A stretch of 64,000 nucleotides of DNA from Valencia hispanica (taxonomy: Eukaryota > Chordata > Actinopteri > Cyprinodontiformes > Valenciidae): assembly GCA_963556495.2 (NCBI GenBank), contig OY747713.1, forward strand, positions 3,153,821-3,217,820, in the 5' to 3' direction. Within the stretch, counting starts at the first letter, position 1; the number at the start of each line of letters is the position of its first letter. The position numbers and the translations under genes are program-made. Shown piece after piece: positions 1 to 64,000 of the stretch. The notes below the pieces were generated by a model that worked only from the letters and a program-made list of their open reading frames with translations, ran no database searches and had not been told where the DNA came from.

Positions 1-501
1 CCGCCGGGCTGAGCAGAAGCTCCATGAATCTGAGGATCATGTGAACCCAACAGTGACGTAAAGATAAGTTAATTCAATCCAAATCTTTATGAAAAGCAAA
101 CATTTCCTAATCTAATTGACATTTTGAAGCTCTGAGTCCACCATAAAACATCCTTGTTCATAAAAAGGCAGAAAAATCTATAAAAAACAACGATGAAAAT
201 TTGGAAACTTTTAAACACAAAAACTTTAAAACCAAGAAATTAATAAACTAACATCAGAAAATCTTTGTAGATTTAATAAAAATCCCAGAATTAACAAGAG
301 ACAAAATGAACAAATCCATTGTTCCTGAATCCTTTAACGTCACCTGATCTGCTGCCCTTCCTGTTTGCTTTTCCCACACAGATCTCTCCCCCTGGGGTGG
401 GCGGAGCTTTGTTTTTTTGCGCATGTTGCTTCTATAACTACGGTACCAAAAAGAAATGTTGCTGGTTCGGGTGTGTGATCGCCGTCTTTGTTTCTCCTCA
501 G
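1..501. other. no recognisable gene; AT-rich start of window
   Basis: I see no coding domain, RNA gene or repeat family here. It ends in a pyrimidine-rich stretch followed by AG at 500-501, which would serve as a splice acceptor for the exon-like segment that follows. Confidence 0.4.
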
Positions 502-646
502 GGCCGACGGCATCGGCACCACCCAACGCGTCTGGCCCGCGGCGCTCAGAGCGGTCCTGAGGACCCGGCTGCTGCTGCCGGAGAGGCGGGCGGCGAGGCG
601 GCGCCACCGGGGCAGAGCGTGGCAGGGCGAGAGCACGACCTCCTAA
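502..646 (+). CDS. possible terminal coding exon (unidentified)
   Basis: Seen: a pyrimidine tract (tttgtttctcctcag) ends in AG at 500-501. It is followed by a GC-rich open stretch in frame from 503 that closes at a TAA at 644-646, giving about 47 codons. The peptide starts ADGIGTTQRVWPAALRAV, becomes very arginine-rich and ends in GESTTS. Base composition is strongly GC-biased against AT-rich flanks, as in many fish coding exons. Another frame is also open across the whole stretch (to about 771), and I recognise no domain, so the frame is not decided. No upstream exon was found. It could equally be a GC-rich non-coding island. Family unknown. Confidence 0.22.
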
Positions 647-2411
647 GCGGGACGGGTAGACCGAACACTCACGGACGTATCCAGAGCAGAGCCGTAAGGG
701 GGGGCGGACCCCTGGAGCTTATAGGGCCCCTCTCAGGTGGGAAACACCTGAAGCTGATTCCCAGAGAGTGAAGAGATCCTCGAACCTCGCGGGATTCCAG
801 CCGCAGTCTTCTCACGGAAAACATGAAAGAGTCACAAAACGCTGAGATTTCATGGTCAAAGACACACACTGTCACTTGTCTCTTTTCATAAAAGAGACAA
901 AATAATAATTGGAATCATTTCATCACGTTTGGAAAAAACCATGAAAGAAGAGTCAGGATTCAGAGAAGAAATGAAGCCGGAAAAATGATCCGATTTTCTT
1001 CCTGAAGGCTCTTTTTTTTCCCAGCTGGTTGCTGTTTCACAGCCTGACTGAAGTTAGAAGTTTAGATATGTTCATATTCAAAAACATATTACTAGTAACA
1101 TAACATGAGAAATGAAATGTTGACATATTTTCCGTGTTAAAACCTGTAAATTCCATCTGAAAATGAATTTTGAAGCTTTTTAACTAAAGTTTTAACTCTG
1201 GGATAATAAAAGCATCTCATTGAAGCTTAGAAATGAAACGGCTGAGGACAGATCGCAGTAAAACAGAAAGTATTCCGATCTGAAATGAGCTGGAAACTCA
1301 GGAACAGACCCAGGTTCTCCGCGATCCGTTCCACGTTCTCCCATTTGTGGCCATTTACAGTTTTCCTGCGAGATCCGGAGCGTCGACGGGCCGCTGACTT
1401 GGAAAAATGACTCGGAGTCAAACTGGGACTCTGACAGAAGCATTTCAAAAGAAACCTGAGGAAGAGGAGTTGAGATGATGATGGTGAATGTGTTCCTGTT
1501 TTCCTCGACTGAAACCAGAACCGTTGGACTTTTCTTCACTCCTGTAATTTATGTTCTCCTCTCTGATTTATTTATTTATTCCTGCGGAGGCCACATTGGT
1601 CCGTCTCATGTTTGTCGGGTTCATTTCTGTGAAATGGTGCCGAATTCTGGCAGAATAATAAATTTATTTATCACTAACAGACCGTCTCTATGGTTACTGT
1701 CACACGTTTTTCCATCCGCTGACAACTAGAGCTACATGTCGAGGGGAAAAGCCGAGCACAACTTCACTAAATGACCAACTGGGTCATCAGAACAGCGAAA
1801 GAATCGATCGGGAGAAACTAGAAACCATCCAGAAGGATATCCGGAGCTGGGTTTGGTACACAGCTCCGGGTGTCACTGTGAAGAACCCGATCGGACCAAA
1901 GACCAGTTTCCAGTCCTTAAAGCTCCGAGACGCAACAAACCGATGAGAAATCCATCAATGGTTCATCATCAACACATTTGTACTGGGTTAAAACCGTCCT
2001 CATTGGTGGAAAAAGGTGTCGACCCGGTCATACTGTACGTTCTGCTGGACACAGATCGGACTCAAGAGTCACTGATGAGACAATGAAACTGTGCAGCTCC
2101 ACACAGATCCACTCACTCGACTCCAGGCTTCAAGCAGGAGGCTACGCTAAGCGCTAACAGCATCTAAGGCTAACACTGGGCCAACTACAGGTCTCATTCG
2201 CACACAGTTACTCGGTCGTGTGCAGATCAGTAGACAACGACCTCTTCAGTCTGGTGCAGCTGCAGAGAACCACAGAGGAAGGGATGATGCTGTTTTCAGT
2301 AAAACGGGATCTTATTGGCCCCGAAAGGCTGAGAAATCCTAAACAAAATAGATAAAATAGTGAGAATCTCTAGATGAGGATGACAAAAAGTTTTAGATTC
2401 TCACAGAACAA
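647..2411. other. unannotated non-coding stretch
   Basis: AT-rich sequence with short unrelated open frames. Nothing resembling a domain, repeat array or RNA gene was found. Confidence 0.4.
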
Positions 2412-2625
2412 CACTGAAAAAAGAGAATGCAGCTCCAAATTAAATAAATTGCGTTAATTGGTCACAAGTAATTGAATTAGGCTCATCCAGCTTAATTTAT
2501 TTGCACTTGTTTAACTTGACCGCTTAATAAACTTAATGAATTTACTTGGATAAACTTATTTCAATTTCATGTGACCAATTAACACCATTTATTTAAGTTG
2601 GATCAGCGATTTTCTTTTTTCGGTG
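2412..2625. mobile_element. foldback MITE with long inverted arms
   Basis: The left arm starts CACTGAAAAAAGAGAATG at 2412. The reverse complement of the right end (to 2625) starts CACCGAAAAAAGAAAATC. The arms stay alignable for about 80 bp, sharing TTAATTGGTCACA and TTAAATAAAT, so the element is a near-complete palindrome of about 214 bp. There is no coding capacity. The CACTG-type terminus and hairpin structure are typical of non-autonomous DNA transposons. No convincing target-site duplication is visible, so the superfamily is undecided. Confidence 0.7.
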
Positions 2626-3004
2626 AAGCGGATGTTCTCAGCCTGAAGAAACATGGAGATCCACATTACGTTTCCACGTTCAGAGGGACCTGTAGGAGAC
2701 GTCTCCGGGTCATTCCTCGGGTTCACAGCAAAAACAAGTCTGTAGCGTCACTTCACCCAGCAGGGAGCCCAATCTGATGGAAAGAAACATTATCCAGCAC
2801 CTAGAACCCATACAGAACCGAGACAAAGTGGTTCCATACATCCGATACTTTACCAAAAGATACGAGTTACTACCTGGAAACTGCAAGAAAAAGAACTTGT
2901 GTGTTCAGACAATTGATCCATCAGTGACCTGCACCTTAAGGAGAGGTGCCGATACATTTAGGAAATAAACTCATGAGCCCCATTAAAAAGTTAAGTAGTC
3001 TCTA
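2626..3004. other. unannotated spacer
   Basis: A 63-codon open frame (2777-2968) shows no recognisable domain. Nothing else was seen between the foldback element and the degenerate repeat block. Confidence 0.4.
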
Positions 3005-3009
3005 AGTTT

Positions 3010-3855
3010 TCAAAAAGGAACCTGTAAATCCAGAAGCGTAGCCTTCACGTTCCACCATAGTAACGCGTAACTTTCAGGAAGTAACCGACAAATTCCAGCA
3101 AAGTACACTTTAGGATCTGAAAAAGTAGCACGCATGTTCTGGAAAGAAACCTGAGTGTTTTGCAAAAAACAGACACAAATTACTTTTCTTAAATGTTCTA
3201 AGTCCCAGGATGCACCAATTTTCAGAAAGGTAACCTGCATATTTCTGGTTAGTAACCCAAAGGTTCAAGGAAATGTACCTCTGTAAGAGTAACATGATCT
3301 GGTTCAGGGGTTTGTGTTATCTTTCAACGAATCCCTTCTAAATTCCAAATAACGTACCCTGTATGCTTCAGGGAAGTGTCATGCAGAATTCAGGAAGCGC
3401 TAGTTCTGAACAAAGAACTCATAAACACCTAAAATACAGCCCAAGATTTTATTGTAAAATACCTTCAGCAAAAGTAACCTGCAGGTTGGAGGAAAGTAAG
3501 TTTAAATAATCTACCTGGTGAGTTCTGGAAAGGTAGAAAGTATATTTTGGAAAGCAAACCGTATTTTCCAAAAGTAACCTGCTAAATATTGTGAAGTAAC
3601 CTTGAGCCTATAAGTTCCAGGATATCAAACCTGAACGTTTCAGAAATGCAACCTCTAACAATAAAGTATGAGGTCTGTAAATTTGAGAGCACCTATAATT
3701 TCTAACGTTTTACCCACAAAGTACTGTAAAGTAATGTGTAGGTTCTAGGATATCAACCTGTAGGTTTCAGGAATCTGAACCTGAAATTTCCAAAGGGTAA
3801 ACGTTATTCACCTGGAGTAATGAGCTCTGGTCAAAGTGACCTGCACAAACAGCGG
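3010..3855 (+). repeat. highly degenerate minisatellite, about 22-bp unit, block 1
   Basis: A motif close to AAGTAACCTGTAGGTTCCAGG recurs with heavy divergence through the block. Starts fall near 3060, 3081, 3103, 3126 and 3147, giving spacings of about 21-23 bp. Variants include GTAACCGACAAATTCCAG, GTAGCACGCATGTTCTGG and GTAACCTGCAGGTTGGAGG. No reading frame is kept. It looks like an ancient tandem array that has decayed. The same motif returns at 5843-6012. Confidence 0.65.
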
Positions 3856-3885
3856 TGAACACCCTGCCAATGATCTTTGGACCAT

Positions 3886-4099
3886 TTCCTACGGCTTCTC
3901 TAACACAGCGTCACAAAAATCCTCGACGTAGGGCCTCCGTAGGAATGCTTTAGGAACAACCGAAGAACAAGGCGCAATGTTCGTGAATTATTTAGGGTCA
4001 GTAGACCGTTCCAAAATCCCAGATTCCTACGGTGGTCTGAGTATGCCGCAGAAATACATTAAGTGTTCTTGGGCGGCCCTTAGAGGAACGCCGTAGGAA
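3886..4099. mobile_element. foldback element with repeated CCGTAGGAA motifs
   Basis: The left arm TTCCTACGGCTTCTCTAA (3886) is mirrored by TTAGAGGAACGCCGTAGGAA (4080-4099) in inverse orientation. Two further copies lie inside: CCGTAGGAA near 3937 and TTCCTACGG near 4024. The four copies alternate in orientation. There is no coding capacity. It is probably a non-autonomous DNA element, but outer boundaries and target duplication are unclear. Confidence 0.45.
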
Positions 4100-4494
4100 C
4101 GGAGATTTGGAAATATAAGATGTTCATCAGGCAAAAGTACGTTCAGAAAACCTTCCGACTCGCGGTCCAGCTAATGGAAGAGAGAATCGCTGTAGAGCTG
4201 AGGTGGCAAAGACATTTTTATTGTCCGTCATTTTGACCGACGGGGTCAAAAAAATCTGGTTATAATCTATTTTTACCCCTCAATTTTTTCAATTATAGCA
4301 TTTAATAGTATTTAGTTGTTTTTTATTCAATCCGAATAAGCTGAACAGAGAACTTCTTATAAAATAATAAATAATAAAGTATGAACAGCTCTCCTGCTGT
4401 GGCCTGAACTCACAGTCTCACATCTTCCTCCTGCTCCACATGGAGCTGAAATCATCTCCTGCTTGTTCGTATTCAAATAGTGGGATCGCTGCAG
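4100..4494. other. unannotated spacer
   Basis: AT-rich, with a small hairpin (GTCCGTCATTTTGACCGACGG near 4225). Nothing else is recognisable. Confidence 0.35.
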
Positions 4495-5516
4495 AGCTTA
4501 TTGTCATGTTCAGGTTTAGGATGATACTCAGCTCTACATTACGATGTCACCAGGTGATTCTCAACCCATCCAAACCCTAAATAAATGCATCAACCAAATC
4601 AATGGTTGGATGTGTCACAACCTTCTCTAGCTGAACAGAAACAAAACTGAAGTAATTACTTTTGGACCTAAAGAGGAACGATCAACAGTCAGCACACAGC
4701 TTCAGTTAATCCAGCTAGAAACTACTGATCAGGCCTGAAATCTAGGTGTAGTAATGGACTCAGACCTGAACCTCCAGGGTCACATAAAGGTCAATAACAA
4801 GGTCAGCCTTCTATCACTTGAAGAACATCTCTAGGATTAAAGGACTGATGTCACAACAGGACCTAGAAAAACTCATCCATGCGTTTATCTTTAGTCGGAT
4901 CGATTACTGCAACAGCGTCGTCACAGGTCTGCCTAAAAAGTCAATCAGACATCTGCAGCTGATCCAGAACGCTGCTGCTCGTGTTCCTCACTAGAACCAG
5001 GAAAGTAGAGCACATCACCCCAGTTCTAAAGTCCTTACACTGGCTCCCTGTAGCTTAGAGAATAGACTTCTAAATACTTTTACTAGTTTATAAATCATTA
5101 CATGGCTTAGCACCAAAGTATGTAGAAGATCTGCTGTTACTATAGCAACCCCCACCAGACCAATCAGGTCCTCTAATTCCAGTCGACTCAACATCCCTAG
5201 AATCAGAACCAGACATGGAGAAGCAGCTTTCAGTTTCTATGCTCCTCTAATCTGGAACAAACTTCCAGAGAACTGCAAAGCTGCTGAAACACTGAGTTCT
5301 TTTAAATCATGACTAAAAACGTGTCTGTTTAGAGCTGCCTTTGAGTCATGCTTTGATGTATCTGTGTGTGCTTCTTGCTTTATTGCTGTTTTTACTTTAT
5401 ATGCTTTGTCTGTGTTTTACTACTATATTTATTTTACCTCTTAATCATGTAAAGCAGCTTGAATCACCTTGTTGTTGAAAGTGTTGCTATACAAATAAAA
5501 TTGCCTTGCCTTGCCT
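4495..5516 (+). pseudogene. 5'-truncated L2/Maui-type LINE (reverse transcriptase C-terminus and 3' tail)
   Basis: In broken frames the sequence encodes the DDTQLY reverse-transcriptase core (near 4525), then the downstream region with EKLIHAFIFSRIDYCN (near 4868), LPKKSIRHLQLIQNAA and SLHWLPV-like motifs. This order is typical of the C-terminal half of L2/CR1-group LINE ORF2. Several frameshifts and stops interrupt it. The 3' end is AAATAAAATTGCCTTGCCTTGCC: a short untranslated region closing on tandem TTGCC pentamers, the microsatellite-like tail expected of L2 elements. The copy lacks the endonuclease and most of the reverse transcriptase, as in usual 5' truncation. It separates two blocks of the same degenerate minisatellite. 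Confidence 0.87.
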
Positions 5517-5842
5517 AGGATTTTTGCCTCAGACAGACGACTTCTCATGGGGGTTTAGATGTTGTTCTGGAGGCTGAATCCACACTGGAGACTGGAATTA
5601 AAGCTCCGCTTCGGCCAAAGTTTAGAAATCAGGGAACATTTCTCCAGTTGAAGCGATCAGAAGTCGGAAAGAGTCTGAACGAGCCGTTTCCTGACTTGCA
5701 AGCTATCGCTTCAGCGGGAGGAAATCCACAGCACGGCACAGATGCGCTCAGTAACTCTTCAATGCGCTGTCAGCTCCCGGTTAGCGAGATGCATTGAGTA
5801 CGGTGTCCAGGTCTGAGATGATGCTCAGATGCTCTCATTGGA
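5517..5842. other. unannotated spacer
   Basis: Nothing recognisable between the L2 tail and the second degenerate repeat block. Confidence 0.35.
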
Positions 5843-6012
5843 GCTCAACCTGTATGTTTCAGAAAAGTGAACCGTAGGACAGTAATATGTAAGAATGTGG
5901 GGTGTAAATGTGTGAAAAGGACCTTGTAATTTAGTTAAAGTAACCTGTACATTCTGGTAAAGCATACTGTTCTGTTCTGAGAAGGTAACCTGTAAGTTCC
6001 CTGCAGTGTTAT
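5843..6012 (+). repeat. degenerate minisatellite, block 2
   Basis: Recurring AACCTGTATGTTTCAGAAAAG, GTAACCTGTACATTCTGGTAA and GTAACCTGTAAGTTCC match the motif of block 1 at 3010-3855, in the same orientation. They are less numerous and strongly diverged. Confidence 0.55.
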
Positions 6013-7404
6013 ACAAGTTATTAGGAATTTCTCCTCATTTGGCTGAAGGATGGGATGATAAGGAAAAGTTTGGGAACCTCTGTTGTTGATGATGATGATG
6101 TTATGCAACTATTAATCTGTTCATAACGTTGCCACAAACTCTGTGGTCAAAACAAGTCCAAACGCGTTTCATTTAGTATTCCTGCAGTTTCTCCTCCAGA
6201 TGAGGGATTCTTTGCTCAGGGAATGAAAGGGCAAAACCAAAAGTAAGAGTTGAAGTTTGTGCAGAGGGAAGAAGAGTGTTGATGTGAGGAATAATGAGTC
6301 GGTCGCAGCTCTTTAATCTCGGGACCAATCCAAGCCAGAGCAGAGATTCTTCTGATCCCGGTGCGGATTCTGTCAGCAGCCTGGATTTAAACACACATCC
6401 AGCTCCGTGTTTGTTTTCAACCCTGTAATGATCCTCGTCTAAAATGCTCCGGTTTCTCCAAACCGAGCTCAGCAGAACTCCCTCTGTTATTTTCTCACGT
6501 CCAGGTCATTACGACTCCCTTGTCACTTTTACAGAAACCGAAGCAGAACCTCTTCTGTGTTTCAGCGACAAATTAGTTTTAAAATCAGTCATTGTGTCTG
6601 CTCTCCAGGAGTAACACCTCCTAAATACTCCCCGACAGGTCTGGACCCAGCTCAGGTAACACGTGGGGGATCTCTTTGGCTCTGGGATGTGATGTTTTGA
6701 AGAGAAGCATGAATCTGTCCCTCCCGGTTAATGACTGTCATACAAGTTGTTTTTGGGCTCGGTTCAAACACCGACATGCCTGCGTCTTGCAGCCGTCACT
6801 CATCGGGGATCTGCTCCGACTGGCAGCAGAAAACTATCCGCGGCTGAGAGGTTCTAATCTGTCCGGCCCATTTAGCAAACAAATCTGCGGAGGATTCTGT
6901 GCCGCGGGCGGTATCGGGACAAACGCTGCAGCCTGCAGAGTCTAAACACAATACTGGGGTCATATTTCTCTCCCCACACATTTGCTGTTTGTTTGTGGAG
7001 CAGTTTGCAGACATGTCTGCCGGAGGACGAGAGACAATCAAGCTGCAAACTCAAATCCTCACGGGCAGAAATGTGCCGACGCATGCAGCAACACAACAGA
7101 GCAGTTACTCAAACACTTCAGCATTTGCTTTTCCTTCACAGTGAAGAGTTTAAGCTCCATGGAAAACCAAATGAGAGCAAGCGCTGAACGTGCTTTTGGA
7201 ATGTTGCAATTTCTGTGCATCAAAACGCAGGTCTAAAAGATGTTAAAATGATTTAACCCCAACGTCAGACGAACAACAAAAACACCACCACCACCACTAC
7301 GGGTCGTTCTGTGTCATCGTTTAAGAATCAAAACAAAACCGCAGAAGCAGTGAGTGAGAAACTGGGGGCACCCTCACGACTTCCACAGAAATCTCAGGGT
7401 GGAA
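6013..7404. other. unannotated non-coding stretch
   Basis: Contains a short GATGATGATGATG run near 6090 and several short open frames at 6676-7236 without domain signatures. No supported gene. Confidence 0.35.
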
Positions 7405-7510
7405 AGACATAAGCAATGACCTTAGAGAAGCAACTGTTGGTTTCAATCAATCATGGATGGGTTACAAGCTCATTTCTGAACTATCTGAAGCAGGGTCAAT
7501 GCCAAATCCG
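7405..7510 (+). pseudogene. Tc1-like transposase fragment (N-terminal HTH)
   Basis: The frame at about 7409-7507 reads SNDLREATVGFNQSWMGYK followed by LISELSE. This resembles the first helix-turn-helix of fish Tc1-like transposases (LREAIV..HQSGKGYKTISK type). The rest of the transposase and the terminal inverted repeats cannot be traced, so it is an isolated relic of about 100 bp. The assignment rests on motif similarity from memory of the family. Confidence 0.5.
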
Positions 7511-8737
7511 CGTTGATATAGTACTGTCTCCTGTGTTGTCACGTCTGCTGACACATTGAAAATATAAGGGTCTGAAGGTGAGGAAATCTTTGAAATATGT
7601 GTCGCTTCTGATGCGCTCCCGTTTGTGTGTTCATTGGGATCAAGGGTGTGGAATTCACAGTGTCCTGCTGCGTCAGGAAAGGGTGTGCTTCAACGTGCTG
7701 AGAGCCCACAAGTCACAATTTGTTTATTAGTCGATTTATTCAGAAAGTAGGGCAAGGTGTGAGTTTTACTTTCAAATTCAAGCAATGCTGAGGTGAGTAA
7801 CTTTTCTTTGGCGCAGACTGAGCAATTGTGTAGTGTTGCATGAGATTTAGGAACGTCACTATTGGGTCGCTGCTGCAACATTCAATCTGCAGTTGCATCG
7901 ATTCTGTAGGTGTGGTGAATATGTTTGGAATTCATGATCTGAGCTGTGGTGCTAATCCTGCAGAAGTCTTCGACGTGACTGGCTGCCGTGCCGATCGAAA
8001 CCTGGTGCCGTGTTTCTGCAGTATTTTACTAGGCAGTTTGTCTTGCTTCGCTTTTGCAACAAAAAGCAGATATGCAACAATGTGACAACGTTTAAATGCT
8101 CAGCACATTGTCTCTACAACACTCCCTCCAAAGTTCCTGGTAAATGAATAAACACAAGAGGGTAACAATGGCTCCAGAAAATCATCATGGTTCCCAGAAA
8201 AGGTCCTTACTATCGTCGTTGAAGTCGGTTGGTTGTTTGTTGAACTCTGGTACCAGGAGTCATTGCACCTGAACAATACTAACCATACTACCAACCAGTA
8301 CTTTATCTTTATCCTACGGTAACTAATTATCTTGTGCAGGAGTCTGTTCGAGACAAATAGAACCACTTTAATTCCATCAATTTGTACTGAAGAGTTGGCG
8401 AGAAATAAAATGCTGACAGGCGGTGAGCAGCAACAGGTGGGGAAGGGGCAATGCAAAGTTATTCTAATCTTCATATAGAGTCAGAGGAAACCTTCGAGGC
8501 TTTTAAAACCGTTGGTATACACTGATCCTTAGGCCCCATCATCTTGCATGTTTTACCTGCTGCAACACACTGGATTAAAATACATGAAAGTCTGCAGAAG
8601 CCTCTAAATGATGCATTCATTTGTATCTGTTGTTACTGAAACGGAGAAACATCTAAAACATGCAAGACCGTGGGACCCTCGTTGGGACTCAGGTTGGGGG
8701 GCCCTGGTTAAGGGACCCAGGTGGAGGAACACATACC
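7511..8737. other. unannotated non-coding stretch
   Basis: No domain, array or terminal repeat could be supported. Short open frames on both strands look incidental. Confidence 0.35.
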
Positions 8738-8802
8738 TGGACCAGAGTAGAGATGTTTGGACGTAATGGAAAGCACCAAATACAGCATTTGAGCACAAAA
8801 CC
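8738..8802 (+). pseudogene. Tc1-like transposase scrap (DETK-VEMFG region)
   Basis: The frame near 8741 reads TRVEMFGRNGKHQIQH, resembling the conserved Tc1 stretch around DETKVEMFGHN that lies between the first two catalytic acids. Only about 65 bp can be aligned by eye, with no inverted repeats nearby. Confidence 0.45.
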
Positions 8803-10769
8803 TTCCAACCAACTGACGAGCACAGCGGGGGAAGGCCGATGATTCTGTCTCGTTCTGCAGCTAAAGGTACCGATCACCTGGAGTGGCTTTTGAACTCCTC
8901 TGAGCATCTTTGAACCTGAGCATCCGAGGGTTAAACGTGAGTCTGACAGCTGATGATAGGATTTCATCCAGAGCAGCTTCCGACCGTAAACGTCTCATTT
9001 TTACTTCAAAATGAGCCGACAGTGAAAAATCTGGATGATAAATAGTTTTTCTTCTTGTTTCACCCAAACTTTAAACTGCCCGAGTTTCAGTTTAAAGATG
9101 ATGTGATCAGAGTGAGACCGGCTTCATCAAAGCCAAGGCTGCAGGTTTGCCTCAGTCTCATCTCTGCAGTCTTCCATCGCCTCGGTGTCACGTTTGGACT
9201 GCAGCTTCTCTACCTGCACAGCTTAATACCACAATGGTTCTCTCTCTGCTCTGCAGCTCCGAGCAGGTAATTCCCCAGAGATGGGAGCTTCTGGCAGAAC
9301 TCATTAGTCTACTGAATAAAGCGGACTCTAACATAATAGCTCATTACACAGGGAGGAATCTCCTCGACTCGCCAGGAATTCCTCGACTCAGGGGCCAAAC
9401 AATGGGAGCCTGTGAGAGGAACGTCTGGGCGGGGTCCGCCGGCCTCGGCCTCTGACGTCCAACCAACGCCTGGCTCTACCTCCGCACACCCTGTCGTCCC
9501 AACCAGCACTCCCAGGTGTGCCGAAGCATCTCACGAAACTCAGCTTCAGCCCAGCAGAGGGGATTAATCAGCCTGATTCAGAGACCTGGCAGGGAGGTGG
9601 AGGTGAAGCCATGCGGCCCTCCAGGTGAGTCCTGGTTTGTCATCACGTCCTGCCAGAGGTCTTATTATGGTCATCTGTGCAGGTATCTCTCATCACTACC
9701 CCCCCTCGGCCTGCAATAGAACCAAATACCAAAATGCCTTACAGGAAAATCCCAGAGATATTCAGAGAATGCAGCGCTCCGACGGTCGCGTGTTTCAGGA
9801 CGGGAATGTTCAGAACGTGAGAAATTATCCACAGAGCCTCAGAAACTGAAATTAACTGGCATGCAGGGATGATGAAAGCAAACCGCTTGCAGGGTTTTAA
9901 CATAGCTACACGGTGAAAACACACGCTGAGCCCTGCAGGAAGAAGAACCTCCATGAACGACCGCAGAAACCCTGTAGGCGAGAAATCTGGAGCGAAAAGA
10001 AGGTTAAACTTCAAAGAGTCGAATGATAAGTTGTTTTACAGAACCGAACCAGAGAGTTTGGATCCAGCTCCTATTTTTCAATTTAAAGAGGAAATGTTTT
10101 AAGACGATCCTGACCCACGGATCTCCGGCGGCTTCCACAACCAAGCAGCTAGCTGCAGAAGAAACGTCGTTTTTTATTGAGTAGAAGGTAAAACGTGTCT
10201 CTGGATGAACATTAGCAACAACCAAACTCCGCTGAGATTCAGAGGATTCATCTCTGAAGCCATCTAAAGGCACACCTGATTGTTTAAAGGTGAAACATGA
10301 TGAAAAGCCATTTTAATAGGATTTAGATTATTCCCTGGGTATAAAACAATTTACTATAAAAATCACTTCATTTAGCTTGGATCTCAGATTTGTGATGTGA
10401 TTGATCTTAAAATCTCCATCTTTGTCTCCAGCAACCTTCAACCTGATGCCTTCAAAGGATCTCAGCAGAGGGAACACCACCTTGCTTCGGTCTGTGCTGG
10501 TTTACCACTGTATTTGTTTCATAGATTTATCATTTATTTGGGTTCATTGAAGTTGAAAAGTACTTTATCTTTTACTTTTGTACTTTTACTATGGTAAAGG
10601 AGTCCAATCTGTACTTTTACTTTTACCAGTCTATTTTTACACGAGCATCTGTTTCTCTACTAAAGGAGGAAAACATTTTTCCACCTTTACTGCAAACAAG
10701 CTTTGCAAAAAATTGTTCTTTTATTGTAATGCATCTTCACAATAAATCTGATAGTCAAAGTCTTTTTAC
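8803..10769. other. unannotated non-coding stretch
   Basis: Moderately GC-rich in 9100-9700, with many short open frames but no recognisable domain or paired splice signals that define an exon. No repeats were recognised. Confidence 0.35.
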
Positions 10770-11627
10770 TAGGGATGTAACAGTACACAAAATTCACGGT
10801 TCTGTATGTTTTTAGTACACTTTAATCAAGAAAAATAAATACAAATGAACATATGACTTTTTTTTTTTACTTTGATCAACGTTGAATAAATAACCTTTTT
10901 TCCTGAATTCCTTCCTTTCAATTCCTGAAATTAATGTGATTTAGTTATGTTCTATAACTTTAAAAAGTACAGAATTGACTGGAGATTTGATTGGATTAAA
11001 AAATAATTAAAATAGTACAAGCAGACATAGCCGGAGTAGAACAGTCAGCGTTAATGTTTAAATAATACTTTGCATATATTTGAAAATAAAACATGCTTAA
11101 ATCATTTTGGAGTTGTTCTGATATTTCGACAGCCTAGTCTCCCAGCTGTACTTGGAAAATACCTTCTCATCAACAGGGATTCCTCCGACTTGCATTTTAT
11201 CCAAAATAAGGAGTTTGTGTTGATTGGATGCTGCTGGTAGCCATGTTGGACATCAGCTGGTTTCTCTCCAGTATCAGTGATGTTTCCATTCAGCTGGACG
11301 TTGTTTCAGGTGAGTCATTCAGTTTAGTGCAGAGCGTGTTATGGACCTTATTGCTGTTGAAAGATAAAGTTCTGGTTTCGGTCCAGTTTTTATTTTTTAC
11401 TGTAGCTGCATGAGAAACCATTCATGTTCCCAAATAGCAGAGTTTGGTGATAGCTGGGAGACCTTTCTGTTTAGTTTTGGTGTCACTTTTTAAAGTTGCC
11501 CTGCAGAAACGTTGCACTGAGCTCTGAGTTTGTCACACAAACATTCTGCAATTGTTCAGGTAGAAAAGAGCTGGAATCGCTCGGTACCAAACCGAAAAAT
11601 AGGAATACATGTACCACTACATCCCTA
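10770..11627. mobile_element. hAT-like non-autonomous transposon
   Basis: The left end TAGGGATGTAACAGTACAC (10770) pairs with the right end GTACCACTACATCCCTA (to 11627) as terminal inverted repeats. The flanking octamers CTTTTTAC and GTGTTTAC agree at six of eight positions, consistent with a decayed 8-bp hAT target duplication. The interior is AT-rich with no transposase domain. The termini are of the hAT type common in fish genomes. Confidence 0.7.
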
Positions 11628-12659
11628 GTGTTTACTATTAAATTGAGCAACATTTGTACAGAGACTGAAAAGTTTTGCCAGAAACAGCATTGAAGATGAA
11701 GCCGATATTGATGCGAGGTTGTAGAACCAGTGGCTGGCTGTCCTCAGAGAGGCTGGTGTTGATTCATTCACTGACTTTCGATAAATGTTGGTTGAAGAGC
11801 AGGATGCCATCCCACAGCAGTGTGTGACCAAGCTGGTGGCCAGCTTATGAGCAGGAGGTACCAGGCCGTTGTGAAACCTTCCTCCTCTCCGGGGAATAAA
11901 CCGGAGTGACTCCTATTTTCCACTGTTTGAGGTGTGTTCTGTTAGTCAATCAAAACTGGGCCGGTTTTCGTTCCACAAGGATTTGTTGAACAGCGGATTA
12001 AAAGGATTTCAGCGGCTTCACATTTACATTTCTCTGCTGGCGTAAACGTTTCAGAGCTGCCGGAACCGGTCCGTACCGAAGAAAAGTGACAGAACAGAAG
12101 AATCACCGTTTGTTTTTCTCTCCTCTGTCGCCGTGTTTGCTCCCATCGCTAGGCAGGGGATGAAACTGTCGTTTACCGTCGTTCTTCCACATCAACGAAT
12201 ACATACAAATTTCTCTTGAGGGATGCATCAACGTTGACGAATATATCAATATGTTTTAATTTGTTCCTGCAAATTAAAGCCATAAAGTTTTAAGTGCAGC
12301 TGCAGCTTCTGTGAGTTCATGAGTCTTTGTGACCTTCTACTTCCAGAGATGTTCACAAGTCTTATTTTTTAAGTTCAAGTCAAGTCTCTGACGACTGAAA
12401 TAAAAAATTTTTTTCATGAAGTCTCCATCATCTAGTTCACCTCTAACCCTTCATGAGTGTAGAATCCAAACCTGGACCTAAACTATTACACGAACATGTA
12501 ATAATTATCTTTACCTTTAATATTTATTAATCATTACCTTTTAATCATTTAGCGTTTAATTTACCATCCAAAAATCCGCTGAAGGCTGATTTATATTATT
12601 TAGAGAATTGTGTGAATGTAATAATTACCCCATTAGAAATATAAATAAGCATTTATGGC
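11628..12659. other. unannotated non-coding stretch
   Basis: No coding domain or terminal repeat was recognised. It becomes AT-rich after 12350. Confidence 0.35.
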
Positions 12660-13200
12660 CAAAGAGAAATGATAGAAGGAGAGTTGTGGAGCTGCACCAA
12701 GGGGCAAACTCTGCCAGCCAAATGTAAAGCCAATGCGGAAGTGACAAAACTTGCACTTCCCCCCTTATCCACTAGGGGATGGCTGCGGAAAGGAGCAAGC
12801 TCCCATTGACTCCCATGTTAAAAACTTCACAGCAGAAATAAACATGTTTACAGCCTGGTTCAAAAAACCATTTTAGGTTTAATAGGTCAAGTTTATTTTC
12901 ATGACAACTCTGAGGGGGGTGATTTTTTTTTTTTATAACTCATCCATTTAGATGTAATTTAAGCTTGAAATTATGAATAGTAAGGGGCGTGTCCTTTTGA
13001 TTGACAGGTCCCCCTCCGCTTGCTCCAGGGAAGGCCTTCAGCCTCATGTAAACAGCCATTTTGTTTCTCTGAACAATGTTCGGACGTTAATCCTGCTCTT
13101 ATTTGAAAAACATGGCTTCCTGTGGTATTAATTGCTCTAACAATCAGACCGTCCAAGAAGTCTTTGTTCCATTTTTTTCGTTAAGTAAAGTTATATTTCT
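12660..13200 (+). repeat. dispersed fish repeat with a THAP-like start
   Basis: The block runs through GTAAAGCCAATGCGGAAGTG, CTCCCATTGACTCCCATG and AGCAGAAATAAACATG. It reads like a dispersed repeat family I associate with teleost genomes, but this is from memory and has not been searched. A short ORF at 13112 begins MASCGINCSNNQTVQEVFVP and stops after about 33 codons. The C-x4-C spacing, SNN and early start resemble the N-terminus of THAP zinc fingers found in P-like transposases. The downstream C..H pair is not visible. It could be a chance frame. Confidence 0.33.
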
Positions 13201-13649
13201 GCTGTGCATTTAAGATAACGCTGCTTGGTCAAAAATGGGTGGAAATGATCACATTTCTTCTTTACTTTACATTTTGATTATTAAAACTTGTTTTAATTGA
13301 ATTTCACATAGTTTTAGTGAAAGTTATGGACCAACAAGCTTTCATTATTTTATGTGATAAAATTATTGAATCTGCCTTGAAGGCAGAGGGGCAGCAGAGT
13401 CGCTCAACCGCGATTCTCCAGCTAAAAGCGCCCGTTAACCTCCGTTAGCTTTGATTAGCTCCACATTAGCTCAGTTAGCTTGTAGCTACATCAGGTCAGA
13501 TTTTGATGGGTGTCAATCATCCACCCCCACCCTCACTGCCTCACTCTCAGCTTCACCTCTTTGCCCGTTTTTTGTATTTTTCCGGACCAAGACGGCGGTG
13601 GTGGGAACCGCCCACTGAGCTTCAATTCAGCTCTTCAAATAACAATTTC
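13201..13649. other. unannotated spacer with GTTAGC-type words
   Basis: A short cluster of TTAGCT words lies at 13435-13490. There is no gene. Confidence 0.35.
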
Positions 13650-14005
13650 CAGATGCTTGAAGGTTCCGCACTCATCTGTTGAATTAACTATACTCAGATA
13701 TAGATATGTTGGGAATGTCCAACCATCCAACTGCTCACGGAGGAGACTGGTTCTGGTCCAAAATGTGCCAATCGACCACAGAACAAAAGCCAAAGACCTT
13801 GTGAAGATTATCCACAGGGAATCATCTCCTGTACCGACATGGGCTGAAAGGCCACTCAGCGAGGAGGAAGCAATTACTCCAACAGAAATATAAAAAGCCA
13901 GATTGCAGTTTGCAAATACTTAATCTCTTGAGACATGTTCTGTGGTCCGATGAGACTAAAGTGAAACTAAAGCAAACTGTTTGGTCATAACGACCATCAT
14001 CGGTA
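13650..14005 (+). pseudogene. decayed Tc1-like transposase
   Basis: A frame near 13646 reads ISRCLKVPHSSVELTILRY, resembling the second HTH of Tc1-like transposases. It is followed by NVPIDHRTKAKDLVKIIHRE in the position of the linker. At 13915-14000, in another frame, the sequence reads through a region similar to the conserved LWSDETK stretch around the second catalytic acid. Multiple frameshifts and stops break it, and no clear terminal inverted repeats were found. The order of motifs on the + strand supports one degraded element rather than separate scraps. Confidence 0.6.
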
Positions 14006-14314
14006 CAGGACATATTTAACTGTGGATTAATGACACCGTCTGATGAGGGTTTTTGTCGCATCGTTGGCCTTATTCTGAACCAGTTGACGCATAAATACCA
14101 AGTCTCCTAAGAGCTGGATGAGCAGGTTTGGAGGTAAATTCATTTCAATCACGTGTGGTGGAGTTGGAGAACATTTAAAACCAGCAGAACAGCATTCTCT
14201 GAGGAACATTGTCATAATATTATGATCCAAAACTGGAGCTCTTTGGAGGAAGATCTGAGAAATCATTGCGAGCCGGGTGATGAACTGGGTCAACGGGTCA
14301 GTTCTGTTGGACCA
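14006..14314. other. unannotated spacer
   Basis: Between the Tc1 relic and an L2 scrap. Nothing is recognisable. Confidence 0.3.
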
Positions 14315-14462
14315 TCCGAGGTTATTATTCCAGCGTTCTGGATCATCTGCAGCTGTCTGATTGACTTTTTAGGCAGACCTGTGAAGACGCTGTTGCAGTA
14401 ATCAATCCGACTAAAGATAAACGCATGGATGAGTTTTTCTAGGTCCTGTTGCAACATCAGAC
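14315..14462 (-). pseudogene. L2-type LINE scrap (reverse transcriptase C-terminal region)
   Basis: On the minus strand the frame reads QQDLEKLIHAFIFSRIDYCN, then SVFTGLPKKSIRQLQMIQNA. This is nearly the same as the + strand copy at about 4855-4975, so both belong to one L2 subfamily. Only about 150 bp is present, without the 3' tail. Confidence 0.75.
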
Positions 14463-14935
14463 CTGACAACATGCATGTTAGGAAACGTGTGAAACTGTCC
14501 AAAGGTTTAAACGTTTTTTTCCTGCTTTTTATTTCCGGAGATTACGGACTCGCTCTGTGCACCAGAACCAGATGTGCCGGAGACACTTGGCATAAGCTCC
14601 CAGGTCGATGTGGACAGCTTCGGTTTCCAGTTTCCATAAATAAAGTGAAGATGAGGGGGATAGGTATGCATCATTTTTGATAATAGGGAAACAGCCTTAC
14701 CTCATGGTTTGCACGCAGCAGACACCAAGATCCCGTCCTTTAAGAGAAACTTTGGCTACTATTGATCTCAGATGTTTGTTTTCCAGCAACTGTACACTTC
14801 ACAGAAGAACTGTTACCACAAAAAACTGCACACCTGAACTTAAACCAATTAAAAGGATTGCAGCATACAGCAGGCTGGAGCTACCTGGTCGTTGCTGGGA
14901 AACGGATGTGGATTGGTTCCTGATTGGTCCGTTTG
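14463..14935. other. unannotated spacer
   Basis: Open frames on the + strand (14429-14680, 14677-15057) lack any recognisable domain. Confidence 0.3.
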
Positions 14936-15965
14936 ATGACTTCCTATCATTGTCAGAGTACAGGGTTGTTTTGGTTTGGGTTAATTCCTGTGGTGGTTAT
15001 TCTGTTATTTTCTTTTCTTGTGGATTATTCTCTGTGCTTGCGTTTACATTTTCTTAGGTTAGTTCTGTATCTTTCTGTCTTTATTCTGTTTATATTTTTT
15101 CACCTTTCCTCAGCTGCCCAGCTGCCATTGGTTTCCTTCTCCCAGGTGTTTCCACTTACCTGCCGATTGCTCTCTCTCCTCCCTGTCACTTCTCACTCCC
15201 TTCTCGGTATTTAAGCCATCTTCCTTAAGGGGCAAAACGGAGGTTTTTCTCTCCGATTCGGCCTCTCGTTTACACGACAACGGGAAAACGGGGGGGGGGG
15301 GGGCGAAAACGCATCTTTTGGGAAACGGCTTCCAGAGTGGAAAGTTTTGAAAACGCTGGGGGATTCGTTGTCATGTAAACGCAAGCCGGAGAAGTTGGAA
15401 AACGATGACGTTACTGCCAGCCACCTACGGACATGTTGCACTTTTTTTCAACAGAAAAATAACAACAATGGTGGATCTAGGTATGCGGTTACTACTGATG
15501 CAGCTTCTGAAGTTATTTGGTCTCTGTAAGCAAAACTTAAGAGATCATCAGGCTTCTATGCGATCGCCAAAGGAAACGCATACAGTACGTGAGTCAAATA
15601 ATCAATACGCCTTTATTTAAGCGGAAAACTACAAGAAGACCGCCATTGTTAGTTATCATGAAATGTTTCTTTTCCAGGTTGTGAGGGGGAACTTGGAACA
15701 CTGCATACACGGCCACACTGCCATCTAAAGGCCGGGCATATGTACTACATCGTTTTCCATCGCGCGCCCCGTCGTGTAAACGCAGTGCGTTTTCACCCGC
15801 ATATTCAAACAAAAACGGCAACGTTGTCGTGTAAACAGCCCCTTAGTTACACCTCGCTGGATTCTCCGCCTTCTTCACTTAATTTTTTTGTCTCCGTTGG
15901 TTCCTTCTAAGTTTTTATGAATATTTTACTTATTTTATATATGAAATAAAGTTCATGGTCTATGA
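14936..15965 (+). mobile_element. possible solo LTR interrupted by a MITE
   Basis: The flanks 14936-15224 and 15846-15965 read as one promoter-like block once the MITE is ignored. They hold a pyrimidine-rich stretch, a TATA-like GTATTTAAG at 15209, then after the MITE a short transcript-like region and a poly(A) signal (GAAATAAAG at 15944). This layout resembles the LTR of a fish retrotransposon. No TG..CA ends or target duplications were confirmed, so this is only a structural suggestion. Confidence 0.3.
15228..15842. mobile_element. MITE with GTAAACG-rich inverted ends
   Basis: The left end AGGGGCAAAACGGAGG is mirrored loosely by a right end reading GGGGCTGTTTACACGACAACG in inverse orientation. 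Both flanks carry TTA (15225-15227 and 15843-15845). TTTACACGACAACG recurs near 15271 and again, inverted, at 15817-15830. A G-run of about 15 lies near 15290. The TTA duplication fits a PIF/Harbinger-type or related MITE. No transposase is present. Confidence 0.6.
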
Positions 15966-17194
15966 TAGTTTTGTGAGCCATGCACACTGAAATATTTACA
16001 AAGGCTACATATCAAATTTAAATAAAAACCGGCCCCCATAACCGTTAATAATTTCCACAAGCAGCCGTGAAACCAGTCCTTTTTGCACAATCCTCCCAGG
16101 TTCCAGTCACTGTTCTGCACCAAATAATCACTTCACATGCCAGGAATTAACTGTAACACTAACTAAACACAACAAGCAGTGAATAAGATCAGAAAAACTC
16201 TGAAATCCCTGCTGAACAGGAAGATTACCTCAACTGTTAACAGTTATCTGATCTGGTTATGAAAACTGATCTTTTGTCTCTCTGTTGCTCATTCCTGACA
16301 TATTTCCTGCAATGCTTTGTCCAGTTTCTAAAGACGTCTGCTATCCCCATTCAACACCGAATTTAGGGGGGGCAGTACACTGCGACGGGTCCGTTTCTGT
16401 GATCCGGACAGATTACAGGGGAAAAACTGCATGTCGCAGCGTCTGCACAGGACCGTAGCGCAAGAGTTAAATGAAAATACAAAACAAAAATATCTCCCTT
16501 CCTCTCCTCGCTGCAATGAACGAAAACAAAAACAGCCTTTCTGCTTATTTACATGTGAAAGTTCCAACCCCCTCCATCCCACTGAGGCGATGTCATCTCA
16601 TCCTTGTTTTGAAGCTTTATCTCCAAGATAAAATTGGGCTATCTTGGTTTGTTTAGCCTGGTTGTAAACCAACGTTTTTAAAAACATAATTCTATATGTA
16701 TGAACTGGATGATCTCTTTAAAGAGGAGATTTTCAAATCATTTTATTCATAGTTTAGCTTTTTTATGACATTTGCCCTGGATATCAGGAACCACTTGGTT
16801 GGTTCAGCTGAAACTGCTGAAGGAAAGTGTGAGTTTCACCGCATCTTAACTAGTGAGGATCAGAATTTTGTAGCTAATGATTGATATCTGTTTTATAAGG
16901 GTTTGACCAATGAGGACTTTAGCCTATAGAAGATATAAAAACAGCATTCATTAATCATTAAAGACTTACATTAGAAGCAAGGGGGATGTCACACTGTGTG
17001 AGAGAGAGTAATACTGCTATTTCAGTAGCACTAGTATTATAAAATGAAAAATGATTAAAGGTAGTTATGCCTTATTTCAAATCATCTGTAGCATCTTTTT
17101 TAAAGATTAGCTTGACTAGCTTTCCAAAAATATATTCAATTCAAATTTAAATTTGTTTTTATTTATCTAAAGAGAAATTCAATGTTGTCGTAAC
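15966..17194. other. unannotated non-coding stretch
   Basis: AT-rich, with no supported domain, array or inverted-repeat element. Confidence 0.35.
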
Positions 17195-17390
17195 TCAGAT
17201 CATCCAAGTATCTCCAAACAGTCGTAGTGGATGGCAATGCTGTGTGCAGGAAGGATCTCCAGTAGCAGTCAGTATTGCAACTAATCTGAAGAGACCTCTG
17301 GCTGAAGACTGTTGCTGTATAACAGTCTCATGGCAATCATGACACGCAAACAGCTCAATTTGCAGACAGCATAGACGATATTCCACAGTA
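17195..17390 (-). pseudogene. non-LTR retrotransposon 3' coding scrap
   Basis: The minus-strand frame reads CHETVIQQQSSARGLFRLVA then TATGDPSCTQHCHPLRLFG. It parallels the + strand segment at about 52755-52860 (FSFTATQTATGNPSCPQP in the same frame). Both correspond to the extreme C-terminus of a fish LINE, read one frame off the true RKSFLPTAIII-type frame. No tail is preserved here. Confidence 0.5.
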
Positions 17391-17859
17391 ACATGTCCTG
17401 GATGACTCCATCAGTTGGTGGCAAGCTCGGCTAATCCACTTCATTTGCTTTGCCACTCCTCTTTGAATCTCTGTCTGGCTGTATGGTCAGAAAGATGTTG
17501 GAGTAAGGGATAGGATCCTTGCCAGTTATGATGAATGGAAGAGATGGTTTGAACTACCTCCTCCTTTCGCTCCTCTCTGGTCCTGCTCTGCATTCATGAA
17601 GGCTCCTTTTCAACTCCTCTGGGATTTGTCAGAGTTCAGGTCTTATTTGAGGTTCTGAGACGCTGATCTTGTGGGTTATGCTGTCATCACCTTTGTTGTT
17701 GTCGCAAACCTGATTGGGTGAGCCGTATTGCGTCATTTCCTATTGTCGCTGTTTGGTGTTCAGACTCTCTTGAATTGATCTAGTTTTCTCTGTGCTGAGG
17801 CCTTTTTAAGTTATTTTAACACACAAGCACCCTAAAACGTTTTCTGTTGTTGTACCTTA
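17391..17859. other. unannotated spacer upstream of the long L2 element
   Basis: No domain was recognised. The 5' limit of the L2 element could lie within this stretch. Confidence 0.3.
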
Positions 17860-17928
17860 CGTTTTGGGAACTCTTTGTGTTTCACACAGTTTTTCTAGGC
17901 GTAGCTTAGTTAGCTTCATTATGGCACC

Positions 17929-18757
17929 ATGGCTACTCCTCTTCTCTCTCCTTCTGTCTCTCAATCTCTGCCTAAACCTTCTCCTCTCTCCTGCTCTCTC
18001 TGTCAGATGTTTAGTTACTTCCCTGCCTCCTTTAGTGATAATGGTAACTAAAATAAATGTAATATTTTTGTAGCTTTGGAGGCGAGGGTATCAGAATTAG
18101 AAGCACGGCTCCGCGCTGTTGAAAAACCAGCAGATAGCCAAAGCCCATTAGCCAGCGCGGAGCCAACAAGGATAGAACCCCCTAGCCGTCCTCCGGTAGA
18201 GCCCGCGCAGCCGGGACCTCAGGCCGGCTGGGTGACGGTACGTAGGAAGCATAGTTCTAGGACCCAGCCCACGGGCCACCACCAACCCGTCCACGTTTCT
18301 AACAGATTTTCCCCGCTCAATGACACACCCGCTGAGAAGCCGACCTGGTAATTGGCAGCTCCATAGTCAGAAACGTGGCATTAGAGACACCATTGACCAT
18401 AGTCAAATGTTTACCAGGGGCCAGAACGGGCGACATCAAATCCTACCTGAAACTGCTGGCTAAAGATAAGCGTAAATACAGTAAGATTGTTATTCACGCT
18501 GGCGGTAATGACACCCGGTTACGCCAATCGGAGGTCACTAAAATTAGTGTTGCTTCGGTGTGTAAGTTTGCCAAAACAATGTCCGACTCTGTAATCTTTT
18601 CTGGTCCCCTGCCTGATCGGACCAGTGACGACATGTTTAGCCGCATGCTGTCATTCCATCAATGGTTGTCTGAGTGGTGTCCTGCAAACGATGTGGACTA
18701 CATTGATAACTGGAGAACTTTTTGATCCAGAGAGACGGCATCCATCCCAGTGAATGA
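17929..18757 (+). pseudogene. L2 ORF1: coiled coil plus SGNH-hydrolase (esterase) domain
   Basis: The ORF starts at ATG 17929 (MATPLLSPSVSQSLPKPSP). It contains a stop about 41 codons in, then a heptad-like segment (ALEARVSELEARLRAVEK) and a proline-rich linker. A frameshift near 18345 leads into an esterase-like domain. [10 protein letters not shown] matches the SGNH serine block, [14 protein letters not shown] the G-x-N-D block and RDGIHPS the C-terminal D-x-x-H block. Such esterase ORF1 proteins are known from CR1/L2-group LINEs and probably act in RNP or membrane association. A small deletion before the last block and the stop mean no intact product is made. The partner is ORF2 directly downstream. 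Confidence 0.82.
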
Positions 18758-18765
18758 ATTGATTT

Positions 18766-21177
18766 GTGATAATCAAATTAATTTGTTTTGCCTCACAGAA
18801 ACTTGGTTGCAGCAGGAGGATTATGTCAGTATAAATGAGTCAACTCCTTCTAAATTTTCTCATTCCTAGAAATACTGAGCGCGGAGGAGGAGTTGCAACC
18901 ATTTTCCGTTCTGATTTACTAATTAGTCCCAGACCAATTGATAGCTACAGTTCTTTTGAACATCAAACACTTAATTTTCCTCATCCAAGTTGAAAAACAT
19001 TAAGACCATTTTTGTTTGTGGTTTTGTATCGTCCACCAGGCCCTTACTCTCAATTCTTGGATCAGATCTCACATTTTTTATCTGATTTAGTATTAAATAC
19101 TGATAGGGTTATTATAGTGGGGGACTTTAATATAGTCATGTGGATACTGAAAGTGATAGCCTAAATGCAGCCTTTAATGCTATTTTAGACTCAATTGGCT
19201 TTACTCAAAAAGTACAGGGATCGACCCACTCGGGTAAACACACTTTGGACCTTGTACTGACATACGGTATTGAGTGTGAGGAAATAACAGTCCACCCACA
19301 TAACCCGGTCCTGTCTGACCACTTCTTGATAACTTTTGAATTTACTTTAACTGACCATCTTAAATCTGAAAGAAAATTTAATTATAGAAGAGCTTTATCA
19401 GACAATGCTGGAACAATTTTTAAAGAATCTGTTCCATTCTTACTTTCCTCAGTGTCTCAGGTTAACACAGTGGATGGCAGCAATTCTATCTCTAACCCTT
19501 CAGAAATTGATGCTCTGGTTCACAGCTTTACGTCCTCATTGAGTTTGGCATTAAATAGTGTAGCCCCCTTAAAAAAGAAAGTAATTAGTCATAGCAGGTT
19601 GACTCTTTGGTTTAACGCAGAGTTGCGTACTTTAAAGCAGAATACTCGGAAGTTGGAGAGAAAATGGCGCTCTACACATCTAGAGGATTCCTATTTAACC
19701 TGGAATAACAGTCTACTGCTGTATAAAAAGACCCTTCGACAAGCTAGAACAGCATATTTTTCATCATTAATAGAGGCGAATAAAAACAATCCTAGGTTTC
19801 TTTTTAGTACAGTTGCCAAACTTACAGAAAGTCATAGCTCTGTTGAGCCAACTATTTCCCCAGCTCTTAGCAGTGATGATTTTATGGGATTCTTCATAAA
19901 TAAAATTAATTCTATTAAAAATAAAATCATTGGCATCCTCCCAAACATGATTACTTCTTCCTCAGTAAATGAGGCAGTATCGGAAAGAACTGTAGAACCT
20001 CATTTGGGCTTAGACTGTTTTGATTTAGTCGAGCTTTCGGAATTATCAAAAATATTAGCCTCATCTAAACCTTCAACTTGTATGTTGGACCCAATCCCAA
20101 CCAAATAATTTAAAGAAGTGTTCCATTTGGTTCCTGGCCCCATTTTGGATATGATGAATCTATCCTTAGTAAACGGATACGTACCACAGGAATTTAAAAT
20201 AGCTGTAATTAAACCTTTACTCAAGAAACCTTCCCTTGATCAAGATGACTTAGTGAATTACAGACCTATATCTAACCTTCCTTTCTTATCCAAAGTCCTT
20301 GAGAAAATTGTTGCTAATCAAGTCTGTGAGCATCTAAACAGTAACGAGCTGTTTGAAGAGTTTCAATCAGGTTTTAGAGCTCATCATAGCACTGAAACAG
20401 CACTGGTGAAGGTTACTAATGATATTCTCATGGCCTCAGATAATGGACTGGTGTCTGTTCTGGTTTTGTTAGATCTCAGTGCTGCTTTTGACACAGTCGA
20501 TCATAATATTCTCTTAGAAAGGCTTGAACATGTTGCAGGGATCAAAGGAACAGCACTAGGCTGGTTTAAATCATATTTGTCTGATAGATTCCAGTTTGTT
20601 CATCTAAATGATAAATCTTCTTCACTCTCAAGGGTTACTTGTGGAGTTCCACAGGGTTCTGTGCTTGGACCAATTCTGTTCACCATATATATGCTCCCAA
20701 TTGGTAGAATCATTAGACAGCATGGGATAAATTTCCACAGCTATGCCGATGATACACAACTATATTTATCCATTAATCCTGATGAACCCAGTCAGTTAGG
20801 TAGATTACAGGCATGTCTGGAAGACATAAAAACATGGATGAATCTAAACTTTTTGCTTTTAAATTCTGACAAGACAGAAGTTTCCGTCTTTGGACCAGAA
20901 GTTCTAAAACAGAAACTGATTAGTCAATCACTTCATCTGGATGGTATTAAATTGGCCCCCAGTAATAACGTAAAGATCCTCTGCGTTATTTTTGACCAAG
21001 ACTTGACATTTAAATCCCATATTAAACAGGTTTCTAGGATTTCTTTCTTTCACCTCCGGAATATTGCTAAAATTAGAAACATCCTGTCCAGGAGTGATGC
21101 TGAGAAACTAGTCCATGCATTTGTTACCTCAAGGCTGGACTACTGTAATTCTTTACTATCAGGTCGTCCACAAAATG
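18766..21177 (+). pseudogene. L2 ORF2: APE endonuclease and reverse transcriptase, truncated by insertion
   Basis: Endonuclease motifs in order: NLFCLTETWLQ (about 18780), GGGVATIFRSDL, FVVLYRPPGPY, VIIVGDFNI, TLDLVLTYG and LSDHFLITFEF (about 19313). Reverse transcriptase motifs: YRPISNLPFLSKVLEKIV, GFRAHHSTETAL, LLDLSAAFDTVDHN (motif A), GVPQGSVLGPILF (motif B), SYADDTQLY (motif C, catalytic YADD intact) and VIFDQDLTFKSHI. Frameshifts lie near 18868 and 19135, and one nonsense codon sits at 20106-20108. Otherwise the frame from 19140 to 21177 is continuous, so this copy is fairly young. The product would nick target DNA and prime reverse transcription. The last coding part and 3' tail are displaced to 26048-26795. 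Confidence 0.93.
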
Positions 21178-21357
21178 GAGCTAACAGGTTAGCTGAGGTT
21201 CAGGAGCAAGGCCACGCCTCAAACCCGCTTCATAAATCCTAATCAGCCTTAACTCGATTCACCCGGTACCACACGTCTGCTCTACATCTCTAATCCCACC
21301 AGGATACACATATAAACTCTGCCTGCCCTTCATCCCTCGTCTCTCGTTCGTTTTCAC
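21178..21357 (+). repeat. split direct repeat A1
   Basis: Identical as far as can be checked by eye to 24748-24927, at an offset of 3570. Starts GAGCTAACAGGTTAGCTGAG and ends TTCGTTTTCAC. It contains a TATA-like CATATAAACTC at about 21309 and so may carry the element's promoter. Confidence 0.9.
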
Positions 21358-21380
21358 GCGATCAGTTCGGACTTCCGCGT

Positions 21381-22001
21381 GTGCTCGCTCACCTCGCTCG
21401 ACGTTTTGCTCCGTTGTTCCCGGCACGGGCGTTCTCACGCTCGGCATCGATCCGTCTGAGGAGTTGCTCGGCGGACGTCCCGCATCTCCCGGGCCATCTC
21501 CCCGGCCATCTCCCCGGCATTTCGTCCGCCAACTCTCCCACCGTGTCAGGCTGTTTTCGAGCCAGCGGGACTTCAATCTGCCCCAGACAGATCTGTCTTC
21601 CACGCCGTTGGCACTCGAATCTCTTACCGGCTGACCTCGAAGCCGCTCCGGCCGAATTCCTCCTCACCTGTTTCCCCCTCTCCACTCCGGGATTTCCCTC
21701 GTGGGCTCGAGCCGTCACCTCGGCGCTCTCACCCCGCTGCTCCGGTCGGCCCAGCCCGGGCCCTTCCTTCTCCATCCCTCGCCGCCCGCACCGGTCTCCT
21801 GTACATCGTTCTAGAGCCTCCCCTCGAGCTCGGCGCTCCCCGATCGCCGCTTCGGGCCTCCCTGACTTGTCCGGCTGGACACTAGCAGGGCTCCAGCGCG
21901 CGCTCCGGGAAAGGGGTTTTCCCTTCAACCGCTCAGGGCCTTTAATCGAAACCTCTTTCGTGCTCAAAACGGCTCCAAAACAACACGTCCGATATCGATG
22001 A
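21381..22001 (+). pseudogene. Ngaro Gag-like ORF (partial)
   Basis: An open frame of about 206 codons starts 24 bp after A1, where the first ORF of Ngaro elements lies. The protein is rich in Pro, Ser, Arg and Ala and has little recognisable structure. A short stretch GLPDLSGWTLAGLQRALRER resembles a SAP-like helix pair (D-L-x-x-x-T-L-x-x-L-x-x-A-L-x-x-R-G), plausible for a nucleic-acid-binding Gag. GC content is much higher than in the flanking L2. The opposite strand is also open (21389-21967), which reflects base composition. The frame continues a little past the SAP-like motif and then enters AT-rich DNA that does not look like part of the element. Confidence 0.5.
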
Positions 22002-22740
22002 GCGTTTTGCTGGTATGTACGGCTTTTATTGGTATTAAATTAAACGAAGTACTGTTTTAACGGGAAGTAAGGGAGACGTCGCACTGTAGTGCTTAGCATT
22101 AATACTTAAATGAGCATTGTTACTAGCCTCCTGAAACGGACTGACTAACGTTAACACTGTCACGCCTGTGTGAAGATGCTTAAAACATGTCGTTAGCAAA
22201 TGTTCTGCAACAATCACATACATTAGGTAGGCTTATTCTTATCGGCACGTGTAATGCAGAATATTGAACTAATCTTACTAAAACTACCGTGGAGATAGTA
22301 CAGGGATGCAAACAGCGCGCTTTTCGGCGCCTCTAGCTTTTCACGTCAGTTTGGGGTGACTTGGGTCTGAGAGGGTCTGATTATAATTTCACAACGTCTT
22401 CTGAAGCCATTCCGTAGCTTAATGTGAGGGACAAAAGTCTATTTACATCATTAAATTTAAGTTTACGGAAACTCGTTTTCCCCCCTCTTCGGCCGTCAAT
22501 CATTTTCCATTCAGTATTCAAACAGCGCACGCGCCTCGTCCGGTTACAGCAGGATACACGGTAAAACTTCATCCACTATAATATTATATGTTATATTATA
22601 ATATGCTTTGAGCACATCATTCTGCACCCACGATGCGCATGCGCGCTTTGTGCGCTCTGTTTTTGAAGCGTTTCATATACTCCGTATATCGACCCCCCCC
22701 AAAATAATATCTTGCCACCCCCGTTTTTTTTAAAGCCTAG
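22002..22740. other. foreign block replacing the N-terminal half of the Ngaro reverse transcriptase
   Basis: AT-rich DNA with no retroelement motif. The portion 22295-22738 (ACAGCGCGCTTTTCGGCGCC to AGCTCCGCCACTG) resembles an unclassified repeat I associate with fish genomes, recalled rather than searched. The reverse-transcriptase coding that should lie here, before motif B, is absent. This implies an insertion coupled with a deletion. Confidence 0.5.
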
Positions 22741-22759
22741 CTCCGCCACTGCCCCCCTC

Positions 22760-23560
22760 CCTTCATTCAGTCTTCCGGCGCTTCTCCAGCGTCCGTCGGA
22801 AGGGTTCCTACTACTTTGCGGTCCAGCTCACCTTCGGCTGCAGGAGTAGTCCCAGGATTTCCAGTTCTCTTTACGAGACCCCGTGATGGGTACGGTTTAA
22901 TACTTAACACCTGCCTCACGTCCTTCACTCCCCCTCGGATGACTTCTTGGTCATCACCTCCACTTCTTCTCCACCTCGTTGAGGGCTTCATGCCCTCACT
23001 GAGGCTGCTTCCGACATAGGTGTCCCTCTTCCCGACGAGAAGACGGTGGGCCCCCTTACTACTTTCGAGTTCCTGGGCATCACCCTCGACTCATCCTCCA
23101 TCCAGGTTTCGCTGCTGTTTGGAGGTCCACCGTATCTCCCCGATCCGCTCTAACTTCCTCACAAATACGCGCTAAGAAACAGCTCCTATTGCTCTCGGGT
23201 CATCTTACCCACGCCGTCCGCATCATCCCCAGGGTCGGTCCTTCGTGTCCCTTCCGTCCGCTGCCGCTAGCGTGCCATGCCTCCACAATCAGCTCGCCCT
23301 CACCGAGCCCTGTCGTACAGAGATGCAGCTCTGGCACGATTTCCTCTTCCTGGAACAGCTGGTCCCCGGAGTTTGATTCCCTTCAGCCCCAGTCCACCCT
23401 CCCTTCCTCTGCTCCCCACGAGCTTTACCCCATCGTAATAGCAACCCTTCTTTTGGGGACACGACCTGTCGCAGAAATCGATCCTCATTCACTCCGATAA
23501 TGAAGCTGTTGTAGAAGTTAATAACAAAGAAATTCAGATCCTTAGCTCCTGCTGCAGACC
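22760..23560 (+). pseudogene. DIRS/Ngaro reverse transcriptase C-terminus and RNase H
   Basis: In shifting frames: YFAVQLTFGCRSSPRI (about 22810, motif B region), DDFLVITS (about 22941, the x-x-DD catalytic motif), DIGVPLPDEKTVGP then FEFLGITLDSS (about 23015-23095), the characteristic DIRS-group stretch. Then come LLLLSGHLTHAVRIIPR (about 23185) and LHNQLALTEPCRTEMQLWHD in the connection/RNase H region. Frameshifts and stops are frequent. It would copy the element's RNA. The N-terminal fingers and the first catalytic aspartate are missing because of the foreign block upstream. Confidence 0.75.
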
Positions 23561-23624
23561 TCAACCGGACTCCAGTCCCACAGTTTTCAGCCACCATCTT
23601 CATCTGACGCCGCAGCTCTACAAC

Positions 23625-24590
23625 CTCACCATCTTGCAGAACTTCATCGACAGCCTCTCACCCGGTACCCGCTCTGTTTACCTGTCCGGCTGGAACGCCT
23701 TCAAGGCCTTTCACGTAATGTATGGTCTCTTTCCCTTTTACTCCTTTGTTTATCTGCCAGTTCATCTCTCACTCGCATTCAATCCAAAAAATCCACATAT
23801 CCGCCATTAAATCTTATCTATCAGGAATCAGCTTCTTCATCAAGCTGGCAACAGGTAACCCCTGTCCAGCTCTCGACCATAGCCACGTTCTGATGTTTTT
23901 CGGAAAGGTCTTAAAAAGCTAGAACCTTCCGCCGCTCATCGCTTACCGCTTACCTCTGACCTCCTCACCCGTTGCAATCTCACGCTTCGTTCCGGTTACC
24001 TATCCCCCTTCATCGACCTAACTTCAGTCCATGCTCTTGCTCGCTTATTTCAGTTTCCCGATATGTTCTGAGTTGGCCCCTTCCTCTTCTAGACACGATC
24101 CTTCCATTCACCCATGTCTCTCAGACATTTAAATCCTTAGTCAGGACACCCTCATTTACACCCTACGTAGAAGTAAAACAGACCAGCTCGGCACCTCCGT
24201 CCGAATTCACTTATTCCGCCTCAGTTCCAGCCTCAGCCCCTAGAAACCCGTCACCTGCTACATTCAGCCTCTATCATCTGCTAACGCCTCTCCATTCAAC
24301 CCACTTCTCATTACCGAATCAGGTAGCTCCGCTACCCGGTTCTGGTTCATCAATCACTCCCACCAGATTACTCGCCGGTCCGGTATCTCCCCTGATTTTT
24401 ACTCCGGCCATTCAATCTGCAGGGGTACAGCTACCTCAGCAGCCAGGTCAGGGATATCAGACGACATCATCAAAATCTTAGGTCGGTTGTCCTCTTCAGC
24501 ATACCGAACCTACATTCGTAATCTACACAATCTGCGACGCGCTCATTCTCTTCTCTGCTAATCTCTCCGACAAGACCTTTTGGGGGTCCT
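23625..24590 (+). pseudogene. Ngaro tyrosine recombinase
   Basis: The N-terminal core-binding part is recognisable: QNFIDSLSPGTRSVYLSGWN then AFKAFH (about 23637), and later ISAIKSYLSGISFF (about 23803). The C-terminal catalytic part is at about 24407-24520: GHSICRGTATSAARSGISDD then IIKILGRLSSSAYRTYIRN. Compared with the usual H-x-x-R...G-R-W...Y pattern of this family, the arginine after HS-x is a cysteine and the tryptophan is a leucine. The nucleophilic tyrosine position is kept. The middle is frameshifted with several stops. The protein would recombine a circular DNA copy with the target. It is dead in this copy. Confidence 0.78.
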
Positions 24591-24747
24591 GAGCAGGCTC
24601 GGAAAGACGATTTCCCGAAGACTGCACCCCCACACTGAGTCTTCCTCCGGGTCTCCGGCGTTGCCTCTCCCCAGACCATTCAATTCAACATGCCTTCAAT
24701 AAAATGTTAAATTCTGAACCTGTAGCGTGGTCCTTGCTAGTGAAATG
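24582..24747 (+). repeat. split direct repeat B1
   Basis: Matches 25880-26047 from GGGGGTCCTGAGCAGGCTCG to TAGTGAAATG. Differences are a 2-bp indel in the G-run and a small change after CCCCCACACT (GAGT against CTTCTT). It contains AATAAAATG, a possible poly(A) signal. Confidence 0.9.
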
Positions 24748-24927
24748 GAGCTAACAGGTTAGCTGAGGTTCAGGAGCAAGGCCACGCCTCAAACCCGCTT
24801 CATAAATCCTAATCAGCCTTAACTCGATTCACCCGGTACCACACGTCTGCTCTACATCTCTAATCCCACCAGGATACACATATAAACTCTGCCTGCCCTT
24901 CATCCCTCGTCTCTCGTTCGTTTTCAC
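24748..24927 (+). repeat. split direct repeat A2
   Basis: Second copy of A1, abutting B1 directly. The join CTAGTG-AAATG-GAGC matches what a head-to-tail circle of the element would contain. Confidence 0.9.
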
Positions 24928-24950
24928 CCCTCCCTTCCCCTCCCTCTAGG

Positions 24951-25772
24951 TTCAGGGTTCCTGCCGACTCGCCTCTTTTCAGGGTTCCTGCCGACTCGCC
25001 TCTTTTCAGGGTTCCTGCCGACTCGCCTCTTCTTTTCAGGGTTCCTGCCGACTCGCCTCTTCTTTTCAGGGTTCCTGCCGACTCGCCTCTTCTGTTCAGG
25101 GTTCCTGCCGACTCGCCTCTTCTGTTCAGGGTTCCTGCCGACTCGCCTCTTCTGTTCAGGGTTCCTGCCGACTCGCCTCTTCTTTTCAGGGTTCCTGCCG
25201 ACTCGCCTCTTCTTTTCAGGGTTCCTGCCGACTCGCCTCTTCTTTTCAGGGTTCCTGCCGACTCGCCTCTTCTTTTCAGGGTTCCTGCCGACTCGCCTCT
25301 TCTTTTCAGGGTTCCTGCCGACTCGCCTCTTTTCAGGGTTCCTGCCGACTCGCCTCTTTTCAGGGTTCCTGCCGACTCGCCTCTTTTCAGGGTTCCTGCC
25401 GACTCGCCTCTTTTCAGGGTTCCTGCCGACTCGCCTCTTTTCAGGGTTCCTGCCGACCCTCGCCTCTTTTCAGGGTTCCTGCCGACCCTCGCCTCTTTTC
25501 AGGGTTCCTGCCGACCCTCGCCTCTTTTCAGGGTTCCTGCCGACCCTCGCCTTTCCTTCGCTGGGTCCTGCCGACCCTCGCCTTTCCTTCGCTGGGTCCT
25601 GCCGACCCTCGCCTTTCCTTCGCTGGGTCCTGCCGACCCTCGCCTTTCCTTCGCTGGGTCCTGCCGACCCTCGCCTTTCCTTCGCTGGGTCCTGCCGACC
25701 CTCGCCTTTCCTTCGCTGGGTCCTGCCGACCCTCGCCTTTCCTTCGCTGGGTCCTGCCGACCCTCGCCTTTA
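24951..25772 (+). repeat. GC-rich minisatellite inside the Ngaro element (27-31 bp units)
   Basis: About 28 tandem units around the core GGGTTCCTGCCGACTCGCC. They fall into ordered classes: 27-bp units ending CTCTTTT, 30-bp units ending CTTCTTTT or CTTCTGTT (about 25018-25330), 27-bp again, 29-bp units with GACCCTCGCC (about 25450-25550), and 31-bp units with TTCGCTGGGTCCTGCC (about 25555-25772). The long open frame on the minus strand is only a product of the array. Confidence 0.95.
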
Positions 25773-25879
25773 ACCCTCCCCTTTTTTCGCAGCATCAATC
25801 GGGCACAGCCTCCCTGTTCTGCGCTCCAGTTTACTCCTGTACCACCTCTTCCAACGTCTCTCTTTTAGGTTCTGTCTGG
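25773..25879. other. spacer between minisatellite and B2
   Basis: Part of the Ngaro 3' region. No motif was recognised. Confidence 0.5.
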
Positions 25880-26047
25880 GGGGGTCCTGAGCAGGCTCGG
25901 AAAGACGATTTCCCGAAGACTGCACCCCCACACTCTTCTTCTTCCTCCGGGTCTCCGGCGTTGCCTCTCCCCAGACCATTCAATTCAACATGCCTTCAAT
26001 AAAATGTTAAATTCTGAACCTGTAGCGTGGTCCTTGCTAGTGAAATG
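25880..26047 (+). repeat. split direct repeat B2
   Basis: Second copy of B1. It ends at AAATG (26043-26047), after which the host L2 sequence resumes with CCATTAAAAGCC. Confidence 0.9.
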
Positions 26048-26795
26048 CCATTAAAAGCCTTCAGTTGATCCAAAATGCTGCAGCAAGAGTTCTGATGAAT
26101 ATTAAAAAGAGAGATCACATTTCTCCTGTTTTAGCTTCCCTTCATTGGCTCCCTGTTAAATCCAGAATAGACTCTAAGATCCTTCTTCCATATAAAGCCC
26201 TTAATAATCAGCTCCATCATCCATCAGAGATCTGATTGGTCCATATGTTCCTAACAGAGCCCTTCGCTCTCAGACTGCAGGTTTACTTGTAGTTTCTAGG
26301 ATTTCTTAAAGTAGAATGGGAGGCAGATCTTTTAGTTATCAGGCTCCTCTCCTGTGGAACCAGCTCCCAGCTTTAGTCCGTGAGGCAGACACTCTGTTTA
26401 CAACTTTTTACTTTCTGTAACATAGAAAGTTCTCTTATATCAGATCTTCTGTTCCTTCTGTGTTTCTGCTCTGTCTTCTCAAACCCCCAGACGGTCGTGG
26501 CAGATGGCCGCTCCTACTGAGCCTGGTTCTGTTGGAGGTTTCTTCCTGTTAAATGGGAGTTTTTCGTCTCCACTGTCGCTACATGCTTGCTCAGTATGAG
26601 GGATTGCTGAGGTTGGAGTCTGCATCAACAGGACGCAGCCTCAAGTCAACGACTCGATGCAATCTGCTGGGATTCCTTGGATAGAAACTTTTAAAGTTAT
26701 TGGAATTTTTGAATTGAAATTACTTTTCCTGTAAAGCACCTTGAGATCTGTTGTGAATCTGTGCTATAGAAATAAACTGAATTGAATTGAATTAA
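26048..26795 (+). pseudogene. L2-type LINE, 3' portion resumed after the insertion
   Basis: Continues ORF2 with SLQLIQNAAARVLMNIKKRD then HISPVLASLHWLPVKSRI, followed by the 3' untranslated region and a tail of repeated TTGAA (AACTGAATTGAATTGAATT). Compared with the copy at 30358, about 340 bp between CACTCTGTTTAC and AACTTTTTACTTTC is deleted at 26402. The deletion removes the end of the coding region. Sequence and polarity match the 5' part ending at 21177, so both belong to one insertion. Confidence 0.92.
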
Positions 26796-27829
26796 TCAAC
26801 TAATCGCAGTTGCCACGGTTACACATTGTAACAACTGTCCAACAGTAAAAAAAAATCCTCCAGCTTTTCAGCATCCAGAACCAGAGAGAATAAAAGTCCA
26901 AACAGCAACGCCTCAACCAAAAAGAACCAATCAGAACCAACATAACAGAGCTGCTCCAACTCGTTGCCACCATGAGGCGCTATTTTAAAATGTAAACTGC
27001 TGTCTCTTTACGAATTCTTACTTTAACTCTGAGATGATCCAGATTGTTCCATGCAGATGTTGAAAGCTCAAAACGATAAAACATCAAGAGTTTCAGTATT
27101 TCATTCAAGCTTCCTGTTATCTATTAAAGTGTCACTCTCTCTCGCTCTCTTGCAGGCTGAAGGAATCACAGGCTCAACTCGACATGTTGTAGAAAACAGT
27201 TTCGTTATTTCTTTTTAAATTCCTTGATAGAGCTCTGCTTGATCTGAGTTCAGCTTTCAACACTGAGCTGATACCTAAAATAAAAATGTGAGTTTTCTTT
27301 CCTCCAGATCGTGTTGGGAGTGCGATCTGGGTTCACTGATCAGAAGTGGATTGGTTTCTTTATAAATCTGCAGCCAGCTGGTCTCTGGTCAGAGCCAAAC
27401 ATATTAATATATATATATCTCTTATGCATAAAATATACATATCTCCTTCACTCCTTTTTTTCAATAAATCTGCTGTGGTCTCTAGCTTAAATGAATGCCT
27501 TGTGAGTTGTTTCTGAAGGACAAAATGCTCTGGCGCTCCTGTTTCAGGAAGTTGCAGTTTGTTGGAGGAGTGGGTGGGGGGAAACGTCAGGATTACGAAT
27601 CTTACTCATTATTATTCACAATATGCAAACATCTTCCCTTTGATTGGCTAACAGCAATGCGACTCTCGTGCTGCGTATTAACAAACAACTAACTTAATTC
27701 GCTGGTGGTGTTCAAAGACAAATTCGAACAATTTCTTCCTCATTCTCTCTTTCTTGGGTAACAAATGCAACGCTGATGTGCTATCTCCACAAATAACACA
27801 AGCCCAAAACTGTTCCGCCATGTTGTGGA
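26796..27829. other. unannotated non-coding stretch
   Basis: A short ATATAT run lies near 27405. No gene or element could be supported. Confidence 0.35.
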
Positions 27830-27834
27830 GTTGC

Positions 27835-28528
27835 TAAGGGCTAGCTTCTACTATGCGAGTTGCTAACAGTTAGCCTCTACTAGCAGAGCTGCTAATGGTT
27901 AGCTTCTGCTAGCTGAGTAGCTAACAGTTAGCTTCTACTAGTAGAGCTGCTAATGGTTAGTTTCTGCTAGCTGAGGTGCTAATGGTTTGCTTCTACTAGC
28001 TTAGCTGCTAATGGTTAACTTCTGCTAGCTGAGTAGCTAAGAGTTAGCTTCTACTAGCAGAGCTGCTAATGGTTAGCTTCTACTAGCAGAGCTGCTAATG
28101 GTTAGCTTCTGCTAGCTGAGCTGCTAATGGTTAGCTTCTGCTAGCTGAGCTGCTAATGGTTAGCTTCTGCTAGCTGAGCTGCTAATGGTTAACTTCTGCT
28201 AGCTGAGTAGCTAACAGTTAGCTTCTACTAGCAGAGCTGCTAATGGTTAGCTTCTGCTAGCTGAGCTGCTAATGGTTAACTTCTGCTAGCTGAGCTGCTA
28301 ATGGATAGCTTCTGCTAGCTGAGTTGCTAACAGTTAGCTTTTACTACCAGAGCTGCTAACAGTTAGCTTTCTCTAGCTGAGTTGCTAACAGTTAGCTTCT
28401 ACTAGCAGAGCTGCTAACGGTTAGCTTTTTCTAGCTGAGTTGCTAACAGTTAGCTTCTACTAGCAGAGCTGCTAACGGTTATCTTGTTCTAGCTGAGTTG
28501 CTAACAGTTAGCTTCTACTAGCAGAAAT
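27835..28528 (+). repeat. 29-bp minisatellite rich in GTTAGC and GCTAGC
   Basis: About 24 units of a 29-bp repeat, GCTGCTAATGGTTAGCTTCT followed by GCTAGCTGA. Two main variants partly alternate: one with CTGCTAGCTGAG and one with CTACTAGCAGAG. Exact 29-bp spacing is seen at 28091, 28120 and 28149. Each unit holds the palindrome GCTAGC or CTAG, so single strands could fold. No coding frame. Confidence 0.93.
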
Positions 28529-28828
28529 GCGCTCTGGTCTCTCCTTCCTGTGGGCGGTCGGAAGCCAAGGTGGGCGGGGCCATGAATACTAATTTTCCCT
28601 GCGACGTAGAAGGGACTGGCTTTTTCTGACTCACTCATTTTGCCGTCTGTTGTCTTTCTGTGGCTAATGCAGGCCATGGGGGTTGGAGGAAATGTTCATG
28701 TGCAGCATGCACATGCAGATCAGAGAGACCCATCATATTTCACAAAGCATTAAAAGGTTTCTCAGCTAATGAAACCTTTAAAAATGGTCTCATTCTCGTC
28801 ACCAGCCAAATTCGCAGTTAATTTCTGA
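28529..28828. other. unannotated spacer
   Basis: Nothing recognisable. Confidence 0.3.
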
Positions 28829-29130
28829 CGTTAGGTGAAGCATGGTGATGGGGGGGGTGATGATTAGGGCTCATTTTGCTGCCACAGGACCTGGGCCTAT
28901 CAGTCCAACAGCGGATTGGTCCAAACTGGGTCATCCATAGAAGAACAATCCCAAACACAACAGCTAAATTACAGCAGAACAACTAAAAAAGAAAGAATCG
29001 AGATGCGGCAGCGGCCTAGTCAAAGTCCACACCTTGATCTAATTGAAACTGTCTGTAGATCTGTGTAGAAAGAAGTTAACTGCGTGTTGGAAAGAGGTCA
29101 GACAGACTGTGGGTGTTAGTTTAGCCAGCC
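28829..29130 (+). pseudogene. decayed Tc1-like transposase C-terminal half
   Basis: In broken frames: AHFAATGPGPISP (about 28870), corresponding to the GCFAASGPG-type stretch. Then NNPKHNS (about 28945) takes the place of the conserved D-N-D-P-K-H segment that carries the second catalytic aspartate. Then AEQLKKKESRCGS, and CAAAGTCCACACCTTGATCT in the place of the QSPDLNPIE segment with the third catalytic acid. No terminal inverted repeats were identified. Stops and frameshifts make it non-functional. Confidence 0.6.
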
Positions 29131-30357
29131 CTGTGGCCTGAAGCACCTTTTCCACCGTTTCTCCACCATGATTTAGCAGAATTTCTGTAAACATCCATCA
29201 CTTTTATCCAATTTAACTCTATTTGGGCCGGATCGTTTTTCCTGAATGGAGCGTTGGCGACAAAATCCACCAGGGAGCCTGAAAAATAGGAGCTTCAGTT
29301 GGGTTGTTTGTCTGTGTTTAGATGAACGTCTATCTTAGGGGTGAGAGGCAGCAGCCTGTAATTAAGCCGCCCGCCGCTGCCGTTCAGACTCGGCGTGTTT
29401 ACTCTCTGCTGCTGAATCGCTCCATCACCTCTGACTCTCAGCTCCTGCATGTGCGGCTCTGATAGAGTCGCTCTGCCCCGCTGACTTCTTCCTCCATGCT
29501 TCACCGCTATCTGCGTGAAACTAAACAAGATTGTGTGCACCTGCAGGCGAGCTGATGAGGCTGTTCCCAAACAAAGCTCCGACTTTGTCAACAGAGAGCG
29601 ACCGAGAGGGGAACCAACCCAAACACGGAGAGAGATTATCGCAGTCAGAAGTGAACTTCAGCCTATACTGACGTGTCCGTCAGAACGACAGCAGGGAGGG
29701 GTTGTTACATAACACCGAGATGCTAAAATACTGAATTTATTCTTTTGTTTCGAAGTGAAAATATCTTTTTTTGTACCTGCTCAATCTTTGCACATCATTC
29801 ACAAAGCAAATAGCTCCAATGACACACCTAACTCCGGCTACTCATGTGCACAAGCAAACGCAATGGAGAATTCACAAATCTTTACTTCGGTTGGAGAATT
29901 CACAAATAATTGATTCTTATGCCGTAAATCTGCGTTTTCGTGTGGATGACGGGCCAAATCGTAGAAAAATATATTTGTTTTGTGAGATACCCGGCTACGT
30001 GCGGACGAGGCCTAAATCTGATGTATAAACACGGACGGTTCTGTCCAGAGTAAAGAACCTGTTGTTCGACAAACAGAGAAAAAATATTCAGATGCGATGG
30101 AATCTGGGAAAATCAAACCAAAGCTTAAACGCCAAGATTAAACTCGCAGCATCAGATTGTAACTACGGTAACAAGGTAAAATTGCTAAAAGAATTTAAAA
30201 TCATCAAAATCATCTCTGCTGAAACGATACAATCAAATGTAATGATATATTCTTTCCCAACAAACAAAACAAAAAACCCATTTAGGTCTCTTGTTTGAGT
30301 TAAATTCAAAGTTATGGGAGGCCCCTGATGGTTCGAGGACATTAATCTGGGGCTTGG
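29131..30357. other. non-coding stretch with one MITE-like end
   Basis: At 29925-30013 the sequence (GCGTTTTCGTGTGGATGACG through CCCGGCTACGTGCGGACGAG) resembles one terminus of a fish MITE. The partner end was not found. Open frames at 29515-29712 and 29295-29591 show no domain. Confidence 0.35.
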
Positions 30358-31470
30358 TTCCACAAAATGCCATTAAAAGCCTTCAGTTGATCCAAAATGC
30401 TGCAGCAAGAGTTCTGATGAATATTAAAAAGAGAGATCACATTTCTCCTGTTTTGGCTTCCCTTCATTGGCTCCCTGTTAAATCCAGAATAGAATCTAAG
30501 ATCCTCCTTCTTACATATAAAGCCCATAATAATCAGCTACATCATCCATCAGAGATCTAATTGGTCCATATGTTCCTAACAGAGCCCTTTGCTCTCAGGC
30601 TGCAGGTTTACTTGTAGTTCCTAGGATTTCTAAAAGTAGAATGGGAGGCAGATCTTTTAGTTCTCAGGCTCCTCTCCTGTGGAACCAGCTCCCAGCTTTA
30701 GTCCGTGAGGCAGACACTCTGTTTACTTTTAAGGCCAGGCTTAAAACTTTCCTTTTTGATAAAGCTTATAGTTAGAGTGGCTAAGGTCATCCTGAGCTAT
30801 CTCTGTAGTTATGCTGCTATAGGCTTAGACTGCTGGAGGACAGACTTACCACTTCTCTTCACTCTGCTACTTTTCTCTCCTACTACTCTCCAGTTGTATT
30901 ATTTGCTGTTATTTCGACTGTTAACTTTGTTTTCTCTCAGTGTTTTTCTCTCCATAGAAGATATACCTGGTCTGGTATCCTGCTTGGCTGCAATGCCCTG
31001 TTGGACGGGGGGCATCGACTGGGATGATGCTCCCAGTAACTGAACATCCACGGTGTCCTGTTATCAACTTTTTACTTTCTGTAACATAGAAAGTTCTCTT
31101 ATATCAGATCTTCTGTTCCTTCTGTGTTTCTGCTCTGTCTTCTTGAACCCCCAGACGGTCGTGGCAGATGGCCGCTCCTACTGAGCCTGGTTCTGTTGGA
31201 GGTTTCTTCCTGTTAAAGGGGAGTTTTTCCTCTCCACTGTCGCTACATACTTGCTCAGTATGAGGGATTGCTGAGGTTGGAGTCTGCATCAACGGGATGC
31301 AACATCAAGTCAACGACTCGATGCAATCTGCTGGGATTCCTTGGATAGGAAACTTTTTAACTGATTGAATGTTTGAATGTTTTGAAATGACTTTTCCTGT
31401 AAAGCGCCTTGAGATGAAACATCTGTTGTAAATCGGTGCTATATTAAAATATTAAATTGTATTAAATTAT
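30358..31470 (+). pseudogene. 5'-truncated L2-type LINE copy
   Basis: Begins TCCACAAAATGCCATTAAAA and carries SLQLIQNAAARVLMNIKKRD, HWLPVKSRIESKILLLTYKA and, further on, a FKARLKTFLFDKAYS-like end of ORF2. The 3' untranslated region and an AT-rich tail end near ATTAAATTGTATTAAATT. It has the segment that is deleted from the copy at 26048-26795. This copy preserves the uninterrupted target word in which the Ngaro element sits elsewhere. Confidence 0.9.
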
Positions 31471-31874
31471 GCCTTGGCCTGGCTCTGTATGATCATTTAT
31501 ATTCTGTAATGATTTATTCTGAACCTTTGCAATGTTGTAAAAATATAAGTTTACTGCAGTAGCTTAAATTTATCGCGTATTCACACAGGACCAAAGTGAC
31601 ACATGTCTCTTAGCCATCTGGACCTTTTAGTATCCATCAACAAGAGTCTGCTGCTGGCTGACATTTGACCTTTGGGGTTGTTTCCCTGGCACTGACCCGG
31701 GTTTTCAGCTCGGCCCATAAACTTAACAGGCTTGAGGTTGAAGGTTTGGATCCGTGTTTGGGTCTGCTGGACCCAACTTGGTGCGAGTTTCAACCATCTA
31801 AGCTGCTGATCTGAGGGAAAGTTTTAGAACTTGGAGGCGGTGCTCCACCTTTACGATTCCATCCAATTAGTGGC
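31471..31874. other. unannotated spacer
   Basis: Nothing recognisable. Confidence 0.3.
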
Positions 31875-32030
31875 ATGTAAAACAAACACAGCACGATGCT
31901 GCCACCACCATGCTTTGGAGTTCTCAAGCCACAACTTGACTCCTCTAAACAAACTTCTGGTCTTCGTGTCCAAACAGCTCAGTCTTTGTATGGTCTGTGT
32001 GAGCAGCTGCAGATCTCCACCTCATCCTCA
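31875..32030 (-). pseudogene. possible Tc1-like transposase scrap
   Basis: On the minus strand the sequence around 31890-31920 corresponds to a KHGGGSIVL-like stretch of Tc1-type transposases (CACGATGCTGCCACCACCAT on the + strand). The neighbouring CTTCGTGTCCAAACAGCTCA also resembles this region. Too short and diverged to be certain. Confidence 0.3.
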
Positions 32031-33075
32031 GCTGCTTGGTGCTGAAGTGTGTGAACCCTGACTCCTCCCCCACCACTACAGGGGCCTGCCACCCACTACG
32101 CCCACCTTTATGAGGGCCATTAGGGACCCCTTTCAGGCCCTGATGACCCTCCTTAAGGTGGTATGACCTCAGCATTCTGAGGGAGGTCTAACTAAAACCA
32201 GCCTGTGGTTCTCAGTCTGATCCTGGATCAGTACGCTCTACTACGGAGGAACTCTAGTTGTGAATCAGGCAGATCAATCGGTCCAGGTTTTCTTTCCCTA
32301 AATCAAAACTAAACAAAAAAGTTCAGCATCCAAGCTGTTAAATATCCTAACGTTCCTGACTGACCGATCCATCCTTTGTGGTGCAAAGCATCTGAATAGT
32401 TCAGATAAAGTCGTCTATTTTACTCGTTTCCAACCAGGTGGCTCAGCCTCGTCCAGGTGGAACATCTGGTGCCTCACAGCTGGCTCCATCTGCAGATTAC
32501 GAAGCCCAGATTATCGGTGACTCTTTGACCTGACCGAAGATGTGAAAAATTTAAGAGCTGCTTATCACTCGTGCGGCTTGTGTTTGGACCTGGAATAAAA
32601 AACAAGATGTACACAAAGCCTGTTTGGTGGCTGCAATGAGGTTCAGGATGAAAAGAAGCACATGGCTCGTTATCGTTGTCACTTTCTGCACCAAAATATG
32701 GCTCTTCTCGATAAGACTCCAAAATAAATACTCACCAGCTTGTTCCCCAGTAATCAGGTTGTTTCCACTGATGTCGTGTACACATGGAGCATCTATTTTC
32801 AGACGGATATCAGTGAACAAATATAAAACAAGACCATGTCAATTCTAAAAGCCGCAGCATCCATCACAGAGCTACTCTACATATAATGCTAACATAAAGA
32901 GATGTTTATTTCTATCCCAGAAATCAGGCGTTTGATCTCAGCATGCAGGTTGGGTCGCCCTCAGGAGCGATACCGTGTTAGGATTATTACTCAATACTAA
33001 ATATTCCACAGTCTACTGGGAACAGCAGCTGCTAAGCTATGGGTTGGTAAGCCACATGCATGCTGAGGTGCAGCG
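32031..33075. other. unannotated non-coding stretch
   Basis: No domain, exon or repeat could be supported. Confidence 0.3.
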
Positions 33076-33360
33076 TTAAGCCTAGTTTTTGCTTCTCCGT
33101 CAGCAGGAGACACGGAGTGTCATCATCCGCCGTCGCGAGGGCTCAGGAACAGGCACGCAACGATGGACGGAGGAGAGCCCAATTTTTTAACTAACTGTCG
33201 AACGCAACGCAGAGGATAGCTGTCATGTATTCCGTTTTGGCCGGGAAAGTAACGTATTTTACCCCGCTTCCCCGCCGTCCGTAAATCTCCCGTATTATAT
33301 ACATCTCTAAAATTCCTCTGCCTCTCCAAACTGATCTCTGGAACAGTAGGAGGCGATAAT

Positions 33361-33624
33361 GAAGAAGAAGAAGAAGAAGAAGAAGAAGAAGAAGAAGAAG
33401 AAGAAGAAGAAGAAGAAGAAGAAGAAGAAGAAGAAGAAGAAGAAGAAGAAGAAGAAGAAGAAGAAGAAGAAGAAGAAGAAGAAGAAGAAGAAGAAGAAGA
33501 AGAAGAAGAAGAAGAAGAAGAAGAAGAAGAAGAAGAAGAAGAAGAAGAAGAAGAAGAAGAAGAAGAAGAAGAAGAAGAAGAAGAAGAAGAAGAAGAAGAA
33601 GAAGAAGAAGAAGAAGAAGAAGAA
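33361..33624 (+). repeat. perfect (GAA)88 trinucleotide microsatellite
   Basis: 264 bp of uninterrupted GAA. Long GAA/TTC tracts can form triplex DNA. The poly-Ser and poly-Lys open frames that cross it are artefacts. Confidence 0.99.
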
Positions 33625-33641
33625 TACAGTTGCCCCTGTGG

Positions 33642-34093
33642 AAAAGAACTTGTCATCTTAAGTAATGTTATCATACTTATGGGTAAATATCACATCCATA
33701 AATGCAAATGGAAAAATAAAAAACCCTCACTAAATGTCTTCAAATTTGAATTAAAATCTTTCTTTTCATCTTTAGTTCTTCTAAAGGTTCATGTAAATAT
33801 GTCGATTTGATATGTGAAAATGTGAACCAATATCTTTCTTTTTAATGAACGTGTATCAGGTTTATACTCTGAAAGCCTTATGCATATTATAATTCTGCCA
33901 GAGAAAAAAATCAATAAAAAATCAAAGGACTGGGGCGTGGCCTTGGCGTATTTGTATTGTAAGAGTTCTGTTAATATTTTGTATGTATATTTCTTTTGTT
34001 GTTTTTTTGGGGAATGCTGTACTGTTGTCTCCCTTTGAGAGTTTGTAAATGTGTCTAATTCCAAAATAAATAAATAAAAATAAATAAATTAAA
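33642..34093 (+). mobile_element. retroposed insert with 14-bp target duplication and A-rich tail
   Basis: AGTTGCCCCTGTGG occurs at 33628-33641 and again at 34094-34107. Between them lie 452 bp ending in an A-rich tail of AAATAAATAAATAAAAATAA type. This is the signature of target-primed retroposition on the + strand, probably a 5'-truncated LINE (L1-like 3' end) or a processed transcript. No coding domain was recognised. Confidence 0.72.
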
Positions 34094-34265
34094 AGTTGCC
34101 CCTGTGGCAGTTGTCGCGAGATTTGTGCAGATAGCGGGAACATAACAGAAACAGGAAACGAGAGAGATGGATGAAAGGGAAGAAGGAATTCCTGCCAAAA
34201 AATCTAAGGTTTGTAAATATCAAAAAAGTGTTAAAGAATGCAAAATCTGCAACAAACTTGTATAT

Positions 34266-35411
34266 TGGGTGACCATACGTCCTCTTTTGCCCGGACATGT
34301 CCTCCTTTTTGGCCATAAAATTATTTATTTATTTAAATATCATAAAATGTCCGGGTTTACCCCCATATTGCACCTGGTTTAGTTCACTTTCAAAGCAGCC
34401 ACTGCCTACAAAACAAATGAGGAGCTGCGCTGCATGCTTGTAATGTGCCACTAAAATGCCGAAAGTGTAGTTTCACAGACGAATTGTAGAAAAAATACTC
34501 AATGTTCAGTCATGGTCGTCAGAGCCGTTTTTACCGGCGCAGTGGAGCTCAGGTGAGCAGCACACCTGAGCTAACACAACCTGAGCTGCTACAGCAGGTT
34601 AGGATTCATTTAGTGACGACACAGATTAATTATTATCCGAAGCTCAAAGTCATCACCGATAATCATTTGACCCTGAGACGTCGCGTTAAAAAAAAAGTTT
34701 GATTTTGGATCAATATTGCATCCCTTCCCCAGTAATCAATCTGGACATATTTAGCATCAGTGGATTGCTCAGGATTATAAATATGCTACCGTCATCGCTC
34801 TATCTGATAAACTGAACGCAACAGATCTAGAAAACTGCAATCTTAACATCAAGTGATCTTGGGTAAAAATAGATCCAATAAAAAGGAGAATATTCCAATT
34901 TTAAAGCATAATGAATGATGGAAGCCAGAGTCTGATTATTATGATCTAGATTGGTGCATATGAGTCAGATTTCATGTTTTAAAATAAACTATATTATCTT
35001 GAAAACAGGCTATAGTTTATAATGGTGATAATGTAATAATGATTAATTACTGAATCTAATGCATCAACTAGAAAATCAAGTTTTCAAGTCGCACCATCCA
35101 GCCTGCATGTTCTAAGATACAGAAGAAGTTCTCTGTCAGACAGCAGGTAAAACACTAAACATGACTCAGTGATTTACTGGAGAATAAATTCCTACATCAT
35201 CTATAAAAACATATTTGCTGGAACACATTTCCAACAATCATTAATAATATTTTTCTGCAACTATGAATAAACATTCTTTAGTCTATTTGATTCATTATGT
35301 TGGTTTTCAAACCAGTCCTTCATATTAATTTATCGATTTGATTCGGGGGGTAGTCCCGCCCATGCTGGGGAGGGTGTCCTCATTTTGGATTCTCAGAATA
35401 TGGTCCCCCTA
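34266..35411. mobile_element. hAT-like non-autonomous transposon
   Basis: The left end TGGGTGACCAT (34266) pairs with the inverse of the right end, TAGGGGGACCAT (to 35411). The flanks TTGTATAT (34258-34265) and TTGTATAA (35412-35419) are an 8-bp duplication with one mismatch, as in hAT elements. The interior has no transposase frame. Upstream, a short frame from 34167 (MDEREEGIPAKKSKVCKYQK) is interrupted by this insertion. It belongs to the element that was hit. Confidence 0.65.
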
Positions 35412-36343
35412 TTGTATAATAAGTCACTAATGAATGTCAGAGAGCCACAGGACTGAACATGATATATTAAAAGAAAATGTGTAATGAAAATGAAATGTAA
35501 ATGTTTAACTTAAAGACAAGCATTGTGAAATAAACTGTAAGTATGTAATGTGTTAAATAGCATATGAACTGAAAAATTTAAAATCAATAAATGTGCTTGA
35601 TTTACCCTTTGGTGTTTTCATTTAGGCTGTATTATAACATAATGTTCCCAGCATTTCAATGTCAACAAAGGCAGGCCTATCAGATTCTGAACACCTAATT
35701 GTAGTTAGTAATTGGTTGAAAAGTGATTATAGACTTTTTTGTACACCTGTCCTAAAATGTAAGAGATACTATAGGTTGGTTGTTGTGGTGGTTTTGCTCG
35801 AGGCTGATGGAATTTTCCCCTTATTTTCAAATCCAAAACTTGACGGGTATGACGCAGAGCGCACGTCTGTGATTGGTCGGCTCCAGATCATTTCACCAGA
35901 ACGGTGATCGATAGTCGATGTAATTAATAGTCTATGCAGCTTTTGGCCACGAGATGCTTTGTATAGCAAGGCCAGTTTATCTAATCTGGTCTTTTGGTGA
36001 TTTTTAAACACCAGGAGGTGTAGAGAACAACAAAACAGACGCTGTGTTTGTTTGTTTCCATGTTTTTAGAGGATTCTATGAGCTGCACTTCTAATAAAAA
36101 GCTTTCATGCTCAATCAAAACTCTCTCTCTGTCGGCCATCGCTCCTTCAGTGGATGTGCGTTTACAAGCTGAAGTAAATAAACTGTCGTCAATCAGAGAC
36201 GTCACTGCAATGGTAGCGGTCTGCGGCACCTGCTGTCCTGGAGGGGAATTGCTTTGCAACAACAGAGCAGTACGAAAGGAAAACGTCTCCGTCAATACGT
36301 GTGCGTGCAAACCTGCTGACGGAGAAGCATAAACTAGGCTTTA

Positions 36344-36999
36344 GGCTCCTCCATGTTTCAGGCTTTGCTACAGAGTTGGTCCAGGGAAAAATTAACAATG
36401 TGAACTTGTTACAGTTCAGGTGTGTAAAGGTAAGTCTGCTCTATGCCATCTGGGCAGATTTAACGGGAAAACTGCCGTCACAGAGCCGAACCTACTGGGT
36501 GACGCTCAACGACGGTTTGATCTGGAAATTTAATGTGTTAAAAAAAGGAAACTGTTGTCGTTTTCTGAATATTATCAGGGTTCAAATCCGGAGGGAGACG
36601 CATCAACATACTAAGCTGAAAATTCTCTGGGAAAATCTAAACAAACTCAGGAAACAAAAATTTACATAAAGTTAAAATTTCTTTGAGCTTTTTAACAGTT
36701 GGAAATTGTATCTGCTGAGCCGTGGAGCTCCGAGCAGAGCGGGGTTTCTTTTCAACAAAGCACGGTTCTAGATTATAGGAAAGTCCCCAATTTTTGGAGG
36801 AAATTTTGGAAACGCAGACGTTTCTCTGCGATGTGCCTAAAAGCACCAGATTCCCAATGAAGATGTACATTTTGAAAAACAATATTTTTAAATTATCCTG
36901 CTTAGTTGCACATTCCTCAAATCCGAATAAGCCATTTTTATTTTTGAATAACTGCACAGTACTTTAGTTTTAGTTTTAATTTCGTCCTTATTGTACATG
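36344..36999. other. unannotated spacer
   Basis: Open frames of about 100 codons on both strands show no domain. Confidence 0.3.
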
Positions 37000-37400
37000 C
37001 AGTACTGTGCAAAAGTGTTAGGCTAGTGTGAAAAAATGATGTAAACAAAGAATGCTTTCATAAATATAAATAATGATTGTTTATTTTTATCAATTTGCAA
37101 AATGCAAAGTGAGCAAACAAAAGAAAAATCTAAATCAAATCAATATTTGATGTTACTACCTTTTGTCTTCAAACCAGCATCAACTATTATAGGTACACTT
37201 GGACAGTCAGGGATTTTGTAGGATTATAATCAGTTGTATGATCAACCAGTTATACCAAACAGGCACTAATGATCATCAATGTCACACGTAAATTCAAACA
37301 GAGTCATTAACAGAACCAGCTGTGTAGGAGGGCTTAAAACTGGGTGAGGAACAGCCAAACTCTGCTACCAAGGTGAGGTTGTGGAAGATAGTTTCATGTC

Positions 37401-38320
37401 ATGGAGAGATTGATTACAGCAACAAGACACAAGGTAGTTGTACTGCATCAGCAAGGTCTCTCCCAGACAAAGATTTCAAAGCAGACTGGGGTTTCTAGAT
37501 GTGCTGTTCAATATCTTTTGAAGAAGCTCAAAGAAACGGGCAACGCTGAGGATTGCAAACGCAGTGGTCGGCCAAGGAAACTTAGTGCAGCAGATAAAAA
37601 ACACATCGAGCTTATTACTCTTCGAAATGGGAAGATGTCCAGCAGTGACATCAGCTCAGAACTGGCAGAAACCAGTGGCACCCAAGTACACCCATCTACT
37701 GTCCAGAGAAATCTGGCCAGAAGTGGTCTTCATGGAAGAGTTGCAGCCAAAAAGCCTCGATGTGGAAACAAGGCCAAGCGACTCAAGTATTCATGAAAAC
37801 ATGAGAAATGGGGAGCAGAAAAATGGCAGCAGGAGCTCCGGACTGATGAGTCAAAATGTGAAATATTTGCCCTGTAAGCAGAAGGCAGTTTGTTTGTCGA
37901 AGGCCTGGAGAGCGGTACAATAATGAGTGTCTGCAGGCAACAGTGAAGCACGGTGGAGGTTTCTTGAATGTTTGGGGCTGCATTTCTGCAGATTGAGTTG
38001 GAGATTTGGTCAGGATTAATGGTGTTCTCAATACTGAGAAATACAGACAGATACTTATCCATCATGCAATTCCATCAGGGAGGCGTATGATTGGCCCCAC
38101 ATTTATTCTGCTGCAGGACAACGACCCCAAACATCCAGCAAAGTCATTAAGAACTATCTTCAGCATAAAGAAGAACAAGAAGTCCTGGAAGAGATGGTGT
38201 GACCCCCACAGAGCCATGATCTCAACATCATGGAATGAGTCTGGGATTCCATGAAGAGACAGAAGGATGTGAGGAAGTCTACATCCACAGAAGATCTGTG
38301 GTTAGTTCTCTAAGGTGTTT
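37401..38320 (+). pseudogene. Tc1-like DD34E transposase
   Basis: The first 131 codons are open from ATG 37401. The N-terminal HTH reads VVVLHQQGLSQTKISKQTGV and SRCAVQYLLKKLKETGN. An AT-hook-like linker (CKRSGRPRKLS) and the second HTH region (SSSDISSELAETSG, HPSTVQRNLARSGLHGR) follow. After the stop the catalytic half continues in shifted frames: WQQELRTDESKCEIF (first catalytic Asp region), then QDNDPKHPAKS (about 38120, second Asp). The last acidic residue region (about 38215) is badly damaged. The protein would bind the terminal repeats and cut at TA dinucleotides. It is non-functional here. Confidence 0.9.
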
Positions 38321-38511
38321 GGAACAACCTACCAGCAGAGTTCCTTCAAACACTGTCTGACTGTGTACCTAGAACTGATGCAGTTCTGAAGGCAAAGGGT
38401 GTTCACACCAAATATTGATTTGATTCAATTTTCTCTTTTGTTCATTCACTGCTTTTTGTTGATTGATGAAAATAAATGATTAACACTTCCATTTTTAAAA
38501 AGCATTCTTTG

Positions 38512-38746
38512 CGTTACCCTCTTAAAATAACTGCTTAGTTTTTTTCAGGTTTTTAACAAAACACAAAAAACGGAACAAAATATTGAATATATAACATTTA
38601 TTGACAATTTGATTCAAAAAGGTTGGTACAATAGATGACATATTAAAAACATTGTCTCAGTTATGCAACACGAGAGGAATAAATGACTTGGAGCAAAAAT
38701 TTTAAAATCCCTATGCGACTTGGGCCATTATTTTAGGAAGGTGACG
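38512..38746. mobile_element. 235-bp MITE nested in the Tc1 right inverted repeat, 5-bp duplication
   Basis: CTTTG is present at 38507-38511 and 38747-38751. The element starts CGTTACCCTCTTAAAATAAC, and its inverse end reads CGTCACCTTCCTAAAATAAT, so the inverted termini match at about 17 of 20 positions. The empty site can be read from the undamaged left arm of the Tc1 element, where the corresponding sequence is continuous. The superfamily is unclear because 5-bp duplications are uncommon. Confidence 0.75.
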
Positions 38747-38797
38747 CTTTGTTTACAGCATTTCTTCACACCTGCCTATAACCATTGCACAGTATTG

Positions 38798-40192
38798 TAT
38801 ATTATTCTTAATTGTTTGTAAAAAAACACTTTCTTGTGTGAATCTAAATGCTTCAATTATCTGTCACTTTGCTGCTGCTGCAGCCGGATTTCCCAGCTGT
38901 GGGACAATAAAGGATGATTTTATTCTAATACTGTGACCAGAAATTGTAACAAACACTAAAGTAGCATCAACATGCTCCATTATGCACTGGTACACCTAAT
39001 TATGGATTTATAAATACTTAGAGCAGGATTCCCCGGCCCCACCCATAGTGGTAGCCGAAGTCATCCAGCTTGTTTAACTGGTAATAGACAGCAGCTTTAC
39101 AGCTGTGCTTCCTTTGCACTTTAATTGGTCTAATTGGGCTTTACAGCTCCGCCTCCAAGCTGTGATGTCATCCAAAAGCCTTAAAAAAACAAATCTAAAT
39201 CTTTTCTGCTCTTACTGTTGCATATTTAAAATAAAAGACAAAGTTATCAAATAAACAATTATTTTTTTCGTCTAAAAGTCAGAAAACTATGAAGTTTAAA
39301 GGAAAACTTTGAAACTGTTCAAATTTAGAACTAAAGTCACCCAGAATGTAGAGAAAGTACAAAAGCCCAACTTCAATACATTTTTATATCATCAAATTCA
39401 TTCAAAATCATTTTAATGCAATTTGAACAGGAATGACATCCTAATTTAAATCAAACACAATCCGGTTTAAACCACTAACATTTAGTACATTTGGTTTAAA
39501 ATTAAAATCTCAAGATATTTTGACAGAAAGTATTTTTTAAAAACTTGCTTTTATTTCAATCATCCCTTCTGGGAGTTAACCTGAATTCAAAATCCAAATA
39601 AATACGCGCTGTAAAGCACGTTTGTAAAACAGGAGGGAAGGTCTTAGGCAGGCTGAAATCACTATGGAAACAAGTGAAAACAGTTTTCTGATTTTCCACA
39701 AATTAAATCCTCATCAACAGTAAATTCGATAAAACTGAGGTACTTTGCTTCTAATCTGTAGTTCTTTAGATCGGGTCATGAACTGCTGCTGTTTGAAATC
39801 GTTTAGTCTACTTCTTATTGTCAGGTTCTGTTTAGGTGATTTCATGATTCTACTGGCAGGGATCAGGCTAATTAAACTGAACCAAAATATAATTAATCAC
39901 AAAAAATCGTCCATTTTTAAAATCGGATTCCTTCTAGTTTCACTTGGAGAAAGTTGCAGATTAAATGTATTCTGTTTTCACTCTGCTTTGTATTCTAAAC
40001 CTTTTAAGTCTCAATGATGGCCGATGCTGAATACCAGTTCTTGTCTACATAAAATAATACTTTCAGCAATCAGAACTGGTTTGTTGGTTTATTGTGTGAA
40101 AGTAATATAAGGTCCTATTACACTGAATTAAACAATTGTGCTGCACAAAAAGTGTTCCAGACCTCCTCTGATAAAGTTCCCTCCTGTTTCAG
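38798..40192. other. non-coding stretch with a LINE-tail-like piece
   Basis: At 38875-38935 the sequence (GATTTCCCAGCTGTGGGACA then ATAAAGGATGATTTTATTCT) resembles the extreme 3' end of a fish non-LTR element on the + strand. The rest is AT-rich without recognisable features. Confidence 0.35.
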
Positions 40193-40343
40193 CTCAGTTT
40201 GGGATCCAGCAGCTCCATGGTTGGTCTTAGTGAGCAGCTGTCGGAACAAATGGATGGAATCGTAACATTTCTGGACCATAAAACCAAAACAATGCTCTGC
40301 AGAGGAGACAGATTCTGCAGAATCAGAGGATTCAGCTGTGCAG
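40193..40343 (+). CDS. exon-like segment (unidentified host gene or chance)
   Basis: A pyrimidine-rich acceptor (CCCTCCTGTTTCAG) ends at 40192, and a CAG-GTTTGT donor follows at 40344. The 151 bp between are open in one frame: MVGLSEQLSEQMDGIVTFLD then HKTKTMLCRGDRFCRIRG. The composition is protein-like (mixed hydrophobic and charged residues, several Cys) and unlike the transposons around it. Length 151 is 50 codons plus one base. I do not recognise the protein, and no neighbouring exon of the same kind was found. Confidence 0.3.
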
Positions 40344-41552
40344 GTTTGTCAGTGAGCCACTTCCCATCCTGCACAACCATTTAATCAACGTTCAAAGTGA
40401 AAACTTTTAGAGGCTTTGACATGATGTAACTATTTATTAAGTTGGGCGAAAATTGCAGAAATCATTCATCATGCTCCATTAAATCCAGTCTCTGGTTGCA
40501 AATTTCTGCCTTTTGTGTGTTTTATTAGCTTTTGGACAACAGTGGAGGTCTGCTGCAGAGAGAAAACCTGCATGGAGCTTAAAAATGACCAATAAACCAC
40601 CAAGAGGCAGAGATTTCAGACTTCTATGCAATTATTTTCCCACAGAAATAAACATGAAGCTAAACTAGTCTCAAACGTCACGTTTTCAGGTTCTAATCCC
40701 GCGGAGCGGCTGTGCTGGATGTCTCCGCACAAGAAGTGGCTTCAGAGCATTTCTCAGCCTTAAACTATTGTGCTGGATGTTTGTTGGTCACTGAACCTGA
40801 AATGAGCACTCTGTCGTGAAAGGCCGGAGGAAGACGAGAGGCGGGGACAAAAGACTGAAAGGAGGACGGGAATAAAGGGAAGGTTAGAGTGCAGGGAGCC
40901 GGCAGAGTCAGGAGGACGACTACTGGAGGTCTGCATCGTCCAACATGGAGACTGAGTCCACAGCAACAAGAGCTTGACCTCATCGGACGTCCTGCCTGCA
41001 AGCAGCTTTACACCAAAAACTGTTCAAATGTTTCCCCAAAAGATTTTTAAAAGCTCCAAAGGGAGCATCGTGAGGTGAAGCAGAGGTGTCAAAACCACAT
41101 TTAAAGTTGTCAGAAAGTAACAGAACAAAAAATAAAACAATCAAATATTAAACGTTTTCAATCTTTCTAACTCCAGGAGGAAGAACACTTACCAGGAATC
41201 ATTAAAACATAACTTCAAAGTTTTTTAACCTTTAACTGTTGAAAGTTGTTCACCAGAACAACTGATTTTTCTGCAAAAGAGAAGAAAATAGGACTCAAAT
41301 AATGCATGGTGCTTCAAAAAAAGAAAGATGTTAGAGTATGATATTATAAACAGTGAGTTGAAATCAGTTATGAAAATACAATCCTGTGTGGAGAACAAGA
41401 AGGGCCCAAAAGTAAAATCAGGCCTCTTTATTTGAATCGTCTTTTTTTTTTTTTTTTTAACGTGTCCTGTCTGGCAGTGTGGAGCTCAGAATTGGTGTCT
41501 GAGTACCAAGTAGAAGCCCAACAGATTTACTTTCACAAGCGGAGCAGTACAG
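40344..41552. other. unannotated non-coding stretch
   Basis: A T-run of about 16 lies at 41443-41458. No gene or element was recognised. Confidence 0.35.
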
Positions 41553-42530
41553 CTTTTGCTATAGTCCTCCACTTGATATATGTGTGAAAAATCTTTATTA
41601 TGAATTGTTGGGGGTTTTATTTCCTGATGTTATGGACCCAGAGACGGAAAATTAAGGGGAAGAAAGAAAGAAGATAAAGAAGAGAGGTAGGAAACAAAAA
41701 GTCAAGAGAGAGGGTGAGTTGAAAATACAAGAGAGGAAGGGGAACAAAGAAAACACAGGAAGACATTGAAGTCTGCCTCCATACCCACAGGACGGCAGAG
41801 AGAGGGGGAAAAACTAAACACGAAAAAGGAATATCGACAAAACAAACCAAACATTGTGAAATAAGAATTACACAACCACATCACACAAAAATAGATATAA
41901 AAATACAACAACAATGTCACAGAAAAACTCATGGTACCGATTAATCAAGCTCTAGTAATGATAACCTCAGCCCAAGAATATATCCTTAAACACCAGAGAC
42001 CCCACATCTATGTGTGTGTGTTAGCATGCTGGTGCATATAAGGTTTCTCCATAAGAGTGTTCGATAGCTGGTGTGAGCAGGCATCAATCCGTCTCCCAGG
42101 AATCGATGCAGACATGAAGGAGATCGGAGCAAAGACGTTCAAAGGACCCCCAGAGCCCCAGGCGGACCCGGGCGGGGCCGACCGCATCCCCCAAGAGAGG
42201 AGCAAAGGAGAACCCCAGGGGAACATCCAGCGGCCACTATGCAGGGGCCCGGGGGGCCGCAGTGACGAGCCCACGGGCCCCGCCGGCAACCGGCCGCGCC
42301 AGGGCGGGCCGGTCCATGGAGTAAGGGACCGGCCGACGAGGGGCCCCCGGCACTGCAGGGGCCGAGGCCGGCCGCCATGCGCCTCCACCACCCTGGGCCC
42401 ATCCCCACCGCCAACATCCCAGCGCCCCACCCCTGCCCCACGAGACCAGGCATCCAACAAAGGCCAGGGCCGGTCCAACCCACCAATGAACCGACGCAAG
42501 CCATACACACTTCAATCGTCTTTCTGATTT
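41553..42530 (-). mobile_element. retroelement-like repeat with GC-rich 5' part
   Basis: On the minus strand the block begins GC-rich (42500 down to 42120) and continues into a CT-rich region. It ends with ATTCATAATAAAGATTTTTC and ATATATCAAGTGGAGGACT near 41555. The 3' 440 bp are repeated in opposite orientation at 55088-55533, ending at the same point (AGCAAAAGCTG), so the two are copies of one family with a fixed 3' end and variable 5' truncation, as in retroposons. Open frames in the GC-rich part run on both strands and have no domain. Confidence 0.6.
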
Positions 42531-42676
42531 CACCTGTTTTTAAATTAATCTGCAGAACTGACAGTAAAAATGTTGTTCCTAAAAACCCAAGAGGAGAACT
42601 GATGTGGCGGTGCCGAGGTATAAAACGTTGCTTTCGTATCGGTCCTGTGCTGTACAGAATACGGTAGACGGCCGGA

Positions 42677-44395
42677 ATTCAATCCAATCCAGTTTATTTC
42701 TATAGCGCCAATTCACAACAGATGTTTCGTCTCAAGACACTTTACAAGAAAAGTCGATTCAAGTCAATCATTCCAATCAGTTAAAAAGTTTCCTATTTAA
42801 GGAATCCCAGCAGATTGCGTCAGTCATTGGCGGGAGGTTGGGCCCCGTTGATGCAGACTTTCCAACCACAGCAATCCTTCAGCAATCCCTCATACTGAGC
42901 AAGCATGTAGCGACGGTGGAGAGGAAAAACTCCCCTTTAACAGGAAGAAACCTCCAACAGAACCAGGCTCAGTAGGAGCGGCCATCTGCCACGACCGTCT
43001 GGGGGTTTGAGAAGACAGAGCAGAAACACAGAAGGAACAGAAGATCCGATATAAGAGTACTTTCTATGTTACAGAAAGTAAAAAGTTGTTACGTCTATGT
43101 GTTGGTTATGCATGGCCTAATTACCCTAAGGAAAAAGTCGGCTACCAAAGGAATCTTATAGTATTTTGGGACAAATGTTGCAGAAAGTAAAAAGTTGATA
43201 ACAGGACACAGTGGATGTTCAGTTACTGGGAGCATCATCCCAGTCGATGCCCCCCGTCCAACAGGGCATTGCAGCCAAGCAGGATACCAGACCAGGTATA
43301 TCTTCTATGGAGAGAAAAACACTGAGAGAAAACAAGGTTAACAGTGGAAATAACAGCAAATAATACAACTGGAGAGTAGTAGGAGAGAAAAGTAGCAGAG
43401 TGAAGAAAAGTGGTAAGTCTGTCCTCCAGCAGTCTAAGCCTATAGCAGCATAACTACAGAGATAGCTCAGGATGACCTTAGCCACTCTAACTATAAGCTT
43501 TATCTAAAAGGAACGTTTTAAGCCTGGCCTTAAAAGTAAACAGAGTGTCTGCCTCACGGACTAAAGCTGGGAGCTGGTTCCACAGGAGAGGAGCCTGATA
43601 ACTAAAAGATCTGCCTCCCATTCTACTTTTAGAGATCCTAGGAACTACAAGTAAACCTGCAGTCTGAGAGCAAAGGGCTCTGTTAGGAACATATGGAACA
43701 ATCAGATCTCTGATGGATGATGTAGCTGATTATTATGGGCTTTATATGGAAGAAGGAGGATCTTAAATTCTATTCTGGATTTAACAGGGAGCCAAAGAAG
43801 GGAAGCTAGAACAGGAGAAATGTGATCTCTCTTTTTAATATTCATCAGAACTCTTGCTGCAGCATTTTGGATCAACTGAAGGCTTTTAATGGCATTTTGT
43901 GGACTTCCTGATAGTAAAGAATTACAGTAGTCCAGCCTTGAGGTAACAAATGCATGGACTAGTTTCTCAGCATCACTCCTGGACAGGATGTTTCTAATTT
44001 TAGCAATATTCCTCAGGTGAAAGAAGGAAATCCTAGAAACCTGTTTAATATGGGATTTAAATGTCAAGTCTTGGTCAAAAATAACACCGAGGTTCTTTAC
44101 GTTATTACTGGGGGCCAATTTAATGCCATCCAGATGAAGTGATTGACTAATCAGTTTCTGTTTAAGAACTTCTGGTCCAAAGACGGAAACTTCTGTCAGA
44201 ATTTAAAAGCAAAAAGTTTAGATTCATCCATGTTTTTATGTCTTCCAGACATGCCTGTAATCTACCTAACTGACTGGGTTCATCAGGATTTATGGATAAA
44301 TATAGTTGTGTATCATCGACATAACTGTGGAAATTTTTCCCATGCTGTCTAATGATTCTACCAACTGGGAGCTCTTGATCGGTAGCCACAGGTAG
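42677..44395 (-). pseudogene. 5'-truncated L2-type LINE copy
   Basis: On the minus strand, from 44395 downwards: VGRIIRQHGKNFHSYVDDTQ (the catalytic YADD is altered to YVDD), LNSD, then APSNNVKNLGVIFDQDLTFK, RISFFHLRNIAKIRNILSRS, LDYCNSLLSGSPQNAIKSLQ and SLLWLPVKSRIEFKILLL. The 3' untranslated region and tail end near AATTGGCGCTATAGAAATAA at about 42690. It is close kin of the long L2 at 17.9-26.8 kb and keeps the Ngaro target word uninterrupted near 43905. A 92-bp insertion sits in the 3' untranslated region at 43089-43180. Confidence 0.9.
43072..43197. repeat. 92-bp insert between 17-bp direct repeats inside L2
   Basis: CAGAAAGTAAAAAGTTG occurs at 43072-43088 and 43181-43197. The other L2 copies have it once. 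The 92 bp between (starting TTACGTCTATGTGTTGG) are absent from those copies. It may be a small retroposed sequence with target duplication. Confidence 0.7.
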
Positions 44396-45725
44396 CTGTT
44401 TGTAGAACAATGAAGTGTTAATATTTACAGTGTTTCTTCCCCTTATTCCTCTGGAATGTATGTTTGAGTACAGCAGGGAATAGCGCTAGCAGGCTAGAAC
44501 TTATTAGCATGATCACTTCTCAGGTGAAGCTAAAATGATTACTCGTTGCTAACTCGGGCCGGTGCTGGTGTTACAAAAAAAATCGGTGACATCAGACAGA
44601 ATCTATGATCGCAGGGGCGAAAATTCTGTCCACCTGAAATATTCCTCATCGCCGCGCTGCCTGGTTTACAGCAGCCAACGAGTGAAATCAAGTTCTGTGA
44701 TCATTAGATGTTATCATTCCAGAGATCGCTGTTGACTCTGTCCAACTGAAATACTCATATTCATATAGTCATATTCTAAAGGCTGCTTTCAGAAAATGTA
44801 ATCATACTCGATATGATATATTATTATTCAGAACTAACTTTCTGACACTTAAGAGTATAAAAACTTTAGCTATAATTTGAACACTGACATAGTAATGTTC
44901 CCTGAAACAGAGGGTTATGGGTGCTGCTTGAAAAGTTACACAGTCAAAAATTAACAGCAGTAATATGAGATATTAATTTAAATAAATATTTTGTTTGTAA
45001 ACTAAATATTTAGATTGCTAAATAAATATTTAGTTGTAAACTGGACATTTTTTAAATGAATGAATTGCATGATAAAAATATGAACCATTAACCCCATTTA
45101 TTTCTCTTATGACAGGCTAAATAACTCAAATTATTGCTGTTAATCTTTGACCATGTAACTTTATAATTGGCATCCCATAGAGGGTTACATGTTGTTATAG
45201 CTGCTATCAAAATGTGACCATCCTGACACTGAACAGAAAAGGGTTTGAACCAAAAAGCAAACGTAAAACTCTCATAGCTGCCCATTCTCTCTTTCTGCTG
45301 TTGAAGAACAAAACATTTTCAACATTAATACTCTGTATATTGTTTGGTAACACTCTCTATCAAGTTCCACTTATGTCACACATTCATGTACCAGCTATCA
45401 GAAGATCTGTTACATTTCAGGGGAACTTCAGATGTCAGCAAAATAAACACAAGCACATTTCTATAAAGTAAACCTTTTTGTCACAATGAAGCCGCCTTCA
45501 TTTCAAAACCTTTAGCGTTTTGTGTCAAATGCAGAAATTTATTGTATGTATTTTACAAGATCAACTGCTGATTCCAACCATTATTCCAGTGCCTTCCACT
45601 TTCCCGGAAAGCAATGCAGTGTGATATCTGAGACTAGTATTCATTAACAAATATAAATATCCAGTCTTTATAAAATTTCCCCTATTAATATTATTATTAT
45701 TAGTCAAAATGTTGTATTGTTACAG
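44396..45725. other. unannotated non-coding stretch
   Basis: AT-rich. An open frame at 45214-45471 (MTILTLNRKGFEPKSKRKTL) has no recognised domain. It may belong with the exon-like segments that follow. Confidence 0.3.
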
Positions 45726-45804
45726 AGATCTTACTCAGACATGCCAAGTCTGTCCAGCAGAAGACTGAGTGTGGAGCAGAAGACATGTTTTTATTTGAGG
45801 AAAG
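45726..45804 (+). CDS. exon-like segment 1 (unidentified)
   Basis: Preceded by ATTGTTACAG and followed by the strong donor AAAG-GTAAGA. The frame from 45728 reads ILLRHAKSVQQKTECGAEDM then FLFEE and stays open to the donor. The product is not recognised. It could belong to a decayed host gene or a transposon-derived gene, together with the segment at 45912-46046. The frames across the presumed intron do not join cleanly. Confidence 0.27.
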
Positions 45805-45911
45805 GTAAGACTTCTAAGTATTCATAAATGAGTGAAGGTTTTAACACCTATTCCATGTTTATAGGTTCATATTGTGTTCTTTTCCATATTTCATGAACTT
45901 TTTTAATTTCA

Positions 45912-46046
45912 CGGACCCAAAGAGAACGACCATCTTAGTGAGGAGATCCTGGAGGACCGACTGATGGACATCCCCCTTGCTTCAGGATCCAACCACTTTT
46001 GACTTGGAAAGCTTTCTGGGGAAATCTTTCACCAATGAAGAACAGA
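45912..46046 (+). pseudogene. exon-like segment 2 with frameshift (unidentified)
   Basis: Reads GPKENDHLSEEILEDRLMDI then PLASGSNHF, where a one-base change breaks the frame. It continues in the next frame as DLESFLGKSFTNEEQ up to a donor-like AGA-GTAAGA at 46047. The acidic, protein-like composition suggests past coding. No clear acceptor precedes it and the family is unknown. Confidence 0.25.
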
Positions 46047-46448
46047 GTAAGAAACATTTTCTATACACACACATACACTGACACCATCCACTTGAAAAGT
46101 ATATCATTTAGGGTTAGGAGAGGAATTATGCATTCTTGGTTCATTGTTTTCAAAGGATATGCTGAGGTTTTGAAGACTGTCTGAGGCTGCAAAACTAGTT
46201 TTAGTTGTTCCACACTCGAATGCAGACGGACGCATTGGGCCTGCTATCATTTCTAGTGGTTATTTGTAACATGGAGGATGTAAAATTAGACATTTTTCTT
46301 AATACCAAAAACAGTTGGGAGAAGAGAATGATGCTGACGGGCCGCGGCGGCCAAAAAAGTAGATAATCTGTGGTTCGTTCAACCTCAGCGATCTCACTTT
46401 GAACTATTCATAAAACTTGAGAGCTCTGGATGGTCGAGGAGTGGTTCG
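46047..46448. other. unannotated spacer
   Basis: Nothing recognisable. Confidence 0.3.
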
Positions 46449-46523
46449 GTTTCAATTCAATTCAGTTTATTTCTATAGCGCCGATCCGCAAAAGCTGTTG
46501 CCTCAAGGCACTTTACAAGAAAA
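46449..46523 (-). mobile_element. L2 3' tail scrap
   Basis: TTCAATTCAATTCAGTTTAT followed by TTCTATAGCGCC and CTCAAGGCACTTTACAAGAA is the inverted 3' end of the same L2 family as at 26.7 kb and 42.7 kb. Only about 75 bp is clear. Confidence 0.7.
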
Positions 46524-46689
46524 GAGATCTCAGTCCTGTTTCAGGATAAAAATCGGGCAGGTTCTGGCTGATATAAATATAACAGTAGCTATGAAGTCAT
46601 GCCAGATTATTTCTACAGATTCAGCCTCTAAATAACTGAGTAAGATGATGGACGGATGTTAAGTGAGTGACCTAACTAGTTCTACAGAC

Positions 46690-48135
46690 ATCGATGCTGA
46701 ATTTATGTCCAATTTGAACATGAATGCTGTCAAGCCGTACCTCTAAATAAACAACAGAGCCTATGCTACGTCATAAAAACGTTTTCTACCTGCTCTAAAC
46801 GCAACCAAAACAACTACTAAATGATTTATGACTGTCATGGCCCACGTCTCACTTGCACTTCCTCTTCACTCGTGTTTCCCCGCCATCATGTCTCATGCTG
46901 TGCACCTGTGCACCGGCCTGATCAGCTCATTGCCTTCACCTGCATTCACCATTACTTAAAGTGTAACTGAACCCCATGAAAAATCATAACCCCGCCCCCA
47001 GACAACATGTGAAAATTCTACAAAGTGGGCGGTGCCAGGAGGCACGGAGGGGCGTGGCCAAGTGTGGAGGATGAGTGGAGGTGGGGAGGTGGGGGTGTGT
47101 TCAGGAGGACAGTGACAGTTCGCTTAATCTGACCCTGAAACATGGACTGCTGAGGCAGAGAGAGGCAGGATGGGTCCCGTCTCTGAGTGGTGATGCTAAC
47201 ATAGGCTAACGTTCAAAACAGTATGTTAGCTATGCTAACTAAGTGCTAATGTGATAATAATGGTAACCTGAAAAACGCAATCCCACTCCAAACTCGCCAC
47301 GGGGGGGAGGGTTGGTATGTCTGATAGTTTTATACCCAAACCCACGGGGCGTGTCTGTGAGACCATGGCTGCTGTGACGTAGAGATGTACCGCTCTCCAC
47401 CAATCACAACATTCCAATGCAGTAGCCACCGTTCAACCCTAAGAGGGCAGCACTAAGACGTTTTTAGACCAAAAAGTGTAGAATCAAACAAGTTTACACC
47501 AAAATGTAAAAAAATCCCCAGAAACTGAAAGATTGCATTGGTAAAGACCCATTTATACAGTTTATAGGCAAAATAAGTTGTTTCTGGGTTTAGTTACTCT
47601 TTAAGCTCTCCTCACTCTCCACTCCCCTGCCAGATTATCGAAACCCTTTGTGGCAGTAGTACTCCAGCGTACCTCCAAGATCTACGTTTTTGCCCCTACG
47701 ACTTTGTTTTTTGCCTCCTGGATTCTAGTGTTTATCGTTTTGCCCCAGTCGCTTCCTTCCTGCCTCTCGAACTCCCGGAAAGCGTACCTCTGCTCTTCGA
47801 CTTTGATTCTAGCCTAGCCCCTTGGATGAGTATAGCGCCCTCTGCCTCTCCGTGTATGATCTTTGCTTGTCCCTCTCGACCTCGTCTTCTAGTTGCCCCA
47901 TCCGTAGTTCGACTCTCAGCCGCTATAGTCTGTCTTTTGCTCACAGCTCCGTCTGAAGAAGAGCTCTTGGAAACTCCACCCATCCTCCCTTCTAACACGA
48001 CAGAACCGATTGAAGCTATGCTAATGCTAAACTTTTGTCTCGGAACACTCTCCACATAGGTTTCAGACAGATTCAAGCCAAAGAACAGCCACTATAGAAA
48101 TCGTTTTTGCCTAAACGCACTGAAAAAAATAGTTC
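46690..48135 (+). repeat. dispersed repeat copy interrupted by an LTR-like block
   Basis: The edges 46700-46830 (AATGCTGTCAAGCCGTACCT, CAACAGAGCCTATGCTACG) and 47990-48130 (CTAACACGACAGAACC, TATGCTAATGCTAAAC, GTTTCAGACAGA) match edges of the region at 53640-54165. The middle, from TGTCATGGCCCACGTCTCAC (46834) to about 47985, is absent from the other copy. It reads like a retrotransposon LTR, with a pyrimidine-rich exon-like stretch. LTR ends are not proven. Confidence 0.45.
46960..47600. mobile_element. TTAA-flanked MITE (piggyBac/Kolobok-type duplication)
   Basis: TTAA lies at 46956-46959 and 47601-47604. The left end AGTGTAACTGAACCC mirrors the inverse right end AGAGTAACTAAACCC. The interior (641 bp) has no transposase. 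It sits in the AT-rich centre of the LTR-like block. Confidence 0.75.
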
Positions 48136-50168
48136 TTACCTTTGATGTTTCACCTTGAAAAGTTAGTTTTATCCAATATTTACTGCTAATAATCCGTCCG
48201 AACGAGAGAAGAACGCATTAGCAGCACATTCTAGAACCAAAATCTAGACTTGCGGGCTAATTCGCTGAATGTCCCGTTCCTGTCCTACTACATTTTGACG
48301 AGTCTCATTGGCTGACCATGCTGTCATTCTAATTTTTGTGCATACAGCTTCATTCTATTGGCCCTGACGATTCCAAAGAGGTGTCATACGTCCAAATGGA
48401 CCAATCAGACAGGGAGATACAAGGGTGCATAAAAACAGCGTCACAACCTGCAGGAACACTCCTTTATTGGGGATGTCTTGCTAATTGCCTATAGTTTCTG
48501 GGTTCTTCTGAGTGGTTGATGAGCTCTGGGAGTAATTGTGGTTCTGCTCCATGTGTGGATCACAGAGACCCAGAACCTTAGAGATGGTTCTGTAACCCTT
48601 CCAGACTGATGCGTTGCTGTTTGGGATCTTTCAGCCTTCTTCATGACATCACACAGGTTCTATTTCAGTGATTTCCTGATTATTTAATTTGTAATTTTTT
48701 TAAATGTAAGGATATGAAATAGTGAGGAGAAATGCTTCAGTAACTGAATCTGCTTTAAACGATTGATATTTTATAATTCGTTAAACTGAACTGAAATCTA
48801 CACCGTGTTGGAAATATTGAGTTGTTTTGACCTTATTTTTTAATCAGATGAAGTGGCTCATATAAAGACAGAGTTGTGGTGCGTAACAATGAGTCAAAGT
48901 GTGTCTGAGGCCCGGTTTTTCCATGTTCCCATGTCCTGCTGCAGAGATCTGTGTTTGCCTTCAGAACCAGGCGGGCAGGGCTGCGGTGGAAACGTCGTGT
49001 TGTCCCTCTCAGCTGTGCTGCTCGGCGGTTTCTAACAAACAAAGTGATGTTGGAGGCGCAGCCCTTCACACCTTCTGCAGGTGAACTGCTGGGAACAAAC
49101 CCTGCATTAGCGTCTATTCAGGAAACCAAATGAGCCAGAATGAGTAAAGCTCAGGGAATTAGATATGTGCAGCGTTCTGGATTAGCTACGACTTTATGGT
49201 ATTTTCTGTGTCAGTAAAAGTCGGATCATTGGAAGATCAGATCGGCACGAATGGAATTATTCCTGCAGCTCTCATGTTTATTTTAAAGTGTTTTTCCAGG
49301 GTGTGTTTGGACTGAGAGTCACTTCGGGATAACAGTTTCATCCGATACTATCGGCATCTTCTTGCCTTGTTGCTGCTGAGGCTTCCAGGTGCTGGAGGGG
49401 TTTGTTATCCGCGGATCAGGCAAGACCTTACCCAGAATCCACTGCAAGGCGGCGATACCATCATGAAGGTGTTGAAATGAGACCGGGGTGCAGTTCACGA
49501 CCTGAGGTTTCAGTCTATAGAAACAAACGGCTCACTTTCTGTGCAGCTGATCTTTAACTGATCCGTTTAGATGTGGAGGCAAAACAGTCCCAACCCCCAA
49601 ATACATTTTTATTCAGGCTTTCGGCTCTAATGGTAGCGAATCTGCAAACATTTTATTGTTCCACCAGAAAACGTCTTCTCCTGGAAATGGAAGGGAGGAA
49701 GGTGGAGTACCCTGAGAGAACCTGCGCATGCACGGGAAGAACATGCGGAAAGACCTCAGTCTCTGTTAAGAAGCACTAAATTCTTCTTTAATTGTACTAT
49801 ATTAAGAATGTGGATGTATTGTGAACAATCCTGTGTGCTAAGGTTGAAATGTTTGTTTGTTGCCATAATGGTGTGTCCTCTGTGGCAGCCATCTTGTTGG
49901 AGCTAAAGAGAAAGCCCGCCTCAAATCTAACTCTTATATAGGAAATGTTTGGTTATCAATGGGAGGAAAGTCAAAGAAATGAAGAGAAGTAATGACTCGT
50001 AAGTTGTGTATGTGTGTTTGTTTATTTCATTATTGGAAATGAATCGTTAATGGTGATGTGAAAGTTGAACTTTTTTCTTTTTCTGTGGAAGGCTGAGGTG
50101 ATTGACCAATCTGAATTGAGAAGATGTGCCATTTGACTTTTCTCGTGTAGAATACAATAATTATAATA
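48136..50168. other. unannotated non-coding stretch
   Basis: 48500-48640 (GAGTAATTGTGGTTCTGCTC, AACCCTTCCAGACTGATGCG) resembles a dispersed fish repeat I cannot classify. A slightly GC-rich patch at 48930-49080 has short open frames but no paired splice sites that convince. Confidence 0.35.
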
Positions 50169-50414
50169 TACACTGATCAAAAAAATAACGGGAACACTTA
50201 AACAACACAATGTAACTCCAAGTCAATCACACTTCTGTGAAATCAAACTGTCCACTTAGGAAGCAACACTGATTGGCAATCAATTTCACATCCTGTTGTG
50301 CAAATGGAATAAACAACAGGTGGAGATTATAGGCAATTAGCAAGACACCCCCAATAAAGGAGTGGTTCTGCAGGTGGTGACCACAGACCACTTCTCAGCC
50401 CTCCATGTGGTAGC

Positions 50415-50830
50415 CTGACTGCCATTAGGTACCGAGATGAGATCCTCAGACCCCTTGTGAGACCAATGATGGTGCGGTTGGCCCTGGGTTCCTCCTGATG
50501 CCAGACAATGCTAGACCTCATGTGGCTGGAGTGTGTCAGCAGTTCCTGCAAGAAGGCGGCATTGATGCTATGGACCGACCCGCCCGTTCCCCAGACCTGA
50601 ATCCATATGAGCCGATCTGGGACACCATGTCTCGCTCCATCCACTAATGCCACGTTGCACCACAGAGTGTCCAGGAGTTGGCAGATGCTTGAGTCCAGGT
50701 GTGGGAGGAGATCCCTGAGTGGACCATCTGCTACCTCATCAGGAGCTACCCAGGCGTTGTAGGGAGGTCCTACAGGCACGTGGAGGCCACACCCACTACT
50801 GAGCCTCATTTTGACTTGTTTTAAGGACAT
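50415..50830 (+). pseudogene. Tc1-like transposase, C-terminal half only
   Basis: Frame near 50490: FLLMPDNARPHVAGVCQQFL, then QEGGIDAMDRPARSPDLNPY followed by EPIWDTM. The D-N-A-R-P-H motif holds the second catalytic Asp. S-P-D-L-N-P is followed by Tyr-Glu, where the Glu is the third catalytic acid, 34 residues on. The N-terminal DNA-binding domains and first catalytic Asp are gone, and stops follow (ISRSIH then stop). The long minus-strand open frame across this region is a shadow. Not functional. Confidence 0.85.
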
Positions 50831-50991
50831 TACATCAAAGTTGGATCAGCCTGTAGTGTGTTTTTCCACTTTAATTTTGAGTGTGACTCCAAATCCAGAC
50901 CTCCATGGGTTGATCAATTTGATTTCCATTGATAACTTATGTGTGATTTTGTTGTCAGCACATTTAACTCTGTAAAGAACGAAATATTTAA

Positions 50992-51674
50992 AGGAGGGGT
51001 GGAATGTAAAATCCGCTTTTTAAAGCTTTTCATCACATTCTTGTGCCGTTCCCTCCTTAAAAACATGCTTAAAGTGTTTCTTAGGTTAATTTATGTATGT
51101 TTGAGTAATATCTATAAACTCTCGCGGCCGCCATGTTGAGCACAGAACGCCAGGGTCCTCCTAGCAACGCCCCTACATGTTGATTACCGCCCACGTCTCT
51201 CCACAGCCCTTCCTCCCTCCCAGAGCACTAAAGCAGAGCGTCGTCAGCAGCAATCAGGTAGCACCTGTGGAAAGTAGTAGTTCGTGAACGAGCCGCTTCA
51301 TCCAATATTTCACTTTCAGGGTCAGAGACGGGATCAGATGCATCTGCTTGTACCATGTCCTGCGTGGCCATAGTGAACCCAAAGATATGCCTGTCTTCCA
51401 AAAGTCCGGCCATCGCACCGATGCTACAGTGCTGTAATAATTCGTCCCCATGCGACTGGAGAATGTTGTGATGACGTTGAAGGGGGCGTGTCCGAGACTC
51501 TTAAAGAGACATGCAGCTAATTTCAAGGCGTTTGGTGCAGACATGCTGTGAGTGCAAAATTCAAATAGGTAGTACAAATCATTTATTGAACTTACAGATC
51601 TATTTCAGGTAAAAATTATTGATGTACTAGACCTCAGATTTGCTCTTTCTGCATAAGAACGTGCCACCCCCCCT
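50992..51674. mobile_element. TTAA-flanked non-autonomous element nested in Tc1
   Basis: TTAA at 50988-50991 and 51675-51678. The left end AGGAGGGGTGGAATGT mirrors the inverse right end AGGGGGGGTGGCACGT. It interrupts the stretch between AACGAAATA and TAAGAATGTTTCATTC of the Tc1 element. The interior of 683 bp has no transposase but contains a GC-rich patch around 51120-51190. The TTAA duplication points to piggyBac or Kolobok. Termini starting AGGRGGGG rather favour Kolobok, but this is not certain. Confidence 0.72.
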
Positions 51675-51748
51675 TTAATAAGAATGTTTCATTCATTCAG
51701 ATCTAGGATGGGTTATTTTAGTGTTCCCTTTATTTTTCTTGAGCAGTG

Positions 51749-52649
51749 TATATTTTTTCAACAGTTTTTATATTTTTTCTGAAGGTATTCCTGTAATCCA
51801 ACACGCGGACACGCGTGTACGCTGTTTGCAGAAACACCTGCAGGTTCACGAAACAAGTCTGCAGAAACACCGTGTTGATCCTGCAGCATCTTTCTGTCTT
51901 TTTTATGTGGGCATCTCTTCACAAACAGTGTTATCCACATTCCTTATCTGGTGCTGGTTTCGCTGATGTAATGAGCTGTAGGGAAGCCTCATTGAGCGTG
52001 AAATATCTTGGCAAAGCTCTGGTGTTACCTCCGGCACCCTCTGAATCCTAAACCTGTCACTTAGAGACCTCCACCCCCACCCCCGCCTGGAAAAAGCATC
52101 CTGGATCAGAGGTGAGCCAAGGGGTCAGAGGTCACCCCCCCCCCCCCCCCCAGCGGGCTGATTAAACCATGAAAGACGCGGCGGAAACAACAGGAACGCC
52201 ATAAACTCGTGTCTCCCTGTCAGCCTGAGCGAGCGGCGCCTCCAGACACTCTGAGCTGCTCCATTACCAGGCTGTCCCAGGCGTCGATGGATAGCTTCTT
52301 ACCGCGGGGACCTGCAGCTCATGGTGGGCTCAGGAGATTAACGAGTGGAGGGGTCTGAGGGGGGCTGTAGGAATCAGTGAAGTTCAAAGGTCTCACATCA
52401 GGTTCTACACGAGGACTGAAAACATACAATATTCTGGTTTTTGTCCAAAAGGTTTTCCCAGCGTTGCTTCAGTATCAGTGAAGGTTACAGATACTTTCCG
52501 CTGCAGGACTTTAACTAGGCCACTGCAAAACCCTAAATTTCACACTCTGGTTCACTGTTCCGTTACTGACCCAGTTTGATGTCAAATAGATGGACTCGCA
52601 TTCGACTCCAGAACACTTTAGCACACAGAGAAGCTCATGGTCCAGTCAA
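51749..52649. other. unannotated non-coding stretch
   Basis: A C-run of about 16 lies at 52135-52151. 52380-52600 loosely resembles the ends of fish Tc1-like repeats but cannot be assigned. Confidence 0.35.
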
Positions 52650-52950
52650 TGATTCAATTCAAATTCAAAACTACTTTATTGATCCCAGATGTTGTAGGAT
52701 GAAATATATAATATATAATAAATTATCATGGCCAACCCTGAGCATCCTCTTCATGAGACTATCGTGCAACAACAGAGCGTCTTCAGTCGGAGCCTTCTTC
52801 AGTTTCACTGCAACACAGACCGCTACAGGAAATCCTTCCTGCCCACAGCCATCATCATCTACAACAACTCCTTAAAGAGTTAATTATATGAGCTACACCA
52901 ACACTTCATTTCCCTCTGGGATCAATAAAGTAGTTTTGAATTTGAATTGG
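52650..52950. mobile_element. pair of LINE 3' ends in opposite orientation
   Basis: Minus copy: ATTCAAATTCAAAACTACTT then TATTGATCCCAGA at 52655-52690. Plus copy: 52730-52950, with the frame CNTDRYRKSFLPTAIIIYNN then SLKS and a stop (about 52808-52882), ending GGGATCAATAAAGTAGTTTTG and AATTTGAATTG. They share the same 3' end and point outward from about 52710. The coding end is that of a Rex1/CR1-like LINE. Confidence 0.6.
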
Positions 52951-52974
52951 ATAGTCTCATGAAGAGGATGCTCA

Positions 52975-53170
52975 GGTTTGTCCATAATCCATAATAATGT
53001 CGAGGTGCCCAGGTCCTGTGGCTGCAGAACAAGCCCAGTCCATCAACCCTCCACCACCGTGCTCCCAGTTGATATGACCTTAAAGCATGGTGCTGATCGT
53101 TATGGTCAAACATCTCTACTTCGCTCCCAGAAGTCTGGTTTTTCATCCAGCAGCAACTTTGAGCCATGCT
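52975..53170 (-). pseudogene. Tc1-like transposase fragment
   Basis: The minus-strand frame reads KNQTSGSEVEMFDHNDQHHA then RWWRVDGLGLFCSHRTWAPR. It is similar to the Tc1 stretch with DETKVEMFGHND and the following GGGSIMVWGCFAASGPG region. About 190 bp, with no terminal repeats. Confidence 0.6.
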
Positions 53171-53198
53171 GCCATATTGTTTCTGTCGATTCACGCCG

Positions 53199-53599
53199 AT
53201 TCACAACAGATGTCGTCTCAAGGCACTTAACAAGAAGTCATTTCAATACATTTATACAAACATTCCAATCAGTTAAAAAGTTTCCTATTTAAGGAATCCC
53301 AGCAGATTGCGTCAGTCATTGGCGTGAGGTTGGGCCCCGTTGATGCAGACTTTCCAACCACAGCAATCCTTCAGCAATCCCTCATACTGAGCAAGCATGT
53401 AGCGACGGTGGAGAGGAAAAACTCCCCTTTAACAGGAAGAAACCTCCAACAGAACCAGGCTCAGTAGGAGCGGCCATCTGCCACGACCGTCTGGGGGTTT
53501 GAGAAGACAGAGCAGAACACAGAAGGAACAGAAGATCTGATATAAGATAACTTTCTATGTTACAGAAAGTAAAAAGTTGATAACAGGACACAGTGGATG
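53199..53599 (-). mobile_element. L2 3' untranslated region copy
   Basis: Begins with inverted GATTCACAACAGATGTCGTC and CTCAAGGCACTTAACAAGAA and ends GTTGATAACAGGACACAGTG near 53595. It matches the 3' untranslated region of the L2 copy at 42.7-43.2 kb almost throughout, including GATTGCGTCAGTCATTGGCG, but without the 92-bp insert found there. Confidence 0.85.
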
Positions 53600-54165
53600 C
53601 TAAATAGTTTTCCAGGCGCAGCTGCTGTAAATATCCCCCATTTGAAAATGAATGTTGTCAAGCCGCAGCTCTAAATGAACAGCAGAGTCTGTGCTGCAAC
53701 CGTCAGGTGTCCTATAGGTGCAGGATGGACCCAAACGCAGACGCAGGTAAGGTGCAATGACTTTGTTGGTGATGACGAAGGCTGGAGCGGAGACACCAGA
53801 CTGACGTGAGACGAGGAGGAGAGAAACAGTATGAGCCGACGGAGTGGGAGGAGGTGCAGGGCTTGAAAACAGGAGGGAGGATTAGGATCTGGTGGTGACT
53901 GGGATTGAAGAACGGTACAAACAATGATGAGGCAGGCAGTGAGCAGAGTAGAGTGAAAAGGTTCTGACAACAATGCCATATAAATGTTTTTTTGACCTGC
54001 TTATGTGATGAATTTGCATCATTTCCGTCTCTAACACGACAGAACTTCAGATTGTTGAAGCTACAGGTATGCTAATGCTAAACCTTTGTCTCAGAACGCC
54101 TCTACATGTTTCAGACAGACACAAGTCAAAGAACTATGGAAATCATTTTGCATAAAAGCACTGAA
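53600..54165 (+). repeat. second copy of the dispersed repeat, with a different insert
   Basis: The edges match 46690-46830 and 47990-48130 (AATGTTGTCAAGCCGCAGCT, CTAACACGACAGAACTTCAG, GTATGCTAATGCTAAACC). Between about 53697 and 53975 lies a block that on the minus strand starts TGTCAGAACCTTTTCACTC and ends with TGCGTTTGGGTCCATCCTGC. It looks like a small solo LTR or similar terminal retroelement sequence, not proven. Confidence 0.4.
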
Positions 54166-55087
54166 AAATACCCCCGTGATGCTCCCATTTGAAAAGTTCG
54201 TTCTTATAATAAAGCATTCGTGTTGGTCAGTTTGGACTATGTTATTTAAATAGAAAATATATGGAAAACTAGAAAAGCACTAGGAGAGCGCAGACCTCTC
54301 CCCCCTTACACCAATGTGATCTAATTCTAACTTTTTTAGATTCCTTGACCTTTAGCATCTGGATTGACACTGATGTCACATTAGTTCAGTAGTTAATCAC
54401 AGAAATCACTTTTTTGGTAATGGCCGTTTTTGGATCACCCCCAAAACGTTATCACTTGTTCCTGGTCTCACTGCGGACATTTCCTGAAAATATAATAATT
54501 AAAATGCATCTACAACTTTTTTAGTAATGTTGCTAACAAACAGAAAGACAAACGCTGGGGAAAACATAACCTCCTTGGCGAGGGTAAAAATGACACTAAA
54601 AATGATCAAAACGGTTGCATTCAATGTATTGAATCAATTTAGTCAAATAATTTAAAATATTGTATTTCACATAAGAAAGGTTGAACTGCACATTGTTGGA
54701 CAGATTGTGCCGTTTTGGTCGCATCGCCTGAAGTTTCTGTATGAAAGCTTCTATAATTTTGTTGTTCTTCAGTTTATTAGTATCAATCTTTGTACAGATA
54801 ATGTTAAGATGTTTCACTATGAATTTATGGAGGACTGAGGCTGCAGCTGCATTTTTCCAAAGAGATATTCATCCTAAAATTACATTTTAATTTTTATTTA
54901 AAAAAACAGCAGTTTTTACAATGTGCCATGTTCATTTACACTTCAGCAATAACATAAAAACTGGTTCCCTTTATTATTTGACCAAAAGTAATTAAATGGA
55001 CCTTGTGGCTACAGAAATATACTCATTTTATTATAGGCATGTCGTTTTCGAGCAGATCTCTCTAGAAGAAAAAGAAAAAAAAGAGTG
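54166..55087. other. unannotated non-coding stretch
   Basis: AT-rich, no recognised features. Confidence 0.35.
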
Positions 55088-55533
55088 GGGTCTTACAGAT
55101 ATATTCTTGGGCTGAGGTTATCATTACTAGAGCTTGATTAATCTGCACCATGAGTTTTTCTGTGACGTTGTTGTATTTTTATATCTATTTTTGTGTGATG
55201 TGGTTGTGTAATTCTTAGTTCACAATGTTTGTTTTGTTTTGTCGATGTTCCTTTTTCGTGTTTTGTTTTGTTTTTCCCCCTCTCTCTGCCGTCCTGTGGG
55301 TATGGAGGCAGACTTCAATGTCTTCCTGTGTTTTCTTTGTTCCCCTTCCTCTCTTGTATTTTCAACTCACCCTCTCTCATGACATTTTGTTTCCTACCTC
55401 TCTTCTTTATCTTCTTTCTTTCTTCCCCTTAATTTTCCGTCTCCGTGTCCATAACATCAGGAAATAAAACCCACAGCAATTCATAATAAAGATTTTTCAC
55501 ACATATATCAAGTGGAGGACTGTAGCAAAAGCT
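55088..55533 (+). mobile_element. 5'-truncated copy of the 41.5-kb retroelement
   Basis: From GTGGGGTCTTACAGATATAT to GACTGTAGCAAAAGCTG it repeats 41553-42000 in opposite orientation with high identity (for example TATGGAGGCAGACTTCAATG). It contains AATAAAG near the end. The GC-rich 5' part present at 42.1-42.5 kb is missing here. Confidence 0.7.
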
Positions 55534-56062
55534 GGGTTTATCTCTCTGAACTTCACGCTCTGACCTTGGGCCGAATCCGCTGGGACGTCCAATTAATAAA
55601 TAAAACAAATAAATAAATCAGGTCATAAGAAACTGGGACGGAAACTGGACAAGAGCGAGTTGAGAAGAAAAGTCGACATATTGCCGCGTGTTGGAGGAGG
55701 TCCAGCTGGCATCTTTCTTTCAGCACCACGGTGGGAACATCATCCTCTTCCTCAGCCATCATCATCATGCAGGTGGAGTGAAATCAGAACCTCCTGTTTG
55801 ACCAACTTCACTCTAAAATCAATCCAAACTTTTGTCACATGGGCCGTCAAGTAATTTGGTTTGAAAAACCAAAAACCTTTATAGGTTTTTTTGTTGTTTA
55901 TCGGCTCAACAATAAACTAAATAATGCAATATTTTCACCAAATGAATAAAGTCCTCAGATTTTTCTAGGACAGAAGTTTGTTCGTTTGTTTAGTCAAAGA
56001 AAGAAAAGTGTAGTTTTGAAATTCAAAAGACAAATATTTTGTGTTGCACGTAAGATTTTATT
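55534..56062. other. unannotated spacer
   Basis: Nothing recognisable. Confidence 0.3.
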
Positions 56063-56350
56063 TAGATAAGATAAACCTTTATTAATCCCACAGGTGGGAA
56101 ATTTGCGTCGTTGCAGCACAGAGTGGACAGTGCAAGATAAAACCAGCAAAAGATTAAGATCAGCAAGATAAAAACGGTAGACCTAGTGCAGGAAATAAAT
56201 AAAACTTTTGTCAGTGTGTGTCAGCGGCCAGCTGCAAGGGCGATGTTATAAAGTGTGACAGCAGCTGAAAGGAAAGACCTTCTGAATCTTTCCTGTCCCA
56301 CATCGTGGATGCAGCAGCCTGCCACTGGAAGAGATGCTCAGCGCCGTCAG
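56063..56350 (-). pseudogene. LINE 3' end (Rex1/CR1-like)
   Basis: The minus-strand frame GCCIHDVGQERFRRSFLSAA then VTLYNIALAAGR and a stop (56327 down to about 56223) is a typical C-terminus of fish non-LTR ORF2. It is followed by an untranslated region ending in GATTAATAAAGGTTTATCTT and ATCT. The 5' part is missing. Confidence 0.7.
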
Positions 56351-59300
56351 AGTTTAGATTCAATCTAATTCAATTTAGATGTTATAAAAAAAATCTCCAT
56401 CTGCATCAACTTTCTGTATTGTGGAGTCAGGGGCCACGTTTTAGTCTGAATGCCCCGATTTCATCGCTGCCTGACTCATCCTGGTGGAGACGACACAGAG
56501 AGAAATAACAGATCCTCTGGGAGTCACTGCATGTACAGCTAACACGCTCGCAGGCACCTGCTAAGGATTATCAGGAAGAAATTCCCTTCGTTCGTTCAAG
56601 GTATGTGACCTCTCAGTTCACACACCAGCATTCCTGAGGTGCTGGCTGGGGGGTGAGGGGGGGGGGGGGGGGGGTGCAACAATTTCTTTGACTAATGCAA
56701 CAATCCTCAGCCTTTGTTCTGATCGCATTCCTCCGACACATGGAGCAGATTTTCCTAACGACGCTCCGGCAGCCGCATCATTCGGGGGGCGGGGGACAGC
56801 GAGAGCATCATGGGAGGCAGAAGGTGAACCAATCAAACCTCCCGGATGCGCTTCAGATACGCTGCCATGCATCTGGATTTACAGTTATAGTTAACTTTGC
56901 TGTTTTACAGGACTTTTATATAGCTGGAATGTGACAAAATGGGATGTTAAGACCCTACAGAGCCAGTAAACACACGACCCGATCAAGTCCCAGTTTTTCC
57001 TTCTGCTTTTATGCTGAAGCCCTCTTCATCCCGACCCGGATGGGCGTTTCCTTCTCCCTCTGAGGCTCTGACCTGTCGACACGTCGGACCGGACGTGTTC
57101 CGGAGACGTCGTCGTTTGTTTGGGGTCGGGATTGTCTGAGCCAGGCTGCAGGAGGTCTGCTCTCCGCGCCGGGCCGAGACCGGAGAGGCCCCACCTGGAA
57201 GCACTTCTCAGGGGGTCAGAGGTCAGTGCTATTGAACCTGAGTGACAACGTGTTAGTGTCAACAGAGAGAAATGTGAGCAGAAACAAAGGAACAGCTTTC
57301 TTTTGTCACAATGTTCTCTGGCCTTGTCCAGACTGTTCACCTAAAACTTACAATAACTAGGTTCTTTATGTTTTTATTGATTGCATAAAAAATACCCCCC
57401 AATTTATCTTTCTCTTTTGCATCAACAAAACCAAACCTAATCTGGTGAATAACAGCATAAACAGCCTCGCATGCAGGAAACTGCTGCTGACCAGGCTGCA
57501 GCTCAAACTTTCCTGGATCATCAGCGCAGAGACAAAAAGGTCCCAGGAGGTCCAGCCCGTCCCCGCCCTAGGAGGCCGCTACAGAAGGATGTTACCGCCA
57601 GCGCAGAGCTTGCTCAACACCGGCAGGTGGTAACAGAAGTATTTATTAAAAATGAATTGATCAGAGATTTAGTAAAGCTATGACCTACGGAGGCCAGTTT
57701 TAGACAGTTATGGTTTCTCTTTAAGAATCAGAAACAACCCAGAATTATTTTAATATAAAACATTTCTCCTTTCTGGATATATAAAAACTCTTGACATGTT
57801 TAAAGTAAAAATCAAAGAATGCTTTATCTCAAAACCAGCTCCACGGTACAGAGCTGTCTCGCTCTGCATCTCTGAAAATCTTAGGTCAGAGGTGTCTAAT
57901 GGGCAGCCTGGGGGGCCATTTGAATCCCTTGGAATGATTGTGTACGGCTCTGAACCACAACTCGGAAATGGCAGAAATTTGGGGCACCAGCGCAAACGTT
58001 GTTGCAGAAGCAAAGAAATAAATAAAAATAAATAAATAATTATTAATAATTTAAAAAAATAATTCAGGTGAAATTCTTACTGAAGCCCTTAAAAGAAAAA
58101 GCTGAAACGGAAATCACAAACAATTCATCTTTTATTAGACTTAGTTTTTGCTCTAAAGCCGACTTGGCCAAATAACACAAGGGTTTTTTGTGGAAAATTC
58201 TGCGATGATTTCTGTAGAAATTAAACTACATTATTTGCTCCATTAAAATTATTGTGAAACAAATTTTAAAAAATGAAAAAAATGAATAAATAAAATAGTT
58301 TTTGCATTTTTAACCAATTGAAAAAATATTCAGCCTGACAGTTTCGGCTGTCGTGGCAAACAGTTTGGACACCTCTTACTTTGAGACGGATGCATTTATT
58401 CTGAAACTGAAAACAGTTACAGTCCGTCTCATTTTTCCTTTAAAAAAAATAAAAAATTATTGCTCACTACCTCATTTATTCAAGTATTACAATAGCGCCA
58501 AGCATTTAACTGAATCTGTTACCTATCTATTACAAACACAACGTAATCATAAAAATAAAATAAAAATTATATGTAATTATTTTGACCTATTGGACTTTAT
58601 AAATATGCTCTGATTTTATGACGCCTCCAGTTTGAAGCGCGCTTCCTATCACCTGTGTTCAGCTCAACTCAAGAAAGATGATGTCATTTATTTATTAGTT
58701 GTGAAAATAATTTTTCATTTAGATTTTTTCTAATTGATTTTCTAATGAGTTTTTTCTTTGTTGGATGTTCAAGGCAGTTCACTGATCTCAAAGTGCAACA
58801 AATGCATTTTTTTCCCGAAGTCGTTAATAATCGCGCCGTGTCATGTCAAAATGTTTTACAATCCATTTTTTAACATTAATTAAAAAATAAATATCAGCTG
58901 TGTACACCTTAGCATTTGAGAGGAAGATGATCCAATAATAACATCACTTAAACTTTAGATTTATGATTTAAGCTCGGCAGATGCGTGAAACTCAAAGAGA
59001 AACTGCTTGCTCGCTCTACTTTTTGATTAATCAGACTAATATTTATCTGATATTTTTACCTCTTGAGGGTGCTCAGAGTTCATTCCCAGGCAGTTGAGTT
59101 TTAAATAAGAAAGAAAATAACAAGACGAGCGTGTTAAAATAAATGCAACGAACACTGTCACAGAACAGCAGCAGATTCCACACCCCTGATCCCGATGCAC
59201 GTGCACTATCCAGAACGGGAGCACAGCAAAGGTGATACAGGCTGATGTTCCGCAAAATCTGCTTCAATCCTTCATGTTTAGACCCACATAACACGCTTTA

Positions 59301-59557
59301 CAACACGCTAATGCACACAGTGACGTAGGAAACAGTGCTACGTTGTTCTGTCGTGAACAACCAGTTATTTACCAGGATCAGAGGCGACGTCACACTGTGT
59401 GTGAGCAGAGAGCAGTCGGTGTTACACCGCTCTGCAGTTTAACAGGATTTCAGAAATATTTCAAAACAAAGATAAATGATTGTGGAGTTGTCTTTTTAAA
59501 CCATCTTTCATGTCTCAAAATCAGTGATTCGCACATTTAGTAAAACTAGCATATAAG
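56351..59557. other. unannotated non-coding stretch
   Basis: A G-run of 18 lies at 56657-56674. A CpG-rich patch at 57000-57210 and an open frame at 57445-57683 show no recognisable domain or clear splice signals. The remainder is AT-rich. Confidence 0.35.
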
Positions 59558-60012
59558 ACTTCCGGTTAGGGCGGCCAGGTAGAAAGACGTGTTTACACTG
59601 CTCTGCTAAAGCGGTCAATAAAAAAACTGAAATACTTCTGTTTTCGCATATGATGCTGCATGGACATTTGAAGATATAACTCTCAACTTGACAAAATAGC
59701 AAAAAGGGAAAGGTGAGACTACAGACAGAAATTGTTCGACTATAACCTTCGTGGCGAAACCACCTAAAGCTAACAAGAGCGTGGCTACATCTGATGGTGA
59801 AGGCCAGCCTGAAGGCGGCGAGGCTGATCAGATACAAGCTGCGTGCGTTGACCTAATGAAGCAAGACTTCATGTCAAGGTTCCACAATCGGATAACACTT
59901 CCAAGACATGGAATAAGGAGATGAACGACTGCAATGAACGGGTGTCCCGGGCGGAGGAATGCATTTCCACCGCGGAAGACGAGGTAATTGGCCTGCAAGC
60001 TAAAGTAAAGGA
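59558..60012 (+). pseudogene. L1-like LINE: 5' leader and start of ORF1
   Basis: The leader begins near CTTCCGGTTAGGGCGGCC (59559), which resembles the start of fish L1-type elements. ORF1 would start at 59751, where a GTG stands in place of ATG. It reads AKPPKANKSVATSDGEGQPE then GGEADQIQAACVDLMKQDFM. After a frameshift the coiled-coil-like part ERVSRAEECISTAEDEV, IGLQAKVKELQS (59940-60012) follows. Such ORF1 proteins are trimeric RNA-binding chaperones. It is cut at 60012 by a Harbinger-like element and resumes at 61985. Confidence 0.65.
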
Positions 60013-60170
60013 GCTGCAGTCTTAAGGTGCGTTCACACCAAACGTTTGAAGCGTCATGGGCGTCAGGTTTACATGTAACGTCAATGCAGAAGCGCGCTGA
60101 CGCGCATCAGAGTTTTTGCGTCGTGAAAACACATTTCTGCCTCATTCGCGTGTCAAATTTGCATGAATGA

Positions 60171-61160
60171 AGAATCAGAATCAGAATCAGAATCAGCTTT
60201 AATGGCCAAGTACGACACATACAAGGAATTTGACTCCGGCAACTTTTCTCTCCAGTACAGAACTTAAATAAGTGAAAAAAAAGAAATAAATACAAATAAA
60301 TAATAAAGGATAATATATACACCAAACCGGGGTTATTTTACAGTGAGTATGTACAGCAATGCAGAGTTATAGTTTATTGTTATGTGAATGGACTCACTCT
60401 GTGACTACACAGAGTTCATCAGAGCGACAGCCTGGGGGAAAAAACTGTTCTTGTGTCGGGTGGTTTTGGCGTACAACGCTCTGTAACGCCGGCCTGATGG
60501 GAGGAGCCTAAACAGATTGTGGCCAGGGTGTGAGGGGTCTGTGGTGATTTTTCTGGCCCGCTTCTTGACCCTGGACTGGTACAGGTCCTGAATGGAGGGA
60601 AGATCAGTACCTATGATCCTCTCTGAGGACCTGACTGTTCTCTGCAGTCTGTCCTTGTCTTTTCTGGTGGCGGATCCGAACCAGACAGAGATGGATGAGG
60701 TCAGGACAGACTGGACTATTGCTGTGTAGAAGATGGTCAGCAGTTCCTGAGGCAGGTTGAACTTTCTGAGCTGACGCAGAAACTACAGCCTTTGCTGGGC
60801 CTTCTTTCTTATACAGTTAATGTGGGAGGTCCACTTCAGGTCCCGTGTGATGGTGGATCCTAGGAACCTGAAAGACTCCACTGTGGGGACTGGCCTGTTG
60901 ATGATTATGAGAGGAGATGTTGATGGGGGTCTCTTCCTGAAGTTCACTGTCATCTCCACAGTTTTGAGCGGGTTTAGCTCCAGGTGGTTCTGACTGCACC
61001 AGAGGACCAGCTGTTCCACTTCCCCTCTGCATGCAGACTCGTCACCGTCACGGATGAGTCCAATGATGGTGGTGTCATCTGCAAACTTCAGGAGTTTCAC
61101 AGAAGGGTCCCTTGACGTGCAGTCAGTGGTGAAGCGTTTGACGTGCATCAGCTTTGGTAA
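60171..61160 (-). pseudogene. Rex1-like LINE, reverse transcriptase C-terminus and 3' tail
   Basis: Minus-strand frame: LLKFADDTTIIGLIRDGDES (catalytic FADD intact), VEQLVLWCSQNHLELNPLKT, VESFRFLGSTITRDLKWTSH, INCIRKKAQQRL. After a stop come FLRQLRKFNLPQELL, VLTSSISVWFGSATRKDKDR, RTVRSSERIIGTDLPSIQDL and HNLFRLLPSGRRYRALYAKT. The 3' tail is four GATTCT hexamers (60171-60196 on the + strand as AGAATC). 5'-truncated within motif A-C. The order and tail fit the Rex1/Babar branch of CR1-like LINEs. Nearly open, so relatively young. Confidence 0.85.
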
Positions 61161-61399
61161 CGGTTCGTTCACATCAAAGCGTGAAAAATGCGCCGCACGC
61201 CAAAGTTTGACGCTTGAACATTCACATCTCGAAGCGCATCCAAAGGGAATTAGACGTCAAAATATACCATTTTGACGCGCCAAGCCAGAAATACGCAACT
61301 TGTGGGAGGAGCTAGTGCCAGATTGTGTTTTTGCAAGATGGCAGCTGTCGATCTAGCGTTGGAAGAGAGAGTCTCCATTCTCTATTTACCATGGAGAGT

Positions 61400-61588
61400 A
61401 TCCTAGGCAGGTTCGCAGGGTCAGTAACGTGAAAACTTTCAAAAGTGAAATGAATTCACCAGGTTGTCGTATCTCCTCACTTATATTCCTCCAGGCGAGC
61501 TCCTTTTTATTCCCGTCTCTGTAGAGAAAGCAGCTGGTGTCGTACAGCTCGGGTGATTAGCCACGGCCTTTAGCATTATTTCCTCCAT
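61400..61588 (-). pseudogene. MADF/Myb-SANT-like ORF remnant of the Harbinger element
   Basis: The minus-strand frame from ATG 61588 reads MEEIMLKAVANHP. A one-base shift then gives ELYDTSCFLYRDGNKKELAW then RNISEEI. The pattern HPELYD...K...AW..I resembles MADF (Adf-1 type Myb/SANT) domains, which Harbinger elements encode beside their transposase to help DNA binding. About 60 residues are visible, and the frameshift makes it dead. The start region is duplicated by an 82-bp tandem repeat. Confidence 0.6.
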
Positions 61589-61715
61589 GTTGAATGAATG
61601 AATTTTGCCGCACCTGACCCCGTGAACTGGGTCGGTGATTAGCCACGGCCTTTAGCATTATTTCCTCCATGTTGAATGAATGAATTTTGCCGCACCTGAC
61701 CCCGTGAACTGGGTC
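61552..61715. repeat. perfect 82-bp tandem duplication
   Basis: 61552-61633 and 61634-61715 are the same 82 bp (GGTGATTAGCCACGGCCTTT to GTGAACTGGGTC). It covers the start of the MADF-like remnant. Confidence 0.95.
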
Positions 61716-61984
61716 ACAGCATCATGTGAAGCCACGTCACCAGGCTCCTGATTGGTCGACGCGGCGCTAATCGACGCGGATGTTCAGATTTTTCAGCTTC
61801 AGCGGCAGACGCAAAAACGAATGCACAAAATGCACCACATAAAATGACGCAGAAATGCTTTTTTCCCGCGATGCAAAAACGCGCGTGAGGCGACGCAGGA
61901 ACTCTGATGCGCGTCAGTGCGCTTCTGCATTGACTTTACATGTAAACCTGACGCTTCACACGCCTTCGGTTTGAATGCACCATA

Positions 61985-63115
61985 AGAACAAAACAATGGA
62001 AGACAAGCTTATGGACTTAGAAGCTGGGTCTCATGTTAACCAACTTGAGACTCGTAAATCTGTCAGAGAGTCCAGAGGAAGAAGACGTGTGTGCTTCTTT
62101 TTGACGAGATACCGGAGGTGCTGATGAATGAGACCTTACGGCCTAACATAGATTGGACCAAAAAGGGATAATATATCCCGTCTTAGAACTCTGATAATGA
62201 GGTGGCTCACCCTGCAACACGTCTGGTAGCATATGAAAGTAAAAACCCTGGCAATCAAAACACCTGAGGATGGAAAGGTATTCCTCAACAAGATCCAAGA
62301 AGGCCAGGGAAGGAATCTACCTATAGAGCAAAGTAATCTTTGAATTTGGTATGTAACCAGATACAAATACTTGATTTTGATTGTAAGAAGGTTAAAAACA
62401 GGTAGATTTCGGTTTTTGGGTTAAAGATTGAAGAGTATTTCTCAAAGGCAATATTACTCTGTAATACTACAACATAAATCAAGCATGTTAAAATGGGTAA
62501 AACAACAGCTAATTTCTATGATCAGGGGTGAAATTGCTTTTAATTTAGCCGCTGCAGTATTTCTGTCTTATTTAGGTTAGATAAGAGTGGTTGGTTGATC
62601 CTCACCAGGAGTGGATCAGTCAAAGATGGGTGGTGGGACTGTTCATGTTCTATGTGCTGGATGCGTCTTCCAGCATCCGGTTGTGTTGTGCCTATAAGTA
62701 AAAAGTGTTTTATTCCGCCATGCAGTCTCACCACAACATTGTTGAGATATGTCTCAAGGAGCAGCTCTTAAGTCTAAGTCATGGAACTGCAGGGGGCCTG
62801 CAGCGACTCCAAAAAGGAAAACAGGTTATGAACAAATTAAAGGAGGTCGAACCGCAAAATTATACTTTTACAGGAAACCCATCTTCCCGATGAAGATGAT
62901 GTAAGGGTAAAGAGGAGGTGGATATGCGGCACCATTTACATCCCAAGCCATAGGAGTTATGACGCTGATACGTGAATCAGTACCAGTGCAAATTAAATAT
63001 ATTATAAGGGACACGCGAGGAAGGTATTTAATACTTCAGGTCTCTCTATTGTCAGAAACATTGAATTTAACACATATAACAACAAATAACAGATAGTGGC
63101 CGCTTTTATAAAACC
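61985..63115 (+). pseudogene. L1-like LINE: rest of ORF1 and ORF2 endonuclease start
   Basis: Resumes with NKTMEDKLMDLEAGSHVNQL then ETRKSVRESRGRRRV (about 61986-62090), the coiled coil to RRM junction of L1-type ORF1. Broken frames follow. From about 62775 an endonuclease N-terminus is seen: MELQGACSDSKKE-like frames carrying the WNCRGL-type start, EQVMNKLKE, LQETHL-like and GRYLILQVSLLSE (about 63026). It stops at about 63115 where a Tc1-like element begins. No reverse transcriptase remains in the window. Confidence 0.6.
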
Positions 63116-63402
63116 AACATATACAGGTGAAACTCAAAAAATATCGAAAGAATATCGTGCAAAAGTTCATTTATTTCAGTTATTCAACTTAAAAGGTGAA
63201 AACATGATTATGGCCTTTATTTGTGATAATTTTGCTTATGAAAACCCCAAATTAAAAGTCTCAGAAAATTAGAAAATTGTGAAAAGGTTCAATATTTTAG
63301 GCTCAAAGTGTCCCACTGTAATCAGCTAATGAAACCAAAACACCTCCAAATGGTTCCTGCGCCTTTAAATGGTCTCAGTCTGGTTCAGTAGGAATCACAA
63401 TC

Positions 63403-64000
63403 ATGGGGAAGACTGCTGACCTGACAGCAGAAAACCATCATTGACCCCAAAAAGGAGGGAAAGCCTCAGAAGGTCATTGCAAAAACAAGTTGGATGTTCC
63501 CAAAGAGCTGTATCAAAGCACATTATTGGAAAGTTATGTGGAAGGAAAAGGTGCAGAAGCAGCAGGGATGAGTGCAGCCTGGAGATGATTGTCAGGAAAA
63601 GTGTTGGGGACCTTCACAAGGAGCGAACTGAGGCTGGAGTTAGAGCATCAAGAGCCGCCACACACAGACGGATCCTGGACATGAGCTTCACACGTCCTGT
63701 TCCTCTAGTCCTGGACATGAGCTTCACATGTCCTATTCCTCTAGTCCTGGACATGAGCTTCACACGTCCTGTTCCTCTAGTCCTGGACATGGGCTTCACA
63801 CGTCCTGTTCCTCTAGTCCTGGACATGAGCTTCACATGTCATATTCCTCTAGTCCTGGACATGAGCTTCACATGTCCCGTTCCTCTAGTCCTGGACATGA
63901 GCTTCACATGTCCTGTTCCTCTAGTCCTGGACATGAGCTTCACATGTCCCGTTCCTCTAGTCCTGGACATGAGCTTCACACGTCCTGTTCCTCTAGTCCT
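63403..64000 (+). pseudogene. Tc1-like transposase, N-terminal part, ending in amplified repeats
   Basis: MGKTADLTAEN, then frameshifts; KTIID..KKEGKPQKVIAKT reads as the first HTH. SRRDECSLEMIVRKSVGDLH, KERTEAGVRASRAATHRRIL corresponds to the linker and second HTH. From 63675 the coding sequence becomes a 36-bp tandem repeat (LDMSFTRPVPLV per unit), so the catalytic domain is not reached within the window. Already broken before the repeat. Confidence 0.75.
63675..64000 (+). repeat. 36-bp minisatellite derived from transposase codons
   Basis: Nine units of CTGGACATGAGCTTCACACG then TCCTGTTCCTCTAGTC, with starts at 63675, 63711, 63747 and every 36 bp after. They vary by a few transitions (CACG/CATG, CCTG/CCCG/CTAT). 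The array continues beyond the window. Confidence 0.96.

What the first reader, a model, noticed from the sequence alone, without database searches (positions are those of the whole stretch)
21178..26047. Ngaro-type tyrosine-recombinase retroelement with complete split direct repeats
The A1-coding-B1-A2-B2 order is fully readable, with matching repeat pairs of 180 bp and about 165 bp and remnants of Gag, DIRS-group reverse transcriptase, RNase H and a tyrosine recombinase. These elements have no LTRs of the usual kind and no integrase, and are often missed by annotation pipelines. An element with all four repeat parts in place is a good reference for defining the family in this fish.
Basis: partly seen in the sequence, partly recalled or inferred. 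Interest (0 to 1): 0.75.

Follow-up and report, generated by a model that had tools for sequence, protein, structure and literature searches.

The report
Defective fish Ngaro retroelement, copied in trans
This is one copy of a broken family of tyrosine-recombinase retroelements in an animal genome (probably a fish): the copies compared share the same damaged enzyme genes but keep their end-repeats, so the family most likely spread by borrowing enzymes from intact relatives, and its copies record where and how such elements insert.

Summary
In detail: A1 and A2 are identical (180/180), B1 and B2 nearly so, in the order A1-internal-B1-A2-X-B2, inside a LINE whose frame rejoins exactly across the insertion (no target duplication). 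The class fits: the coding remnants match RT/RNase H and tyrosine-recombinase frames of a relative with the same repeats in the same genome (L040); no integrase, methyltransferase or inverted repeats were found.

The conclusion needs correcting: this is no reference copy. All 16 copies compared (window included) share a TGA in the RT region, loss of a recombinase arginine and, whole or in part, a foreign insert; 54 of 58 close RT matches have a frame of the same truncated length. The family amplified while already broken, most likely in trans.

Further results: (1) insertion at TWAA^AT, element bases right of the cut at the left end (ATG, 32 of 33 ends), target bases at the right end; (2) two complementary half-elements, A-X-B (5 of 20 loci) and A-I-B (2 of 20); (3) B1 and B2 match each other within each copy at two polymorphic sites, so the repeats are re-copied from each other.

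The parts
20109..21174 (+). Interrupted host LINE (RVT_1), part upstream of the insertion
   Evidence: RVT_1 E=5.2e-37 for 20109-21176; joined flanks stay open for 418 aa and read ...LLSGRPQNAIKSLQLIQNAAARVL... across the site
21175..21357 (+). Repeat A1 (183 bp counted from the element's 5' end ATGGAGC)
   Evidence: no A1/A2 diagnostic difference inside the repeat (12 A1, 14 A2)
21311..21316 (+). TATAAA in A1, putative promoter, so RNA would start near the end of A1 (inferred)
21358..21934 (+). I1: 5' remnant, about 67% DNA identity to L040; gag-like by position only
21935..22758 (+). Foreign segment of unknown origin, in place of about 898 bp of L040; marker of the non-autonomous subfamily
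   Evidence: no match to L040 in this stretch; its core 22001-22740 has 40 scored matches (window included, 102 candidates), all 94% or more, and no match in L039-L042
22759..23346 (+). RT remnant: DDFLVIT, stop at 22980, then GVPLPDEKTVGP..FLGITLDS
   Evidence: tblastn with the L040 721-aa frame, E=2e-49; TGA at that place in 16 of 16 copies
23448..23528 (+). RNase H remnant (HSDNEAVVEVNNK; named by its place after RT and recalled likeness)
   Evidence: tblastn E=6e-19 with the L040 721-aa frame
23529..24581 (+). Tyrosine-recombinase remnant, frames broken; L040's FLRCSE reads FPICSE, HxxR stretch disturbed, AYRTYIR kept
   Evidence: tblastn E=2e-161 and 1e-47 with the L040 424-aa frame (the first match runs on through B1 into A2); Ile codon in place of the Arg in 16 of 16 copies
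24582..24744 (+). Repeat B1, with AATAAA at 24698
24737..24751 (+). B1-A2 junction CTAGTGAA^ATGGAGC: the sequence expected of the joined ends of a circular copy
   Evidence: found within 2 mismatches in the 13 of 20 fetched loci that carry both B1 and A2
24745..24927 (+). Repeat A2
24928..25879 (+). X: spacer between A2 and B2; 30/31-bp tandem array at 24951-25771
   Evidence: X is 331-1483 bp in 18 other copies and also present in L040
25880..26044 (+). Repeat B2, with AATAAA at 25998; element ends at GTGAA
26045..26790 (+). Continuation of the host LINE, beginning with the target's own ATG
   Evidence: paralogous empty site in the same window at 43640-44142 (minus strand) reads ...CCACAAAATGCCATTAAAAG...

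Best explanation
21175-26044 is one insertion of a non-autonomous Ngaro subfamily. A once-complete element lost part of its gag/RT-N coding to an unrelated 824-bp segment and further RT, RNase H and recombinase coding to deletions and stops, but kept A1, B1-A2, X and B2 (shown). Its RNA, started in A1 and ended in B2 (inferred from TATAAA and AATAAA), is reverse transcribed by the enzymes of relatives with open frames (inferred); the B1-A2 junction serves as template to restore the missing ends and give a circle (inferred; published model for the group). A relative's tyrosine recombinase then joins the circle's junction GTGAA^ATGGAGC to a TWAA^AT site without target duplication (site shown; enzyme inferred).
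For: Shared breakage: TGA at window 22980 in 16 of 16 copies (window included; in L011 a further frameshift lies before it), internal divergence between copies median 2.1%. Of 58 genome matches at 93% or more to the 56-aa RT piece (window included), 54 have an open frame of the same 56 aa; the others have 49, 59, 67 and 82 (counted by hand; 150 of 297 candidates scored). Ile codon in place of L040's FLRCSE arginine in 16 of 16. Foreign segment core in 40 scored places. Helper candidates: L040 has the same A1-I-B1-A2-X-B2 order, A 92.3 and 93.4%, B 91.6 and 92.8% identical to the window's, open frames of 721 aa (RVT_1 E=1e-8) and 424 aa (Phage_integrase E=1e-6); other RT matches lie in open frames up to 851 aa. 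Integration: no duplication in the window, L016, L019, L025 or L027 by paralogous empty sites; -2=A in 18 of 19 left ends (p=1e-8), +1=A and +2=T in 16 of 21 right ends each. Repeat renewal: B1=B2 within the copy at two polymorphic sites, 14 of 14 and 13 of 13. Age: A1/A2 plus B1/B2 divergence median 0.89% in 12 full copies, window 0.88%.
Against: Loci were chosen for an A repeat 100% identical to the window's, which favours young copies. One empty-site comparison (L022, satellite units, the best ones about 91-93% identical) shows one or two bases not explained by the simple rule, and those for L021 are too diverged to read (its output was cut). No expression, circle or polymorphism data.
Confidence: 0.85

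Rival explanations
1. A once-active autonomous Ngaro copy that decayed in place after insertion.
For: Many stops and frameshifts in the coding part; copies also carry private indels.
Against: The same TGA and the same arginine loss occur in 16 of 16 copies at different places, and the foreign segment in 40 scored places, while repeats within a copy differ by only about 0.9%: most of the damage is older than the insertions.
Confidence: 0.03
2. An LTR retrotransposon, or four repeats produced by assembly duplication.
For: Direct repeats; RT of the RVT_1 family.
Against: Recombinase (Phage_integrase) in L040 and no rve match there; of the 120 listed of 763 RT relatives, none shows PF00665, two show PF13495 plus PF00589 and three PF13495 alone in the same chain; repeat order A-B-A-B; no target duplication; the same order at 11 of 20 fetched loci.
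Confidence: 0.01
3. The full element is a joint of two units, [A-I-B] and [A-X-B], which the recombinase can separate on a circle at its two B-A junctions and integrate apart, so that the half-elements are independent insertions. (This concerns the half-elements and can hold together with the best explanation.)
For: Both halves occur alone with clean ends: A-X-B in 5 of 20 and A-I-B in 2 of 20 fetched loci; L027 (A-I-B) sits precisely in a satellite unit whose own sequence supplies the TTAA^ATG site. X arrays of the five A-X-B copies differ from each other, so they are not copies of one recent A-X-B source.
Against: Ordinary recombination between A1 and A2, or between B1 and B2, after insertion gives the same products; sequence alone cannot separate the two. 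Solo A-B forms were ascribed to recombination of 5' and 3' repeats in Cafeteria (PMC8547959).
Confidence: 0.3

Closest known systems
Ngaro retrotransposons (A1-[ORFs]-B1A2B2; zebrafish, Xenopus, Cafeteria, fungi)
   Same: Split direct repeats, RT/RNase H followed by tyrosine recombinase (remnants here), no methyltransferase; repeat sizes alike (Xenopus DIRS-53_XT A 236 bp, B 152 bp, PMC9210276, passages seen); solo A-B forms known (PMC8547959, section 11 read).
   Different: No coding capacity; an 824-bp foreign segment; a 0.3-1.5 kb tandem array X between A2 and B2 (also in L040); an A-I-B half-form besides A-X-B; no SGNH hydrolase match in L040's four tested frames.
Ngaro type 2b of Cafeteria burkhardae (ORF1 deleted; PMC8547959, section 11 read)
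   Same: Deletion variant of a Ngaro element present in several copies.
   Different: That variant is described as a deletion covering ORF1; here RT, RNase H and recombinase remnants are all broken and foreign DNA was taken up.
DIRS1-like retrotransposons (circular-junction model, PMC3266345, passages seen)
   Same: Integration between a 3-bp circle junction and a like site, without target duplication.
   Different: DIRS1-like elements have inverted terminal repeats and a methyltransferase; here direct split repeats. The target need not be identical to the junction (ATG exactly at 7 of 21 right ends).
Non-autonomous Cryptons of medaka and Rhodnius (PMC3212892, passages seen)
   Same: Defective tyrosine-recombinase elements, described there as much more abundant than autonomous ones.
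   Different: Cryptons are DNA transposons without RT or long repeats.

Membership tests
Ngaro | Split direct repeats A1-internal-B1-A2-B2 | tested here: met
   with an added spacer X between A2 and B2
Ngaro | RT and RNase H of the tyrosine-recombinase retroelement kind | tested here: met
   Remnants only: tblastn E=2e-49 and 6e-19 to L040, some of whose RT relatives are fused to recombinase domains. RNase H itself gave no Pfam match in L040; it is named by place and recalled likeness (weak RVT_3 match, below cut-off, in relative P0211).
Ngaro | Tyrosine recombinase in place of rve integrase | tested here: met
   Remnant E=2e-161 to the L040 424-aa frame, which matches Phage_integrase E=1e-6 and, weakly, Cre E=0.015. 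In the window it is broken.
Ngaro | No methyltransferase domain | tested here: met
   No such Pfam match in the L040 frames at E<=0.1; 116 nt lie between the RT frame and the recombinase frame
Ngaro | No target-site duplication | tested here: met
Ngaro | RT/recombinase fall in the Ngaro clade of a tree with named references | not testable with these tools
   No reference named Ngaro appeared in the lists; P0211 ('TPA_exp: polyprotein', Danio rerio, 62% identity) may be one, but the record does not say so
DIRS1-like | Inverted terminal repeats | tested here: not met
   0 inverted pairs of 20 nt or more in 20600-26800
PAT | Methyltransferase with split direct repeats | tested here: not met
   Repeats fit, methyltransferase not found
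LTR retrotransposon | Two LTRs, rve integrase, target duplication | tested here: not met
Autonomous element | Open gag, RT/RNase H and recombinase frames | tested here: not met

The most novel reading that the evidence does not exclude
The crossover is one-sided. In 12 of 12 copies whose right-hand target triplet is not ATG and whose left end is present, the left junction carries the element's ATG and the right junction other bases (the target's own in the three tested by empty sites), so both junctions switch at the same bond (GTGAA^ATG) and no mixed patch is seen; L028 (left ATA, right ATG) is the one possible exception. Tyrosine-recombinase sites typically have a 6-8 bp central segment (passage in PMC3212892); strands cut at its two edges (recalled) should leave either outcome about equally often. 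The pattern fits a single-strand exchange resolved by replication, as in integron cassettes (recalled), or strongly directional repair. A circle with two junctions could also be resolved into A-I-B and A-X-B circles that integrate apart.
Probability: 0.2. Interest if true: 0.7.

Novelty: new variant of a known kind. Interest (0 to 1): 0.45.

Why it matters
The replication and integration of tyrosine-recombinase retroelements is known mainly as a model (PMC5633606 calls the DIRS-1 model not fully proven; passage seen). A young, multi-copy family with dozens of readable junctions, empty sites in repeats and two complementary half-forms makes that model testable from sequence: where the cut lies, which bases come from the element, and whether B1-A2 renews the ends. 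A family with broken enzymes that spread anyway suggests that the repeats are enough for mobility in trans. In the held papers, the phrases 'nonautonomous/non-autonomous/defective DIRS', 'nonautonomous/non-autonomous Ngaro' and 'DIRS-like non-autonomous' occur in none; Repbase and subscription papers were not searched.

Tried and rejected
Pfam on ten pieces of the window: the LINE gave RVT_1; the element's own pieces gave nothing usable, so homology was shown through the relative L040. A Pfam 'Extensin' match of the X array is low-complexity and was set aside. PDB search with the window's recombinase piece gave one chance-level match. That the A-X-B copies are one recent lineage was rejected because their X arrays differ. 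A 7-bp deletion in A1 of L011 and L025 was not used: it lies in a short direct repeat and the two copies have different B haplotypes. A genome-wide count of full, A-I-B and A-X-B forms failed because the search machine was busy. No Rfam match at gathering score and no tRNA in the window.
Full report
Observation. The four repeats are present as described. A1 and A2 are identical, B1 and B2 nearly so, and the order is A1-internal-B1-A2-X-B2. X, between A2 and B2, is 952 bp and mostly a 30/31-bp tandem array. The element sits inside a LINE reverse-transcriptase gene (RVT_1 E=5.2e-37). Joining the two flanks gives an uninterrupted 418-aa frame, and a second LINE copy in the same window (43640-44142, minus strand, 95.8% identical) shows the empty site ...CCACAAAATG|CCATTAAAAG... 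with nothing gained or lost.

Genome context. The window lies in a 1.29-Gb assembly of 29 contigs, unnamed. The A repeat has 454 candidate places; the 40 that were scored (the window's own two included) are all 100% identical over 180 bp. Eleven of the 20 hold the whole A-I-B-A-X-B order (some with internal deletions, e.g. L015, L020), two lack the 5' end (L013 runs into N, L024 starts inside the foreign segment), five hold only A-X-B (L009, L016, L018, L022, L023) and two only A-I-B (L026, L027). Full elements offer two A repeats to the search and so may be over-sampled relative to halves.

What the coding part is. Pieces of the window give no usable Pfam match by themselves. The RT piece 22983-23150 finds 150 scored places in the genome (297 candidates): 58 at 93% or more, intermediates between about 60 and 92%, and many at 68-80% over about residues 1-44, a number of them in open frames of several hundred and up to 851 aa. 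One of these, L040, is itself a complete A1-I-B1-A2-X-B2 element; its A repeats are 93.4 and 92.3%, its B repeats 92.8 and 91.6% identical to the window's. Its 721-aa frame matches RVT_1 (E=1e-8), its 424-aa frame Phage_integrase (E=1e-6), and the latter weakly matches Cre (E=0.015). Most of the closest relatives that bear names are fish proteins (120 of 395 and 120 of 763 listed; some of the best are unnamed); some join RT and recombinase in one chain (P0187, P0190). tblastn of L040's frames places RT, RNase H and recombinase remnants in the window in that order. No methyltransferase, SGNH hydrolase or rve match was found in the four L040 frames tested at E<=0.1.

What is broken, and when. 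Relative to L040, an 824-bp unrelated segment (21935-22758) replaces about 898 bp. The 15 other copies compared carry the segment's core too: 12 over its whole length, L025 with a gap, L024 and L013 in part (5' end missing or N). The stretch from GITLDS to HSDNEA is 543 nt in L040 and 414-420 nt in 14 of 16 copies (263 in L015, 367 in L025: further deletions). All 16 copies carry TGA at window 22980; in L011 a frameshift before it takes it out of that frame. All 16 have an Ile codon where L040's FLRCSE has Arg. 54 of the 58 close RT matches have an open frame of 56 aa; the others have 49, 59, 67 and 82. The segment's core has 40 scored matches, all 94% or more, among 102 candidates, and none in L039-L042. 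Most of the damage therefore preceded amplification; private indels were added later. Repeat divergence within copies is 0.59-1.75%, median 0.89%, in 12 full copies; at recalled vertebrate neutral rates of 0.35-1 x 10^-8 per site and year this is roughly 0.4-1.3 million years. The loci were chosen for an identical A repeat, so this is the young end of the family. L040's own repeats differ more (97.8% over 185, 95.8% over 166), so that copy looks older than the burst.

How it inserts. Aligning both ends of the copies on the element gives a left end ATG|GAGCTAAC in 18 of 19 (L028 has ATA) and a right end ...GTGAA in 20 of 21 (L018 has GTTAA). A further 14 left ends from 80-base stretches are ATG|GAGC in 14 of 14 (2 of the 16 stretches were B1-A2 junctions). 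Over all 33 left ends the target has T at -4 in 29, A or T at -3 in 31, A at -2 in 29 and A at -1 in 24; at the right, A at +1 and T at +2 in 16 of 21 each, G at +3 in 9 of 21, and the whole ATG in 7 of 21 (background A 0.32, T 0.32, G 0.18). Paralogous empty sites for L016, L019 and L025 show that the right-hand bases are the target's and that the left ATG (or its G) comes from the element; L027 and the window have ATG in the target too; L022 (satellite units) differs by one or two bases and L021's comparisons are too diverged. In the 12 informative copies the switch always lies at the same bond. The B1-A2 junction inside the element is the same GTGAA^ATGGAGC, as expected if the circle's junction is the recombining site.

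How the repeats are renewed. Across copies A1 and A2 show no diagnostic difference within the repeat and diverge right after it; the same holds for B1 and B2 and the bases before them. Two sites in B are polymorphic between copies, and B1 and B2 of one copy agree at both, 14 of 14 and 13 of 13 (one gap); 25 other variants occur in one repeat only, as expected of changes after insertion. Variants have therefore passed between the repeats at least twice. One of the sites lies about 40 bp upstream of AATAAA, so the copied stretch is longer than the part expected to be missing from the RNA (inference). X arrays differ in length (331-1483 bp, 18 copies) and in unit order between copies, as expected from slippage.

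Literature, as seen. PMC8547959: passages and section 11 (A1-[ORFs]-B1A2B2, solo A-B repeats, ORF1-deleted type 2b). PMC9210276, PMC4157794, PMC3266345, PMC3212892, PMC3783388, PMC5633606: passages only. PMC3266345 gives the 3-bp circular-junction model without target duplication for DIRS1-like elements; PMC5633606 states that circular DIRS-1 cDNA was found and that the replication model is not fully proven. The original Ngaro papers (Goodwin and Poulter) were not seen.

Verdict. The structure is real and the class fits; it is a non-autonomous member most likely moved in trans. The value lies in the family: a clean record of insertion sites, half-elements and repeat renewal for a class whose integration is poorly tested.

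Noticed in passing
window 33361-33624: A perfect GAA array of 88 copies.
   Followed up: no
window 27828-28525 and 63673-64000: Tandem arrays of 29/58 bp and 36 bp; the latter reaches the window end.
   Followed up: no
window 61552-61715: An 82-bp unit present twice, 100% matches.
   Followed up: no
window 26043-26794, 30359-31469, 42676-44372, 53194-53599: Several copies of LINE stretches like those flanking the element, 85-98% identical.
   Followed up: partly
L022 and L027: Two half-elements sit in arrays of a satellite of about 175 bp and use an ATAAA or TTAA site within the unit.
   Followed up: partly
L011, X region: 47 identical 30-bp units in a row, a local homogenisation unlike the mixed arrays of most other copies.
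   Followed up: no
window 21935-22758: The foreign segment has no known origin; its right end ...CCTAGCTCCGCCACTG resembles the end of a hAT-like DNA transposon (recalled, not tested).
   Followed up: no
G000, RT matches: A more distant group of relatives, 68-80% identical over about 44 residues, a number of them in long open frames (up to 851 aa).
   Followed up: partly
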